Part shown: positions 1 through 64,000 of the stretch, piece after piece | How positions within the stretch are numbered: the stretch's first letter is position 1 | Layout: every line of letters starts with the position of its first letter | Assembly (NCBI GenBank): GCA_018238625.1 | Contig: JABCSY010000007.1 | Location: forward strand, 1 to 64,000 | Direction: 5' to 3' | Origin: Promethearchaeota archaeon | GTDB taxonomy: Archaea > Asgardarchaeota > Lokiarchaeia > Sigyniarchaeales > SOKP01 | DNA length: 64,000 bases | Made by a program: the position numbers and the translations under genes | The notes under the pieces: model-generated | The model's input: the letters and a program-made list of their open reading frames with translations, nothing else | Told to the model about the DNA's origin: nothing | The model's database searches: none

Positions 1-1631
1 ACTAGAATTTTATCGGCATCTCGTACAATGCTTAAACGATGGGCTATAATTAGGGTAGTTTTTGATTTGACTAATTTTCTTAAGGTTTTTTGTATTATTT
101 TCTCATTTTCAGAGTCGATATTTGAAGTAGCTTCATCTAAAATTAATATTGGAGTATTTTTAAGAATAGCTCGCGCAAGAGCAATCCTTTGTATTTGACC
201 CCCAGAAATATTTTTTGCCCTTTCAGCTAAAGAAGTATCTAATTTTCTTGGAAGAGAAGATATAAACTCAGAAATACCAGCTTTTTCGCATACATCCAAT
301 AATTCTTCCTCAGTAGCTTCGGGTTTTGCCATTAAAAGGTTATCTCGGATACTACCATAGAATAAATAAGTCTGTTGGGAAACCATAGAAATATTTTTAC
401 GTATTTCATTTGGATTACAATTTTTTAAATTAAAGTCGCCTATATAAACATCTCCATTAACAGGATCGTAAAAACGAGCAATTAAATTGGCTATGGTAGT
501 TTTGCCCACGCCACTCTGTCCTACTATTGCCGTTATTTTACCAGCTTCTAATTTAAAATTAAGATTGTTAAGAATTATTGGACTATCAGGTGAATATGAG
601 AAACTTACATCTTTAAATTCAATATCAACATTATCCAGATAATCTAATTTTTGTGAATATTCAGTTGTTAAATGATAAGATTTTTGATTTAATATTTTAA
701 GGATAGATTTACCCGAAGAGATGCCATTCACAGCTGTATGAAAATAGGAGCCTAAAATCCTCAAAGGTCGGAAAAACTCATAAGAAATGAGCAAGATGAT
801 AATAGCTCCTGTTAAAGTTAATTCGTTTGAAAAGAAGTATGTAATTGCTAAAGAGATACCTAAAGCAGTTCCTACCATCGAAATTAGGTCCATGATTAAT
901 ATGGAAGTAAGATTAGCATAGAGAAGTTTCATAGTATTATTTCTAAATTCCCAACTAATATTAGCTATTTCCTTTTTGCGTCGTTTAATTTGTCCAAACA
1001 TTTTTAAAATAGTGAGTCCTTGTAATGAATCTAAAAAAAAAGAGTTTAAGTCTTCAAAAGTTTCCCAGTGGACTTTTGCTACTCGTTGTACCCACATTTG
1101 TACTATTCCAATACTTATTGGTATAAAAGGAATTAAAAAAATAAGAGTTAGCGCGATTCCTGGATTAAAAATGCTAACATAAAAATAAAGGCCAATTGGT
1201 GCTAATATCGCTACAAAGATTTGGGGAATAAATAAACCAAAAAATGATTCAAGATTTTCGACGCCATCCAATGTAGTAGTTACTAATGCTCCAGTACCTT
1301 TTATCTCTTTATATCTTAATTCAATTTCTAAAATTTTGGAGTAAATTTTATTTCTGACTTCTAATTTTATTCGAGAAGAAGTTTTAAATATAGCAAGATT
1401 AATGAACCACGATAAAAATAGACGAGAAACCATCGCAATTGAAATTATTATTAAAAAAAGAGCAAGCTTCTCAATAATTAATGAATTTAAGTATAATAAA
1501 TTGATAATATTTGCTATACGATCAATAATTACAATATTAATAGTAATAATAAGTAAGCTGGTAAGAATTGTAGTTAGAATCCAAAATCTTGATGCTTTTC
1601 CTAAAGAAAAAATATTTGGTTTTTTTTCCAT
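1..1631 (-). CDS. ABC transporter, permease + ATP-binding (CydD/MsbA-like exporter), truncated by the window start
   Basis: Open reading frame on - strand from ATG at 1631 to the window edge, not in the ORF track because it is incomplete. Translation has TM segments, Walker A (VGQSGVGKTT), signature (ISGGQIQRIALARA), Walker B (ILILDEATS) and H-loop (IIAHRLS). Confidence 0.85.
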   Translation of the reverse strand, partial: MEKKPNIFSLGKASRFWILTTILTSLLIITINIVIIDRIANIINLLYLNSLIIEKLALFLIIISIAMVSRLFLSWFINLAIFKTSSRIKLEVRNKIYSKILEIELRYKEIKGTGALVTTTLDGVENLESFFGLFIPQIFVAILAPIGLYFYVSIFNPGIALTLIFLIPFIPISIGIVQMWVQRVAKVHWETFEDLNSFFLDSLQGLTILKMFGQIKRRKKEIANISWEFRNNTMKLLYANLTSILIMDLISMVGTALGISLAITYFFSNELTLTGAIIILLISYEFFRPLRILGSYFHTAVNGISSGKSILKILNQKSYHLTTEYSQKLDYLDNVDIEFKDVSFSYSPDSPIILNNLNFKLEAGKITAIVGQSGVGKTTIANLIARFYDPVNGDVYIGDFNLKNCNPNEIRKNISMVSQQTYLFYGSIRDNLLMAKPEATEEELLDVCEKAGISEFISSLPRKLDTSLAERAKNISGGQIQRIALARAILKNTPILILDEATSNIDSENEKIIQKTLRKLVKSKTTLIIAHRLSIVRDADKIL

Positions 1632-1686
1632 TTAAATGCACTTATTTGTTTTAGTTTTAAAAAAATAAGATATTATATTATATTTA

Positions 1687-2898
1687 TTAAGGAGATCCAT
1701 GGAATTTTCGAATTAATAAAAGATTAATACCTAAAGTTATCAATTCAATCAGTCCTGCTACTATAAAAGCTATTATGAATTGAGATTCCTGAAAATTAGG
1801 AACAAGAATAAAACCAATTAAGGGACCTAATGTGAGACCTAAATTGCCAAGAAAATTGAAAAATCCCATCCCCATAGCCCTATCTTCTACATCGACAATA
1901 TCTCCAACTAAAGCTACAGAAGGAGGGCCAGTTACTCCTGAAAATGTTCCTAATATTATAAAGCAAATTATCAAAGCACCCAAACCAAATAACCCAAAAT
2001 AACCTGTTAAACTCAGCATAATTCCATAGCTAAAGCTCCCCCATATTAAAAATTTATATCGTCCATATTTATCAGATAACTTTCCTATGGGATATTGCAA
2101 AATAATAAATGGTAAGGCAAAAATTCCCATAACCATTCCTCGTTCTGTTGTTCCAAGGAATAAAATGTTTGCTATATATAATGGTAGGATATAAATAATA
2201 AATCCCATGTGAAGGCGATCTACAAAATTAAATATTCCAGGTAATATTAATTTGGGTGCACGGTTTATAATTTTAATATTCTCTTTAAATAAAGGTCTTT
2301 TTTTTAGAAAAGATGGCTCTTTTATTATGAAAAAAGTAATTAGTAAAACAATTGCATTAGCTCCTATAGCAATATAATATGGAACGAATATACCATATTT
2401 AGCAATCATTCCTCCTAACATTGGACCTATTCCCATTGCTAAAGCTAAAAAAATACCTAAAATACCTAAACATTTCCCTCTATTTTCAGAATTTGAGATA
2501 TCCAGTATCATCGTCATTAAAATTTGCCAACACATAATTGTAAAACATCCTTGTGAAAATCTAAAGATTAATAGAAGCCCATAATAAGGAGGGGGTGTTG
2601 CAATCATAAGGAAAAAGGAAATAATTGTTCCCACACTCCCAACAATAACAAATCTTTTTCTTTTTCCAAAACGATCTGCTAAAATACCAGTAACTATTCC
2701 CCAAATTAAATATGATAAATAAAGAACAAAGTCATAATAAGCAGTTTCTCCCGTTATACCAAAACGAAGAGAAATAAATTCGTATTCATTTGTGTGTAAT
2801 AATGAAACTGATATAATCGTTAAGAACATTGAAATACTTATTATTAAGACTTGAAACATATTAGTTTTAATTTCATCTTTAATAATTTCATTATTCAT
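1687..2898 (-). CDS. MFS transporter
   Basis: 403 aa, about 12 hydrophobic segments, MFS loop motif GILADRFGKRKR and second-half KLSDKYGRYKF. Confidence 0.85.
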   Translation of the reverse strand: MNNEIIKDEIKTNMFQVLIISISMFLTIISVSLLHTNEYEFISLRFGITGETAYYDFVLYLSYLIWGIVTGILADRFGKRKRFVIVGSVGTIISFFLMIATPPPYYGLLLIFRFSQGCFTIMCWQILMTMILDISNSENRGKCLGILGIFLALAMGIGPMLGGMIAKYGIFVPYYIAIGANAIVLLITFFIIKEPSFLKKRPLFKENIKIINRAPKLILPGIFNFVDRLHMGFIIYILPLYIANILFLGTTERGMVMGIFALPFIILQYPIGKLSDKYGRYKFLIWGSFSYGIMLSLTGYFGLFGLGALIICFIILGTFSGVTGPPSVALVGDIVDVEDRAMGMGFFNFLGNLGLTLGPLIGFILVPNFQESQFIIAFIVAGLIELITLGINLLLIRKFHGSP

Positions 2899-3063
2899 AA
2901 TTACTCATCTTCTTTCTTTCAATTTCTTTTAATATTAAAATTCTTCTATTTAAACTATTTATCTTAATTATTATACGGTAATTCCTTCTAATTACACTCT
3001 AAAAGTTACAATATTTTTAATTTCTTCCTACTTTTAAAGGAATTATAATTATTTTTATTGAAA

Positions 3064-3079
3064 ATTAGGCATGCCTAAT
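3064..3079. promoter_or_regulatory. 16-bp perfect palindrome ATTAGGCATGCCTAAT upstream of the MFS gene
   Basis: Read directly; sits in the intergenic region about 165 bp upstream of the MFS start codon. Confidence 0.4.
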
Positions 3080-3273
3080 AGTTTATAAAAAAAGGTAGCA
3101 TATAAACATTTTTATTCAATTGAATGAATTTAAATTATAGGAAGATCGTAAATTGGAATATTTTATAATAATACTTTAGTTCAAATAATTTTTTATGATA
3201 GTCACTATGCCTAAAATGATTTTACGGTAATAATTTTTTTTAATAATTTAGTTATAACTAATTATTTGATTCG

Positions 3274-3759
3274 TTATATTAACGATTTTATTGTAAAATC
3301 TGTTTTAAATTTTTTAATTAAAATTTTTAAAATTTCCTTTTTTGATTTCATTTTACCATCATAAAAAATTTTGAACATTTTTTGTTTTGGATAGTATTCT
3401 ATAGGGTACTTAGAGCGATTGATATCGAAATAGAGTTCTAAATCTTCATAAATTCTTTTTATTATATATGTCTGATTTTCTATAGGTATAGGATTTAAAA
3501 TTTCGAATTCTAAACCTTCTTTCTTTAAAAGATTCTCTAAAAAATATTTTTCTTTCCCACTTAGCCTTATTGACCTAAATTTCCAAAAATGCCCTATAGT
3601 CCACCAACTAAAAGTATAAAGCAAGATTATCCATAAGGAAGTAATATAAGAAATTATTGGTGCACCCAAATTAATTAAGAGCCAGTTAAATACACCAAGG
3701 AAGAATCCACTAAAAATATAAGCTTTTATCGTCCACCATTTTTTCGACCTTTCCATCAA
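3274..3759 (-). CDS. Hypothetical membrane protein
   Basis: 161 aa, N-terminal hydrophobic segments, intact ORF. Confidence 0.6.
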   Translation of the reverse strand: MMERSKKWWTIKAYIFSGFFLGVFNWLLINLGAPIISYITSLWIILLYTFSWWTIGHFWKFRSIRLSGKEKYFLENLLKKEGLEFEILNPIPIENQTYIIKRIYEDLELYFDINRSKYPIEYYPKQKMFKIFYDGKMKSKKEILKILIKKFKTDFTIKSLI

Positions 3760-3898
3760 TAAGTTCCCTCTATTATTCGTTCTATAAATTTTTAATTTAA
3801 GTTTAAATTTTTTTTCCTAACTTTTTAACTAATATTATATCGGTTTTCTAATATTTATCAATAAATCAAACTATTTATTTGTTAGCCAAAAATGAGAA

Positions 3899-4147
3899 TT
3901 AGGGGTCTTTTTTTCCTCTAGATTTTGGGTATTTCAGAATTCCACCTAAGAACAATGGAGTAGCATACATTATACAAAATGGTATGTTGTATAAAAATGC
4001 AATTATCACAGGTTCTCCTAGATTAATTGAAATTATACTTTTGTGTAACCATGTAAACAAAAAAAAGAGGGTTCCCATGATGAAACACCCTTTTCTTGTA
4101 TTCCCTCCATGGTATAATTTTTTAAACCATATAATTAATTGCTTCAT
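3899..4147 (-). CDS. Small hypothetical membrane protein
   Basis: 82 aa with two hydrophobic segments; same strand as neighbours. Confidence 0.5.
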   Translation of the reverse strand: MKQLIIWFKKLYHGGNTRKGCFIMGTLFFLFTWLHKSIISINLGEPVIIAFLYNIPFCIMYATPLFLGGILKYPKSRGKKDP

Positions 4148-4221
4148 TCTTAGATTTTTATCTTCTTTATTCTATAAAGATATAATTTTTGTTTATAAGG
4201 TGCGTGATTAAAATTTTTCTC

Positions 4222-5244
4222 TCAAGCTTCAAAATCAAGAGATTCTCCACAATTTGGACAAAATTTAAATTTGATTCCCATATGATACCTACAAACGGGA
4301 CAGTATAGGCCCGATTCGACATGTTCTGGTTGAACTTGAACCTGTTCTGTTCTATATGATTCAGTTGGCACTTGATAATAACCTCGCCGGTATCCTAAAT
4401 CGAATCTTACTTTAAACGATGCGAAAAGAGTGGTTAATAAACATATAAAAAGTGGTCCAAGAATGATTGGTACCAAATTATTTAATAACTCATTCAGAAA
4501 GAGCATGCCATATCTCCTGCTTGCTGGGTTATACCACGAAGCTAATGTAGGAGCGTCCACATGCCATACAAAGTTTAAGAAAAAACCGAAAATCATACTA
4601 ATAACGCGGATAATTAAAGAGCTGATAAAAAAAACTCCAATGATTTTCCAAAATGCTCCTTTGGTAATTTTTCTTGCTTGTTTGAGAGGTTTTTCTATGT
4701 TTTCAAATTGATAAGTGAATACTGAACAAATATAAAGTCCTAAAATTGTAATTCCAGGAATCAATAAAAACCATAACCCAAGTGGATATCCAAGACCAAG
4801 AATCGCAAGGACTACAAATAGTTTGGAATTAAATGATTTCTTTATATCTTGAACTAAATCAGGATCTAAGTTTAAGTACTTCTTGTAGAGGTAAATACTC
4901 ACGGAACTCATAGCTAAGGCTGTAAATAAAGAGTAAATAATACTATCTATAAAGACAACGCTAAGACCAATTAGTAAAAAACTTAGCAGTTGAGCTACAT
5001 CAGCTTCCGTCAGGTTTGAAAGGTTTGGATCCATCGTACTAGCTATATTTTCTCCAAGAACACTTACTTGCCAATTAAGATCTGCAAGTAAAAAAATCTT
5101 TAAAAGCAAGTAAATTACATAAAAAAAAGTGAGCGGTACGATAATTTTTGTCCAGTTTTTTCCAAATAAGCGAAAACCATCGGAAATGGAGTCACCATAA
5201 CTTTTTTTTGCTATTCTTGTTAATTCTTGAGATTCGCGCGACAT
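4222..5244 (-). CDS. Multi-TM membrane protein with C-terminal zinc ribbon
   Basis: 340 aa; hydrophobic segments; C-terminus CPVCRYHMGIKFKFCPNCGESL (2x CxxC). Confidence 0.75.
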   Translation of the reverse strand: MSRESQELTRIAKKSYGDSISDGFRLFGKNWTKIIVPLTFFYVIYLLLKIFLLADLNWQVSVLGENIASTMDPNLSNLTEADVAQLLSFLLIGLSVVFIDSIIYSLFTALAMSSVSIYLYKKYLNLDPDLVQDIKKSFNSKLFVVLAILGLGYPLGLWFLLIPGITILGLYICSVFTYQFENIEKPLKQARKITKGAFWKIIGVFFISSLIIRVISMIFGFFLNFVWHVDAPTLASWYNPASRRYGMLFLNELLNNLVPIILGPLFICLLTTLFASFKVRFDLGYRRGYYQVPTESYRTEQVQVQPEHVESGLYCPVCRYHMGIKFKFCPNCGESLDFEA

Positions 5245-5346
5245 AATTTTTATATTTTATATGTAAGTAAGACCCAATTTAATAAGATTCAAAGTAAGTT
5301 AATAAATATTGTTAAAAGTTTTTCTTGAATTCTAAATTAACATTCT

Positions 5347-5365
5347 TTTGCCAACAACAGGCAAA
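5347..5365 (-). terminator. Stem-loop TTTGCC-N7-GGCAAA downstream of the PAP2 gene
   Basis: Perfect 6-bp inverted repeat just past the 5414-6388 stop codon, in an A/T-rich intergenic region. Confidence 0.3.
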
Positions 5366-5413
5366 GATTTGATAATAAAAATAAAAAAAAGATTTTAGAT
5401 TTTTTAATTTATA

Positions 5414-6388
5414 TTAATCTCGTTTAATTTTTGTGAAGATCCAAGGAACTAAAGTAATAACTAAGAACGCTAATATGAAGTATTTAGTAAATCTCCAAAC
5501 GAAAAAATCAGATGAATAAACGCTTAATGCAAAATAGAAAACCATCGTTAATACTAACCCTATTACAAGATTAATTAGTTTCTGTTTGTTATTGAGTGCT
5601 TTTGGGTCGTAATGAATCTTTTCGTTTTCGATTAAATAACCAAGCGATATTCCCATTAGCGCGCCACTAGCCAAACCATAGTCAATCGTAGTGGTTGGAA
5701 AGATAACAATAGCTATAGTTAACATGGCAATTGGGATTATTATTGATAGAATTACCTTGGTTAAAAAATTCAAAGATTTAGCTTTTTCAGAGAGTAGTGG
5801 CTCAAAGTAGATGAATAAAACCAAGAAAAGCGTGCCAAAAAAGAATCCACCCCACACATCTTGTAGATCGTGCACTCCAATTACGATTCTCGATATTCCG
5901 ATTAAATAGATAAATATTATAAATAGCCATTGAAGAATTTTATTTTCTTTTTTGTACGACTCATAAGACATTAGTCCCCAGACCGCTACGGCATTTTGTG
6001 AATGTCCAGAAGGAAAGCCAAGACCCTCAGCAACTGGTTCACCATCCCATATATTAGTCCAAGGACGGGGATCTTGAAATATGTCCTTTAAAATTCCGTT
6101 AACATAAACAGAACCTAAAAGAGAGAACCCTACATTTCTTCCAAATTTTACATCGTATACGAATACCAAAGCCGCAAGTAATAAGATCTGTACCATATCT
6201 TCTCCTATATAGGATATTGCCCGAAAAATTGCGAAAGTGATTGAATTACCATAAAACATTTCGTTGAAATATAAGTTTAGCCCTAATAATAACAAGATTC
6301 CTCCAACTACAAAATTGACCGCTGCGATTATTAATATAAAGAGTAATACCTTTTTTGATAAAGTTTTATTTTCGCTCATATTTTTCAC
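5414..6388 (-). CDS. Phosphatase PAP2 family membrane protein
   Basis: 324 aa; PAP2 signature KDIFQDPRPW...FPSGHSQNA...SRIVIGVHDLQDVWGG. Confidence 0.85.
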   Translation of the reverse strand: MKNMSENKTLSKKVLLFILIIAAVNFVVGGILLLLGLNLYFNEMFYGNSITFAIFRAISYIGEDMVQILLLAALVFVYDVKFGRNVGFSLLGSVYVNGILKDIFQDPRPWTNIWDGEPVAEGLGFPSGHSQNAVAVWGLMSYESYKKENKILQWLFIIFIYLIGISRIVIGVHDLQDVWGGFFFGTLFLVLFIYFEPLLSEKAKSLNFLTKVILSIIIPIAMLTIAIVIFPTTTIDYGLASGALMGISLGYLIENEKIHYDPKALNNKQKLINLVIGLVLTMVFYFALSVYSSDFFVWRFTKYFILAFLVITLVPWIFTKIKRD

Positions 6389-6722
6389 TTTTTATTATAG
6401 ATTCTCCTAAAAAATGGATATGATAATATTTTACAAACTATTATAAAAGGTTTTCTTTAAAAAATACCGATTTTAATGATAAATTACCGGTAAATTCAAA
6501 TTGATTTTTTGAAATGTTTTTAAAAACTTCATACCAATACAATACATATTAAGATGAAGTTCTGTTTTTACGAATTTAAAGAGAATATGTTATTAATTTT
6601 CCCTTTAATAAAAACCATGAAAAAAAATAAATAGTAATTAAATTTTGCTTTAGATAACTGTTTAAATGTGTTGAATAACAAAAATATCGGGTGTCAAATA
6701 GATTTACTATCGAGGATACATT

Positions 6723-6983
6723 TTGGTTCGCTTAAAAATTATCGGAACTCAATGGAAGATAGTAGAGAAATTGAAGGGTTTGAAACCAGAAGAAGATCAA
6801 GATTGGAAGATTACTTACGCATCCCCTACTTATGGCGGTTGGGATTTAATTGTAGAATGCGTTTTTAGTAATTTAGAAGATTTGGACAAAATTGTGTCCT
6901 TCTGTCGAACTGACGAAGATTTAAAAGAGTGGATCGATGCTACAACAACTCTGATCAGCACAAAAAGAAATTTTGAAGAATAG
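6723..6983 (+). CDS. Stand-alone Lrp/AsnC-type ligand-binding (RAM-like) domain protein
   Basis: 86 aa, TTG start; resembles the RAM fold (YGGWDLIVECVFSNLEDLDKIVSFCR) without an HTH. Confidence 0.45.
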   Translation: MVRLKIIGTQWKIVEKLKGLKPEEDQDWKITYASPTYGGWDLIVECVFSNLEDLDKIVSFCRTDEDLKEWIDATTTLISTKRNFEE

Positions 6984-7006
6984 AAGGCTGTTTTTTATTG
7001 TATAAC

Positions 7007-8005
7007 TCAAATCAAATTATTAATAATAATCTCGGAAATATCTGACGAGTATTCGCCTGTTCTCCTGATGCTTTCGATTATAGATCCTATTTCAACGAGA
7101 TACTCTGAATTTGGATTAATTTTAATAGTATTACATGCTTCTATTAAATTTTCAATGGATTCAATATTTTCATTTGCTAACAATAAACTATTTTGAAGCC
7201 ATGCATCTAAACTCATGTTCAATAAATCTAAAGAAATCTTACTAGCATTCATAATGTTTTTGTATAATTCTTTGTCGATTTTTTGGTAATCTACAAGTAA
7301 AACATTCCGTGCAATTTTTACGGCGTGGTCCGCAATTCTCTCTAGAAATCGGCTTATGAATTTATAATTACTGGCATCTTCTAGTGTAATGTCTAATTTT
7401 TGGCACAATATAATATCACGCAGTACAATGTGAGCCTGACGCTCGATTAGCCAATTCAATCGATCAATTTCATCATCACTTTCAATTACTTTTTCTGCTA
7501 GCTTTTTATCCCCCGTTTCCAATGATTTAAGTGCGTCCTCGTGCATACCATTAGCTAGAATATACATCCTCCTAATCGTTTTTTCAAACGGCATTTCTTT
7601 TGGGTCGAGTAAATCTTTAATTTTAATGATATTATCTGTTTCCTCTATTATTTCGGTCCCTATTGTTATTTTTCTAAAATGACTTACTGTATCTCTTATT
7701 TGTGACTCAATCTTTTTGCTAGATTTCACTTCTATAATGTTATACCCCATGATATAAGCCCCTACTAATAATCGAAACAAGAAATCAGTGTTTTTAATCT
7801 CGTCAATGTCGAGCTTCTTTTCTCTTATAAGTTTTTCTGAACTTATGTAAGGAGTAATAAGCAAATTACCATCTGGTTGTGACAAGATCCCAATTGTATC
7901 TTTAACTTGAATTCCGTGTTTATCAATCCATTCCCTTGGTAGACTAACGATATAAGTAGACCCACCCGTCTTTTGTACTTTTCGTGTTTCAATATTGAAC
8001 GCCAT
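7007..8005 (-). CDS. phoU: Phosphate uptake regulator: AbrB/SpoVT-type N-terminus fused to PhoU-like domains
   Basis: 332 aa; N-term RKVQKTGGSTYIVSLPREWIDKHGI (AbrB-like), then PhoU helical repeats; divergent from pstS. Confidence 0.85.
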   Translation of the reverse strand: MAFNIETRKVQKTGGSTYIVSLPREWIDKHGIQVKDTIGILSQPDGNLLITPYISSEKLIREKKLDIDEIKNTDFLFRLLVGAYIMGYNIIEVKSSKKIESQIRDTVSHFRKITIGTEIIEETDNIIKIKDLLDPKEMPFEKTIRRMYILANGMHEDALKSLETGDKKLAEKVIESDDEIDRLNWLIERQAHIVLRDIILCQKLDITLEDASNYKFISRFLERIADHAVKIARNVLLVDYQKIDKELYKNIMNASKISLDLLNMSLDAWLQNSLLLANENIESIENLIEACNTIKINPNSEYLVEIGSIIESIRRTGEYSSDISEIIINNLI

Positions 8006-8297
8006 AACCTCTTCGACTTGTTTTAATTTTTAAATTTTAATTCTATTGATAATAGATAATATATTTTTCTTTTTAATAAATATATTATATAGTGGATCTA
8101 TAGAGTATATATTCTATATATATTCTTCTTTTTATGAAATGTTCCTTGAAATACATTTAGTATATAAAATATATATCATCAATATTTAGCCATAATCTAA
8201 GTAGAGAGTTCTTAAATTTTACACATGATACGATTAATTAACAAAATTTAACAAGAAACAAGAAATAGATAGATCTTTAAAAAAAAGTACAACAAAA

Positions 8298-9209
8298 GTG
8301 AAAAAAAAAATGGAAAAAAAAGCTATAATTTATTTGGCAATTGTAGGAATGATCGGTATGTTCTTTATTGGTGGTGGAGTAACAACTCTACTAACGCCTC
8401 CTGGAGGCGCACAGAGAGTAACGATTATAATCTCTGGATCAACAACTTGTGAACCTGTAATTACTGAATGTGCAGATCAATTTATGGCAATCAATCCTAA
8501 TGTCGACATTTCCGTATCCGGTACTGGCTCTGGCTCTGGAATTTCAGATACTATTAATGGTTTGAACAGTATTGGCATGTCTTCTAGAAACATAAAAAGT
8601 ACAGAGAACGCATCAGCAGGTAATAATCTAATAGATTACAAATTTGCAAAGGATGGAATCGCTGTTATAATCAGTGCCACTCATCCTAACGCAACTTGGA
8701 TACAATCAAATGGTCTTACCTTAGATCAAGTATTTTTAATCTATAATGGTACCTATGACACATGGGATGATATTAATGCTGCTTTAGTAACTGATACAAT
8801 TGATGTTCACACTAGACCTGATGGGTCAGGTACTAGAGCCACATTTGAAGAACTAGTTGAATCTGGTGGTGAAGAACTTGGAGATAATTCCGGTTATACT
8901 AGCTCAGTTACCGGATATATCGAAGTAGCTTCTAATACAGTCATGGTTCAGCAAGTTGGAAGCAATTCATATGGTTTTGGTTATTGTGGGCTCGGATATG
9001 TTGACGCTAGCGTTATTGCTATTCCTGTTGATGGAGTTGTTCCTTCAATTTCCACAATTTTAGACGAAACATATCCAATCTCTAGAGCATTACACTTGGT
9101 AACAGATGGACCTGTTAGTGGGTGGGTACAAGCCTTTATTGATTTTATTTTCGGTTCTAATGGACAGCAAGTAGTTGCTGATGAAGGTTTTGTCCGACTT
9201 TGGTTTTAA
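8298..9209 (+). CDS. pstS: Phosphate ABC transporter substrate-binding protein
   Basis: 303 aa; N-terminal TM/signal, ISGSTTCEPV, DGSGTRATFEELV (PBP-like); next to pstCA/pstB. Confidence 0.9.
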   Translation: MKKKMEKKAIIYLAIVGMIGMFFIGGGVTTLLTPPGGAQRVTIIISGSTTCEPVITECADQFMAINPNVDISVSGTGSGSGISDTINGLNSIGMSSRNIKSTENASAGNNLIDYKFAKDGIAVIISATHPNATWIQSNGLTLDQVFLIYNGTYDTWDDINAALVTDTIDVHTRPDGSGTRATFEELVESGGEELGDNSGYTSSVTGYIEVASNTVMVQQVGSNSYGFGYCGLGYVDASVIAIPVDGVVPSISTILDETYPISRALHLVTDGPVSGWVQAFIDFIFGSNGQQVVADEGFVRLWF

Positions 9210-9491
9210 ATTTATGTTTAACAAAAATAATTTTAATTTTTTTTTAATATATATCTTTTTTTTATTTTCTTTCAATAATCCATGCAGAAGTTAATGTATA
9301 GCGGTGACTTGTGTCTAGGAGCAATTCATACCATTATTTACTATGTCTTTTGATTAGCCGTCCTTTAAAATACATTTGTGTTATGATTATTTCTATATAT
9401 AGATCTATGTATATTCTATAAAGTAATATGGAAATGTTGATAAGTTAGTTGCATATTCTTTTTATTAGGGATTATTAGTAGAAGTATTACA

Positions 9492-9824
9492 ATGATTAAA
9501 AAAGATTTAGTAAAGATTGCATTGGTACCATGTTCTAAATGTGGAAGAGTTTTTAAAGCCAAGATTACACAAGATATTTTAAATGATGTCGAAAGATATC
9601 CATTTACTATTGTTTTGATGCATGTTTCTATGGAAAATGGAAAAAAAGAGATACATACTCTTGTTGCATATCTCGACAAATATTTAAACTGCAGACATGT
9701 TACAGTTCTACTAGGAAGAAGATTATTCATAACACCCTATGTTTTATATAATCCTAATCTGCTAATACTCTCATGTAATAGGAGTTTAACAAAAAATAAT
9801 TATATAGATGGTGTTAAATCGTGA
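9492..9824 (+). CDS. Hypothetical CxxC protein, translationally coupled to the downstream small GTPase
   Basis: 110 aa, N-terminal CSKCG; stop codon overlaps the GTG start of the GTPase (GTGA at 9821-9824). Confidence 0.65.
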   Translation: MIKKDLVKIALVPCSKCGRVFKAKITQDILNDVERYPFTIVLMHVSMENGKKEIHTLVAYLDKYLNCRHVTVLLGRRLFITPYVLYNPNLLILSCNRSLTKNNYIDGVKS

Positions 9825-10369
9825 TGATAAAACAATCTGTAAGTAATATGTTTAAAAAGAATATTTATAAGGTAGTTGTAGGAGGAGAAGGTGCTGTTGG
9901 AAAAACTACAATTTGCCAAAGACTTGCCGGAACTTTGGAACGTGAAAAAGATCGGCTTATGACGATTGGCGTTGATTTTCATAGTTTAAAAATTAAAAAT
10001 GGTAAATTATTTGAAGCTCAAGTCTGGGATTTAGGGGGACAAGAACAATTCAGAGATTTTCAGCAACCATTTTTCAAAAATGCTAAAATTGCTATATTTG
10101 TATTTTCTGTTGAATGGTTCGATACAATGGTATATATTGATTTTTGGTTAGATATGTTAAAAGATGAAAATCCTGTTAAAATTTATCTAATTGGAAATAA
10201 AATCGATTCTCCTAATAGATTTGTAAGAATTGATGAAGCATTAGAGTTCGCTAGAGATAGAAATTTGTCATATTATGAAATTTCTGCAATTAAAGGAACT
10301 GGTTTTGAAAATTTTAAAGAAGATTTAATCCAAACAATCCAAACCATAGCAAATTTAAATATTAATTAA
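9821..10369 (+). CDS. Rab/Ras-like small GTPase
   Basis: 182 aa; G1 GGEGAVGKTT, G2 TIGVDF, G3 DLGGQEQF, G4 NKID, G5 SAIKGTG. Confidence 0.9.
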   Translation: MMIKQSVSNMFKKNIYKVVVGGEGAVGKTTICQRLAGTLEREKDRLMTIGVDFHSLKIKNGKLFEAQVWDLGGQEQFRDFQQPFFKNAKIAIFVFSVEWFDTMVYIDFWLDMLKDENPVKIYLIGNKIDSPNRFVRIDEALEFARDRNLSYYEISAIKGTGFENFKEDLIQTIQTIANLNIN

Positions 10370-10665
10370 TGGAAATATTTCAAAAATTTTTAGAAAGAAT
10401 TATTTTTTTTCCCAATATTTCATTTTAGCATTTCTGATCTCAATCTACATATGAATATGTTTTATAAATTAAACTCAAGAAGATAATTATCAACTTCTGT
10501 ATATATACTATATATTTCAATATAATATATGGTGGTTATGAATTTATTAAATTCTAACTTTATTTTCTATGAGAAAACTAAATAAATTAAGCAAAATGCA
10601 TAACTGTCTTATGTTTATATCTTTGAAATTAAAAACACACTATTTATTGAATTCTGAGTGGAATA

Positions 10666-12783
10666 ATGTCTGCAGAAACTATTTACGATAAGAAACTTTT
10701 TGTATACGATGAAGATTTTTCTCATTTAAAGAAAAATAGAGATCCTATGATAAAATGGACTTTATTTTTTTTTGCTTCTATAGCAACAATTTTTGTATTT
10801 TTGATAATAATCTTTTTATTTATAGAAGGTGCGCCCTTTTTTGGTGCAGTTCCTTTAAACGAATTTCTTTTTGGTACAAATTGGCTTCCTTCAAATGGAG
10901 ATTTTGGTGCCTTACCTATTATTGTTGACACACTTTTGGTTGTTTTGGGCGCTATAATTATTGCTTTACCTTTAGGGTTAGCAACAGCAATTTTTATAGC
11001 AGAGATTGCACCACCGAAACTTAGGAAAATTCTTAAATTTAGCGTGGAAATACTTGCGGGTATTCCCTCAATCGTATATGGATTTTTCGGTCTAATTGTT
11101 TTGAATGTCCTTATAAAAGATATATTTGGTTTACATCATGGAAATACATGGTTGTCTGGCTCTCTAATTTTAGCATTAATGGCTTTACCTACAATTGTAT
11201 CTGTATGTGAAGATGCAATAAGAGCTGTTCCAAATTATTATAGAGAAGCCTCTTATGCTATGGGAGCTACAAGATGGCAGACTATATATAAAGTAATAAT
11301 TCCCTCAGGTATGTCTGGAATTACTGCTGCTATAATTTTAGGTGTTGGTCGTGCTTTAGGTGAAACCATGGCAATGTTGTTAATAATAGGAAATTGTAAG
11401 ATATTTCCTGACCCAATTACAAACATGTTAGATTGTGTAGCAGTAATCACTTCAACAATAGCTGCAGGTTGGGGTCCTACTGAACAAGGAAGCTTAGAAC
11501 AAAGGAGTTATCTGGCCCTAGCAATTCTTCTCTTCTTAATGACTCTTATTATTAATACAATCGCTAATCTAATATTGTCTAGAATTCAAAGAAAATTTTC
11601 AGGTGAAAAACCCAAAGAAAGATTTTCAAAACTAAAAGAGCTTAGTTTTTATGAACGCTTTCAAAATTACAAACAATTGATATCAACCGTAATTATTTCT
11701 GGATTGATTATGTTAATTCCAATTGATTTGATGTCTAGGGTGATAGGAGTATCGATTTGTGTAGTATTGAGCTTAATAATTTATATTCGTAAAAATATAC
11801 CTCAAAACTATAAGAAAATGCTTACATATTCTGTTACCTTATCTATTGTAGGATGGATACTTAGTACTTGGATTGGAATATTCCTAGCAATATCCATATG
11901 CGTTTTATTTATAGGAACAGTATTTATAATCAGAAAAATATCCACAGTAGCTCAGCAAAAGTTATGGTTTTCACTAATTTATTTATGTTCTTTTTTTGTT
12001 GTATTGGCTGTCGGAATTTTAATATCTTACATAGTTGTTAGAGGTTTCCCTGTCTTGCTTGAACCGGACTTTCTTATAGGGTATCCAAGCCATAATGGGA
12101 GAGATGGTGGAATCTTTCCAGCAATTGTGGGAACACTCCAGCTTACCTTAGGATCGATATTATTTGCGCTCCCACTTGGTGTTTGTGCTGGAATTTATCT
12201 CTCTGAATATGCAAAAAACAATAGAATTACTAGATTTATAAGAGCCAATATTGATAATTTGAATGGTACGCCTTCCATAGTATTTGCCTTATTCGGCTTT
12301 GTATTTTTTATATTATTTTTTGGATTAGGAAGAAGTTTACTAGTAGGAATCTTAACCTTAGGATTAATGATTCTCCCAACAATAATAAGAACTACTGAAG
12401 AAGCTATTAAAGCAATACCTCAATCGTTTCGAGAAGGTAGTTTAGCTTTGGGTTCGAGTAAATGGAAGAGTATTAGCAAAATTGTGTTACCTGCTGCAGT
12501 TCCGGGAATTGTTACAGGGGCCGTTTTAGGTATGGGGCGTAGTGCTGGAGAAACAGCTCCAATCATGTTTACAGCAGTGAGATCCTCAGCAAGGTGGGTC
12601 ACATTCTCACTTTTTGAGCCTGTTATGGCTCTTACGTATCATTTATATAGATTAAATACAGAAGTATTAGGTGCTGTAGATAAAGCTGCGGGTACAGCTC
12701 TAACTTTATTGATATTAGTATTATTATTATACGGTCTTGCGTTTATCGTCAGATCTAAATACGAAAAAAGAAAACAATGGTGA
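10666..12783 (+). CDS. pstCA: Phosphate ABC transporter permease, PstC-PstA fusion
   Basis: 705 aa; two PstC/PstA-type permease units, each with an EAA-like loop ([44 protein letters not shown]). Confidence 0.9.
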
Positions 12784-13616
12784 TACATTTGGTATTGAAA
12801 ATTAAAAATAGAAATAAGCAAGAAATCAAAAATAACCACAATTCGGATATAGTAGGTGAAGAATCGTCCGTAATTGAGGTCAAGGATTTAAATCTTTGGT
12901 ATGAAACCAATCATGCTTTAAAGAATATTAATATGAAATTTAGTAAGAATAAAGTAACTGCAATTATTGGCCCTTCTGGATGTGGTAAGAGCACATTGCT
13001 AAGAAGCTTTAACAGAATGAACGATGTAATTGATGGTTGTAGGATTGAGGGAGAAGTTTTTTTCAATGGGAAGAATATATATGCTAATTCTGCAGATATT
13101 AGACTAAATAGAAAAAAAATTGGAATGATTTTCCAAAAACCAAACCCATTTCCTATGTCTATTTACGATAACATCACTTACGGCCCAAAAATACATAAAA
13201 TCGAGAATAGCGACATACTAGATGGAATTACAAATAAATGCCTTAAAAGAGCTGTTTTATGGGATGAAGTGAAAGAACGATTAGATGATTCCGCTATGGG
13301 ATTGTCTGGTGGACAGCAGCAACGTTTGTGCATTGCAAGAGCTTTAGCAGTGGAGCCCGAGGTATTATTAATGGACGAACCTACTGCCTCTCTTGATCCA
13401 ATCGCTACTCAAAAAATCGAAAATTTAATTCTTGAATTAAAAAAAGAATGGACCGTTATAATTGTTACACATAATATGCAACAAGCTGCTCGAATTTCTG
13501 ATTTTACAGGCTTTATGTATCTCGGAGAATTAATTGAATATGGAGCTACAACACAAATTTTTGAAAATCCACAAAAAAAATTAACTGAAAATTATATAAC
13601 AGGAAGATTTGGATAG
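12777..13616 (+). CDS. pstB: Phosphate ABC transporter ATP-binding protein
   Basis: 279 aa; [51 protein letters not shown]. Confidence 0.95.
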
Positions 13617-13627
13617 GTGTAATTAAA

Positions 13628-14278
13628 ATGGCAAAAATATTCCATAAAGAACTTGTTGAATTAAAAAATGAAGTTGTTAAAATGGGTAACTTAGCCTTAA
13701 AGATGCTTGATGACTCTATGAGTGCGTTAATTACTCAAGATATTGAATTAGCAAAAAAAACAATAGAAAAAAAGACTTTATTGAAAAAATACGATTCCGA
13801 AATTGAAGCGAAAGCACTGAGACTTATAGCGTTATATCAACCAATGGCCATGGATTTGAGGTTATTGGCTACAATTCTAAAAATAATTACATATTTGACA
13901 AGATTGGGGCGATATGGAAAAGATATTGCCGTAGTTGTAGAAGAATTGTCTACAAAACCTTATCCTGCATCATTTATTAATTTAAAAAATATGTGGGAAC
14001 ATGTCAATACTATGGCTAAAGACTCGTTTAAAGCATTTGAAGAATCTGATATAAATTACATCGAAAATTTCGGAGAAAGAGATAACGAGGTTGATGAGAT
14101 GAGATGGAGCGTATTTAGAGAGAGTATAACCTATATGATGGAAGATCCTAAAGTTATTACCCCTTGTTTGTTTTTTGCTATGATCGCTCGTTATCTTGAA
14201 AGATGTGGAGATAATACTTGTAAAATTGCTGAAAAAGTCTATTATATGGTTACAGGTAAGCACATTGAAATTAAATAA
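13628..14278 (+). CDS. phoU: Phosphate transport system regulatory protein PhoU
   Basis: 216 aa; PhoU helical repeat pattern (LYQPMAMDLRLLATILKI; RYLERCGDNTCKIAEKVYYMV). Confidence 0.9.
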   Translation: MAKIFHKELVELKNEVVKMGNLALKMLDDSMSALITQDIELAKKTIEKKTLLKKYDSEIEAKALRLIALYQPMAMDLRLLATILKIITYLTRLGRYGKDIAVVVEELSTKPYPASFINLKNMWEHVNTMAKDSFKAFEESDINYIENFGERDNEVDEMRWSVFRESITYMMEDPKVITPCLFFAMIARYLERCGDNTCKIAEKVYYMVTGKHIEIK

Positions 14279-14305
14279 TTTATATCTGGGAGAATTTTCA
14301 ACGAA

Positions 14306-14734
14306 GTGCCTTTAAGCATGGAAAAAAAGAAAATTTTATTTATCTGCACACATAATTCAGCACGTTCTCAGATGGCTGAAGGCTTTGTAAACACCTTTTT
14401 TAGCGATAATTATGAAGCTTATAGCGCCGGTATTGCTTTTGTAAGACCTTATGCTATAAAAGTTATGCAAGAAATTAGTGTCGATATCTCCAAAGATCGT
14501 TCTAAACATTTAAGCGCGTTTTATGGGAAAGATTTCGATCTAGTCGTAACCGTATGCGACAATGCTAAAAAGATATGTCCTGTATTCCCTGGAGCAAAAA
14601 GAATGATACATCAATCTTTCGAAAATCCTTCGTCTGCTAAGGGAACTGAAGAAGAAATGTTAAAAGTTTACAGAAAAGTGAGAGATCAAATAAAAAATTG
14701 GTTAGTTGAAAATTTGGAAACCATAAAGAAATAG
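14306..14734 (+). CDS. arsC: Arsenate reductase / low-MW protein tyrosine phosphatase family
   Basis: 142 aa; P-loop CTHNSARSQMAEG; VTVCDNAKKICPVFPG. Confidence 0.85.
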   Translation: MPLSMEKKKILFICTHNSARSQMAEGFVNTFFSDNYEAYSAGIAFVRPYAIKVMQEISVDISKDRSKHLSAFYGKDFDLVVTVCDNAKKICPVFPGAKRMIHQSFENPSSAKGTEEEMLKVYRKVRDQIKNWLVENLETIKK

Positions 14735-14782
14735 GAAGAATTAAGACCTAAGAAAATCATCTACTGGTAAAACTATGTGTAA

Positions 14783-15152
14783 TTATCCAATATAGCCATT
14801 AACAACTGTGAGAAATTTTACAATGTTAAATGGTTTGATTAGATAATCAGTGAATCCTATATTGAAAGCTTTTTCTCGATTACCATTTAACGCAATGGTT
14901 GAAACTGCAATTATCGGCAAATCTTTAGTATCTTTATTTTTCTTAAGAAGTTTTGTTGCCTCAAATCCATTCATTATTGGCAATTGGATATCCATTAAAA
15001 TTAAATCTGGTTTTATATTAATCGCCATTTCAACCCCAGCTTTCCCGTTAATGGCTTCCAATACTTTAAATCCATTTTTTTAAGTAAGAATGCAATCATT
15101 TCTCGATTATTTTTATCATTTTCAACTATAAGAATTTTTGCTATGTTTTCAT
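14783..15152 (-). pseudogene. Single-domain response regulator (receiver), frame-disrupted at two A-tracts
   Basis: Conserved receiver LILMDIQLPIMNGFEATKLL...IIAVST...DYLIKPF in one frame; N-terminal KILIVENDKNNREMIAFLLKK in the neighbouring frame; joining needs one extra A at 15075-15081 and one at 15146-15149. Confidence 0.75.
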
Positions 15153-15159
15153 CTCTCTT

Positions 15160-17046
15160 TTATGCTTTCACTTCGATTTGAAGGGGCAAAATAAAATTAA
15201 AATCGCTGCCTTTCCCTAATTCACTTTGAACTGAAATCTCTCCCCCTAATAGATTCACTAACTTCTTTGAAAGATATAAACCTAATCCAGTTCCTTTCAT
15301 ACTCTTTTCTATTGATGAATCAACCTGTTGGAATGGTCTGAAAAGTTTATTAATACCCTCTTCACTTATGCCAATACCGTTGTCAATAATGTGAACTTTA
15401 AGATGTTTATTATTAGCAATTCTTGTCTTGATAGAAATTTTGCCACCCTTGGGAGTAAATTTAATTGCATTACCAATAAGATTAAATAAAACTTGCTTCA
15501 TACGTCCTTCATCTGATATTAATTTACTATTTACATTAAGATCTGTTGATATTTCAAGAGATTTTTCAGAGGATTTTGGTGTTAATGCTTCAAGTACTTC
15601 ACTGAGTAAATCATTAAAATTAAATTCCGCTGGATGTAATTCAAATTTTCCAGCTTCAATTTTAGAGATATCCAAAACTCCATTAATAAGATTCAAGAGA
15701 TGTTTTGCACTATTGAAAACAGAGTTAAGTTGCTGTTGTTGTTCTTCTGTTGTGTCGCCTGAATAACCAAGCATCATTAATTCAGTAAAGCCCATTATTG
15801 ATACTAATGGTGTTCGTAATTCATGACTCATTGAGGCTAGAAATAACGACTTTAGTTTTTCTGTTTCTTCTAACCGAATATTTATCTGTTCTAATTCGAC
15901 AGTTCTCAGTTTAACCAATTCTTCTAAATAGCTTTCCAATGTTTCTATTGGTTCTGTTGTCGAAGTAGTACCTAATGGAAAAATTTCTTTAATCAATTTA
16001 GTTGCTTCACGAAAATTATCAACATCATTCATACCTACCCTAAGTAATTTCTCATATTGACTTTCAAATGCTCTAGTAAAATTCTCTAAAGCTTCTCGTA
16101 AGATCGGAGATTGTCTTGAGGATAGAAGTACCGTAGTTATATAATTAGCATGCTTAAAAAGAACTGTTGAATTTTCTAACCTAAGTTCCTCTACTTGTCC
16201 TGATGTACTAATCTTTTGGCTGAGTTGTTGAAGAACTGGCATCCATTTAACAAAACCTTTCTGTTCAGCCAATTTTGAGGTTCCTCGTAATTGCCAGGAA
16301 AAATCAAAAAGAGGTATTCCAGTTTGATTAGTTATAACTGTAATTCGCCGTCCCTCAAACGATAAAATATATAATAATTTTGGTTGACGATAAATAAAAT
16401 ACGCTGTAATAGATATTGATACTGTTGTTAAAAGATAACCCATTGGAAATATCAACCATAACCCTAACAGAAAGAGGAAAATACAACATATATAGAATAT
16501 TAATGAGGTTAAAAATAAATAAAAGGCATCTCTCACTAACTCTGGTGGAGCTCTTCTCCACGCTTTAAAAAACCAACTTGTCAATTGGAAACAAAGTGCA
16601 AATAATGCTAAAATATTTATAATTTGCAAAGGTCCTTTCATTCCTAAAGTTGGATATCCCCCGTATTCATGAATATAAAATTGGATATTTCCAGGAATAA
16701 AGATTAAAACGATAGTGCTACCTATGATGATGCTCGCTATTATAACTTTATAATAACTTATTCGTTCTTTAGTAATATAGTCTACATTCAAGATTAAAGC
16801 AAATAAACCAATGGATCCTCCCATCATACTTAAACGCTTCATTTCAAAACTTAGAAAAAGATAAGCCATTGTTTCAAAAAGATGAAAAGCAGCAAACCAA
16901 GAAAATGCAACTAATGTCAATAAGTATAACTTTGTTTTTCGGGTATATGTATACCAAAATAAAATAAGACAAAAAATCGAGAAAAATATGAAAGCAATAA
17001 AGGTTATTAATACTTCAATGTTCCAGTTTAGTGCTATAAAAATCAT
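15160..17046 (-). CDS. Membrane sensor histidine kinase with longin/roadblock-like middle domain
   Basis: 628 aa; about 7 N-terminal TM segments; H-box SHELRTPLVS, N-box NLIGNAIKFT, G boxes DNGIGI and KGTGLGLYLSK. Confidence 0.9.
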   Translation of the reverse strand: MIFIALNWNIEVLITFIAFIFFSIFCLILFWYTYTRKTKLYLLTLVAFSWFAAFHLFETMAYLFLSFEMKRLSMMGGSIGLFALILNVDYITKERISYYKVIIASIIIGSTIVLIFIPGNIQFYIHEYGGYPTLGMKGPLQIINILALFALCFQLTSWFFKAWRRAPPELVRDAFYLFLTSLIFYICCIFLFLLGLWLIFPMGYLLTTVSISITAYFIYRQPKLLYILSFEGRRITVITNQTGIPLFDFSWQLRGTSKLAEQKGFVKWMPVLQQLSQKISTSGQVEELRLENSTVLFKHANYITTVLLSSRQSPILREALENFTRAFESQYEKLLRVGMNDVDNFREATKLIKEIFPLGTTSTTEPIETLESYLEELVKLRTVELEQINIRLEETEKLKSLFLASMSHELRTPLVSIMGFTELMMLGYSGDTTEEQQQQLNSVFNSAKHLLNLINGVLDISKIEAGKFELHPAEFNFNDLLSEVLEALTPKSSEKSLEISTDLNVNSKLISDEGRMKQVLFNLIGNAIKFTPKGGKISIKTRIANNKHLKVHIIDNGIGISEEGINKLFRPFQQVDSSIEKSMKGTGLGLYLSKKLVNLLGGEISVQSELGKGSDFNFILPLQIEVKA

Positions 17047-17307
17047 GAAATACTTATCTATTATTACAAGTTAACTTAGAGTACTCCCTAATTAAAAATT
17101 AGGTGTTTATACTAATAAAAGATATTAGAAAGGATATTTAAATATAGAGAAAACCAAAAATGTTGTCGCTTTTTCTCGAACTAAATATTTTTGGTTTTTT
17201 AAACTTATGATTTATGTGAAAAAAATCTATTAATGAATGCTTAATTTTGATATTTAGAGTTAAAACATCGATTTTAGCTTTTTTATTACTATAATTTCTG
17301 ATATGCT

Positions 17308-19143
17308 ATGGTGTTTAATAAGAAAGAATTAACAGTTGAACCCGTGGTGGAGTTTTCTTCGGGTAAAGACCCGTATGTAAAATCGCGGAAAAAGGGGGCT
17401 ACCAGATGGATTTTAGCTCACGTATTTCACGGCTCGAACAAATTGTTTGTGGTTGTTGTAGTTTTTATAATTATCCTTTCTGCTAATTTATCCTCAATTA
17501 CATATATTATAATTGGCGAAACAATATCAGCACTGCTAAGTGGAATGACGGCTTTGCTTGGAAATTATATTTTAACTTTATTTTTATTAGGGATAAGCGG
17601 GCCCATAATGAGAATTGTGAGTCGAATGTTAATAGAGGTTTTAGCTCAGAGGTTAGAAAGAGACGCACGAAGAGAGTTCTTCACAAATCTATTAGGAAAA
17701 AGTCAATCGTTTCACGACAGACAAAAGATTGGAGAGTTAATGGCAAGGGTTACTGATGATGTTCGGATGTTGAATTTCTTAATCAGCCCGGCTTTATCGT
17801 TAATTATAGAATCCTTTACATTTCTATTTATCCCTATTATTTACATTGTTATGTATTTCCCTTTTCAGTTAATTATTGAACCTGTATTCTTTTCTATATC
17901 GTTTCTTATCTTATTGAAGTCTTATTCGCGTAAAATTGGACCTGTAACGGCCCGTTTAAGGGGAAGCTTTGGTTTAATGACTGCTTCTTTAAGCGAGACC
18001 TTATCGGGCATCGAAGTAGTTAAAGCTACAGTCCAAGAAGAAAAAGAGATGAAAAAGTATTTTAAACATATAAATAATTATAAAAAGGCGTTTATCGAGC
18101 GAGGTAAGCTACAGGCAAAGTATCTTCCTATTTTAGTTCTTGCATTAGTTATAACAGCTGGTTTTGCTCATAGTATTGTGCTATTTAATTTAGGTTTAAT
18201 GGATATCGGGCAAATTATTGCTTTCTTGGGAATTTTGGGGTTGCTCCGTTTTCCTACCAACATTTCTATGTTTGTTTTTGCTATCTTTCGATTAGCAGCA
18301 TCAAGTGCAGATAGACTGCTCGAGTTAATGAATAAAAAAACTGAGATTGACGAGAATAAAGAAGGTAAAAAGAAGGTTTTTAACGGCCATATAACATTTG
18401 AGAATGTGGATTTTATCTACCCTGATGGTAAGACACCTGTGTTAAAAGATATCTCGTTTGAAGTTAAACCTGGGCAGACAGTTGCGATAGTTGGTACAAC
18501 GGGATCTGGAAAAACTACGCTAACTAAATTAATCTCCAGGCTATATGATGTTTCTAAAGGGCGAATTTTAATTGATGGGAGCGAAATTCGGGATTATGCT
18601 TTACAAACTTTGCGAGATCAAATTTCTTATATCGAGCAAGATGTATTCTTATTCTCTACAACCATTTTTGACAATATATCTTTTGGGCGAGTAAGTTCAT
18701 TAGAGCAAGTTATTAATGTGGCTCAACAAGCACAAGCTCATGATTTTATCAGCGAGTTGCCTGAAGAATATCAGTCGAAGGTAGGAGAAAGAGGAGTTCA
18801 GCTTAGCGGAGGAGAAAGGCAAAGAATTGCCATAGCACGAGCCTTTTTATCCGATCCTCGAATTCTTATTTTAGACGATTCAACTTCAGCTATCGACTCT
18901 AACACAGAGGACAAAATTCAGTTTGCAATTAAAAACATTTTGAAAAATCGCACTACAATTTTAATAACGCACCGATTATCGCAAATTAGATGGGCTGATT
19001 TAATTATAGTTTTAAAAAATGGTGAAATCGCAGCTAAAGGGAACCATGAAGAGTTACTAAAAACTTCCGAAGAATATCGCAAAATTTTCGTTAAGAAATT
19101 TGATATCGAAGAAGATCAATTGCTTAAGGAGGTGAGAAAATAG
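17308..19143 (+). CDS. ABC exporter half-transporter (heterodimer subunit 1)
   Basis: 611 aa; TM domain + NBD; Walker A VGTTGSGKTT, LSGGERQRIAIARA, Walker B LILDDSTSAID (D in place of catalytic E). Confidence 0.9.
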   Translation: MVFNKKELTVEPVVEFSSGKDPYVKSRKKGATRWILAHVFHGSNKLFVVVVVFIIILSANLSSITYIIIGETISALLSGMTALLGNYILTLFLLGISGPIMRIVSRMLIEVLAQRLERDARREFFTNLLGKSQSFHDRQKIGELMARVTDDVRMLNFLISPALSLIIESFTFLFIPIIYIVMYFPFQLIIEPVFFSISFLILLKSYSRKIGPVTARLRGSFGLMTASLSETLSGIEVVKATVQEEKEMKKYFKHINNYKKAFIERGKLQAKYLPILVLALVITAGFAHSIVLFNLGLMDIGQIIAFLGILGLLRFPTNISMFVFAIFRLAASSADRLLELMNKKTEIDENKEGKKKVFNGHITFENVDFIYPDGKTPVLKDISFEVKPGQTVAIVGTTGSGKTTLTKLISRLYDVSKGRILIDGSEIRDYALQTLRDQISYIEQDVFLFSTTIFDNISFGRVSSLEQVINVAQQAQAHDFISELPEEYQSKVGERGVQLSGGERQRIAIARAFLSDPRILILDDSTSAIDSNTEDKIQFAIKNILKNRTTILITHRLSQIRWADLIIVLKNGEIAAKGNHEELLKTSEEYRKIFVKKFDIEEDQLLKEVRK

Positions 19144-19144
19144 T

Positions 19145-20950
19145 TTGTGGGTGGGTCTTGAAGCAGAAGAATACGATCGCAAATATCAGGATAAGGATTT
19201 ACTGAAACGAATTGTATCTTATTTCTCGCCTTATAAGCGAGCAATGTTTCTTGTAATTTTCTTTCTTACTATCTCATCGCTTACCGTTGCTTTTCAACCG
19301 ATTATAGTTTCTCTAATTATTAGTAATTTAGAAACTACTCCAGATTTAGTCTATATTTTATTCTTAATCTTTATCATTTTCACATTTAGTATTTCAAGCT
19401 GGGTTTTTAATTATATTAGACAGATATATTCTAATCGAGTAATTGGAAGCGTAGTACTAGATATTAGAAGGGACGCTCATCAATCTGTTGTCAATCACGA
19501 TTTGTCTTTTTTTGATAAGAACCCAATAGGAAAAATAGTTTCAAGAATCAATACAGACTCTAGGGACTTCGGAGAGACGGTTGGATTGTCAATTGAGGTA
19601 GTTTCCTCTGTTGTCGTCTTAATTCTTTTAATAATTGTGATGTTAACTGTGAATGTAGTTTTAACTCTCGTTCTCCTTATAACTCTCCCATTATTTTTTG
19701 TAGCAGCGTTGTCATTTAGGAAATTTGCGAGAAAGATGACATTGCTAGGGCAGCGTGCCCTAGCTTCAGTAAACGCCTATACAAAAGAAAGCTTTTCTGG
19801 CATCCAAATAGCAAAAACATTCAGGCGAGAAAAAAAAGTTTACGATGACTTTATTCAAGTGAATAACCAATCTTATAAGGTGAATTTAAAAAGAGCTTTC
19901 TTGTTGAATGCTATCTTTCCTACTCTTGGTTTAATTCAAGGTTTTGTTACGATGTTGTTAATTTTAATAGGAAGTAACTTAGTAATAGAAGGGTTTGTCG
20001 GAGTAGGAGAATTAGTTCTCTTCATTCAAAGCATAAATCTATTATTTTTTCCCTTACTCGTTATAGCATCTTTCTGGCCTATGTTTCAAACGGGGATGGC
20101 CGCTTCAGAGAGAATTTTTGCAATAATAGATACTCTCCCTCTTGTTGTTCAAAAAGACAGCATTAAGCCTTCAAAACTAAAAGGTGAAATCGAATTCAAG
20201 AATTTATCTTTTGGATATGATAAAGCTAAACTAATATTTGATAACTTCTCGCTAAAGATTAACCCCGGAGAATCAATTGCTCTCGTTGGCCATACTGGGG
20301 CGGGTAAATCTAGTATTGCTAAATTAATCGCTAGATTCTACGAATTTCAAGGTGGAGAAATTTTAGTTGATGGCAAGAGTATTAGGGATTACGATCTCAA
20401 CGAATACCGGAAGCACATAGGCATTATCCCACAAACACCGTTCTTATGGGCTGATACTGTAGAAAACAATATCAAATATGGGTGTGAATCTGCCACAGAA
20501 AAAGATGTACTTAACGCACTAAGTATAAGTGGCGGGTCCGAATGGGTGGAAAGCTTATCAAAAGGTTTAAGAACTGAAGTACGCGAGAGAGGGACGCTTC
20601 TATCGATGGGACAGCGCCAATTAGTGGTTTTTGCTCGCGTATTGTTAGAAAGCCCTTCAATTCTTATCTTAGACGAAGCAACGGCTTCAGTCGATCCATT
20701 TACTGAAACAAAAATTCAGGACGCTTTAGAAAAAACGATTGAAGGACGCACTTCAATTATTATTGCTCATCGCTTATGGACCGTTAGACACGTTGATAGA
20801 ATTGTCGTTCTGGATCACGGTAAAATAGTGGAAGAAGGAAATCACGATGAATTAATGAAACGAGGAGGTACTTACGCCAACCTTTATAACACTTATTTCC
20901 GACATCAATCTCTTCAATACATTGAGGATATGGGAAAATCTAACATCTAA
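19145..20950 (+). CDS. ABC exporter half-transporter (heterodimer subunit 2)
   Basis: 601 aa; Walker A VGHTGAGKSS, variant signature LSMGQRQLVVFARV, Walker B LILDEATASVD. Starts immediately after the 17308 gene. Confidence 0.9.
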   Translation: MWVGLEAEEYDRKYQDKDLLKRIVSYFSPYKRAMFLVIFFLTISSLTVAFQPIIVSLIISNLETTPDLVYILFLIFIIFTFSISSWVFNYIRQIYSNRVIGSVVLDIRRDAHQSVVNHDLSFFDKNPIGKIVSRINTDSRDFGETVGLSIEVVSSVVVLILLIIVMLTVNVVLTLVLLITLPLFFVAALSFRKFARKMTLLGQRALASVNAYTKESFSGIQIAKTFRREKKVYDDFIQVNNQSYKVNLKRAFLLNAIFPTLGLIQGFVTMLLILIGSNLVIEGFVGVGELVLFIQSINLLFFPLLVIASFWPMFQTGMAASERIFAIIDTLPLVVQKDSIKPSKLKGEIEFKNLSFGYDKAKLIFDNFSLKINPGESIALVGHTGAGKSSIAKLIARFYEFQGGEILVDGKSIRDYDLNEYRKHIGIIPQTPFLWADTVENNIKYGCESATEKDVLNALSISGGSEWVESLSKGLRTEVRERGTLLSMGQRQLVVFARVLLESPSILILDEATASVDPFTETKIQDALEKTIEGRTSIIIAHRLWTVRHVDRIVVLDHGKIVEEGNHDELMKRGGTYANLYNTYFRHQSLQYIEDMGKSNI

Positions 20951-21157
20951 TAAGTTTCATTGGCTATTTTTTTTTTCCAAATTTAATTGAATAGTAGCTT
21001 TTTTTACCGAATGATTAATATATGTTATTTTGATTCCTTACTATAGTAAGTCCGATTAAAAATCAATTCATTTTAAAAAAGAAGATGGAAAATACTGAAA
21101 TAACTGGTTATAAATGCGTTTTACAGAAATATTTTAGTCAATTCTCCATCATGAAAG

Positions 21158-21248
21158 AAGCGGTCTCGAGATGCTGGATGCAATAGCGCTGATGTGGCCC
21201 TTGAAGGCTACTACGGAAAAGGTTTAGCCATTACGGACTAGAACGCTT
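21158..21248. other. GC-richer intergenic patch bounded by GAAGCG/CGCTTC; possible structured RNA or decayed ORF
   Basis: Locally elevated GC in an AT-rich spacer, end inverted repeat, internal TGGCC-CTTGAA-GGCTA hairpin; all frames interrupted. Confidence 0.25.
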
Positions 21249-21458
21249 CAATGATAATTATTATCATAAGCAGATATAGTGTTATTTTAAGTCTATGATT
21301 AAAAAAGCTATATTCTAGAATTATGAGAGGGTATATGAACCATAATTCAGTTCAATTTAGGTTTAAGATGATTATAGCATAGATAGAAAGGTTTAAATAA
21401 TAGAAAGGTCTTTTATCTAGTAATGCAAGATTTAGAGAGATGATTTAATAAAGCCAAA

Positions 21459-22199
21459 GTGCCTGTTAAGATCAAAAAGGAACCCTTAAGTTCTATCAGG
21501 CTATCGATTAACAATCAAGATATCTTCCGAATGAGTATCAATACACGGGGGAAAAAACACAAGAGAGAATATTTTAGAATCTATTATGGTCACCCAGAGA
21601 ATGATATTAGGGTAATTGATACCGATTCTAAAAATCAACAATTGATTTTACTTGTGAATGAACCTGAAAGGAAATATACTGTGAGAATCTGGGAACCTAA
21701 AAAAAGCGTTTGGTTATCTCAAACTCAAAAATCTCCTAATTTTTTAAGGAAGTATTTAATAGGGATGGACGAAAGCCATCTTTTTATCGCAGAATTACCA
21801 AATAACTTAGGGCCAATCAACAAAATCAAGGATGCTCATAAAGTATTAAAACCAAATAATGTTTTGGAGAAAGAAAAGAAAACAAACAGAATTAAAAGAC
21901 AAGGAGAATGGTTTTTTATTCCAACTACTCAAAAAGAAATAGAATTAATTGAAGATAATTCTAATTTAATAAAAAAGAAGACACCCTTAAGAAGTAATGT
22001 ACGGAGATCGCGTAATTCTCATATTGCTGACCAATTAATTAATATCGGTGAAGAGCAATTTGTAAGCGGAAGGATCTCCCATATTGAACATAAAACTTTA
22101 AAGTTACAGGGTTGGTTTAAAGTTGTAATAAATAATGAAGTTAGAATATCAGCAACATCTAGAAACCAAATCTATAATGGAGTAAAGTTTATAGATTAA
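21459..22199 (+). CDS. Conserved hypothetical protein with RQGEWFFIPT motif
   Basis: 246 aa intact ORF; RQGEWFFIPT, NSHIADQLI, FVSGRISHIEHKTLKLQGW resemble a widespread uncharacterised family (from memory). Confidence 0.65.
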   Translation: MPVKIKKEPLSSIRLSINNQDIFRMSINTRGKKHKREYFRIYYGHPENDIRVIDTDSKNQQLILLVNEPERKYTVRIWEPKKSVWLSQTQKSPNFLRKYLIGMDESHLFIAELPNNLGPINKIKDAHKVLKPNNVLEKEKKTNRIKRQGEWFFIPTTQKEIELIEDNSNLIKKKTPLRSNVRRSRNSHIADQLINIGEEQFVSGRISHIEHKTLKLQGWFKVVINNEVRISATSRNQIYNGVKFID

Positions 22200-22215
22200 A
22201 TAAAATGGAATTAAC

Positions 22216-22398
22216 ATGTCAAGAACATACGTAAAAGGTAGAATCAGTAAGGATAAAAGAAGGGGTTTTAAGCGTACTAAATGCTTTCATGTCGGTTATT
22301 GTCATTGTTGTAATTCTCGAAGAAAAGATTTGAGAAAGGCTAAAGAAAGAGAGGAGATAGAATCAATATTGAATGAATATCATTCAAGAAAGGGGTAA
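22216..22398 (+). CDS. Small basic protein with YCHCC cysteine cluster, likely co-transcribed with 21459
   Basis: 60 aa; KRTKCFHVGYCHCCNSRRKDLRKAKEREEIE; 16 bp downstream. Confidence 0.55.
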   Translation: MSRTYVKGRISKDKRRGFKRTKCFHVGYCHCCNSRRKDLRKAKEREEIESILNEYHSRKG

Positions 22399-22548
22399 TT
22401 TAAAGTTTTATTTTTATAATAAAAGAAACTTTTTTATTTGATAACTTCGAAATTAGATTAATAGTATTTAATATCAATATCTCAATAAAAAAGAGGTAGT
22501 TAAATCATTTTAAACGTTGAAAATTGGAAAAATAAAGCAGTAATTGGA

Positions 22549-23178
22549 ATGATCCTTGGGCAGGTTTTGTTTTTAATCTTAGTCTTTCTAGCTATGATTT
22601 TTTACGCCGGTGGTACGCGCGATAATCCCGCCCTTATAGGATATTCGTTTTGGGGAAATACTATCAGCGATTCAGGACGAATTATAGCGTGGTCGGGCCT
22701 TCTAAATACAACTTCAATGGTGTTTTTATCAACTGCGTTAATAGTATACGCTGTTTCCTTTATGCCCTTTTATATCATAGTTTCTAAATTGTTTTCGGAG
22801 GGAAAGATAGAAAAATACGCAAGTAAAATCGGTTGTATTTTAGGCGTTATCTTTTCCTTGTCATACATTGGAATAGCATTCACTCCTGCTGATGTATTAT
22901 ATACGCCGCACATGATATTCGTTTTGATCGGTTATATATGTGCTTTTGTTATGGCCGTGTTTTTTACTATCGCATTTTTTAAAAACAAAGAATTCTCAAA
23001 TATCTACGCGATAATATTTGCCCTTTTTACAATATTCTATTTTGTTACGCAAATAATTGCTCTAGTAGGGCTCTCATCGGACAGGAACTTAATGGTACTC
23101 ATGCAAAAACTCGGAACATTCGTTAGTATCGGGGTTTTCTTCATAATCGGTTATGGAATATGGAAATTTGAGAAATAA
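22549..23178 (+). CDS. Hypothetical multi-TM membrane protein (DUF998-like)
   Basis: 209 aa, about 6 TM segments. Confidence 0.6.
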   Translation: MILGQVLFLILVFLAMIFYAGGTRDNPALIGYSFWGNTISDSGRIIAWSGLLNTTSMVFLSTALIVYAVSFMPFYIIVSKLFSEGKIEKYASKIGCILGVIFSLSYIGIAFTPADVLYTPHMIFVLIGYICAFVMAVFFTIAFFKNKEFSNIYAIIFALFTIFYFVTQIIALVGLSSDRNLMVLMQKLGTFVSIGVFFIIGYGIWKFEK

Positions 23179-23279
23179 ACTCCATTTCTTTTTTATTTTA
23201 CATTAATTATTATACTAATTCATATTAAAGGAGTAAATAAGTATTTCAAATTAATATTTAGCAACTTAAAGGGGTTAAG

Positions 23280-24206
23280 ATGAACGAAAAATATTTTAAA
23301 AATAAAAACGCAGTAATTACTGGAGCTGCAAGCGGGATTGGCCGAACTTTAGCCTTAGAACTCGCCAAAATGGGAACTAACCTCGTGATTTCAGATATTA
23401 ACTTAGAGAGATTAGAGAAGGTAAAAGAAGAAGCGGAATCATATAAAGTTAAAGTGGTCTTAAACAAGTGTGATGTCTCAAAAAAATCGGATGTTAAAAG
23501 CTTGCGAGATACAACCCTCTCAAACATGAAAGATATACATTTTCTTTTTAGCAACGCAGGAACAGCGGCAGGCGGATATCTCGAAAGTTTTTCAAACGAA
23601 ATATGGAGAAATGTTATCAATGTAAACATATGGGGCATGGTTAATTTAGTTAATGCGTTCATTCCTAAAATGGTAGAACAAGGTTTCGGGCACATTATTG
23701 TAACCAGCTCTATTGCGGGAATAATTGGAGCTGGAGGATTAATTCCGTATAGTACATCTAAGTTTGCTAACTTTGGGTTCTGTGAAGCTTTGTACGGAGA
23801 GTTTAAAGATAAAGGAATAGATGTTTCTATTATTTGCCCGTTCCCTATTAAAACTAATCTAATTGAGACGGCGAAAATGAGTATTCCTCCCGATTTGCTC
23901 AATAAATACAGTCAAGAACAATTAGCTAAAGCCTTTGAAATTGGAAAGGAGCACTATTGGAACGAGTTTACAAAGGAAGGATACGAATTAGAGCGTGCAA
24001 TACGCATTTATCTAAAAAAAGTCGCTAAAAAGAAGCTTTATATAAGCGAACATAAAATAGCGAGATTTCTCTTTTTCATAAAAGGGCTATGGCCAAATTT
24101 TTATAAAAAGCTCGTGAGGAAGGTAGGAGCTGATCACTGTGGCGTATTGGACGAATCAACTCAAAAAGCCATTGAATTCATGGATAACATGTTAGAAAAA
24201 TATTAA
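23280..24206 (+). CDS. Short-chain dehydrogenase/reductase (SDR)
   Basis: 308 aa; GAASGIG, NAG, S...YSTSK motifs. Confidence 0.9.
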   Translation: MNEKYFKNKNAVITGAASGIGRTLALELAKMGTNLVISDINLERLEKVKEEAESYKVKVVLNKCDVSKKSDVKSLRDTTLSNMKDIHFLFSNAGTAAGGYLESFSNEIWRNVINVNIWGMVNLVNAFIPKMVEQGFGHIIVTSSIAGIIGAGGLIPYSTSKFANFGFCEALYGEFKDKGIDVSIICPFPIKTNLIETAKMSIPPDLLNKYSQEQLAKAFEIGKEHYWNEFTKEGYELERAIRIYLKKVAKKKLYISEHKIARFLFFIKGLWPNFYKKLVRKVGADHCGVLDESTQKAIEFMDNMLEKY

Positions 24207-24225
24207 AAAAAAATATTAGATTGAT

Positions 24226-25584
24226 TTAGAGGCGAGTAATGTATCTATTCCGTTCCCACTCGCTTACAACAACTCGATAGGCGTCGTTCTCCTCTAGTTT
24301 CGCGTAATAGAAGTTTTTAAATGGTTCTTCTCCAAACACTTCCTTTAAAAAATCTGAATTTCTAAACTCATTCAAGGCTTCGCTTAAACTTCCAGGTAGG
24401 GAGTTAATTCCTTCTTTTATCATCTCTTTCGTTGTTAAATTGTAGACGTTTCTATCCGTTGGTTCAGTGATTTCTATATCGTCTGATAAAATTCCGTCCA
24501 TTCCAGCCGATAAAAGGACGGCAAATTGTAAGTATGGATTTCCAGCAGGGTCAGGACATCTTATCTCGCATCGAGCAGCAGTAGTTTTACCGTGAAAGTC
24601 AGGCACTCTTATTAAAGGTGACCTGTTCCTAAAACCCCACGCAATATAAACGGGTGCCTCAAACCCTGGAACAAGTCGCTTGTAAGAGTTAGGCCAACTG
24701 CTTAAAACCGCACACATAGCTTTCGCGTGTTTAAGTTGACCAGCGATCCACTTCTTCATAGTATGAGAAATAAAAGCTGGATCGGATTCATCGTAAAATA
24801 GGTTTACTCCGTTTCTCCAAAGGCTCTGATGTACGTGCATCCCAGAACCATTTATACCAGCAAAAGGTTTGGGCATAAATGTTGCCGTCATGTTATTCTT
24901 TGCGGCTACTGTTTTAACTATCATTTTAATTGTATTCGTATTGTCAGCAGTTTCTACTGCTTTACCATAGCGAAAATCGATTTCGTGCTGTCCTAATGCA
25001 ACCTCGTGGTGTAAACATTCTATCTCAATTCCAAAAGCGTCGCAATATTCAGCAATCGTATATCTCATTTTTTCGTTAATATCGTAAGGATCGTAATCAA
25101 AATATCCTCTCATATCTGACGGCTTAAACGCTGCTTCTCTAGATTGTTGTTCTAACATAAAAAATTCCATTTCTGGTGCGCAATAAAAAGTAAATCCTTG
25201 TTTTTCCGCCTTTTTAACGGCTTTTTGAAGAATATAGCGAGGATCGCCTTCATATCTCGTACCATCAGGATTATATATGTCGCAAAAAACGCGAGCTACC
25301 TTTCTATTGTCGTTCCTCCAAGGAACAATGTAAAAAGTGCTGGGATCTGGTACCGCTACTTTATCAGATTCCTCTATCGCTCCATAACCAGTTACAGAAC
25401 TTCCATCAAAGTTCTCGCCTATATCAAAAAATTCTTCGATCCTTTTCGAATTTATCTCAAAAGACTTAATAATACCTTGAATATCGGTAAACTGAAGGTA
25501 TATAAATTTAATATCTTCCTCTTTAACCTTCTCGATTACCGCTTCACATAACCCTTTTCTCTTCGGATCTTCCTTTTCAATCAT
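24226..25584 (-). CDS. glnA: Glutamine synthetase
   Basis: 452 aa; DGSSVTGYGAIEESD, NGSGMHVHQSL, RNRSPLIRVP, RCPDPAGNPYLQFAVLL. Confidence 0.95.
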   Translation of the reverse strand: MIEKEDPKRKGLCEAVIEKVKEEDIKFIYLQFTDIQGIIKSFEINSKRIEEFFDIGENFDGSSVTGYGAIEESDKVAVPDPSTFYIVPWRNDNRKVARVFCDIYNPDGTRYEGDPRYILQKAVKKAEKQGFTFYCAPEMEFFMLEQQSREAAFKPSDMRGYFDYDPYDINEKMRYTIAEYCDAFGIEIECLHHEVALGQHEIDFRYGKAVETADNTNTIKMIVKTVAAKNNMTATFMPKPFAGINGSGMHVHQSLWRNGVNLFYDESDPAFISHTMKKWIAGQLKHAKAMCAVLSSWPNSYKRLVPGFEAPVYIAWGFRNRSPLIRVPDFHGKTTAARCEIRCPDPAGNPYLQFAVLLSAGMDGILSDDIEITEPTDRNVYNLTTKEMIKEGINSLPGSLSEALNEFRNSDFLKEVFGEEPFKNFYYAKLEENDAYRVVVSEWERNRYITRL

Positions 25585-25688
25585 TTTTTACATCAATTTA
25601 TATTATTTACAATTCTGACAAAGGGAAAAGTTCCCTATTTTTATTTTATAAATATAATTGATATTAAAAACATATAAATTTTAGGGTC

Positions 25689-25750
25689 TTTATAAAGGAT
25701 ATGAATCTTTATGATAGTCCATTTATAAAGGGTATAAAATTCTATGATAG
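25689..25750. repeat. Two tandem 29-bp direct repeats (33-bp period) upstream of glnA
   Basis: TTTATAAAGGATATGAATCTTTATGATAG (25689-25717) and TTTATAAAGGGTATAAAATTCTATGATAG (25722-25750), 24/29 identical by eye. Confidence 0.6.
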
Positions 25751-25949
25751 AAATTTAAAAAACATTTATGTTCCCTTTAATAATCGAAATCTTTTTTTTG
25801 GAATATTCAAAAAGTAAACTATCAGTAGAATTCATTAAAGCTCTCTAAAGATTCTATATAAGATTTTATTGAATTTGGAATGTCTGGATCCGCTTGATCG
25901 ACATTACTAACATCTAAAGATTTTTAAAAGCGAATAGAAATTTATGGAT

Positions 25950-26894
25950 TCAAAAAAAATCCATATCATGACTTAACATAGGGTTTTTTTCCGTACATGG
26001 AACCCCAAATTGGCAAAATTCACAACCTACAAGGAAAATATCTTCTTTTAATTTCCAGTTAATACGCCGGGAATCAGGCTTCAGAATTGAACCAAGACGC
26101 GGTACCATTTTTCTTGCAACCTTCATACGGTATTTATTACATTTTACTTTATTATGTCCTTTTACTGTAATCGCATTAGCAGGGCACTTGTTTATGCATT
26201 CTTTGCAAATTCCTTTTGCATAATATAAACAATTGGCATAAGGTTCATCGCTCTTTCTTCGAGAAATTTTGATTGGGGCATTAGTAACCACTGAGGCTAA
26301 TCGAATATTACATCCTACTTCAGTGATAAGTCCTTCGTGCAAACTGAAGGTTCCTAATCCCGCAGCAAAAGCGATATATCTTTCAGACCAAGTAGAATAA
26401 TACCCTCCTTTTAAAACAATCGAATAAGAATCACTAAACAACCCAGATATAGCATTATAATTTTTTTCTTTAAAGAAATTAATTGTTTGCTTTATTAAAT
26501 ACCTTTTGAATTCATTTCCATAATTTCTAGCAACGGAATAGATTTCAGCTGGTAATGTTATTTTAGGTAATACAATTGGGTTATTACTTTCCTTGCGAAT
26601 CTTATCAACAAAAGGAAACACTATTGATACTACATAAAGGTCCGATGCTGGCAATTGATCTTGACCACTTGCTATCCACATTTCTAGAGGTGTTAAATGT
26701 TTCTGACCTATAATTTTTTTAAACTTATGAAAAATGGGATCATTGCCTTGAGCAACGCCTACTAATGGATGAGAAAAAATATTTCCACCCCCATATTTCT
26801 CTGGAAGACGGTTAAGCTTACTAATTTTAAATTCTTCTTCTAAAAATCCTAATAATTCATCATTCATTAATCCTAAAGAATTAGATTGCTCCAT
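25950..26894 (-). CDS. 4Fe-4S epoxyqueuosine reductase (QueG)-like protein
   Basis: 314 aa; CKECINKCPANAITV, CEFCQFGVPC; QueG-like N-terminal region. Confidence 0.65.
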   Translation of the reverse strand: MEQSNSLGLMNDELLGFLEEEFKISKLNRLPEKYGGGNIFSHPLVGVAQGNDPIFHKFKKIIGQKHLTPLEMWIASGQDQLPASDLYVVSIVFPFVDKIRKESNNPIVLPKITLPAEIYSVARNYGNEFKRYLIKQTINFFKEKNYNAISGLFSDSYSIVLKGGYYSTWSERYIAFAAGLGTFSLHEGLITEVGCNIRLASVVTNAPIKISRRKSDEPYANCLYYAKGICKECINKCPANAITVKGHNKVKCNKYRMKVARKMVPRLGSILKPDSRRINWKLKEDIFLVGCEFCQFGVPCTEKNPMLSHDMDFF

Positions 26895-27044
26895 TTTTAA
26901 AATTTTATTAAATTTTCAATTTTCATTTATATTTTGAACCGTTTAATATATAGGAAATATTGATTTTTAAAATATTTCATAAAATAAAGGTATTAAAACT
27001 AAAAGAAGATATAATTTTTAGAGTTCGATTTTAAAAAATGGATT

Positions 27045-27920
27045 TTAACATTCAGATATATATTTATAAAAATGCTTAAAATATCCTTTAGTTTTGTGAG
27101 TAATGAAATTTCCTTTAATCTCTGGGTCGTCAATTACATTTTGAATGTTGAAACCCTCTTTTATTACAAAAAGATTCATATATTTATTTGATATCGCCTT
27201 TTCCGGGCATATATAAACACAACGCATACAAAAAGTGCACTTATTTCCAAATATTATTTTATCATTGCTTGTAGATATGTTTCCTGTGGGACATTCTCTT
27301 ATACATTTACCACATAAATTACATGAGTCTGTTGTTACTAGATATTTACCAAAATAAGACGCACCACTACTCTCTGCTTTATTGAACAAATAAGTTCCAA
27401 TTTTTAGCCATAAACTATTTTTTTGAAGATTTAACTTTCCCAATAGTATTTCTTTAGTTCCTTTTTTAACCTTCTTAACAGCTACTTCGTATAACTGTTT
27501 AATTAGAGAATCGTTGTATTTGAACATTACATTAGCAGGCATAACAATCAAGTTTTCATGAAATACTTTATACCCTTTTTTGCTAAGGTATTTTCTAACC
27601 AAGCTTGTAGAACCACCAGAACAAATTGGATCTCCTGCTGTTTTGAAAGTAAATGTTTTTTTATCATCTTCTACATTTGGCAACCTATCAAGAAAATCAA
27701 AAAATATTTTTGGAGCGCTAAACGCATGTACAGGGTGCCCAAAACCTAGAAGGTCGTAATCTCCTATAGAAAGCGCAAGCTTTTTATTTAAAACATCCTC
27801 AATAGGTATAAGCTTTGTAGTGAATCCTTTTTTTTTGAACTCGTTTGCAAACAAGTTCGCAACTATTTCAGTGTTTCCCGTCCCAGAAAAATAGATAATT
27901 CCTATATTTTGAATAAGCAT
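27045..27920 (-). CDS. EFR1-family ferrodoxin (flavodoxin-like domain + two 4Fe-4S clusters)
   Basis: 291 aa; IYFSGTGNTE flavodoxin P-loop; CNLCGKCIRECP and CTFCMRCVYICP. Confidence 0.85.
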   Translation of the reverse strand: MLIQNIGIIYFSGTGNTEIVANLFANEFKKKGFTTKLIPIEDVLNKKLALSIGDYDLLGFGHPVHAFSAPKIFFDFLDRLPNVEDDKKTFTFKTAGDPICSGGSTSLVRKYLSKKGYKVFHENLIVMPANVMFKYNDSLIKQLYEVAVKKVKKGTKEILLGKLNLQKNSLWLKIGTYLFNKAESSGASYFGKYLVTTDSCNLCGKCIRECPTGNISTSNDKIIFGNKCTFCMRCVYICPEKAISNKYMNLFVIKEGFNIQNVIDDPEIKGNFITHKTKGYFKHFYKYISEC

Positions 27921-28052
27921 CTTTATGTGATTTTAAGATTTATTATTTAAAATTGTTTTACTTACTTTAATATTATACTTATTTGGGCTCAAAACAAATT
28001 AGTTAAAAGATTTACAAAAAACTCCTTTCAAATATTAAACCATCGAGATAGT

Positions 28053-29084
28053 TTATATTGATATCTCTCTTTTTTTCAATTTATATATACCTAACACTAA
28101 AAGCAAAACAGCTATGATGATCCAAATTAATAATGAGAAAATCGGTAAATAATAATTTGTTTTTTCTAAGCCACCAAGATCTATATTCTGGTCAGGATCT
28201 ATTGTAGATGCAAATTTATATACTCCTGTTAACATTCCGAACATACTTTGCCAACTTCTTGAAGGAGGTATTGCATTTAGAGCTTCCATAAAAAAGATAA
28301 AAACATTTCCTAAATGATAGCCCAGATCAAAATGGTATAACTGGAGAGTTTCATAGAAATCACCTACTAATGTCCTAATGAATTGGAAGCCAACAAAAGT
28401 TAATATAATAATTAAGATTATTACAACAGATACATTTTTGGATTTTTTAAAAATTGAAGACAAAGCCATTGTGATACTGGTAAATAAAAATAAAATAAAA
28501 AGACTATATAAGTACAAGGCTGTTAAAAAGGGTATTAGACTGATAAAATGATCGATGTTTCCTGAATTAATAAGTACAGTAATCCATCCTATTGAAAAAA
28601 TTGCAATAAAACTTAGAACCATTCCAAGTAGAAAAACAGCTAAATATTTTCCTAAGAAAATTTTTGTACGAGTAATTGGTTTACTAATTAGAATAAGCAT
28701 CGTACCAGTCTTTATTTCTTCAGCAATAAGAGGTGCGCCAGAAGTTCCAATAACTATTGTGAAAACGATTCCTAATGTCCAAAAAAAAACAGAAAACACA
28801 AGAGAGAAGCTAATAACTGTAGCTGCATGATGAGGAGACACGAGTCCAAAATCTATTACAGAGGGTATCAATAGAAAGAGAAACGGGACGATTAACATAA
28901 TAAAAATTACAATTAATCCTTTTTTCATTGATGAGATATCTCTATATGTCTTTTTAATTACTACATCCGTTTTTTGGAAAATATTCTCAGACAACCAAGC
29001 GCGAACAGGTAAAATAAATTTTTCCTTAAATGCGATATTTTTATTTTTTCTATCCTTAGTTGTTTTAATGTTAAGCTTTTTCAT
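28053..29084 (-). CDS. ABC-2 type transporter permease
   Basis: 343 aa, about 6 TM; ISKPITRTKIFLGKYLAVF; overlaps the ATPase by 4 nt. Confidence 0.85.
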   Translation of the reverse strand: MKKLNIKTTKDRKNKNIAFKEKFILPVRAWLSENIFQKTDVVIKKTYRDISSMKKGLIVIFIMLIVPFLFLLIPSVIDFGLVSPHHAATVISFSLVFSVFFWTLGIVFTIVIGTSGAPLIAEEIKTGTMLILISKPITRTKIFLGKYLAVFLLGMVLSFIAIFSIGWITVLINSGNIDHFISLIPFLTALYLYSLFILFLFTSITMALSSIFKKSKNVSVVIILIIILTFVGFQFIRTLVGDFYETLQLYHFDLGYHLGNVFIFFMEALNAIPPSRSWQSMFGMLTGVYKFASTIDPDQNIDLGGLEKTNYYLPIFSLLIWIIIAVLLLVLGIYKLKKREISI

Positions 29085-30046
29085 TTATTCTCGCTCTCCT
29101 TTTTTAACATAGTATCCATAAAAATATCCTGTAAAGATCGTTCTAGTTGATGGAAACTAAATAAAATTGTATTATGTTCAATTAATAAATGCGGAAGAGT
29201 TTCTCTAAGCTTTTTCAGATCTTTTGGTATTGCATGAATTTTTCCGTCTGGTTCATTTATTCGGACATTTGAAACGGAACTTTGTTTTTTTAATACTTCT
29301 AAGAATTTATCATTCATGTTTGTATCAAAAACATATAAATTTCTAACGAACCTTTTTTTAATGTTACTAATGGAATCAAAGATTACAATCTCGCCGTGAT
29401 TTATCATTACTACATCTTCACACATTTGTTCTATTTCTGATAAAATATGACTTGAAATGAAAACACTTACATTTTTCGATAATTCTTTAATTTTTTTGAT
29501 TACATCTGCTCTCCCTATAGGGTCTAAATTTGCAGTCGGTTCATCTAGTATTAGAACTTTTGGTTCATGGATTAATGCAGCAGCAATAGCAATTTTCTGT
29601 TTTTCTCCACCCGAATATGTTTCAATGTTTCTATTCCTAGCTTCAAAGAGATTAAAAGATTCTAATAATTCTTGTGCTTTTTTTTTTGCATTTATTCTTT
29701 GCAACCCTCCCAATTGTCCTAAATAAATGAGATATTCTTCACCAGTCATATCATCATAAAAAACAGGGTCTTGAGGTATAAATCCAATTAATTGTTTAGC
29801 CGCTACAGTTCCTGCATTCTCATCTCGTATTTTTGCTCTACCTTCTGTTATTGAAATCGCTCCTATTAACATATTGAGTGTTGTTGTTTTTCCAGCACCG
29901 TTTGGACCTAAGAATCCATGAATTCCTGGTTTAATACGAAGATTAATTTGTGAAACCGCTTTTAAAGCTTTTTCACCTTTCCCATAGACTTTAGTTAGAT
30001 TTTCAGTCCAAATTTCATATTGATGTATAGAACCCTTTTTTATCAT
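29081..30046 (-). CDS. ABC transporter ATP-binding protein
   Basis: 321 aa; GPNGAGKTT, YSGGEKQKIAIAAAL, LILDEPTANLDP. Confidence 0.9.
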   Translation of the reverse strand: MIKKGSIHQYEIWTENLTKVYGKGEKALKAVSQINLRIKPGIHGFLGPNGAGKTTTLNMLIGAISITEGRAKIRDENAGTVAAKQLIGFIPQDPVFYDDMTGEEYLIYLGQLGGLQRINAKKKAQELLESFNLFEARNRNIETYSGGEKQKIAIAAALIHEPKVLILDEPTANLDPIGRADVIKKIKELSKNVSVFISSHILSEIEQMCEDVVMINHGEIVIFDSISNIKKRFVRNLYVFDTNMNDKFLEVLKKQSSVSNVRINEPDGKIHAIPKDLKKLRETLPHLLIEHNTILFSFHQLERSLQDIFMDTMLKKESENK

Positions 30047-30066
30047 TTACCTCTTATCTCCTTTCT

Positions 30067-33000
30067 TTATTTTCTTTTTATTAAAATCATCTCTTTTTGC
30101 CTTTTGCTATATCTTCTATAAAAAATATAAATACTTGCTATAGCTCCTAAAATGACAAAAGTCAAAATTATTTGAATTTGATTAGGTGGAACTAATACTC
30201 GAATGCTACTAATGGTTGATATTAATCCACTTTTATCGTGCATAATAATATTGATATCTTTCCAACCTGAACTAAGTGAAACACGAATATCTTTGTTTGT
30301 TACATGACCTTGACTTACACCATTTACGATCACTTCAAAATAATCATAACTTGCGTCGGTATCCCATTCAATTTTAAAATTATGGGAACTCATCGATCCT
30401 AAATCAGTAGGAGATAATATCTGAACCGAAAACTTTGAATTTATGCAATATAAGCTATCTTGACTTACCACTAAGATTTCACTTCTATTATCTTCGTTTA
30501 AATCTAAGAGAGGGTAAATCGAAGATACATCCAAATTAAATCTATATAAAAATTTTCGTTTCATTACATCCAGAATTTCAAAAGTCGGAGATTGAGAGTA
30601 TGATTCCCAACCATATTCATCAGTTGATTTAACAAATAAATCACGGTCTATTAAGATTTCACTATAATTGTCTCCATTGATATCTCCAATATTTTCGAAA
30701 TTTCGAATAAATTCATAAGAAGGATATGAAAAAAAAGGATTTGAACACTCAAAAGGTTCAAGATCCCATCTAAATTGTGTTAATTCAATTCCTTCATTTT
30801 CATCGCTATTGTATACATCGTAAAATTGTATTCGACATCCTCTACAATCCCATCCTTCAGACTGGAATCCAACTATTGCATCTGAAATCCCATCATTATT
30901 AATATCTCCTATAGAAGAAAAAGGCATTTTAGATTTACTAGAATACTCTGCATCATAATTTTGATATATATTTTGAAAAGATTCTTTAAATAAAACAATG
31001 GGATTTGAATCCCCAGAATTACCGCTATAGATTTTCACTTCACGTGTAGGAGTGTAATATCCATTTGTAGGTCTATATATACCTACATGATCTAAAAAAG
31101 TATCTCCATTAAAATCCTCGTAAGATGTTAATAGTTTAAGTCTAACTACATCCAAGCTAAAGTCAACACTTCCAGCAGTTAAACTTGAATACCAGTTTAC
31201 TGATACTAGTCCATAGGTGGGAATTATACTTATGGTAGACTTGTTATTAATATCTACTGTTTTAATATCAGTGAGTGCTATATCTCCACTCTCAGAATAG
31301 ACATACTTGCCTAAAATTAGTCCTATCTTTCCATTAACAGATATAATTGTTTTTCCTGGAAGTTCGTAAGGTTTGAAACCATACCTATCTACATTAGGAA
31401 ATGAAGGGATTATTTCCCATTTGTAATCAATAGCTACTTCTGAATCTGTATAATTATCAAAATATGAGATTGATGTGTCCCAATATGGATTCTCGATTAA
31501 TTTATGAGAACAATTATATTTATCTCCAAATTTAAAAATTCCACTTATTATCCAGCTATTTAGACTATTATTTATTGGTAAAATTCTTACATTCTGATAT
31601 GGAATAATAGTTTTATTAAGACTCCATTTATCAAAGAATAAATTATTTTTTATATCAAAAAGGCGTATTCTTGAACTCCAAGCATCATCTGGATTTTCAT
31701 TGAAACCTTCCTTTCCAATAACGGCAATAATATCTAAGTAATTATCTCCAGTTCCGTTAATTACTTCAAAACTTTGAACTTCTAAGTCTAATAAATTAAC
31801 ATCATTAAACTCACTTTCCCATTCATTAACAGAATATTTCCATATATAATATGGGTCATATTCATTATCAAATAAACCCCAATAAAAAGCCCCTAATCCA
31901 AAATTATCAATTATTAAATCAAAAGGAATTTGATTATTTGAAACATTTATTCGAATTCTTATTTCCTTATTTGAATTTATAAAATCTGATAATGTAGTTT
32001 TATTTTCATAATCAAATTCTAAACATGGATATGCATCTTTAGTTCCACGAGTGATTATCCACATATGATCATACTGATAACCAGTATTATTTAATGGATA
32101 ATCTGAATAGTTAGTTCTCGGACTTTTAAAGCCTCCCTTTAAATCAGGATAAGTATGATTATTCCACGTTGTATGCTGATTATCCCAATTGCATATAACC
32201 CATCTTTCACTTGTAGCGTTATAAATTTCATAAGTAAAAGTATACCCGCTAGAGGATGATGTATTTACCATTAATTTAGTTTGCATTTTGAATGCTGAGA
32301 GTCTTTCTATTTGAGAAAGGGGAAATTCCATCCCGCCTAATAATTTATCCTCTAAAAAATCCAATGGGACAATTAGATCCACTACGGCATTCCAGGATCC
32401 AGAATCCTGTGTTGCCTTTACAGTATAGTTTCCATAAGAATAAATATAATCTACTGTTAATTTATCGATTGCAAGTGTAAATGCTGTTGCATTAACTGCT
32501 TCTAATTTGATTTTTACTAGTTTTTGGTCTCCTAGTGTTAAATTTTCTAAATTATTCAGGATTTTTGTCATATTTGTATATAATGCCGTATTATTTATAG
32601 CTGGTGTACTGATTTTATTCCAATGACCACCATTAGAAAAGTTAAAAATATACATGTCAATTTGTTCAATAAGAGCGCTTGATAAAAATCCTTGATAATC
32701 TACAACAAGATTATGTAGCTCACTATTGATAGGATTAGATAAATTAAATGATAATTCTACATTGATCTTATCTTTTCCAGCTGTTGGTACAGAATTTAAA
32801 ACCCAATATTGATTATCTCCACTTTCAACGCTACCTACAGATGTACTATTAGAAGTTGTTCCAATCTTTAGTGATTTTGTTGAATCTGATGAATTATAAG
32901 ACGTATATGTATAGTTTGAATTTTGATTTCCCCATAGATCAAATTCCCTATTGGTAGAAGTTCCATTAATCAGTTCAATACTTTCTGCGCGTAATAATGA

Positions 33001-35241
33001 AGAGATTTCCCAAATTTCATCCCAATTTAAATTATAACTGTTATGCCAGCTATCGTCGATTTCTTCATTTATTCTATTATGAATTTGAAAATCTCCCGAA
33101 TCCATAGGGGATATTGGATTTTCATAACTCCCTTCATATTCAAAATGTCGATAGAATTTATAAGGGGTATTTATTAACGAAGTATTCCAAAATATATTCC
33201 CTGATAATCCATCTATAACTAAGAATTTTATATATTTACTTAACAAAGATTTATAAATTTTCTCTGCCATACTTGATTGGATACTCTCTTGATCCGATAG
33301 ATCTTTAACAATTTGTGTTATCTCTGGAGGTATCGTTGAAGGAATAATCCAAGAAGCATAATCATCAACATTATCATCATTAATATCTCCTATATTCTTT
33401 ATATCTCTTAAACCCTCATAATATTGAAGTGCTGAGATTTCAAAATCCCAGATTATTTCACCACTTTTTCCATCAACAGAGTATAACTCCTTTATAATTT
33501 GTTTTCCATTATTTTCTGATTGACTCCATTCAGGTTCAAAGCTACTTATTTTTTCCACTAAAAAATCGTTAAATCCATTATTATTTAAATCTTCAATCTC
33601 TATTACTTCTGTATCAAAATCCTCATTAGGTCTTACCCATATAATTTCATCATTTTTGCAATCAATACATAAATATCGTCCATTAGCAGAAATTGCAAAT
33701 AAATCTTCTACACTATCACCATTAACATCACCAATATTCAAGAGATAATGAGTAATAAAAGTATCATGATAGTAAGATGGGTATTCATATTCTCCAAGAT
33801 CTCGATAAACAACAATAGGATATTCTGAGCCAATATCGTTTATATCAAAACGGTTAATCAACGACGCTTCAGGTGTGTTATAATCAGTTTCATATTGGTA
33901 AAAACATAACTGAATTCCATAATCAAGAGCTATAACTTCAGGATAAGAACTAAAGTAAAAATCTTCGTAAGTCCAATTAATAAAATTAGTAATTCTAAAT
34001 TTTTCTTCTGAAGTTGGATCAAGTTGAAATAAAATCCCTTGAATAACACCATTTTGAAATAGATCATAAACACTTGAACTATAGTCAAGATGACAACTAA
34101 TTGATATATATTCATCAATCCCATCGTTATTCGTATCTGGAATAGGATAAATTTTTATCCCAGATTTCATAAAAACTCTTCTAACTGAAGAATAAGGAGA
34201 TGTGGGTATATTATATCTGGATAAAGGTGATGTTGATTCAGTCATATTATAACATATAACATTATCAATCTCATTTCCGTATCTTCCAGAAATTATTCTT
34301 AAATAACCATCATCAGCCGCAATAAGAACATCGTTAATAGAGTCATCATCAATATCTCCAACGATTAGTATTTCATCAATTGAATTGGGAACTTCTACAT
34401 AAGTATAATGAAACATATCAAAGATGAGTACTGAGGATTTTCTCAGGGAATAACTCCATAATTTGGTTCCGATCTTTGAATCAAATGCGATTAATTCTCC
34501 TTCTTCTGATCCCGCTACAATAGTTTGATATCCATTATTATTAATATCATCCAATACTTCTAACTTCCAAATATCATTTGTAAAATCTTTATCATTCATC
34601 CAAACTTTAGCACCCGATTTTCCATTTATAACGTATAATCTATACCATGAAGAAATTACGATTTCTGGAATAAAGTCATCAGTAATATCATTGACTATTT
34701 CTATATCCCATGAATATGTAATATGGTCTTGCTCTTCATAATTTTCGGTACTTATACCTTTTATCGTAGGTTTAAACTTCCATATTTCTGACCCATTATT
34801 GGAGGCTATTGCTATTAGATTAGGATGATCTTTATTGTAAGTAATGAGAACTATATCTTTAACATCATCACCAGAAATATCTTCAATAATTTCGAAATCA
34901 ATTACAGGACCCATTGTTCTATAACTCATTTTAATAAAACCATTCAAGGTGATTGTTGCAATTCCTTTATCCATTCCTACAACAATTAAAGAAGGACCTC
35001 CTTCAGTAAAATTTACCATTCTAGGTTGCACTGTTGGTCCATCCCCCGGTATACCTTTACCTACTTTCCAGAGTATTGAATCTGCCCCAGAGCCTCCATT
35101 TTGAGATCCAAGATTAATCACACTCTCATTTGTCAATATATTAGATGGAATTGTAACAATAATAGGTAATAGCAATAAAATACCTATTATTATCGTCGTA
35201 AATACTTTATACCTTCGTTTTAAAATCATTGCAACTTTCAT
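30067..35241 (-). CDS. Giant extracellular FG-GAP/PQQ-type beta-propeller protein with signal peptide and C-terminal TM anchor
   Basis: 1724 aa; N-terminal hydrophobic leader; repeated DINDDNVDD / DINNDGISDAI Ca-binding-type motifs; many N-x-S/T sequons; C-terminal ILTFVILGAIASIYIFYRRYSKR. Confidence 0.85.
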   Translation of the reverse strand: MKVAMILKRRYKVFTTIIIGILLLLPIIVTIPSNILTNESVINLGSQNGGSGADSILWKVGKGIPGDGPTVQPRMVNFTEGGPSLIVVGMDKGIATITLNGFIKMSYRTMGPVIDFEIIEDISGDDVKDIVLITYNKDHPNLIAIASNNGSEIWKFKPTIKGISTENYEEQDHITYSWDIEIVNDITDDFIPEIVISSWYRLYVINGKSGAKVWMNDKDFTNDIWKLEVLDDINNNGYQTIVAGSEEGELIAFDSKIGTKLWSYSLRKSSVLIFDMFHYTYVEVPNSIDEILIVGDIDDDSINDVLIAADDGYLRIISGRYGNEIDNVICYNMTESTSPLSRYNIPTSPYSSVRRVFMKSGIKIYPIPDTNNDGIDEYISISCHLDYSSSVYDLFQNGVIQGILFQLDPTSEEKFRITNFINWTYEDFYFSSYPEVIALDYGIQLCFYQYETDYNTPEASLINRFDINDIGSEYPIVVYRDLGEYEYPSYYHDTFITHYLLNIGDVNGDSVEDLFAISANGRYLCIDCKNDEIIWVRPNEDFDTEVIEIEDLNNNGFNDFLVEKISSFEPEWSQSENNGKQIIKELYSVDGKSGEIIWDFEISALQYYEGLRDIKNIGDINDDNVDDYASWIIPSTIPPEITQIVKDLSDQESIQSSMAEKIYKSLLSKYIKFLVIDGLSGNIFWNTSLINTPYKFYRHFEYEGSYENPISPMDSGDFQIHNRINEEIDDSWHNSYNLNWDEIWEISSLLRAESIELINGTSTNREFDLWGNQNSNYTYTSYNSSDSTKSLKIGTTSNSTSVGSVESGDNQYWVLNSVPTAGKDKINVELSFNLSNPINSELHNLVVDYQGFLSSALIEQIDMYIFNFSNGGHWNKISTPAINNTALYTNMTKILNNLENLTLGDQKLVKIKLEAVNATAFTLAIDKLTVDYIYSYGNYTVKATQDSGSWNAVVDLIVPLDFLEDKLLGGMEFPLSQIERLSAFKMQTKLMVNTSSSSGYTFTYEIYNATSERWVICNWDNQHTTWNNHTYPDLKGGFKSPRTNYSDYPLNNTGYQYDHMWIITRGTKDAYPCLEFDYENKTTLSDFINSNKEIRIRINVSNNQIPFDLIIDNFGLGAFYWGLFDNEYDPYYIWKYSVNEWESEFNDVNLLDLEVQSFEVINGTGDNYLDIIAVIGKEGFNENPDDAWSSRIRLFDIKNNLFFDKWSLNKTIIPYQNVRILPINNSLNSWIISGIFKFGDKYNCSHKLIENPYWDTSISYFDNYTDSEVAIDYKWEIIPSFPNVDRYGFKPYELPGKTIISVNGKIGLILGKYVYSESGDIALTDIKTVDINNKSTISIIPTYGLVSVNWYSSLTAGSVDFSLDVVRLKLLTSYEDFNGDTFLDHVGIYRPTNGYYTPTREVKIYSGNSGDSNPIVLFKESFQNIYQNYDAEYSSKSKMPFSSIGDINNDGISDAIVGFQSEGWDCRGCRIQFYDVYNSDENEGIELTQFRWDLEPFECSNPFFSYPSYEFIRNFENIGDINGDNYSEILIDRDLFVKSTDEYGWESYSQSPTFEILDVMKRKFLYRFNLDVSSIYPLLDLNEDNRSEILVVSQDSLYCINSKFSVQILSPTDLGSMSSHNFKIEWDTDASYDYFEVIVNGVSQGHVTNKDIRVSLSSGWKDINIIMHDKSGLISTISSIRVLVPPNQIQIILTFVILGAIASIYIFYRRYSKRQKEMILIKRK

Positions 35242-35819
35242 GTATAAAACACATCAGATTTCAATTATTTCTGGATTTGGCAAATAATTAGGGTTAGTTA
35301 GATTTTTTTATTATTTAACTTTTTTCATTTCTAACTTAATTTATCAAGATATTAGATAATCATAATATAAACTTGCTAAAAGTGAATATTCCATTATTAA
35401 TAGAACTTAAAAAGAATCATGGAGTTTTTCTATAATTTTATCCCTCATAAAAATAATAATTCACTCCAAATCTAAATTTAAAAGGGATAAATAGCAAGGT
35501 AATATTCATTTGACCTACTTTAAAATAGAATAATGCAATTGGTTGAAGAGCTACAATAAAATTATTCATCACATCAACTCTAAAATTATTGAACTTTTTT
35601 TTTCTATTGTATTATTCTTAAACAAATATTATACTGCAAGATTTAGCTTTAGATTAAAAATTGGACTAAATATTATTTAATAATGTTATGTCATTTTGGA
35701 TATTAAGAATCTCTCGTTAAAAGAGAATAAATGATAAAAAGAAATAAATAGAGTGAAAAAAACTGTCAAGTGAAAAGTATAAGCATCGTTATTATTCTAA
35801 AAAGAAATATGAAGCTGCC

Positions 35820-36329
35820 ATGAGCACTTTTGGAACTGGGCTTGTATTTCTATTCGTTGCGATTATGTCGTTAGTTTTTAGAGCGATTAATTTTGACCTT
35901 ATTGGGTTATCATCCTGGGGTTATTGGCTATTTATACCTGCCTTTTTCATTACAATTGGTGGGTTCACACAGATTAACACTAATATTCAATTCCAAAAAG
36001 CAGTAAGAGTTGCAATATTGGACCGTGGTAATCAGGGTGCTCATAAATTAGAAGATATAGCGCTTGAAGTCGGGATTAAACCTAAGGTCGTGCTTCGGGT
36101 CCTAATCGATTTACGCCAAAAAGGAGTCATTAGTTATCGCTTTAATTCTGAAACTGGCGAGATTATCCTCGGAGAGAACGTCGTTTACGCACCTGTTGAT
36201 AATTATGTAGCCCCACCTAAGAACCTTGCAGAACCCTTATCAACAGAGGGAAAGAGTTATTGCGTTTATTGTGGTCAGCAACTTCGACAAGGGTCCTTAT
36301 TTTGTGAAAATTGCGGCTCTAAAATTTAA
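35820..36329 (+). CDS. Membrane protein with winged-helix-like region and C-terminal zinc ribbon
   Basis: 169 aa; two TM segments, KLEDIALEVGIKPKVVLRVLIDLRQKGVI, CVYCGQQLRQGSLFCENCG. Confidence 0.7.
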   Translation: MSTFGTGLVFLFVAIMSLVFRAINFDLIGLSSWGYWLFIPAFFITIGGFTQINTNIQFQKAVRVAILDRGNQGAHKLEDIALEVGIKPKVVLRVLIDLRQKGVISYRFNSETGEIILGENVVYAPVDNYVAPPKNLAEPLSTEGKSYCVYCGQQLRQGSLFCENCGSKI

Positions 36330-36402
36330 TCTAAGTAATTCAAACTTTAAAAAACAATTTTATTTTAATTTTCTTTTTGCTAAACTTATTTGATTTTTAT
36401 TC

Positions 36403-36573
36403 TCAATATATTGTTTCTTTATTTCTACAGCTTTTACAGACTAATTCTATGTGATTGTAGGACTCTCTTAAGAATAATTTATGATGTTTTAGTTCGCATT
36501 CATAGCATTCCTTCTTTCGATAGAAGAAATTAGGAATAAGATGTTCGTAAGATTTTGTTTTTAGATTATTCAT
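36403..36573 (-). CDS. Small zinc-ribbon-like protein (56 aa, below ORF-track cutoff)
   Basis: MNNLKTKSYEHLIPNFFYRKKECYECELKHHKLFLRESYNHIELVCKSCRNKETIY*; two CxxC pairs in an otherwise empty spacer. Confidence 0.45.
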   Translation of the reverse strand: MNNLKTKSYEHLIPNFFYRKKECYECELKHHKLFLRESYNHIELVCKSCRNKETIY

Positions 36574-36753
36574 ATAGAGTTAAAAAACAAATCTTTTTTT
36601 AAGTCCAACCACGGTGGAGATTTTTCGTCTGTAAAATGCATAATTCGTAAGTTTTTTAAAAAGATATAATGTGGTAAAAGATTTATTATCTCATTCTATT
36701 TACTAAAATGAGGATGATCAAAAATTTTAATTGAGAAAATAGAAGGTAACGTA

Positions 36754-37725
36754 ATGAATCGACAAAATCACGGTGGAAATAACAAGGTTCTGATAGAATT
36801 TCAAAATGTATCAAAAAGCTATAAGAATACTTTAGCTTTAGATGAGGTTTCTTTCACCATAAACAAAGGAGATGTGTTTGGTTATATTGGACCTAACGGA
36901 GCGGGAAAAACTACTACAATTAAGATTCTAGTAGGACTAATAAGAGATTATATTGGAGATGTGTATATCACTGGGAAAAATATATCTAAATCTCGCCAAG
37001 AGATATATGAAATATTAGGTTATCATCCACAAGAAGCGGGGTTCCAAAGATGGCGCACTATAAATCACGTTCTAAGAACTTTTGGGCGTTTATCGGGCTT
37101 AGAGTCCACTCTTCTTGAGTCGAAAATTCAGGAAGTACTAGAATTTGTTAACCTACAAGATGTAAGGTATAAGAAGATAATTCATTTATCGGGAGGAATG
37201 ATCCAGAAATTAAGATTAGCTCAAGCGCTTCTAAACGACCCTCAAATAATAGTGTTAGATGAACCCTTATCCGGATTAGATCCGAGTAGTAGGTATCAAG
37301 TAAAAAACCTAATAAAAAATCTTAGCAAAAGGGGAATTACAATATTATTTTCCTCTCACATCTTAACTGACATTCAAGATATTGCAAATAAGATTGGTAT
37401 AGTGAACAAAGGTAGAATTATTAAAATTGGCTCCCCTGACGAGCTACAAAGTGAGTTTCACATAGGTAACATTATCGAAATTGTATATATTAAAGGAGGA
37501 AACCCTTGTCCCAATTTAGAGGATATAGAAGGAATCGAAAGAATCGAAACGGGCGCTTCTAATAAACAACTTGCCCATTTAAAAGTTAATGCTGACATAG
37601 ACAATGTAATTAACGGTATACTTAGAACAATAACAGAACACAAGTCTAAAATGCGCAATTTTAGAATTCTAACGCCAAGTTTAGAGGAAGTCTATTTAAA
37701 ATATATTGAGGGTGATGTTAGATGA
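36754..37725 (+). CDS. ABC transporter ATP-binding protein
   Basis: 323 aa; GPNGAGKTT, LSGGMIQKLRLAQAL, IVLDEPLSGLDP. Confidence 0.9.
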   Translation: MNRQNHGGNNKVLIEFQNVSKSYKNTLALDEVSFTINKGDVFGYIGPNGAGKTTTIKILVGLIRDYIGDVYITGKNISKSRQEIYEILGYHPQEAGFQRWRTINHVLRTFGRLSGLESTLLESKIQEVLEFVNLQDVRYKKIIHLSGGMIQKLRLAQALLNDPQIIVLDEPLSGLDPSSRYQVKNLIKNLSKRGITILFSSHILTDIQDIANKIGIVNKGRIIKIGSPDELQSEFHIGNIIEIVYIKGGNPCPNLEDIEGIERIETGASNKQLAHLKVNADIDNVINGILRTITEHKSKMRNFRILTPSLEEVYLKYIEGDVR

Positions 37726-38384
37726 GTTTAAAGATTTTATTCTTAGACGAATTGAAAGGATTCTATAAATCAAAAGTTATGATTATTTTGTGGGTAGGAA
37801 TGCCTTTACTATCGCTGCTTTTCAATTTTATCGTCCCAGACACCGAAGGCATTCCAATCTCTTCCATAGTTGCGATTATATTCTCAAGTATTGGTGGAAT
37901 GCTTGCTTCTGCTATGTTGAGCACATCCATTGCGAGTGAAAAAGTACGGCATGTTTACGATTTATTTTTAATTCGACCAGTTAGACGCACAAATATACTT
38001 TTAGCGAAATTCTTTGCCGTGTATTTGTGTTTAATTATAGCTACAGGTATCTCTCTTGCTATCGGGCTTATTATTGATCAAATAACTATAGGAACTCTTC
38101 CTGAATATGTTATAGTCCAAACAATAGAGTCGCTATCAATAAGTTTGGCAGCTATGGCAATCTCTTGTTCTATTGGAATATTTTTTGGCGTAATGGTTTC
38201 ATCTGTTCCGGTTGCAGCAATATTGTCTGTCTATTTAGGCAATCAACTTTCTGCAATCTCTATTTTACCAACGCTCTTCATAGACTTTATCGACCCTATT
38301 ATTCTTTCTTTACTTATAGGTTCCATTGTACCAACAATCATACTCTCAATTAGCATTTTGATATTTGCGAGGAAACAGTTTTAA
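37722..38384 (+). CDS. ABC-2 type transporter permease
   Basis: 220 aa, about 6 TM; overlaps upstream ATPase by 4 nt; LIRPVRRTNILLAKFFAVY. Confidence 0.85.
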   Translation: MSLKILFLDELKGFYKSKVMIILWVGMPLLSLLFNFIVPDTEGIPISSIVAIIFSSIGGMLASAMLSTSIASEKVRHVYDLFLIRPVRRTNILLAKFFAVYLCLIIATGISLAIGLIIDQITIGTLPEYVIVQTIESLSISLAAMAISCSIGIFFGVMVSSVPVAAILSVYLGNQLSAISILPTLFIDFIDPIILSLLIGSIVPTIILSISILIFARKQF

Positions 38385-38401
38385 TTGACTTCCATCATAG
38401 A

Positions 38402-39973
38402 TTAATTTGAATTTATTATATCAAATTCTTCTTTTTTAGCATAACTTACTTTAAAGAAATCAAGCCATTTATTGAATGTCTCTAATCGTTTTTGAAAAGT
38501 TTTAAAATTCTTCTTGTTTTTAGGGATCCATCCCGTCTCTGCAATAGCTATTAACCTTGGAAATGCTTGCCATTCTAAGGTTTTCTTATTTTTTACAAAT
38601 TCCGTCCATAAACATGCCTCAATTCCTAAAATTTTGTCGTGATATTTTGCTTCTAATTCGTTTGGAATTGGTTCGTAATTATAGGATCTTTCTAAGGGGA
38701 TTATTTTATAAGGGTAATTTAGATAAACCGCTGACATTTCAGACATCACTACTTCCCTCCCCAATCTTGCGTGCTCTAAAACTTGCTTTAAATTTGCCGT
38801 CCAATAATGACATATCGCGTTTTCGTTTAGTTTGTCGTTTAGAATTTCGTTCCATCCTATTATCTGTTTTCCTTTAGACTCTAAATAATCTGCAATTCTA
38901 TTAGTAAAATATACTTGTAAATTTTCTACGCTTCCAAGTTCCTCGTTCTTAATGCGGGCTTGACAATCAAGACAGTTTTTCCACCTCTTTTTTGGAGCTT
39001 CGTCGCCACCGATATGAATTATCTTAGAGGGGAAAATTTCAATAATTTCGTTTAGCACATTTTGAGTAAATTCAAAAACTTTTTCTTTTCCTATACAAAG
39101 TACCTCTTTATGAATCCCAAACCGAGTACTAACTTTAAAAGGTCCACCCGTGCAACTCAACTCGGGATAAGCCGCGAGAGCTGCCGTTGTGTGCCCGGGA
39201 AAATCTAATTCTGGAATAATTGTAATAAACCGCTCAGTAGCGTATTGGATCAGCTCAATCAGATCTTGTTGAGTGTAATAGCCCGATACTGGAACTCCAT
39301 CTAGAGGAACTTTATTTTTTCGATTACTTCTGAAAGATCCTTGAGAAGCTATTGTACCTTCCCGTTTTGAGCCGATCTCTGTAAGTAGAGGATATTTCTT
39401 TATTTCTACTCGCCACCCTTGATCTTCAGTGAGGTGGAAGTGGAATTTGTTTAACTTTAAAAAAGCCATAAGATCTAATACTTTTTTCACTTCGCTCTTA
39501 GTAAAGAAATGGCGCCCTACATCCAGCATAAATCCACGCCACTTAAAACGAGGATAATCCTCTATTACAACACACGGAATAGAGAACTCTAAATTTATGT
39601 TTTTTCCTCCAATTGCTTCAAGTGGAATTAACTGTCGCATCGTTTGGATACCGTAAAAGACCCCATTAGGTGTAGAAGCTACAATCTCAATACGATCTTG
39701 GGAAACTATTAAACTGTAGCTTTCGTGCTTTAGCTGTTTTTCGTTATTAACTGTTTTAAGAATAATTACATTATTACTTTCCTTAGTTTGCAAATCTTCC
39801 TTTATAGCAATATTTAATCCGAGCGTTGATAATAAAACCTGCTTAAGTTGCTCGGCAATTGCTATTAATTTTAAATCTGTCAAAATTAGAGTTTTTTTGT
39901 TAAGTGTAAACGCTCCCTCTTTTGACGATATATTAACAGGTTCCGGGATTATGCTAAGCTCTTTTAGAGTCAT
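38402..39973 (-). CDS. Beta-N-acetylhexosaminidase (GH20)
   Basis: 523 aa; KWRGFMLDVGRHF, HIGGDEAPKKRW catalytic D-E, WNEIL. Confidence 0.9.
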   Translation of the reverse strand: MTLKELSIIPEPVNISSKEGAFTLNKKTLILTDLKLIAIAEQLKQVLLSTLGLNIAIKEDLQTKESNNVIILKTVNNEKQLKHESYSLIVSQDRIEIVASTPNGVFYGIQTMRQLIPLEAIGGKNINLEFSIPCVVIEDYPRFKWRGFMLDVGRHFFTKSEVKKVLDLMAFLKLNKFHFHLTEDQGWRVEIKKYPLLTEIGSKREGTIASQGSFRSNRKNKVPLDGVPVSGYYTQQDLIELIQYATERFITIIPELDFPGHTTAALAAYPELSCTGGPFKVSTRFGIHKEVLCIGKEKVFEFTQNVLNEIIEIFPSKIIHIGGDEAPKKRWKNCLDCQARIKNEELGSVENLQVYFTNRIADYLESKGKQIIGWNEILNDKLNENAICHYWTANLKQVLEHARLGREVVMSEMSAVYLNYPYKIIPLERSYNYEPIPNELEAKYHDKILGIEACLWTEFVKNKKTLEWQAFPRLIAIAETGWIPKNKKNFKTFQKRLETFNKWLDFFKVSYAKKEEFDIINSN

Positions 39974-40134
39974 TTTACAAGGCTTCCTTCGAATTTTTTA
40001 AAATAGGACATAGAATTAATAAAAAGATTAGGTTAAAGAATTTTAAATTCCATTAAAATTTAAAGATTATTTTGATTACATCGAATAATTAGAAAATAAT
40101 AAATCTTAAAATTCAACCTTACTATTTTTTTAAT

Positions 40135-40632
40135 ATGAAAGATAAGGATAAGGCACACCCTTCGGGTGAAGATATTGATCTTAATATTTTAGGAATTCTT
40201 AGCGAAAATAGTAGAGAAAATTACAATCAAATCGCTCTCAAATTAGGAAATTCCCCAGTTACTATTAAAAAGCATGTGGAAGACCTGGAACAAAAGGGTA
40301 TTATTAAAGGGTATGGGATAGATATCGACTTTGAAAAATTGGGTTACGATATTATTGCAACAATAGAAGTGACTGTTTCAAAAGGTAAAATGATTGAAGT
40401 AGAAACAGATATCGCGGAAAATCCTAATGTTTTTGGGGTTTACGATATCACGGGAGATTACGATGCCCTCGTTTTTGCTCGCTTCAAAACGCGCACGGAG
40501 TTAAGCGCAATGATTAAAAAACTTCATGCTTCTCCTTTTGTAGAAAGGACAAATACTCACCTCATTTTAAATGTAATTAAAGAAGGAAGCTCGTTTGTTG
40601 ACCTTTTAGAAAAAGAGAATAATGGTAAGTAG
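40135..40632 (+). CDS. Lrp/AsnC family transcriptional regulator
   Basis: 165 aa; N-terminal HTH (ILGILSENSRENYNQIALKLGNSPVTIKKHVEDLEQKGII) + RAM domain. Confidence 0.9.
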   Translation: MKDKDKAHPSGEDIDLNILGILSENSRENYNQIALKLGNSPVTIKKHVEDLEQKGIIKGYGIDIDFEKLGYDIIATIEVTVSKGKMIEVETDIAENPNVFGVYDITGDYDALVFARFKTRTELSAMIKKLHASPFVERTNTHLILNVIKEGSSFVDLLEKENNGK

Positions 40633-40730
40633 ATACTCACAAAAATTTATTTAAATCTCCAATTTTCACTTTTATTACTAAATTTGTCGGGACTCTTTTT
40701 TTATTATTCTTGAATTTTATATCTATAACT

Positions 40731-40940
40731 ATGAGCCTAGAAATTGTAAAAAAAAAAAGACTTGAAAATATTTATATCGTACCTAATGACGGTTTTTTCG
40801 ATCTTTCTCAGGCTATCATCTCCATTTCAGACTTTTTTCAAACATATCCTCGCTTAGATCTATACACAGGGATGGAAAATATTCCTTTCGAAGAAAGAGA
40901 ACCGGAATATAAAAAAATCCTGTTATCCGAATTTTTATAA
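40731..40940 (+). CDS. Small hypothetical protein
   Basis: ORF 40710-40940; the more likely start is the internal ATG at 40731 (MSLEIVKKKRLENIYIVPNDG). Confidence 0.4.
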   Translation: MSLEIVKKKRLENIYIVPNDGFFDLSQAIISISDFFQTYPRLDLYTGMENIPFEEREPEYKKILLSEFL

Positions 40941-41077
40941 ACTCTCTTTTATAAAATTATTTTTTCTCGTCTCGTCTTGTATTGAAAAGGATATGCTAAA
41001 TATAATTTAACTCCTTTATGCTAACATTTAAATTTGTTAGTCTATCTATTCATAATTAGATTAACTACAAAAAAGGG

Positions 41078-41248
41078 ATGAATTTTATGTCATTTTATTG
41101 GAGACTCAGATATATGTTCAGAAAATCTAAGGAAATAGAAGAATTAGAAAAAGAATTAGGAGTTAGAGGAGATAAAGGAATTAAAGGAGTTAGAGACACA
41201 TTTAGAGAAATCGACGAAAGAAATTCAAAAAATAAAAATATTGATTAA
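41078..41248 (+). CDS. Small charged/coiled protein (56 aa, below ORF-track cutoff)
   Basis: MNFMSFYWRLRYMFRKSKEIEELEKELGVRGDKGIKGVRDTFREIDERNSKNKNID*. Confidence 0.4.
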   Translation: MNFMSFYWRLRYMFRKSKEIEELEKELGVRGDKGIKGVRDTFREIDERNSKNKNID

Positions 41249-41276
41249 AAGAAATTCACTCAGTCTCAATTAGTTA

Positions 41277-41960
41277 CTATAATTTTGGGCTATTCTTATT
41301 TTTAGCTCTTATTAGCGAATAAATTCCATAAAATAACATTATTAGACACAAAAATAGTGCTGGGAGCATAGAAATAGCGAATGATGAAAATTCATCTGTA
41401 CCAAATGGAGCTACACAACATAAACATATAAAAATACTATAAACTATTAAAATAAGAGAAATTGTTATTAGAACAACACCAAGAATTCTTTCGTTCTTAA
41501 CATTTACTATACCTTTGTCAATATAAAATAAATTAAGCTCCTTATTCCCTATAAGGGCAAAAATTGCACTAAAGAAAAATCCCCAAGATGATAACCGTAT
41601 AGTAATAATCTCGAAAGATAAATAATATTGACTTGCTATTAGCAGTATAATTGCTATGGCATAAATTAGATTTTTATCGTATGGATTACCAAGTTTGGCA
41701 TTACGTAACTCACCAAAAAATACCACTAGTAAAATCATTGCATTAACTATTAAAAAATAACCCTGAAATATATTACCACTAATATATAATTCTATCTCTT
41801 CAGTTGGATTGCGTGGAATTAAGATGTAAAACCCATAGATCCAATGAACCATGTCTCCAACATCAAATCCTATAGCCTGACTTACATGAGTTGGGAAAAT
41901 AAGTTCGATTATTGAAAAACCAAGTGATAAATAAAAGAATATTTTAATTTTCCAGGGCAT
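41277..41960 (-). CDS. Multi-TM membrane protein, tandem paralog B
   Basis: 227 aa; shares FPTHVSQAIGFDVGDMVHWIYG and KELNLFYIDKG with the 42076 gene. Confidence 0.7.
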   Translation of the reverse strand: MPWKIKIFFYLSLGFSIIELIFPTHVSQAIGFDVGDMVHWIYGFYILIPRNPTEEIELYISGNIFQGYFLIVNAMILLVVFFGELRNAKLGNPYDKNLIYAIAIILLIASQYYLSFEIITIRLSSWGFFFSAIFALIGNKELNLFYIDKGIVNVKNERILGVVLITISLILIVYSIFICLCCVAPFGTDEFSSFAISMLPALFLCLIMLFYGIYSLIRAKNKNSPKL

Positions 41961-42075
41961 GCGCTCACTCTTGTTCTATAAATTGTATAAAAATCTCTTA
42001 TTGTATAGTTTTTTTTATCAACTTAAATAGTTTATTCTCTATGCTCTAAGCATTTCAAATGATATAAATCTCAAT

Positions 42076-42768
42076 TTACTGCTGCAATTTTGATCTATTC
42101 TTATTTTTAGCTCTTATTAGCGAATTTATACCGTAATATAACATTATTAGCAACAAAATAAGTGCTGGGTACATATTAGAAGCGAATGATAGTAAAAATA
42201 CATCTACTTCAAATAGAACTACAGAAGGTAAAATCATAGATATAATATAAACTAGAAAAATAAGAGATATCGTTATTAGAATAACACCAAGTTTTCTTTC
42301 TTTCTTAACATTTACTACACCTTTGTCAATGTAAAATAAATTAAGCTCCTTATTCCCCATAAGGGCAAAAAGCGCGCTAAAGATAAATCCCCAAATCGAT
42401 AACCGCATAACTATAATTAAGTTGTTTAATTCATAAAATTGACTTGCCATTAGCTGTATAAATGCAATTACGTAAATTAGATTTTTATCGTATCGATTAC
42501 CCCGTTTAGCACTACGCAACTCAACAAAAGAAACTACTAGAAAAAGAACAGCAATAAATATGAAAAAATAGCTCGGACCAGAACTATTATTATATAATTC
42601 TATCTCTCCAGTTGGATTGCGTGGAAATAGGATGTAATACCCATAGATCCAATGAACCATGTCTCCAACATCAAATCCTATAGCCTGACTTACATGAGTA
42701 GGGAAGATAAATCCACATAATGAAAAACCAAGTGATAAATAAAAGTATATATCAATTTTCCTAGGCAT
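42076..42768 (-). CDS. Multi-TM membrane protein, tandem paralog A
   Basis: 230 aa; closely similar to 41277-41960 throughout. Confidence 0.7.
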   Translation of the reverse strand: MPRKIDIYFYLSLGFSLCGFIFPTHVSQAIGFDVGDMVHWIYGYYILFPRNPTGEIELYNNSSGPSYFFIFIAVLFLVVSFVELRSAKRGNRYDKNLIYVIAFIQLMASQFYELNNLIIVMRLSIWGFIFSALFALMGNKELNLFYIDKGVVNVKKERKLGVILITISLIFLVYIISMILPSVVLFEVDVFLLSFASNMYPALILLLIMLYYGINSLIRAKNKNRSKLQQ

Positions 42769-43137
42769 GTTCTCCCTCTTGTTCTATAAATTGTATAAAC
42801 ATCTCTAATTATATAATGTTTTTTTGTCAACTTAAATATCTTTCTTATGTATCGAGTAGGCTCGATAGTTTTTTTTAGTAATATATTATTAAATTCTCAG
42901 TTTTTTGTCGTTAGAGTATTCTCAGTGGTTAATTTTTTTTTACCGCAGAACAATAAGTTTATAAGCAAGAAGCTCTCATTCTAAAAACTTTTCAAGAAAA
43001 AGATGATTAATCTTAAAATTCTTCAGATATTTTCTTAAATAATAAAACTTTTAAAGATACGTTCATAAATATTAAATAATGTTTACGGGAATATATTCCC
43101 ACAAATAAAAGCAAAAAAATTTGTATGTGAATTATGG

Positions 43138-43398
43138 ATGATAAAAATGTTAGAAAAGTTAGATGAAAGCCCAGTGGTTGCGATAATTGCAACAGAAGAA
43201 GTGTTTAAGACATATGAACTAATATGCTTAGATAAGTTAAAGGAAATAGGTAGATCAACAGCGAGAGATTGGTCTTTTGCTATGGGATACAACCATCGTA
43301 GTTCACTTGCTAAAATTATTCGAAGGATTATAGAGAGATACCCTGAGAAGCTTAAGATTTACGGAGATAGATATCCACGCCTCTACGAAGCAATGTAG
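43138..43398 (+). CDS. Small hypothetical protein, possible DNA-binding
   Basis: 86 aa; basic and helical (STARDWSFAMGYNHRSSLAKIIRRIIERYPEKLKIYG). Confidence 0.5.
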   Translation: MIKMLEKLDESPVVAIIATEEVFKTYELICLDKLKEIGRSTARDWSFAMGYNHRSSLAKIIRRIIERYPEKLKIYGDRYPRLYEAM

Positions 43399-43527
43399 AA
43401 CTTTTAACAGAGCAGTTAGCGAAGATAACGAAGATAATTTCATAATTCTTAATTAGTAATTAGAAAATGTAATGGTTGATAAATACATAGCATAAAGCAG
43501 GAAAATTTGTGAAAAAAGGTTGAAAAA

Positions 43528-43737
43528 ATGCTAATAAAATGTCCAAATTGCGGAGCTGAATATTCTTATGGTAGAAATATTTGCCATATTTGCGATAATA
43601 ATATAATCTTCTTTGGTGCGATGTTTGGAAAGAAGCGAAAAAAATATCAATGGAATTGTGATACAGTAAAGAAAAAGAATCCCGAAACCAATATTCCAGT
43701 CATAGCCATCGTGAGTGGAATTACCCGCACGACATAG
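43528..43737 (+). CDS. Small zinc-ribbon protein
   Basis: 69 aa; MLIKCPNCGAEYSYGRNICHICDNNIIFFGAMFGKKRKKYQWNC. Confidence 0.5.
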   Translation: MLIKCPNCGAEYSYGRNICHICDNNIIFFGAMFGKKRKKYQWNCDTVKKKNPETNIPVIAIVSGITRTT

Positions 43738-43795
43738 TAACCAAAAGCCCTTGCCATGGGCGCTTCCCATGCTGATTACATGGCCGTGGCAAGGG
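43693..43795. ncRNA. Candidate structured RNA: two consecutive stem-loops
   Basis: ATTCCAGTCA...TGAGTGGAAT hairpin, then CCCTTGCCATGG...CCGTGGCAAGGG 12-bp stem enclosing CCATG-CTGATTA-CATGG; GC-rich island in AT-rich sequence. Confidence 0.4.
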
Positions 43796-43948
43796 TAATA
43801 ACTATGGTTAGTAAGATCTAGCTGTGAAAAATATAGGTAATATCTTAACTAGCCAAATATCAACTAAGATCTCTTGATTAATTAAGTGAATAAATTCTAA
43901 AAATAGAATAAAAATAATATAAGAATAAATAAGATAAGAGAAAAAAAA

Positions 43949-45754
43949 TTAATCCATTACTTTTTCAAATTCATTAACAAATTCTTCGATTTGCTTTATC
44001 CCTAGCTTCCAAAAGTCGGGTTTGGTTATATCTAAACCAACAATATCGCCTAACTCAACAGGAGATAAACTTCCTCCCGCACTTAAAAGTTTCTTAAATT
44101 TAGGGATAAAAGACTGACCTTCTTCCTTGTACTTTCGATATAAAGCAAATACAAAAAGTTGGGCGTATACGTAGGGGTAATTGTAAAATCGAAAATTCGG
44201 CTGATAATAATGGGGTTTCATAGTCCATTCCCATATTAATTCAACGAACCACTCAACAGAGTCACCGTATATTCTATCTCTTCCAGCACACCAGTATTTC
44301 GAGATTGTTGGACCATCTAAATTTTCGCCGTTTTCGATCGCATCGTATAAACTTTGTTCAAACCATAAGCGCCCACTTACTTGAAACGCTGCTTGACCTG
44401 CGTCGTCTAACACATGTGCTAAAAGCGCCCTTTTTTCTTCGTTACTTTCTGCTTTCTTTAGTAAAAGATCCGTCATTAAAAGCTCGCCAAATGTGGAGGC
44501 AGTTTCAGCAACCGTATATCCTGGGAAGCCGTTAAAGTACGATTGTTCGTCTGAAGCAAGATAAGCGTGAATCGCGTGACCAAGCTCGTGAGCAAGAGTG
44601 TAAATTTCATTTAAGGCACCTGTAAACGATAGTAAAATAAAGGCAGATTTTCCTTTGCTCCAAGAGTCGCAATATGCTCCATTTCTTTTTCCTTTTCTTA
44701 CAGCAGCGTCTATATGTTTTTTTGTGAACATATCATTAACATATTTCTCAAAATCTTTATCGACATTTCCGTAAGCTTCTAAAACAAGTTCTTTTGCTTC
44801 AGTCCAAGAACGATTTTTCATTGAAGGCGATTTAATAGGTGCTCGAACATCAGCACAAGTAAGTTTAGGTAAATTCATAAGTTTTGCTTTAAGTTTTAAA
44901 TACTTTCGATAAACGCCTACATTTTCCTCTATAACATTCATCAAATTGTCAATAATAATTCGTGTTGTATCATTTGTAATAAGGCTCTGATGCATTGGAC
45001 TATCGTATTTACGCCTTTTGGTAATTTTCATCCAATCTGAACAAATATTTCTGAGCGCTGTGGAAAAAACTTCCTGATCTTTACCTAATAAACTATAGAT
45101 AGATTTGTTAGCAGAGATCCTCGTTGCTCTATCGGGATGAGTTATTAAACTATTTGCCTCTCCATAAGATAAAGATTTCTTTTCTCCTTCTACTTCGACC
45201 TCAAATTCCCTAGTATTTAACCATTTACCCTGCAAACTGCTCCATGCTTTTATTCCATATTGGTCCTTCTCTAAGATCAATTGTTCCTCAACCTCTGAGA
45301 GTTGATGTGGAACATCTCTTCTAATCTTCTCTAAAAAATGTTTATAGTCTTTTAATATTGGATCATCAACCAATTCTTTTCGACCATAAACAAGCTTACC
45401 GATTTCCAAATCAAAAAAAGCCAGTTTCTTGGAAGTATCAGTGTTAAAGTCATCAATTTTATTTTTTAGCGCCTCTAATTCTGGAATTGTCATGTTCGCA
45501 TCGTACGACCTATGAGAAAATAACGCTAATTCTTCGAGATTTTCGTAAAAATCTTCTTGCTTCTTAAATAACTCGTATAAATCCTTAGCTGAAAAACTCG
45601 GTACGTTTAATTTTCCTTTAAACGTCTTTACAAAATCTTCCACTTGTTTATGAAGCGAGTCCATAGTCTTGGAAATTCTTGGATCATCGTGACCCAAAAA
45701 TATTTCAGATAAATCCCACGCAATTTCGGTTTCTTTTTTATTCATAATAATCAA
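43949..45754 (-). CDS. pepF: Oligoendopeptidase F (M3 peptidase)
   Basis: 601 aa; HELGHAIHAYL zinc site, M3B-type architecture. Confidence 0.9.
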   Translation of the reverse strand: MIIMNKKETEIAWDLSEIFLGHDDPRISKTMDSLHKQVEDFVKTFKGKLNVPSFSAKDLYELFKKQEDFYENLEELALFSHRSYDANMTIPELEALKNKIDDFNTDTSKKLAFFDLEIGKLVYGRKELVDDPILKDYKHFLEKIRRDVPHQLSEVEEQLILEKDQYGIKAWSSLQGKWLNTREFEVEVEGEKKSLSYGEANSLITHPDRATRISANKSIYSLLGKDQEVFSTALRNICSDWMKITKRRKYDSPMHQSLITNDTTRIIIDNLMNVIEENVGVYRKYLKLKAKLMNLPKLTCADVRAPIKSPSMKNRSWTEAKELVLEAYGNVDKDFEKYVNDMFTKKHIDAAVRKGKRNGAYCDSWSKGKSAFILLSFTGALNEIYTLAHELGHAIHAYLASDEQSYFNGFPGYTVAETASTFGELLMTDLLLKKAESNEEKRALLAHVLDDAGQAAFQVSGRLWFEQSLYDAIENGENLDGPTISKYWCAGRDRIYGDSVEWFVELIWEWTMKPHYYQPNFRFYNYPYVYAQLFVFALYRKYKEEGQSFIPKFKKLLSAGGSLSPVELGDIVGLDITKPDFWKLGIKQIEEFVNEFEKVMD

Positions 45755-45857
45755 GTTGTCATAAATTCTAAAAAATAAAAATCTTATCTTTATAGAAAAA
45801 CGATCCTAATAAATTGGTTAAGTAAATTAAGCTAATCAATAGAGTTTCGTAAACAAA

Positions 45858-47417
45858 TTATTCGTACTCAATTGTACTGGGAGGTTTGTTTGAGATGTCG
45901 TAAACTACTCTATTTATTCCTTTTACGTCGTTAATTATCCGGGTTCCAATTTTGTCCAAAAGTTCCCAATCTAATTTTGCAAAATTAGCAGTCATAGCAT
46001 CTATCGATTCGACGACTCTTATGGCACATATATACTCGTAAGTACGGAAGTCGCCCATTATTCCTACCGTCTTTAAAGGTAAGAATACGCAAAAAGCTTG
46101 CCAAAGGGCATCATAAACGCCCGCTTTTTTGATCTCTTCGATTAAAATCTCATCTGCTTCTCTTAGAATTGCAAGTTTCTCTTTGTCAATCGCCCCGATA
46201 ATCCTTACGGCCAACCCTGGACCGGGAAAAGGATGTCGCCTTATAATCTCTTCTGGTAAACCCAGTTGTAACCCTATTTTTCTAACTTCATCTTTGTACA
46301 AATCTTTCAAGGGTTCAATAATTTTTAACTTCATATCGTCAGGTAAAGTCAAGTTATGGTGTGACTTGATTTTTACCGAAGATTTACTCGTAGCGCTTGT
46401 TTCTACACGATCGGGATAAATAGTCCCTTGAGCGAGAAATTTAATGTCTGGATGTTCTTCTTCTAACTCAATTGTTTTTTTTTCAAAGACTTCGATAAAA
46501 GTATGACCAATAATTCTTCTTTTTTCTTCAGGATCTTCAATATTTTTTAACCTTTCTAAAAATAAGTCTTCCGCGTCGATGTAATGGAAGTTTTCAAAAC
46601 TTAACTCGTGTTTGAACGTTTCTTGAACCTCAAGGTCCTCGTTTTTTCTTAATACTCCATTGTTGACAAAAATGCTATGTAACCGATTTCCAATCGCTTT
46701 TTGGAGCAAAATCGCTACAACGGAGGAATCAACACCCCCACTTAAACCCAAAATCACCCTATCGGTCGAACCAATTTCACTTCTAATTTTTTCGATTGTG
46801 CTTTCTATCCAATTCTCTAACTTCCATTCTTTCTTCGCTTTTACAATGTTCAAAACGAAGTTCTTCAAAATTGTAATCCCCTTTTGCGTATGGATAACTT
46901 CAGGGTGAAATTGAACGCCGAATAAGTTCAAACTTTCATTTGCATACGCCGCAATGGGACAAGTAATTGTTTTTGCTAATACTTCGAAACCGTTTGGCAT
47001 AGATTCGACTTGGTCTCCGTGAGACATCCACACTATCTCCTTCTTTCCTAAAGATTCGAATAGATTCTTAGGCTTAAGTATTTCTAACTCCGTTTTACCG
47101 TATTCTTTCCGGTTAAATGGCTTTATTTTTCCACCTAATTGGTGAATTATCAAGTGTAAGCCGTAACAGATTCCCAAAACAGGTATTTTTTCTTCTTTTA
47201 CAAAACTAAAGAAACTCATTGTTAGTTGTGGACTATCCTGCTCGTAGACGCTACTTGGACCACCAGAAAGAATAATCCCTTTTGGGTTTACCCTTTTTAA
47301 TTCTCCAATAGAGACGTCGTATGGTAAAATTTCTGAATATATTCCTAAATCTCTAATACGTCTAGCTATAAGGTGCGTATATTGAGAACCCATATCTATT
47401 ACGCAGATTTTATCCAT
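45858..47417 (-). CDS. guaA: GMP synthase (glutamine-hydrolysing), single-chain
   Basis: 519 aa; GATase GICYGLHL/FGVQFHPEV and synthetase LSGGVDSSVVA / RHPFPGPGLAVRI. Confidence 0.95.
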   Translation of the reverse strand: MDKICVIDMGSQYTHLIARRIRDLGIYSEILPYDVSIGELKRVNPKGIILSGGPSSVYEQDSPQLTMSFFSFVKEEKIPVLGICYGLHLIIHQLGGKIKPFNRKEYGKTELEILKPKNLFESLGKKEIVWMSHGDQVESMPNGFEVLAKTITCPIAAYANESLNLFGVQFHPEVIHTQKGITILKNFVLNIVKAKKEWKLENWIESTIEKIRSEIGSTDRVILGLSGGVDSSVVAILLQKAIGNRLHSIFVNNGVLRKNEDLEVQETFKHELSFENFHYIDAEDLFLERLKNIEDPEEKRRIIGHTFIEVFEKKTIELEEEHPDIKFLAQGTIYPDRVETSATSKSSVKIKSHHNLTLPDDMKLKIIEPLKDLYKDEVRKIGLQLGLPEEIIRRHPFPGPGLAVRIIGAIDKEKLAILREADEILIEEIKKAGVYDALWQAFCVFLPLKTVGIMGDFRTYEYICAIRVVESIDAMTANFAKLDWELLDKIGTRIINDVKGINRVVYDISNKPPSTIEYE

Positions 47418-47575
47418 AGAAAATTACTACTTTGTAATGTTGATTAAGTATCTATTAAATTGATAATTTAATTAACTTTTTCAATATAAAATATATATTG
47501 ATTTCCATCGTAAAAAATTAAATAAGAAAAAGTAAAAAGGATAAAAAAATCAAATTGAATTGATTTATTGGTCTT

Positions 47576-48826
47576 TTATAGCCAGCCTCTCAATTTCATA
47601 GCTTCAATAACTCTTTCAATAGCTATACTATAAGCTCCCATTCGATTATAAGTGTTATATTCTTTGGCATGGTCCACTGTAGAACGGTACGCATTAGTCA
47701 TTACTCTATCTAACGCTGTAAACACTTCTTTTTCTGTCCAGTAATATAGATAATATCCTTGCACCATTTCAAAGTAGGAAACAGTCACTCCACCAGCATT
47801 ACAAAGGAAATCGGGAATTACAAGAATCCCTTTTTCAAAAAGAACATTGTCTGCATCTGGGGTAGTTGGGCCATTTGCTAATTCAGCAATAATTTTACAA
47901 TTTATGTTCTCAACATTTTTACTGGTTATAACATTTTCAAGCGCTGCCGGTGCTAAAACATCAACTTCTAACTCTAACAACTCTTCGTTCGATATCTTCT
48001 GTGTTCCTTCTAAACCAACGACGGTTCTTGTTTTCTCTTTGTGTAATCCTGCCTTAAACGCGTCAAGTCCATCCTTGTTATATATTCCACCTTTAGAATC
48101 TGATACTGCTACTATTTTGCAATTGAAATCATTTTGTAGAATTTTTGCTGCCCAGGAACCCGCATTTCCGTAACCTTGAACCGCTACTGTGGCACCGTTT
48201 AGGTTTAACCCAATGTCTTTCGCAGCTTCTCTAACGGTATAAACGCCTCCTTGTGCAGTTGCTATTGAGCGCCCTGCGCTTCCTCCTATTGGCAAAGGTT
48301 TTCCCGTAATTATCGATGGAGCGTGCTTGCGAACAATAGTTTCGTACTCATCCATCATCCAAGCCATAATTTGGGGCGTTGTATAAACATCTGGGGCTGG
48401 TACATCAACATTAGGTCCTAAGACATCCGCTAGTTTTCTAATATAAGCCCTTGCAAGGTTTTCGATTTCTCTATTGCTCATCTCTTTAGGATTGCAGATA
48501 ATACCTCCTTTGGCACCCCCAAGCGGGATGTCAACAGTAGCACATTTCCAAGTCATCCACGCGCTTAATGCTTTCACAAGAGAAGCACTTTCTTCAGGAT
48601 GCCATCGAATACCGCCTTTCATTGGTCCTCTAGCGGAGTTATATTGAGACCTAAATCCTCTGAAGGTTTTTATAGAACCATCGTCCATTTTCATCGTAAG
48701 CTTAACTTCGACGAACCTTTCTGGCACACATAAAGCGTTATATATTTCGTCACCGTAGCCTTTTATCTTGCAAGCTTCAGCAAGCTGATGTTGGGAGATT
48801 TTAAAAGGGTCTAAAATTTCGCTCAT
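47576..48826 (-). CDS. gdhA: Glutamate dehydrogenase (Glu/Leu/Phe/Val DH family)
   Basis: 416 aa; [38 protein letters not shown]. Confidence 0.95.
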
Positions 48827-49111
48827 GTTTCATTCTTCCTTGTTTTTATTTTATTTTAGTTAAAAAATTTATAGATTAAGTAATTCAAAATGAACTATTT
48901 TATAATTTTTATTTATTTGATATTACTTTATTAAACAAATTTTAGTTTTAATAAGTTTTCTGTGGGTGTAAATTGGGAAAAAATAAGAATTATTAGCAAT
49001 AAATTAACTATTATAGTTGATAATCAGTTTATTTTTCTAAAACCATTAAATTAATATCTTAAATAGAAAAAATATATTATAACAAATTCCTAAATAAAAT
49101 GAGATTTCATA

Positions 49112-50368
49112 ATGATCGATAAAATAAACCCTTATGACGTGGTAAAAACCCAAATTGATATTGTTGCCAAAGAAATTGGATTAGATCCAAATGTAACAGA
49201 ATATCTTAAAAGAATTGAAAGAGCTTTAATTGTATCCATCCCAATTAAAATGGATAATGGATCGTTACAAATTTTTGAGGGATATAGAGTCCATCATTCT
49301 ACTGTTCGCGGTCCAGGCAAAGGAGGTATGAGATATTCCCCCCATGTTTATCTTGACGAGGTCAAAGCTCTTGCGACATGGATGACATGGAAAACTAGTT
49401 TATTAAATCTTCCTTTAGGTGGAGCAAAGGGCGGCGTTCGAGTAGATCCAAGGGAACTCTCCAAAAAAGAGTTAGAAAGACTTACTAGAAGATATACCGC
49501 TGAAATTATAAATGTAATAGGACCAGATATCGATATTCCCGCACCGGATGTTAATACTAACGCACAAATTATGGCATGGATGATGGATACTTACAGTATG
49601 CAAAAAGGGCGGTCAATTCCCGGTGTCGTTACGGGAAAACCAATCGAGATTGGTGGTTCTGTTGGCAGGCAAGCTGCTACTGGGACTGGACTATTTTTTG
49701 TACTTCAAGCTTTATGTGAAAAATTAGATTTAGACTTAAAACATTTAAAGATTGTAATTCAAGGGTTTGGTAATGTAGGATTTACGATTGCTGACCTACT
49801 TAATAAACACGGGTGCAAAGTTATAGCAGTTTCAGATGTATCAACTGGCATTTACTACGAAAACGGTTTGGATATAGAAAAGTTGGCAGCGTGGACTAAA
49901 CAAGGTAAATATTTGAAAGATTTTAAGGACGATAACTACACACTGATTAGTAATGACGAGTTACTAACGTCAAAATGCGATGTTTTAATCCCAGCCGCTA
50001 TAGAGAATCAAATTACGAGAGTAAACGCAGATAAAATTGCGAGTAAAATTGTTTTAGAAGGTGCAAATGGCCCCACAACTCCAGATGCTGACAAGATCCT
50101 ATTTAAGAAAGGAATACATGTAGTACCAGATATTCTTGCTAATAGTGGCGGAGTTTGCGTCTCTTACTTCGAGTATATCCAAGATATTAATTCATACTTT
50201 TGGAAACTTGATCGTATTAACGAAGAACTCAAAAGAATCATTATTGAAGCTTTCGAAGAAACATTTAAAATCTCAAAAGAAAGAAAGATCTCGCTTCGTA
50301 CAGCCGCCTACGTTATAGCGGTATCAAGAATCGCTAAAGCAATTGAATTAAGAGGGATTTTCCCTTAA
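49112..50368 (+). CDS. gdhA: Glutamate dehydrogenase, second paralog
   Basis: 418 aa; [37 protein letters not shown]. Confidence 0.95.
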   Translation: MIDKINPYDVVKTQIDIVAKEIGLDPNVTEYLKRIERALIVSIPIKMDNGSLQIFEGYRVHHSTVRGPGKGGMRYSPHVYLDEVKALATWMTWKTSLLNLPLGGAKGGVRVDPRELSKKELERLTRRYTAEIINVIGPDIDIPAPDVNTNAQIMAWMMDTYSMQKGRSIPGVVTGKPIEIGGSVGRQAATGTGLFFVLQALCEKLDLDLKHLKIVIQGFGNVGFTIADLLNKHGCKVIAVSDVSTGIYYENGLDIEKLAAWTKQGKYLKDFKDDNYTLISNDELLTSKCDVLIPAAIENQITRVNADKIASKIVLEGANGPTTPDADKILFKKGIHVVPDILANSGGVCVSYFEYIQDINSYFWKLDRINEELKRIIIEAFEETFKISKERKISLRTAAYVIAVSRIAKAIELRGIFP

Positions 50369-50392
50369 GTCATGTTTTTTATAACAATTTTT

Positions 50393-51712
50393 TTATGAAG
50401 TAAAGGGAATAAGTATTAATAAATAAAGACATGAAATTCCAATATGAATAAACGCAAACATAGCTCCTGTTTTTAACAACCTTTTATAACCTAGATTTTC
50501 AACGCCGCTATCTTTAGCAACTTTAAGAGTCATCATATCTGCTGCGGCACCGCTAGGTAAAATGTTCCCCCCTATATTTACAGCAACAATAAAGGCAAAA
50601 AGTAGAGGAACTCCTGGAAAGGTAAATTCTTCTATTAAAACTTCAATAATTGGCAAAAAGATCAATGCTATTGGCGTATTTGCTACAAATCCAGAAAGTA
50701 GGGAAACAAGAATAAGGATTATAAATACTGTTAATATAGGTCCAAAAGATTCGAAAGGAATCAAAGCAATAATGTCTCGGAAGCCCGCTTGTAACATGCA
50801 ATTGATAACCACATACATGGAGATGAAAAAGAATATTATTTCCCACTCAACGTCTTTTAAAATTTTTCCCATTGGTTTCTTTGTATATTTTCTATTAACT
50901 AAAACTAATATCACTGCTGAAATTGCAGCTGTAAGATATAGTAATGGCAATACGACAAATAAAACAATTGTAACGATTATAGCGATGCTATTAAAATAAA
51001 ACATTGTTTTACTTTTGATCATAACATCCGTACTTATCAGTTCTAACACGTACTCTCTCTGTTGCGCTTCAATCTCCGGCTCCTTTGAAAGCATTAACTT
51101 ATCTATCAAAAATATGGTTAAAAACAACAATACAAAAGAAAAAATCCAGAAATATTGGAAAAAAAAGACCGTATCAAGTGAAAACCAAGTAGAAATAATG
51201 ATATTCTCCCCGCTTGAGAAGGGAGTTATGATACTACCTATGTTAATACATACCGTCATTCCTAATAAGTAAGTACCAGCTCTTATTTTTAAGAAATGAC
51301 AAAGGCGAACGACTACAGGTGCTAAAATAATAATCACGACTACATCGCTGATAACGGCTGCCAATAATGTAGTAATAACACAAAGTAGATAAAGAAAATA
51401 TCGTTGGTTTCCTCTTGAAATTTTAAAAATCTTCACGGCTAGATATTCTAACACGTTTGAATCTTGAGCAATCTTAGATATAATACTCATGCTCATTATA
51501 ATTATAATTGCTTGCCATTCAATGGATAACACAAAATTATCGAACCAATTGTCAAAACCCAACGGCACCCCCAACACCAGACCAGTAACAAACGCTGCTA
51601 CGAACATACATATAAGGGAGACTGCTACAAAATCTACATCTTTCATAGAGTAACTTGCAATAATTAATGCAAAAACAATAAAAACAAAAGTTAGTAGAAG
51701 AGGATTAATCAT
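50393..51712 (-). CDS. ArsB/NhaD-type (ion transporter superfamily) membrane transporter
   Basis: 439 aa, about 11 TM; FVANTPIALIFLPII, NIGGNILPSGAAADMMTL. Confidence 0.85.
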   Translation of the reverse strand: MINPLLLTFVFIVFALIIASYSMKDVDFVAVSLICMFVAAFVTGLVLGVPLGFDNWFDNFVLSIEWQAIIIIMSMSIISKIAQDSNVLEYLAVKIFKISRGNQRYFLYLLCVITTLLAAVISDVVVIIILAPVVVRLCHFLKIRAGTYLLGMTVCINIGSIITPFSSGENIIISTWFSLDTVFFFQYFWIFSFVLLFLTIFLIDKLMLSKEPEIEAQQREYVLELISTDVMIKSKTMFYFNSIAIIVTIVLFVVLPLLYLTAAISAVILVLVNRKYTKKPMGKILKDVEWEIIFFFISMYVVINCMLQAGFRDIIALIPFESFGPILTVFIILILVSLLSGFVANTPIALIFLPIIEVLIEEFTFPGVPLLFAFIVAVNIGGNILPSGAAADMMTLKVAKDSGVENLGYKRLLKTGAMFAFIHIGISCLYLLILIPFTS

Positions 51713-51836
51713 TTCTCTAAATTAAGATGTGAGTTTTTTAATAATTATGTTTAATTTAATAATTTATTAATTAATAAACCTAATTAAAATATGTTTTCAA
51801 GGTTTTTAGAATGCATAAATTATTACTTAGAGAAAA

Positions 51837-52685
51837 TTATTTTAATAAAAAAAGTTGTAAAAGAAATTTGAACAAATTTAGTTCATTAAGGAGAGAAAAG
51901 TTAGATATTAAATATTCAAAAATATTCTCTTCTATAAAATAATGTAAACTAACATAATATCCCTCTTGTTTTTTAATCATTTCAACAATCCTTCTTACTA
52001 AATTTATAATTTGCTTTTCAACTACCAGCATGTCGCATTTAGTAGGGTCAATATTAATGATATTAATTCCAGTAGCGTGGTTAAATGAAAATTTGCTTAA
52101 TTCAGAATTGTTCTTCACGTAATCATTACTTAGATAATGTTCAAACATAGATTCGATTTGAGAATTAATCGTTTCTTTTTTTTCAGCAGGAAAATGAGCT
52201 TCAATTAGATTTGTTAGCAAATTTAAAATTTGTTGAAACACACCTAAAATATCGAAATATTCTGCGATCGTTGTGATATTTTCGGCCGTTAACCACTGCG
52301 CATAGTATTCATCGATAACATCTTTAAAAGGGCTAAAAAGATCTGTATCGCCTTTCCATACAGAGGACCAGTTTTCTTTATCTCCAGAAACATACTTATC
52401 AAGAAAGGTTTGCATGATAACATTAAGCCGAGCCTTTAGCATATTTGCACCTATAGTTTTCTCAGATGCCGCAATAAACAGCAGCTTAGCCTCATTATCC
52501 TCTAAATAGGACCATCGGAGACCTCCCATCTCAATACTTTCTATACCTTGTTTAAATTCATAAGTAGTAAATTGATTTAATGCAGCTAAAAGACCACTGA
52601 TCAAGTCCTCATCTAAAATCAAGTCCATATACGGTTTATATAATAAGGTTATTCCGCTTTCAGAATCTAAAATCCAGATATTCAT
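51837..52685 (-). CDS. Longin-like domain protein with C-terminal helical region
   Basis: 282 aa; N-term pattern MNIWILDSESGITLLYKPY...LISGLLAALNQF...IESIEMGGLRW.....KLLFIAASEK; fold is an inference. Confidence 0.5.
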   Translation of the reverse strand: MNIWILDSESGITLLYKPYMDLILDEDLISGLLAALNQFTTYEFKQGIESIEMGGLRWSYLEDNEAKLLFIAASEKTIGANMLKARLNVIMQTFLDKYVSGDKENWSSVWKGDTDLFSPFKDVIDEYYAQWLTAENITTIAEYFDILGVFQQILNLLTNLIEAHFPAEKKETINSQIESMFEHYLSNDYVKNNSELSKFSFNHATGINIINIDPTKCDMLVVEKQIINLVRRIVEMIKKQEGYYVSLHYFIEENIFEYLISNFSLLNELNLFKFLLQLFLLK

Positions 52686-52883
52686 TTTTCCAAAAACCCA
52701 GTGTTATTAGAGGTTATCTCTAATTATCTCTAATTATATAGCTTATATATTACGGGCTTATAAATTATTTTTTTTAAATAAAATTTTAAATAATTTTATC
52801 AAAATCTTAATATTAACCACTTGAACTTTAACTTTTTTTTAAGAAACTTTAGGCTCAAATCTATTGGTTTTAACCTGTATTTT

Positions 52884-53378
52884 TTATAGGAAATCTTTCA
52901 GATCTTTTGTTTTGCAATATTTTTCTACATTTCTCATCATTTCGGTAATTTTAGTTTGAAGTGTAAAATCTGCTACACTGCCTATCAAACTGAGGAAATC
53001 GCTACTTAAAGCAAAATTCCCCACAAAGACACCTAGTTTAGTTTTAGTAGGAGACAAAGCCTTCATTCGCATCCGACCTTCTAATTGTTTAATATCTTTA
53101 TTATTTCTAACGTTAAATTCAACTAATCGCCCCTTTCCTTCGATCTCGCCTTTGTCTGAAAGCACTAATTCGCCCTCCATCTCAATTGGAATGTGAACTA
53201 CATCTATCTCGTCGTAAATTTTAGTATACAACACATTAGGTGCTATAAATTTAGCTTCCATTTTCTTAGATGGGTTAATAGTTTCCCAAAACTCAGCTTT
53301 AAATAGTGCTTGAGAAAGGATATCCTTATTACAATTGTCAATTTCTAAAACTTTTGTAATTTTGGCCATGGTTAACAC
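52884..53378 (-). CDS. SRPBCC/START-like hypothetical protein
   Basis: 164 aa; alternating beta pattern then C-terminal helix; weak resemblance only. Confidence 0.4.
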   Translation of the reverse strand: MLTMAKITKVLEIDNCNKDILSQALFKAEFWETINPSKKMEAKFIAPNVLYTKIYDEIDVVHIPIEMEGELVLSDKGEIEGKGRLVEFNVRNNKDIKQLEGRMRMKALSPTKTKLGVFVGNFALSSDFLSLIGSVADFTLQTKITEMMRNVEKYCKTKDLKDFL

Positions 53379-53537
53379 ATATATATCTATTTAGTATGAT
53401 TTACTAATACATCGAAAGTTTATAATCTTTTATATAACAATTATTGAGTCAAGAAAGTTAACTCGGCCTTAGGATTACTTTTTAAAATCATAGTTTATAC
53501 TAATAAAAAGAGCTTGAAACAAGTTTTTTCCATAAAA

Positions 53538-53744
53538 TTAATTATCCCGGAAAATTCTTGACTTTTCTTCATCTCGTTCCTCTTTGCAGTGAGGACAAAT
53601 CCACGTCTTATCGTTCTTTTTTACCGAATTTAAGCAAACATCGCAAACAGTGATATCGCATATGCAATAATGGCATTTATCTAATATATCTTTACAATCC
53701 TTCCCGCATATGTAACAATTAGGAGGGCTTTTGGTTTTGGACAT
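53538..53744 (-). CDS. Small cysteine-rich zinc-finger protein
   Basis: 68 aa; CYICGKDC, CHYCIC, CDVC, CPHC pairs. Confidence 0.6.
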   Translation of the reverse strand: MSKTKSPPNCYICGKDCKDILDKCHYCICDITVCDVCLNSVKKNDKTWICPHCKEERDEEKSRIFRDN

Positions 53745-53844
53745 TTTAAGTTTATATTTTAAATTCTTTTAATTATTATAATATTGATTATTATGAATAT
53801 TACTAATTAAATTTAACAAAATTATTTTTAGCAATATTAGCAAA

Positions 53845-54030
53845 ATGGACAAACTAAAATCGCGAGTTCAATTGCTTTCGCTTTTTATAATTTTTTTTAT
53901 ATATAAGGCTATAGCGGGTATTGTTGGTAATAATTTCTCTGAATCCGTTCTATGGTTTATGTTTTCTATTGTTTATGCTATATCTCTTACGATCTTATAT
54001 TTTACTTATAAAAAAAGGCAAATTTCATAG
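53845..54030 (+). CDS. Small two-TM membrane protein
   Basis: 61 aa, two hydrophobic segments. Confidence 0.4.
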   Translation: MDKLKSRVQLLSLFIIFFIYKAIAGIVGNNFSESVLWFMFSIVYAISLTILYFTYKKRQIS

Positions 54031-54089
54031 TTTAATTAATATTGACTAAGAAAATTAATAGATTGTTGATCTTCTTTGAAATGTCTTAT

Positions 54090-54374
54090 TCATTTCTTAG
54101 TCTTTTTTTTAAAAATATCCGGAATTAAACCCTCAATTCCAAAACGGTCCATAATAGTATCACTAATATCGACTTTAACTTTCATATCTTGCATAGCTTT
54201 TAACGATTCTCCTAACATTTTGGTGAAGCTCTCGCTCATTTCTTTAACAGCATTGGAAGTCAATTGAAGGGATTCCCGAATAGCAAGATTTGTCTCGTGT
54301 AATTCTAAAGTCATTTTTTCCATGCTTTTCCTCATTTCTGACATCTCATCTTTTAATCCCATTATCAATACCAA
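54090..54374 (-). CDS. Small coiled-coil/helical protein
   Basis: 94 aa; heptad-like MSEMRKSMEKMTLELHETNLAIRESL. Confidence 0.45.
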   Translation of the reverse strand: MVLIMGLKDEMSEMRKSMEKMTLELHETNLAIRESLQLTSNAVKEMSESFTKMLGESLKAMQDMKVKVDISDTIMDRFGIEGLIPDIFKKKTKK

Positions 54375-54539
54375 TTTTAACTTATTTTATATTTTTTAAT
54401 AGTTTTGTAAATGAATGAAGTACTTAAATTTTTTACTTAAATGGAAAAGTAATCTCTTATAATTATTAAATATAACAATTACTCTTTTAAGATTGCTTAA
54501 TTATATTCAAAATAACTAATAAAATAAAAATAAATCAAA

Positions 54540-54677
54540 ATGTCTGAATGGAAATACAAAGTTAAAAAACCCGTAGCCGAAGAGGCCTTTTGTACTGGCT
54601 GAGGCATCGTTGACGGAATAATTTCGTGTATAAGTAATCTAAAAAAACAACGCAAAGAAAAGAAAAACCAAAAATAA
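54540..54677 (+). CDS. Candidate mini-selenoprotein 1 (one in-frame UGA at 54600-54602)
   Basis: MSEWKYKVKKPVAEEAFCTG[U]GIVDGIISCISNLKKQRKEKKNQK*, 45 codons, CxxU-type motif; hairpin element immediately 3'. Missed by the ORF track because TGA was read as stop. Confidence 0.6.
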
Positions 54678-54681
54678 ACTA

Positions 54682-54744
54682 AATCTCGAGGAGTAAAGCA
54701 AAAACGATAGGTTTTATTCCTTAGTTCCGCAAGAACTTGAGATT
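54682..54744 (+). promoter_or_regulatory. Candidate SECIS-like element 1
   Basis: AATCTCGAG/CTTGAGATT closing stem, GGAGTAAA/TTTATTCC stem presenting AAACGATAGG, AGTTC-CGCAA-GAACT hairpin; same core as 55041-55105. Confidence 0.5.
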
Positions 54745-54898
54745 AACTCTTACATTTTTACTTAACATTACTCTTTTTATTATTATAAAAAATTACTTAA
54801 TTGCGTGTTAACTTTATTTTTTATAAACCTAACCCTTAATACTCCTGATTTTTATAAATTTAATAATATATTTAATGATTTAAAAGTGAGAAAAACTT

Positions 54899-55048
54899 AT
54901 GTCGGAAGAAGACGAATTTGATTTTGGATTTGATGACAATTGCTATCAAACTAGTTGATCGTTACTTACTATGTGGTACTTAAGAGCTTTAAAAACGCAA
55001 AAAGCTAAAGAAAAAATGGATAAAAACATGAATAATAAAGATCTCTAA
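54899..55048 (+). CDS. Candidate mini-selenoprotein 2 (one in-frame UGA at 54956-54958)
   Basis: MSEEDEFDFGFDDNCYQTS[U]SLLTMWYLRALKTQKAKEKMDKNMNNKDL*, 49 codons; hairpin element overlapping the stop codon. Confidence 0.6.
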
Positions 55049-55105
55049 GATTAAGTCGTTAAACGATAGGATTTAATCGATAAGTTCTATGCAAGGACTT
55101 GAGAT
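55041..55105 (+). promoter_or_regulatory. Candidate SECIS-like element 2
   Basis: ATCTC-AAG/CTTGAGAT closing stem, GATTAA/TTAATC stem presenting AAACGATAGG, AAGTTC-TATGCAA-GGACTT hairpin. Confidence 0.5.
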
Positions 55106-55153
55106 ACAATTTCTTATTACTTTTTTTTTTTGAAAAACAAAAAGAGAAAAACA

Positions 55154-56518
55154 TTAATAGGGTTTTTTTGGCCCTTCTCCAACCTTTCTGTAAATAAAAC
55201 CCTTTTCTTCAACCACTTTCTTGTCAAATATGTTCCTTCCATCTATAATAATCGCTGTTCTTACCTTCTTCTTTAAATCGTCAAGGTCGAGGTTATAATA
55301 TTCCTTATGGTTTGTTGCAAAGATTAATACATCAGCCCCTTTTACTGCTTCATTAAAATCACTTGTTAACTCAGTAAGTCTATAATCCCTTTCTTTTACA
55401 TACGGATCATGGGAAATGTATATAATGTTATGAGAATGATATCGATTTTGTAATACCTTAACAATATTTTCAGTTGGTGTATTTCTCACATCATCAGTAT
55501 TTGCTTTATATGATACTCCTAAAAGTACAATCTTTATATTATCTACTAGTTTATGGATTTCTCTAAATACATCCTCCATTAATTCAACCATATGGTAGGG
55601 CATATAATCGTTCAAGCTTCTTGAGTCAGGAATTATCTTTATTTTGGATTCGTTAATTTTTTCGGTATATTTATTAAATCCGTATAATAGAAGCCAAGGA
55701 TCTTTTGTCAAGCAATGTCCTCCTACGCCTGAACCGGGGTAATGCATCATTCTGTCGTGGCGTTGATTTATTAATTCTACAATTTCGTATATATTTCGAT
55801 TAAAATCTTCGCTTAATAACGCCATCTCGTTTGCAAATGCAATATTTACGTCTCGGTATGCGTTCTCTATGCATTTAGTTAACTCTGCCGTAAGGGTGTC
55901 TGTTATCTGAAGTTCTTTTTTAACAACCTTCGCGTACAAATACATAGCTTTATCGTTGGCCTCTTTACAACCACCACCAATTACCCTAGGAAAATTTATG
56001 ATATAGTCCAATAACTTACCGGGCATTACGCGCTCAAACGAAAAAACAAGATAGAAATCCTTACTCCGCTTTAAACCACTTCCTTCTTCTAAAATAGATT
56101 GTACAACATTATCTGTCGTTCCAGGTGCTACTGTAGATTCAAGTATGACTGTGGCACCCTTTTTCATGTGTTTTGAAATCTGTTGAGAAACTTCCTTTAA
56201 AGATTCGTACCTTGGGGTCCTCTGGTCGTCTACAGGCGTTTGTACATCAATTAAAATATAATCCGCATTTTTGACATCGTTATATTTGTCAGTAACTTTA
56301 AATTTTCCATTTTTTACTACTCTTTCAATTAGCTCATCTAATCCAGGCTCATCTCCTTCAAAAGGATTTTTACCGCTATTAAGCCAATCAATTTTCCAAC
56401 TAGATCTTTGAGACCTTCGTTGAATACCAGTAACATAGAAATCGTCTACATCAGCTAACAGAGCAGCCATCGGAATACCAACGTATCCCATACCAATTAC
56501 AACGATGTTAGTAGGCAT
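55154..56518 (-). CDS. Nucleotide sugar dehydrogenase (UDP-glucose/UDP-ManNAc 6-dehydrogenase family)
   Basis: 454 aa; GMGYVGIPMA, ESTVAPGTTD, GSGVGGHCLTKDPW, GVSYKANTDDVRNTPT. Confidence 0.9.
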   Translation of the reverse strand: MPTNIVVIGMGYVGIPMAALLADVDDFYVTGIQRRSQRSSWKIDWLNSGKNPFEGDEPGLDELIERVVKNGKFKVTDKYNDVKNADYILIDVQTPVDDQRTPRYESLKEVSQQISKHMKKGATVILESTVAPGTTDNVVQSILEEGSGLKRSKDFYLVFSFERVMPGKLLDYIINFPRVIGGGCKEANDKAMYLYAKVVKKELQITDTLTAELTKCIENAYRDVNIAFANEMALLSEDFNRNIYEIVELINQRHDRMMHYPGSGVGGHCLTKDPWLLLYGFNKYTEKINESKIKIIPDSRSLNDYMPYHMVELMEDVFREIHKLVDNIKIVLLGVSYKANTDDVRNTPTENIVKVLQNRYHSHNIIYISHDPYVKERDYRLTELTSDFNEAVKGADVLIFATNHKEYYNLDLDDLKKKVRTAIIIDGRNIFDKKVVEEKGFIYRKVGEGPKKPY

Positions 56519-56653
56519 TTTAATTACTCAAGCTTATTAAAAAATTTGATATTAAGTTTATAACCTAAATTCAAAAATAAACCATACTTGAAAAAATTTC
56601 ATACTTTTCATAAAAAAAAAATAAAAAAGTTACTAAATAATTTCGGATTAAGA

Positions 56654-57334
56654 TTATTTTTTCTTTTTCTTATATGACGATCCTCTAACGGCTTTAAATA
56701 CACTCGCTATTACTGCTCCAGCAATGAACCCACCTACATGTGCAAAGTGAGCTGTCTGACCAATGCTAAAGGGATCCATTAGTGAAACCATAGCATAAGT
56801 TAATTCCGCTATAAAATATGTTATTATGAAATAACCAGCACCTATTTTTCGCATACCTGTTGAACCCAAAAGATAAAATTTATTACCTGGATAAAGAATA
56901 GCATATACAGCCATAAGCCCAAATATAGCTCCAGAAGCTCCTAATGAAGGAATAGTAGATAACATCGGCCCCCATACGGGAATAATTATTGTGCTCAATG
57001 CATGAAGAAAACTACCAAATAACCCTGAGAGTAAATATGTAACTAAATATAATAAATGCCCCATAGCATGCTCGCAATTGTCAGTTATTACAATGAAAAA
57101 CCACATGTTCATAAGTATATGCATAAAATCTCCGTGCATAAACATTGAGGTAAATATCGTCCATAATTTTTCTCCGGCGAAAAATTCAGCAGGAACAAAA
57201 GCATATTCAATGTGCATCTGCAGCGCAGGGTCCATTATTTGCCATACGAAAACTAGAATGTTAGCAACTAAGAAAATAACCGAGAAATATTGCTTCATAA
57301 AAGAAATTTTATCGTCTGACGCTTCGAATACCAA
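56654..57334 (-). CDS. Rhomboid family intramembrane serine protease
   Basis: 226 aa; GASGAIFGLM catalytic Ser, AHFAHVGGFIAG catalytic His, HILMNMWFF. Confidence 0.9.
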   Translation of the reverse strand: MVFEASDDKISFMKQYFSVIFLVANILVFVWQIMDPALQMHIEYAFVPAEFFAGEKLWTIFTSMFMHGDFMHILMNMWFFIVITDNCEHAMGHLLYLVTYLLSGLFGSFLHALSTIIIPVWGPMLSTIPSLGASGAIFGLMAVYAILYPGNKFYLLGSTGMRKIGAGYFIITYFIAELTYAMVSLMDPFSIGQTAHFAHVGGFIAGAVIASVFKAVRGSSYKKKKK

Positions 57335-57502
57335 TTTAATTCACACTTCCTATATAATTAAAAAGTTTTTAATGTTTTTGTAGAGTTAGATTTTAATAGT
57401 ATTTAAGAATTTTTTTGATAATTAATAAATTTCCATAATTATTAATAAATTTGGAAATAATAACATAAAAACATTAAAAAATAACAAGGGATAACACGCA
57501 TT

Positions 57503-58687
57503 ATGCGATTAGGAGAATCTACTTTACGTAATATTGCAAAAATCCAACCTGATACTGTAAAGAGGAAGCGTATTTCAAGTTACGACAAGACGGGGGGAAA
57601 TAACGATTGGATCGATGTTCAACCTGGAGAAAAGGTAACAATTGGAAAAGAAAATTTTACTGGGTGTATAACCCATTTATGGTGCACAATAAAATGTAAA
57701 GACCGTTATTATTTAAGAAATATAATAATTAGAATGTATTGGGACGGTGAACAAGACGATAAACCTAGCGTAGAGGTTCCAATTGGAGATTTTTTCGAGT
57801 TAGGTCACGCTAAACACAAGAATTTTGTTTCTTTACCGCTCCAAATGAGTCCACAATCGGGAAAAGGGTTCAATTGTTGGTGGCCAATGCCCTTTTCAAA
57901 AGGTTTTAAAATAACAATAGAAAACGATGCCTCTAAACCTATGAGATTTTTTTATTATATTGATTACGAAATCTACGAGGATGGATTCGATAACGAGAGG
58001 GATTATGGAAGGTTCCACGCTCTCTGGCACCGCGAAAATCCTACAGCTCCCAAAAAGAAAGATTGTGAAACCGGAAAAAAGTTTTATAAGGTGAGACCAA
58101 AGAAGTTCTGTTATAAAGGGTGTAATGTCGATAATCCTCTGATGGAAAATTACAAAATTCTTCAAGCAAGAGGAAAAGGTCACTTTGTTGGATGCAATAT
58201 TAATATTGATAATATTTCATTTATGCCTTGGTACATTAATTGGCCTGGCGAAGGAGACGATATGATATATATCGACGACGATGTTGAAAAAGGCGAACCA
58301 ACATTACATGGGACTGGCACAGAAGATTACGTGAACCAAGCCTGGGTGCAACGCCAAAACTATTCTGCCCCATATCACGGTACAATTAAATCTGGTGGGT
58401 TAAACTGGTGGGGTAAAATCTCCTATTACAGATATCATATTGAAGACCCTATCTATTTCAATAAGAAAATAGTGGTCTCAATCGAACACGGGCACGACAA
58501 CCACCGTAAAGACGATTGGTCGTCAACGGCTTATTGGTACCAACGAGAACCACACGACCATACTTTGTTTCCAAAATTATTAGATAAAGAAGGAAGAAAA
58601 CCGCGCGTTCTTGTTGCTCATATGGTTAGAAAATCTATATGCCTCGTTTTAATCGTATTCGTCCCGCTTTTATGGTTATTCCTTTAA
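57503..58687 (+). CDS. DUF2961 / GH172-like protein
   Basis: 394 aa; GCITHLWCT, MYWDGEQDDKPSVEVPIGDFF, GTGTEDYVNQAW, EHGHDNHRKDDWSSTAYWYQ. Confidence 0.8.
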   Translation: MRLGESTLRNIAKIQPDTVKRKRISSYDKTGGNNDWIDVQPGEKVTIGKENFTGCITHLWCTIKCKDRYYLRNIIIRMYWDGEQDDKPSVEVPIGDFFELGHAKHKNFVSLPLQMSPQSGKGFNCWWPMPFSKGFKITIENDASKPMRFFYYIDYEIYEDGFDNERDYGRFHALWHRENPTAPKKKDCETGKKFYKVRPKKFCYKGCNVDNPLMENYKILQARGKGHFVGCNINIDNISFMPWYINWPGEGDDMIYIDDDVEKGEPTLHGTGTEDYVNQAWVQRQNYSAPYHGTIKSGGLNWWGKISYYRYHIEDPIYFNKKIVVSIEHGHDNHRKDDWSSTAYWYQREPHDHTLFPKLLDKEGRKPRVLVAHMVRKSICLVLIVFVPLLWLFL

Positions 58688-58790
58688 ATTTTCTTACAAA
58701 TCTTTTTTTATGAAGTTAAAAATAAAACAAGTGAAAACTTAATAATTTTTAATTAATATCTTATCGTCTAATGATGATTTATTACAATAA

Positions 58791-59783
58791 TTATACTGGT
58801 TCAATGGCCTCATCTTTTTTAATAGAGGATGAGGATTTTTTCATGTCCATCGTCTCAATATCTGCTTGAAATCTACCAAGGGCGGAAGTTCCAATGAAAA
58901 TTAAAACGATCGCAAGGAAGAACAGAAAATAATTATTGAATGTTTGTTTAAAGACTAGAGTTCCAGCAATTATAGGTATTGATAACCCAATTGAATCCAA
59001 TATCGGAAATACTACTGCCATTCTACTTTTTTGGAAAGCACTTTGGTAAAACGCAAAACTAGCGATATTACAAATCGCTAAGCCCCACCACCCAATAAAA
59101 ACCCACAAATGAGGGTAATCAAACCAGAATACTCCAAAAAATATTTCTATCCCAAAATACCAAGTCAATTGTACGTTTGCTTGCCCTATTGCTTGAGCTA
59201 AAATGTTAGTAAAGACGCCTCCAAGCGCCAAGAAAAAAGAACCGGTTAACATAACAAAAAATCCTTCTAATTTCGTTCCTCTTTTCTTTTGAGAATAAAT
59301 AAAGCTACCAATGGTAATCGAAAACGCTATTATCAAAAAAATAGTTAATGGGATGACCATTTCGTGTAAATCAATAGCGACTTCAGAAATACCTGCAAGT
59401 GCAATTAATATAGGGGAAATAGCTAAAACAGTTATCGCGAGAAATTCATACCAAGTTACAGTTTCACCTAAAATACGGTTTGCGGCAATAACTACAATGA
59501 TTATACCAATACTGTTAATTGGTTCTGCTACCATAAATCCTACTAAACCTATTGACATTACGTAGGGAAACCAAGCAACAACACCCAGAATAGCGCCTAA
59601 AAGCCACCACTTGTTTTTTGCAATTTCTTTAAATGCTTTTAGTACCCCTACAAATCCTTTATCGAAAGTAATTTCTGGACCTGCTCGTAAACCCATTTTC
59701 TGGAAGACAATTCCTAAGTTAAACATAGGAGTTGCGATTAGCACTAAAATAATTCCCAATGTAACTGTATACGTATCAACCAT
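58791..59783 (-). CDS. EamA/DMT-superfamily transporter
   Basis: 330 aa, about 10 TM in a repeat-like arrangement. Confidence 0.7.
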   Translation of the reverse strand: MVDTYTVTLGIILVLIATPMFNLGIVFQKMGLRAGPEITFDKGFVGVLKAFKEIAKNKWWLLGAILGVVAWFPYVMSIGLVGFMVAEPINSIGIIIVVIAANRILGETVTWYEFLAITVLAISPILIALAGISEVAIDLHEMVIPLTIFLIIAFSITIGSFIYSQKKRGTKLEGFFVMLTGSFFLALGGVFTNILAQAIGQANVQLTWYFGIEIFFGVFWFDYPHLWVFIGWWGLAICNIASFAFYQSAFQKSRMAVVFPILDSIGLSIPIIAGTLVFKQTFNNYFLFFLAIVLIFIGTSALGRFQADIETMDMKKSSSSIKKDEAIEPV

Positions 59784-59902
59784 AATTCCCTAGCTCTAAT
59801 TAAAGATTTATAATACCTAAGAAAATTATTCATCAATTTTAATCTTATTTATGTAATAAGCAGCGATTTCTCGAGAATAATTTTAAAACTGATAAGAAGT
59901 AA

Positions 59903-60307
59903 CTAATTAGTTTCTTTTTTCTTTTTCTTTTTTTCAAGTAAATTTTTTATATAGGTTATAATTTCGTTTCCGGAAATTGCTTTAACTAAATAACCATCCG
60001 CACCGAGTTCTTTACCTTTTTTAATGTCTCCAAAAAAATTTTTCACAGTAAAAAGAACTACAAGGATGTGGCTAAACTTTTCGTTGGATTTGATGGATTT
60101 GAGTACCTCGTACCCATTAAGATTTGGCATCATAATATCTAAAAGTACTAGTGCGATATCCTCGTGTTTTTCTTCCACTATCTGTAACGCTTCACTTCCA
60201 TTACTACAAGTAAGGGTCTCGTAATGCTCTAGTTGTAAAAATTTTTCAGTTAACTTGACGATATCTTCTTCGTCGTCGACAATGAGAATCTTTCTTGCTA
60301 TTGACAT
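59903..60307 (-). CDS. Single-domain response regulator (receiver)
   Basis: 134 aa; ILIVDDEEDIV, LVLLDIMMPNLNGYEV, VVLFTVK, DGYLVKAIS. Confidence 0.9.
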   Translation of the reverse strand: MSIARKILIVDDEEDIVKLTEKFLQLEHYETLTCSNGSEALQIVEEKHEDIALVLLDIMMPNLNGYEVLKSIKSNEKFSHILVVLFTVKNFFGDIKKGKELGADGYLVKAISGNEIITYIKNLLEKKKKKKETN

Positions 60308-60531
60308 TCAGAACCCAGATTTATGTTAATATATTTTTTTATTTCTAACAAATATATGGTTTATTTGGTTATTTATAAAACATATATAATTTTAGTTAAT
60401 TTCTCGATAATATCAAGAAAATTAACTTATAAATAGTTATTTAAAAATCATTTGATTTTAAGCTGATTAGAAGTTTTGAAATAAGTAATTTACGACATTA
60501 AACCAGAATTTAATAGTTTTAGCTATACGTT

Positions 60532-60912
60532 CTATTTATTTAAAACTTTTTTTATGTAATCACGAAGTTCATTTCCCGAAAACGGTTTGGTAATGTATCC
60601 ATCTGCGCCTAATTCTTTACCTTTTTCAATATCTTCCTCAAAACTCTTAACTGTAAAAAGGACAACTCGGATATTCTTATAGTCCTCCTTCGATCTTATG
60701 GATCGGAGAACTTCAAACCCACTAAGACCCGGCATCATAATATCACATAAAATAAGCGCAATTTCCTTATATTTATCCTCAACAATTTTAATCGCTTCTT
60801 TGCCGTTGCTACAAGTAAGTATTTTAAAACTATCAAGTTGTAAAAATCTTTCAGTAAGATTGACGATATCAGGCTCGTCGTCAACTATGAGGATAGTATT
60901 TTTTTTTGACAT
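60532..60912 (-). CDS. Single-domain response regulator (receiver), paralog of 59903
   Basis: 126 aa; ILIVDDEPDIVNLTERFLQL, LILCDIMMPGLSGFEV, VVLFTVKSFEEDIEKGKELGADGYITKPFSG. Confidence 0.92.
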   Translation of the reverse strand: MSKKNTILIVDDEPDIVNLTERFLQLDSFKILTCSNGKEAIKIVEDKYKEIALILCDIMMPGLSGFEVLRSIRSKEDYKNIRVVLFTVKSFEEDIEKGKELGADGYITKPFSGNELRDYIKKVLNK

Positions 60913-61052
60913 GTTTAACCTCGATTGTTTTTAATAAAATTGTTTTTTTTTAATTTGGCATTTAACTTATTCTTATGACTACATATATATTTTATCTACT
61001 TATTTAATAATTTATATCTATACTTTTTAGCATTTTCAAATATTGAAAATTT

Positions 61053-61709
61053 ATGTCAAATCGCGAAGGTACGCCTAAATTTCCAGATTCCTACATAGGT
61101 GATAAATCAGTAGAGTACGATAATTCAACTTGGATGGAAAGAAATCAAAAAAAGACATCTTTATTATGTTTACAATACTTACGCGATGATAAATTGGATA
61201 GTCTTGGCAACTATGATGTTTTAGATGGTAATCCTTATATTATTGTGGATTTAGGTTGTGGTTCAGGCTTTTCTTCTGAAATTTTAGTGGATAGTGGCCA
61301 TCGAGTTATTGGCATCGATATTCTAATCGATATGATCTCAAAAGCAAAAACTAAAAAAAAAATCTCAGAACATAAAAAAGATTTAGAGCTAATATTAGCC
61401 GATATTAATCATATCCCTTTAAGAAAGGCTTCAATTAACCACATTATTTCAATTTCGGCTTACAATTTTATAATTTATGGAGCAAAAACAATCCGAGAAA
61501 AATTTAAAACCGCTAATAATACAGCATTATATTTGAAAAAAATTATGAAACCAAAAGGAAGAATAATAATCGAATTTTATCCAAAAGACGAAAAGGAGTT
61601 AGATCTATTTATATCTTCCTTTAATAGTAATGATTTTGATGGATTTATGATTAAAAAGAACCCTGCTCAAAAAGCGGGCCAAACTTTCTTATTGTTAAAA
61701 AAGCAATAA
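61053..61709 (+). CDS. SAM-dependent methyltransferase, BUD23-like
   Basis: 218 aa; VDLGCGSGFSSEILVDSGHRVIGIDI, HIISISAYNF, IEFYPKDEKELDLF; order of motifs matches the BUD23/WBSCR22 pattern from memory. Confidence 0.65.
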   Translation: MSNREGTPKFPDSYIGDKSVEYDNSTWMERNQKKTSLLCLQYLRDDKLDSLGNYDVLDGNPYIIVDLGCGSGFSSEILVDSGHRVIGIDILIDMISKAKTKKKISEHKKDLELILADINHIPLRKASINHIISISAYNFIIYGAKTIREKFKTANNTALYLKKIMKPKGRIIIEFYPKDEKELDLFISSFNSNDFDGFMIKKNPAQKAGQTFLLLKKQ

Positions 61710-61855
61710 GAAGATATAGTAGTTTATTAGTTTGATAAAATACATATTTTTTAACGATCCTGTGAAACTGTTATTATTTTTTTCCCCACAATAATTAATA
61801 AATAGGAAAAATAAGATAACCTTACTATTAATTTTAAAAAATAAGTTGCTTAAGA

Positions 61856-62956
61856 ATGAAAAGAATTAAGACTGTTGATACAATTCGTGGATTATGCATA
61901 CTCCTCATGATTCTTGGACACCTAATTGATTGGTGGATTAGAATCGAGGATAGATGGTTAATAAATATATTGTTTGCATTTTTAGCGCCTATAGCTGCTT
62001 CAGGATTTATGTTTATTTCAGGATTCAGCGCTATTTTATCTTATAAAAGTAAAGTTACAAATATAGACGACTCAAATGGACTTACTATGCGCAGAGTTAA
62101 AAACATATACCTTATTAGAGCTTTGTTATTATTAATCGTAGCTTTGCTTTATAATACAGCAATAGCTTTTGGAATTAACGATCTTACTTGGATTTGGGCG
62201 TGGAATGTTTTACAAACAATCGCGATTTCGCTCTTATTGGGGTGGTTTTTCTTAAATACTTCAAAAATATTTAGAATTTTGGTTGGAATTGTATTACTAG
62301 TTGGCAATCAATATATTTCACCCTTATTGCTAACTTATGATGGACAAACTAATATTTATGGGCTATTATTCTATATTTTATTCCATCCTATAGAACAATT
62401 TACGATCTTGTCTTATTTTTCTATATTTCTCCTTGGAACTGTAGTGGGAGATTCATTTATTGAGGTTAATAAAATTAACGATCAAAGGGAAAGGAAACAT
62501 GCGATAAATTATGTGTTTATAACGCCTCTATTGTTAATTGGGATAATTTCAGTATTCTTTGGTTTCATTTTTCGTTTTCCTGATATCATTTCTCGTAGAA
62601 CCTTTTCTTCGCTGGTGTTTTCTATTGGTTTTTTTCTAATATTGCTTTCAATACTTTTATTTAATGAAGAATTTGAGATTATAAGTGTAAAAAAAAGTTA
62701 TAGATTCTTCTTTTATTACTCTTTTTACTCTTTTACTATTTATTTGGCGCATGATTCATTGTATTTTGTATTTTTTGGTCAATTAAACGCTTTGACTATT
62801 TGGATAGCCCTCGTAGGAACTATATTTATAATAACATTAATACTCAAAGGCGTTTATAAAAAATGGGGGAGAAAAGCTTCTCTAAAAACTCAATTAAGCA
62901 TTCTAAGTTTAATAATACTAAATAAAATAGAACAAAAAGAAAGCAAAAATAACTAA
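61856..62956 (+). CDS. Acyltransferase-like integral membrane protein (DUF1624/HGSNAT-like)
   Basis: 366 aa; KTVDTIRGLCILLMILGHLIDWWI, about 10 TM. Confidence 0.75.
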   Translation: MKRIKTVDTIRGLCILLMILGHLIDWWIRIEDRWLINILFAFLAPIAASGFMFISGFSAILSYKSKVTNIDDSNGLTMRRVKNIYLIRALLLLIVALLYNTAIAFGINDLTWIWAWNVLQTIAISLLLGWFFLNTSKIFRILVGIVLLVGNQYISPLLLTYDGQTNIYGLLFYILFHPIEQFTILSYFSIFLLGTVVGDSFIEVNKINDQRERKHAINYVFITPLLLIGIISVFFGFIFRFPDIISRRTFSSLVFSIGFFLILLSILLFNEEFEIISVKKSYRFFFYYSFYSFTIYLAHDSLYFVFFGQLNALTIWIALVGTIFIITLILKGVYKKWGRKASLKTQLSILSLIILNKIEQKESKNN

Positions 62957-63078
62957 TTTAGCAATAACTTTTTTTTCAATTGAAGTTTAATTTCTTGTTT
63001 TAGGGTATGAATGATAAAATTTATTTAATTCTAATAATTTCTAACTCTAACTACTTCAATTAAAAATTGTTTTAAAAA

Positions 63079-63384
63079 ATGCAACGAGCAAGAATTAGGC
63101 TTTCATCGACAAAGCTTCCAGCGCTAAAAGGCGTATGCGAACAAATAGAAAGCGTGTGTAAAAATCAAGGCATTAGAAAACTTGGGCCAATCCCCTTACC
63201 TACAAAGAGATTACGCGTACCCGTATTAAAAGCACCTTCTGGTCAAGGAACTGCGACTTGGGCGAAGTTTGAAATGAGAATCCACAAACGTCTTTTTGAA
63301 ATAATTGCGAACGAGCGCTCGATGCATCTTATTATGAAGATCCAGATTCCAGAATCAGTTTTAGTCGAAATTGAGCTAATTTAA
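63079..63384 (+). CDS. rps10: 30S ribosomal protein S10 (uS10), archaeal type
   Basis: 101 aa; ARIRLSSTKLPALKGVCEQI, GPIPLPTKRLRVPVLKAPSGQGTATWAKFEMRIHKRLFEI. Confidence 0.95.
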   Translation: MQRARIRLSSTKLPALKGVCEQIESVCKNQGIRKLGPIPLPTKRLRVPVLKAPSGQGTATWAKFEMRIHKRLFEIIANERSMHLIMKIQIPESVLVEIELI

Positions 63385-63512
63385 TCATCATATTTTGTTG
63401 GTTGATTACAATCTGGAGTAAATGTCAAAATTAATGTAATCAGACTTCTTTTTATAATCTAGATATATTCCATAATAAAAATTTAAATGTTAAAAGATTA
63501 ATTTATTATTGT

Positions 63513-64000
63513 ATGCCTTTCACATCGTATCATTTAGGCCCAGGGTTAATGGTTGGATTATTGTTTCTTAATTTCATCGATTTTCCTACATTCTTAATTG
63601 CTAGCGTAATTGTTGATATAGAACCCTTTATAGTCTTATTTTTTAACTTAGATTACCCGCTTCACGGATTTTTCCACAGTTTTTTAGGAGGAACTATCGT
63701 TGCACTTCTCTTGACGGTGGTAATGAGCAGAATTAGAAAATGTTTTTCCCCTTTAATGTCGTTTTTCAAGTTAAAACAAGATGTATCGTTTAAAAGAATC
63801 TTGGTTGCCTCCCTTTCGGGAATTTATATTCATATTTTACTCGATTCCCCTATTTACACGGATATTCAACCTTTTTTTCCTCTCAATTCTAATCCTTTCT
63901 ATCAGAATACCAGTTTTCCTGGATTATTGCAAATCATAATATGTATGTGGTGTTTCATGGGAGCATTAATTTTTTACATGATTAGATTAATTCAATATAA
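63513..64000 (+). CDS. Membrane protein (DUF4184/metal-dependent-hydrolase-like), truncated by window end
   Basis: MPFTSYHLGPGLMVGLLFLNFIDFPTFLIASVIVDIEPFIVL...LHGFFHSFLGG...HILLDSP; open to the window edge. Confidence 0.7.
   Translation, partial: MPFTSYHLGPGLMVGLLFLNFIDFPTFLIASVIVDIEPFIVLFFNLDYPLHGFFHSFLGGTIVALLLTVVMSRIRKCFSPLMSFFKLKQDVSFKRILVASLSGIYIHILLDSPIYTDIQPFFPLNSNPFYQNTSFPGLLQIIICMWCFMGALIFYMIRLIQY

Follow-up and report, generated by a model that had tools for sequence, protein, structure and literature searches.

Small selenoproteins of the SelW type carry a CxxU redox motif where a helix begins. The selenoproteins of Asgard archaea were surveyed in 2024 by homology search from known families, seven of which were listed, and a Sec-containing peroxiredoxin-like (Prx-like) family is already known from Lokiarchaea (PMC11227280). 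The eSECIS-like elements of Asgard selD and frhD (type I/II) lie 3' of the gene and combine an outer stem with a long hairpin bearing apical adenines (PMC11227280), and all of these traits recur in the elements described here, which, as stable structured elements in the 3' UTR, have one of the features by which Asgard eSECIS-like elements are recognised.

Here, we describe a locus of a Lokiarchaeal MAG with two tandem mini-ORFs, A and B, belonging to protein families that are absent from the 2024 list (PMC11227280). The consulted passages of a 2026 review add no family of this kind (PMC13188914), our literature text searches returned no report of either, and neither family had a match in Pfam or NCBIfam. 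Both families, new and with a probable variant SECIS, escaped earlier surveys because no known selenoprotein is homologous to them.

Locus organization

The window, that is, the whole 64-kb stretch of DNA that was analysed, includes the following features:

53538-54374: three small proteins encoded upstream of A and B, one zinc-ribbon-like (68 aa), one membrane (61 aa) and one coiled (94 aa)
54540..54677, + strand: mini-selenoprotein A ORF, 45 aa with U = TGA, MSEWKYKVKKPVAEEAFCTGUGIVDGIISCISNLKKQRKEKKNQK
54600..54602, + strand: in-frame TGA of ORF A (predicted Sec21), CxxU motif; TGA in 48/48 family A genomes
54682..54744, + strand: candidate SECIS A, three-way junction with outer stem AATCTC/GAGATT
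54688-54722, + strand: hairpin 1 of SECIS A, A-rich loop AAAAACGATAG
54723-54737, + strand: hairpin 2 of SECIS A, CGCAA loop
54899..55048, + strand: mini-selenoprotein B ORF, 49 aa with U = TGA, MSEEDEFDFGFDDNCYQTSUSLLTMWYLRALKTQKAKEKMDKNMNNKDL
54956..54958, + strand: in-frame TGA of ORF B (predicted Sec20), CxxxxU motif; TGA in 29/30 copies, TGT (Cys) in 1
55041..55105, + strand: candidate SECIS B, three-way junction as in SECIS A

The original prediction had placed here a pair of ORFs with one internal TGA each, and its coordinates and translations for A and B are borne out; it had also taken the two for members of a single family, whereas they belong to two different protein families. Both are almost certainly selenoprotein families, undescribed until now and overlooked by ordinary gene finders. 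The A-B locus is largely syntenic among relatives, with a convergent gene for a UDP-sugar dehydrogenase downstream (55154-56518, - strand) and, upstream, the block of three small unannotated proteins, which is shared across genera and without a Pfam match.

Distribution of the two families

A strict DNA pattern gave no match, and a covariance model was therefore used, built at first from the window's two element copies and applied alongside protein profiles. In the window's own genome, the only matches of this model above chance level were the two window elements, and among 297 relatives strong matches were confined to the window's own taxonomic family; the relatives that bear names are Candidatus Lokiarchaeota or Lokiarchaeia MAGs. 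Strong matches were frequently paired, approximately 310-380 bp apart, and with few exceptions a mini-ORF of family A or B with its TGA lay upstream of them. When 232 genomes of the phylum were searched with the profiles, family A was recovered from 48, always with a single internal TGA. Family B was represented by 30 copies in 28 genomes, and 29 of these copies likewise have exactly one TGA; the products range from 45 to 60 aa. As far as found, both families are confined to one Lokiarchaeal taxonomic family. Family A includes one frameshifted copy (G023) and a few members lacking the Cys of CxxU. Weak family A matches beyond the taxonomic family were rejected (E > 8e-4, inside long unrelated frames), and no relatives of family B were found on viral contigs.

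The model with the three-way-junction structure (R2) was searched over 66 genomes, and every one of its nearly 80 strong matches lay at A/B genes; the elements travel with the ORFs across relatives. Other weak element matches (L175, L177, L179-L187), which folded poorly or lacked a plausible frame containing a TGA, were taken as chance. Family B was never found without A, each B genome having an A gene or an A element (in G056, a contig end truncates the A gene), and the two therefore probably act together as a pair.

The UGA position

Neither UAA nor UAG was found at the UGA position in any family A or B copy from the 232-genome search. The sole Cys homologue found is a family B copy (L150, genome G038; ...DDDCYYTSCSLINMWHRRALK...) in which TGT replaces TGA. 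Downstream of this copy there is no element, the best model score being 9 bits; the adjoining family A gene retains its TGA and an element that scores 77 bits. Such coincident loss of the UGA and the element is what would be expected of Sec and its SECIS, and the altered B copy beside an intact A constitutes a ready-made natural control. No Cys homologue was found among the 48 family A genomes.

Sequence constraint extends beyond the UGA in both families. Estimates of dN/dS from close pairs (Nei-Gojobori, JC; the raw all-pairs values were saturated) were, for family A, 0.38 on the 5' side of the UGA and 0.25 on the 3' side, and for family B 0.16 and 0.24, respectively, indicating purifying selection 3' of the UGA. 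Variability by codon position followed the order 2 < 1 < 3 on either side of the UGA in both A and B, with positions 1 and 3 nearly equal in family B after the UGA.

Structure of the 3' element

The related hairpins that the original prediction described 3' of each ORF are present, but each proved to be a three-way junction and not a single stem-loop. In both elements (~65 nt each; folding versus shuffles, z -4.05 and -2.84), an outer stem ATCTC/GAGAT surrounds two hairpins, of which the long one bears an A-rich loop and the other is short, and the TAA stop of ORF B (55046-55048) sits inside the junction of SECIS B. The exact decamer of that prediction, AAACGATAGG, is common to both elements and has no further exact copy within the 64-kb window, although relatives keep just approximately AAA[U/C]GNUAG. 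The full model scores 74.8 and 67.2 bits at the two elements, far beyond chance, the next-best site in the 64 kb reaching 16 bits.

Across 46 aligned elements, 94.3% of cells are paired and two-sided (compensatory) changes occur in 15 of the 20 base pairs; none of 500 shuffles matched any of the measures, and pairing was destroyed when the partners were slid. The outer stem is the least variable part, with two-sided changes in one pair, so that covariation speaks less strongly for it than for the two hairpins. The unpaired adenine run that opens the apical loop is invariant (AAA in 46/46).

The AUGA_GA quartet core (NUGA...[G/A]A) is absent from most mini-gene elements: the loose published pattern occurs in 27 of 76, and since the NUGA form occurs in just 9 of 76, most of them would escape a search with the published pattern (PMC11227280). 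The bulge typical of methanogen-type eaSECIS, GAA_A beneath a short upper stem rich in G/C, was not seen on inspection of the folds by eye, and a search of Rfam returned no family; a sub-threshold snoRNA match was discarded.

Selenocysteine machinery

SepSecS was detected in 64 of 66 genomes, including that of the window, which also contains two tandem selD genes, each with an in-frame TGA and its own SECIS (G000:C148:29888-32282; L004/L005), and two frhD genes with two in-frame TGAs apiece. The tRNA-Sec gene, located via synteny with SepSecS, lies just upstream of it (G000:C107:14173-14328; L174:574-729), and is missed by the Rfam tRNA-Sec model because two introns, in the D-arm and the T-loop, interrupt it. 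When spliced by eye, with the exact intron ends being our choice, it was recognised as tRNA-Sec with anticodon TCA. A T-arm intron is already known in Lokiarchaeal tRNA-Sec (PMC5330540); the second intron, in the D-arm, may not have been known previously.

Comparison with known selenoprotein genes

Over the 66 genomes, the best R2 match away from A and B immediately follows the stop codon of a Prx-like gene that contains Sec (...FRDINUPFCRWH...), which is present with an in-frame TGA in about 30 genomes of the taxonomic family. At five Prx-like loci, R2 scored 24.6-35.6 bits at the right place and on the right strand, compared with no more than 16.9 elsewhere in that set. The Prx-like gene shares with the mini-genes the same genomes, an in-frame TGA and a 3' element that can adopt the same three-way junction with an A-rich apical loop. 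Its loop, AAATGNTAG, is identical to that of the mini-gene element in some copies, whereas the outer-stem and second-hairpin sequences differ, and its product, a peroxiredoxin-like enzyme of 140-160 aa with a UPxC motif, is unlike the mini-proteins. In the window's genome, the elements of selD1, selD2 and both frhD genes carry the [A/U]UGA_GA quartet that the mini-gene elements mostly lack; a second hairpin is clear in the folds of selD2 and one frhD, and is possible in the remaining selD and frhD elements, although it is not part of their predicted fold.

Decoding of the UGA

Coding past the UGA, the UGA/Cys exchange, covariation of the element, co-inheritance and the machinery all emerge from sequence comparison, and Sec insertion at the UGAs of A and B is very likely. 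We hold with high confidence that A and B are tandem selenoprotein genes in which UGA would be decoded as Sec by the archaeal machinery via a 3' SECIS. The tests that the original selenoprotein interpretation had named as able to refute it (a genome lacking Sec machinery, no conservation 3' of the UGA, UAA or UAG in homologues, hairpins not conserved with the ORFs) were run, and none did so; the covariance-model search it proposed, to which protein profiles were added, recovered A from 48 genomes and B from 28, the window's genome proved to contain SepSecS, two Sec-SelD and tRNA-Sec, and the Cys-for-U homologue it had asked for exists in a single case, the element-less B copy.

Alternatively, the structure could stimulate readthrough of UGA without Sec, with insertion of Trp, Cys or a near-cognate amino acid. 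The absence of the canonical quartet from most element copies would agree with this, but we regard this explanation as very improbable: Cys is the one sense replacement found, in a copy that has also lost its element, a similar topology lies 3' of Prx-like, selD2 and one frhD, all of them known Sec genes, and SepSecS is present in nearly every genome. Termination at a genuine stop, leaving a peptide of ~20 aa and a downstream structure that acts as a terminator or small RNA, would be more improbable still. Each element does lie directly 3' of a short ORF, and whatever transcript contains it could allow it to fold, but purifying selection and the codon-position pattern persist past the UGA, the other two stop codons never occupy that position, and the Cys homologue reads straight through. 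Selenocysteine insertion is also compatible with a different function, in which the pair is mainly a selenium sensor or store and not a redox enzyme or switch. The tiny size, the lack of a known fold and the absence of a known Se gene nearby would agree with such a role, which we nevertheless consider unlikely, if much less so than the two preceding explanations, given that the conserved nearby Cys (CxxU/CxxxxU) and the invariant downstream D, W and Y point to chemistry, and that the adjoining gene on the - strand is convergent, so that A and B are not leader peptides for it.

Putative function and wider implications

With A and B read as selenoproteins, the UGA would be decoded by tRNA-Sec, SepSecS, Sec-SelD and presumably EFSec, and insertion would be directed by a SECIS starting at the stop codon or a few nt away, a predicted three-way junction of a long hairpin, with an A-rich apical loop ending in UNAG, and a short second hairpin. 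AlphaFold2 models, small in size and of only moderate confidence (pTM 0.42-0.44), predict for each protein a flexible N-terminus followed by a single helix. In A this helix begins just before Sec and in B a few residues earlier, placing Sec near its N-terminal end. Relative to Sec, a Cys lies at -3 in A and at -5 in B. Together with the invariant downstream D of A and W-Y of B, it points to a reversible S-Se bond, and the arrangement would suit a selenenylsulfide redox switch or a reductant; the function of A and B would be that of a small redox pair. Family A resembles SelW in its Cys-x-x-Sec redox motif at a helix start, and differs from it in that its 45-60 aa are predicted to form a single helix without a thioredoxin-like fold.

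The quartet-less elements would represent a separate SECIS class. More tentatively, and with somewhat less than an even chance in our estimation, Lokiarchaea may possess quartet SECIS (selD, frhD) beside quartet-less three-way-junction SECIS (mini A, mini B, Prx-like), with the mini pair forming an obligate two-selenol redox couple of single helices; if true, this would be a previously unknown kind of selenoprotein. A and B would lengthen the short list of archaeal selenoprotein families by two, in the lineage closest to eukaryotes, and nearly 80 natural copies define a mostly quartet-less three-way junction whose structure bears on SECIS recognition without SBP2 and on the origin of eukaryotic SECIS.

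Additional copies

An element-like sequence in G026 (L178:1576-1641), which lacks an intact mini-ORF and adjoins a distant nucleotide-sugar dehydrogenase, may be a relic of the A-B locus. The single-contig genome G054 (L057, L044) carries extra copies: at 190 kb, two B genes come after an A element, before which our script found no intact A ORF, and at 2.13 Mb there is a second A+B pair.

Follow-up and report, generated by a model that had tools for sequence, protein, structure and literature searches.

The window (the whole stretch of DNA that was analysed, 64,000 nt) contains two very short reading frames, ORF1 and ORF2, each having an in-frame TGA and each followed by a structured RNA. The features are as follows.

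54540..54677, + strand: ORF1, predicted mini-selenoprotein of 45 aa, MSEWKYKVKKPVAEEAFCTGUGIVDGIISCISNLKKQRKEKKNQK, stop TAA (from translation, homologues and selection test).
54600..54602, + strand: in-frame TGA, predicted to be read as Sec21 of ORF1; no other codon at this site in Lokiarchaeota homologues.
54681..54745, + strand: SECIS-like three-way-junction RNA of ORF1, covariance model score 72.6 bits. P1 54683-54687/54739-54743; P2 54690-54699/54711-54720; apical loop AAAAACGATAG 54700-54710; P3 54724-54727/54733-54736 with loop CGCAA.
54899..55048, + strand: ORF2, second predicted mini-selenoprotein, 49 aa, MSEEDEFDFGFDDNCYQTSUSLLTMWYLRALKTQKAKEKMDKNMNNKDL, stop TAA; same layout as ORF1.
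54956..54958, + strand: in-frame TGA, predicted to be read as Sec20 of ORF2; TGT instead in G070/L247.
55039..55107, + strand: SECIS-like three-way-junction RNA of ORF2, covariance model score 71.9 bits. P1 55041-55045/55101-55105; P2 55049-55057/55070-55078; apical loop GTTAAACGATAG 55058-55069; P3 55082-55087/55095-55100.

The translation of 54540-54677 has a single in-frame TGA. The UGA-to-element distances in the window are 78 and 80 nt, respectively, for a published archaeal range of 70-1500 nt (PMC9499178), and the first stem of the ORF2 element overlaps the end of ORF2 (final codons and stop). The position of the locus is conserved across genera, beside housekeeping genes, and the genes downstream of the mini-ORFs are convergent. 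Small zinc-ribbon-like, membrane and coiled-coil proteins (53538-53744, - strand; 53845-54030, + strand; 54090-54374, - strand) adjoin the mini-ORFs in several genera; since the whole block is syntenic, these neighbours give no functional link by themselves.

We searched for homologues of ORF1 using a query with Cys in place of Sec. Homologues were found in 46 of the 83 genomes of the class, in one family only, with TGA at the same site in all of them (47 genomes were listed, and G025 was left out as a borderline noise match). Homologues with exactly one TGA, at this site, are present in the majority of genomes of the host's own genus and in several further genera, and the observation lies well outside what chance would give. 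We also scanned GTDB genomes with a pattern that permitted TGA, TGC, TGT or TGG at the Sec site, and every Lokiarchaeota match had TGA there. The invariance of TGA is free of ascertainment bias, as the queries were Cys-substituted and the scan accepted any TGN codon. All genomes compared are metagenome-assembled. The original prediction proposed looking for Cys homologues of ORF1 (FCTGCG); none was found among the 83 genomes of the class searched, and a Cys form exists for the neighbouring ORF2 only. The bacterial matches of the GTDB scan were discarded as chance, being without ORF1 family sequence. At one locus (L028, G022:C112), ORF1 has an apparent one-base deletion ahead of the Sec site while the RNA element is intact; the gene may be decaying, or the assembly may be in error here.

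Within the family, 27 genomes carry ORF2, and ORF1 accompanies it in 26 of these (Fisher P = 4e-5). ORF1, ORF2 and the element are all absent from G006, G005, G016 and G021, which belong to the same genus and have SelD and FlpD with TGA; one of these genomes is 100% complete. The existence of such Sec-using relatives indicates that the pair is dispensable. Neither plasmids nor viral contigs gave a match.

In order to assess selection past the UGA, we compared 11 independent sister pairs of ORF1, chosen to avoid branch reuse and frame artefacts. Past the UGA, the changes counted in frame 0 were 51.5 synonymous and 78.5 non-synonymous, with P between 3e-7 at kappa 1 and 4e-4 at kappa 4. In frames 1 and 2, omega is close to 1 or higher, which looks like neutral change. 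Between closely related copies, dN/dS past the UGA is approximately 0.3 (ORF1) and 0.25 (ORF2); the sister-pair test of ORF2 is weaker, having five pairs only (P 0.009 to 0.13). As estimated from these comparisons, the selection on ORF1 past the UGA is purifying and frame-specific. The absence of such selection had been named in the original prediction as the observation that would overturn it, and the test on ORF1 came out the other way.

The second half of the discovery, the RNA element, was no part of that prediction. Both elements of the window fold better than nearly all of their shuffles and have two sequence blocks in common, and Rfam has no match in the window. A genome-wide search with the short loop motif, allowing one mismatch, returned extra matches at chance level only; covariance modelling was therefore needed. 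The model, built from 29 elements, identified 35 places in 58 genomes, all of them behind mini-ORFs where readable. In two genomes (G036 and G028) it matched without an ORF1 BLAST match, and a diverged mini-ORF with KFTCTGU lies upstream of the RNA; here the RNA predicted the gene. Across 58 distinct copies, 94% of cells are paired and 124 double-sided changes are seen vs 34 ± 6 in shuffles, in an alignment that was fitted to the covariance model and hence leans towards it. This signal was lost when partners were slid, and in an unfitted MAFFT alignment 13 of 18 pairs show compensatory change.

The closing stem P1 of the mini element is nearly always UCUC/GAGA, and the joins are short, J1/2 being 2-3 nt and usually AA, GA or AAA, and J2/3 often containing A. 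P2 has 9-10 bp and carries an apical loop of 11-12 nt with a near-invariant AAAnnnUAG (AAA...U(A)G in 58/58 copies), and P3 is a small hairpin with a (Y)GCAA-type loop. The AUGA/GA kink-turn quartet has long been regarded as the core of SECIS. It occurs, as such or as GA_AA, in 0 of the 58 distinct copies, and neither UGA 5' of P2 nor 5' GA combined with 3' [G/A]A was found in any of them. The elements have the 3' UTR position and distance of Asgard eSECIS-like elements, with an upper stem within 7-15 bp, an apical loop within 8-20 nt and unpaired A's. They resemble the published Asgard set (PMC11227280) in the 3' position, the upper stem of about 10 bp and the A-rich apical loop, but differ from it in the absent AUGA/GA quartet, the near-invariant AAAnnnUAG loop, the UCUC/GAGA P1 and the short joins. 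Methanogen eaSECIS, defined by a GAA_A internal loop, is likewise a 3' UTR RNA recoding UGA in an archaeon, but the mini-element consensus is without the asymmetric GAA/A loop (PMC11881835).

We then compared the mini elements to the SECIS elements of SelD and FlpD from the same lineage. The SelD 3' regions (L095, L096, L166-L189) combine a closing stem with two hairpins, one bearing the UGA/GA quartet and an A-rich loop, the other adjoining the closing stem. A direct test found this P3 hairpin in 18 of 19 SelD elements vs a mean of 1.3 in shuffles, including a compensatory exchange from CCGUU/AACGG to CCACC/GGUGG. The RNAalifold consensus of the SelD elements missed P3 because an extension of P1 competes with it. 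All three parts recur in the FlpD elements (L093, L197-L219), where 11-nt loops (e.g. AAAAAATTTAG), a J1/2 of 6-12 nt and P3 loops mostly containing GC or GCA were seen among the loci parsed; the parser required the canonical pattern and did not parse some loci. These comparisons indicate that the canonical Lokiarchaeal SECIS elements are themselves predicted three-way junctions, having a third hairpin with a GC/GCAA-type loop. In its text, the published account of Asgard SECIS (Huang 2024, PMC11227280), which covers quartet-based and GAA_A models only, mentions no third hairpin, and the Loki SECIS of Mariotti 2016 is summarised in a review (PMC9499178) as having one apical loop. The mini elements have in common with SelD and FlpD SECIS the P1-P2-P3 junction, the A-rich apical loop and the GC-containing P3 loop. 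The mini-element covariance model does not recognise SelD or FlpD SECIS, even with filters off, and the kinship therefore rests on architecture and not on model score.

Two arrangements of ORF2 serve as natural experiments. The ORF2 homologue of G070 reads CYYTSCSLINMWH, with TGT (Cys) where TGA stood, and its 3' region has no RNA element, while the adjoining ORF1 keeps both its TGA and its element. This is the one case of a Cys homologue at the ORF2 Sec site. In G064, the two ORFs are joined in a bicistron and a single RNA element lies behind ORF2, 247 nt away from the first UGA and 81 nt away from the other. Both arrangements are what a SECIS role would predict, and an unrelated 3' structure does not predict them.

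Further variants of the locus were seen. L012 (G012:C161) is without ORF2 and its lone element is joined to sequence normally 3' of the ORF2 element, as if recombination between two SECIS copies had deleted ORF2. At L084 (JAHPZE010000029.1), TGA seems to be the final stop of both mini-ORFs, near or within the RNA element of each, in which case one UGA of an mRNA would be Sec and another a stop. L260 (G076:C1:190236-191402) has two more tandem ORF2 copies with elements, away from the usual locus, and an extra element (L260:1274-1342) upstream of them for which no ORF was identified.

The host is a Lokiarchaeon, and the GTDB pattern matches name the carriers as Candidatus Lokiarchaeota. SepSecS is present in 54 of 58 genomes, including the genome of the window, which also has two SelD genes, with a TGA in frame, and two FlpD genes, each with two such codons. 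SepSecS together with UGA-containing SelD and FlpD identifies the host as a selenocysteine user.

As regards the proteins, the original prediction interpreted CTGUG as a CxxU redox motif chemically equivalent to that of thioredoxin. Part of this stands: Cys18, Gly20, Sec21 and Asp25 (U+4) are invariant in a 29-row alignment, and in the AlphaFold2 model of ORF1 residues 20-44 form one confident helix that begins at Sec, with pLDDT mostly about 90. The ORF2 model is similar, with lower confidence. The spacing, however, is C-x2-U in 29 of 32 ORF1 homologues and C-x4-U in the other 3, as in all ORF2 proteins, and the further Cys (IISC) to which the prediction had also drawn attention is present in 15/32 homologues and is not conserved. 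Given the C-x4-U spacing and the unconserved third Cys, the thioredoxin equivalence is not established; at 45 aa, with helices only and no Pfam or PDB match, ORF1 has no thioredoxin-like fold, for which it is too small. ORF1 is like the Rdx/SELENOW-type and thioredoxin-type CxxU proteins in its CxxU and in Sec at the N-terminus of a helix, but is essentially one helix and its spacing may be C-x4-U. A Sec at a helix start beside a Cys would be a sensible selenol/thiol site, and a redox role is plausible judging from the invariant residues and the model. ORF1 has an amphipathic helix and a basic tail, and ORF2 a strongly acidic head. A comparison of the two by hhalign (probability 26%, E 7e-4) is only suggestive of homology; adjacency, co-occurrence and complementary charge make a partnership possible.

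Neither protein matched Pfam (up to E = 1) or NCBIfam (up to E = 10, including selenobacteriocin TIGR04081), and the PDB profile search gave noise only. There was no hydrogenase family match either, and the order is C-x2-U, not the VhuU-type C-terminal UxxC. The known Asgard selenoproteins (SelD, FrhA/VhuU, HdrA, FrhD/FlpD, Prx-like, AhpF N-domain, DsbA-like) likewise combine a Sec UGA with a 3' element, and FlpD and HdrA have a CxxU as in ORF1, but they have no sequence family in common with ORF1 and ORF2 (44-59 aa). The two are absent from the seven families of the Asgard selenoproteome paper (Huang 2024, PMC11227280), and the accessible part of a 2026 review describes no family of their kind.

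The conserved UGA, the constraint past it and the covarying RNA bear out the reading of CTGUG across the UGA as part of a selenoprotein. We regard it as very likely that ORF1 and ORF2 encode two very small selenoproteins of Lokiarchaeia, each with a quartet-less SECIS variant downstream, and the comparative evidence makes a strong case for selenoproteins of two new mini families. The ribosome would reach the internal UGA, with the RNA immediately downstream of each ORF acting as SECIS; the Sec-specific elongation factor would deliver Sec-tRNA and translation would go on to the real stop. In the products, of about 45 aa, a C-terminal helix would begin at the Sec of Cys-Thr-Gly-Sec (ORF1) or of Cys-Tyr-x-Thr-Ser-Sec (ORF2). 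They may perform redox (selenol/thiol) chemistry, possibly with the basic ORF1 and the acidic-headed ORF2 as partners.

Were the UGA a true stop, ORF1 would give a 20-aa peptide and the RNA would be a terminator, riboswitch or stability element with no recoding role. In this genome UGA does serve as a normal stop (it ends 6 of the 38 window ORFs of at least 200 aa), and the element is without the canonical quartet, both of which would fit. This reading is nonetheless largely refuted by the in-frame, codon-level constraint past the UGA and by the Cys-coding ORF2 of G070, which has lost its RNA; moreover, TAA or TAG was never seen at the Sec site of ORF1, an in-frame ATG after it is present in 5/32 homologues and is not conserved, and the downstream genes are convergent, which leaves a 3' riboswitch without an obvious target. 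We consider it highly improbable. We give similarly little credence to the insertion at the UGA of a residue other than Sec, be it Trp or, through a near-cognate tRNA, Cys: Sec is not visible from DNA, but the host carries SepSecS as well as SelD and FlpD genes with UGA, with whose SECIS the element has its architecture in common, and Cys (ORF2 of G070) is the sole sense substitution found at the site, Trp never occurring. It is very unlikely, if slightly less so, that the two are other ribosomal peptides, selenobacteriocin-like or toxin-like, instead of cytosolic redox proteins. They are very small, Sec-containing and patchy within the family, as such peptides might be; against this stand the lack of Pfam and NCBIfam matches at the above thresholds, the lack of a leader or obvious modification genes nearby, and a locus conserved across genera beside housekeeping genes.

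The nature of the element is less settled. It may be a regular Asgard eSECIS-like hairpin in which unusual junction pairs (e.g. A-A) make up the kink-turn quartet, in keeping with a J1/2 that is usually AA, GA or AAA and a J2/3 that often has an A; a kinked GA_AA geometry is known and has been cited for Asgard SECIS (PMC11227280). The quartet counts of zero in 58 given above argue against this, as does a J1/2 of 2-3 nt vs 6-12 nt in FlpD SECIS, and we tend to doubt it while regarding it as a real possibility. We lean slightly towards a second SECIS class in Lokiarchaeia, in which a three-way junction would be recognised via the AAA...UAG apical loop and the GCAA hairpin with no quartet, and which would be dedicated to partner selenoproteins of about 45 aa, possibly a heterodimeric minimal selenol redox unit.

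Two selenoprotein families would thus be added for the archaea closest to eukaryotes. Homology-based surveys would miss them because such surveys query with known families. No SBP2 is known from archaea. The features that persist without the quartet are the A-rich apical loop and the third hairpin, and a natural SECIS without the AUGA/GA quartet would make directly testable the old question of what the archaeal Sec machinery recognises.
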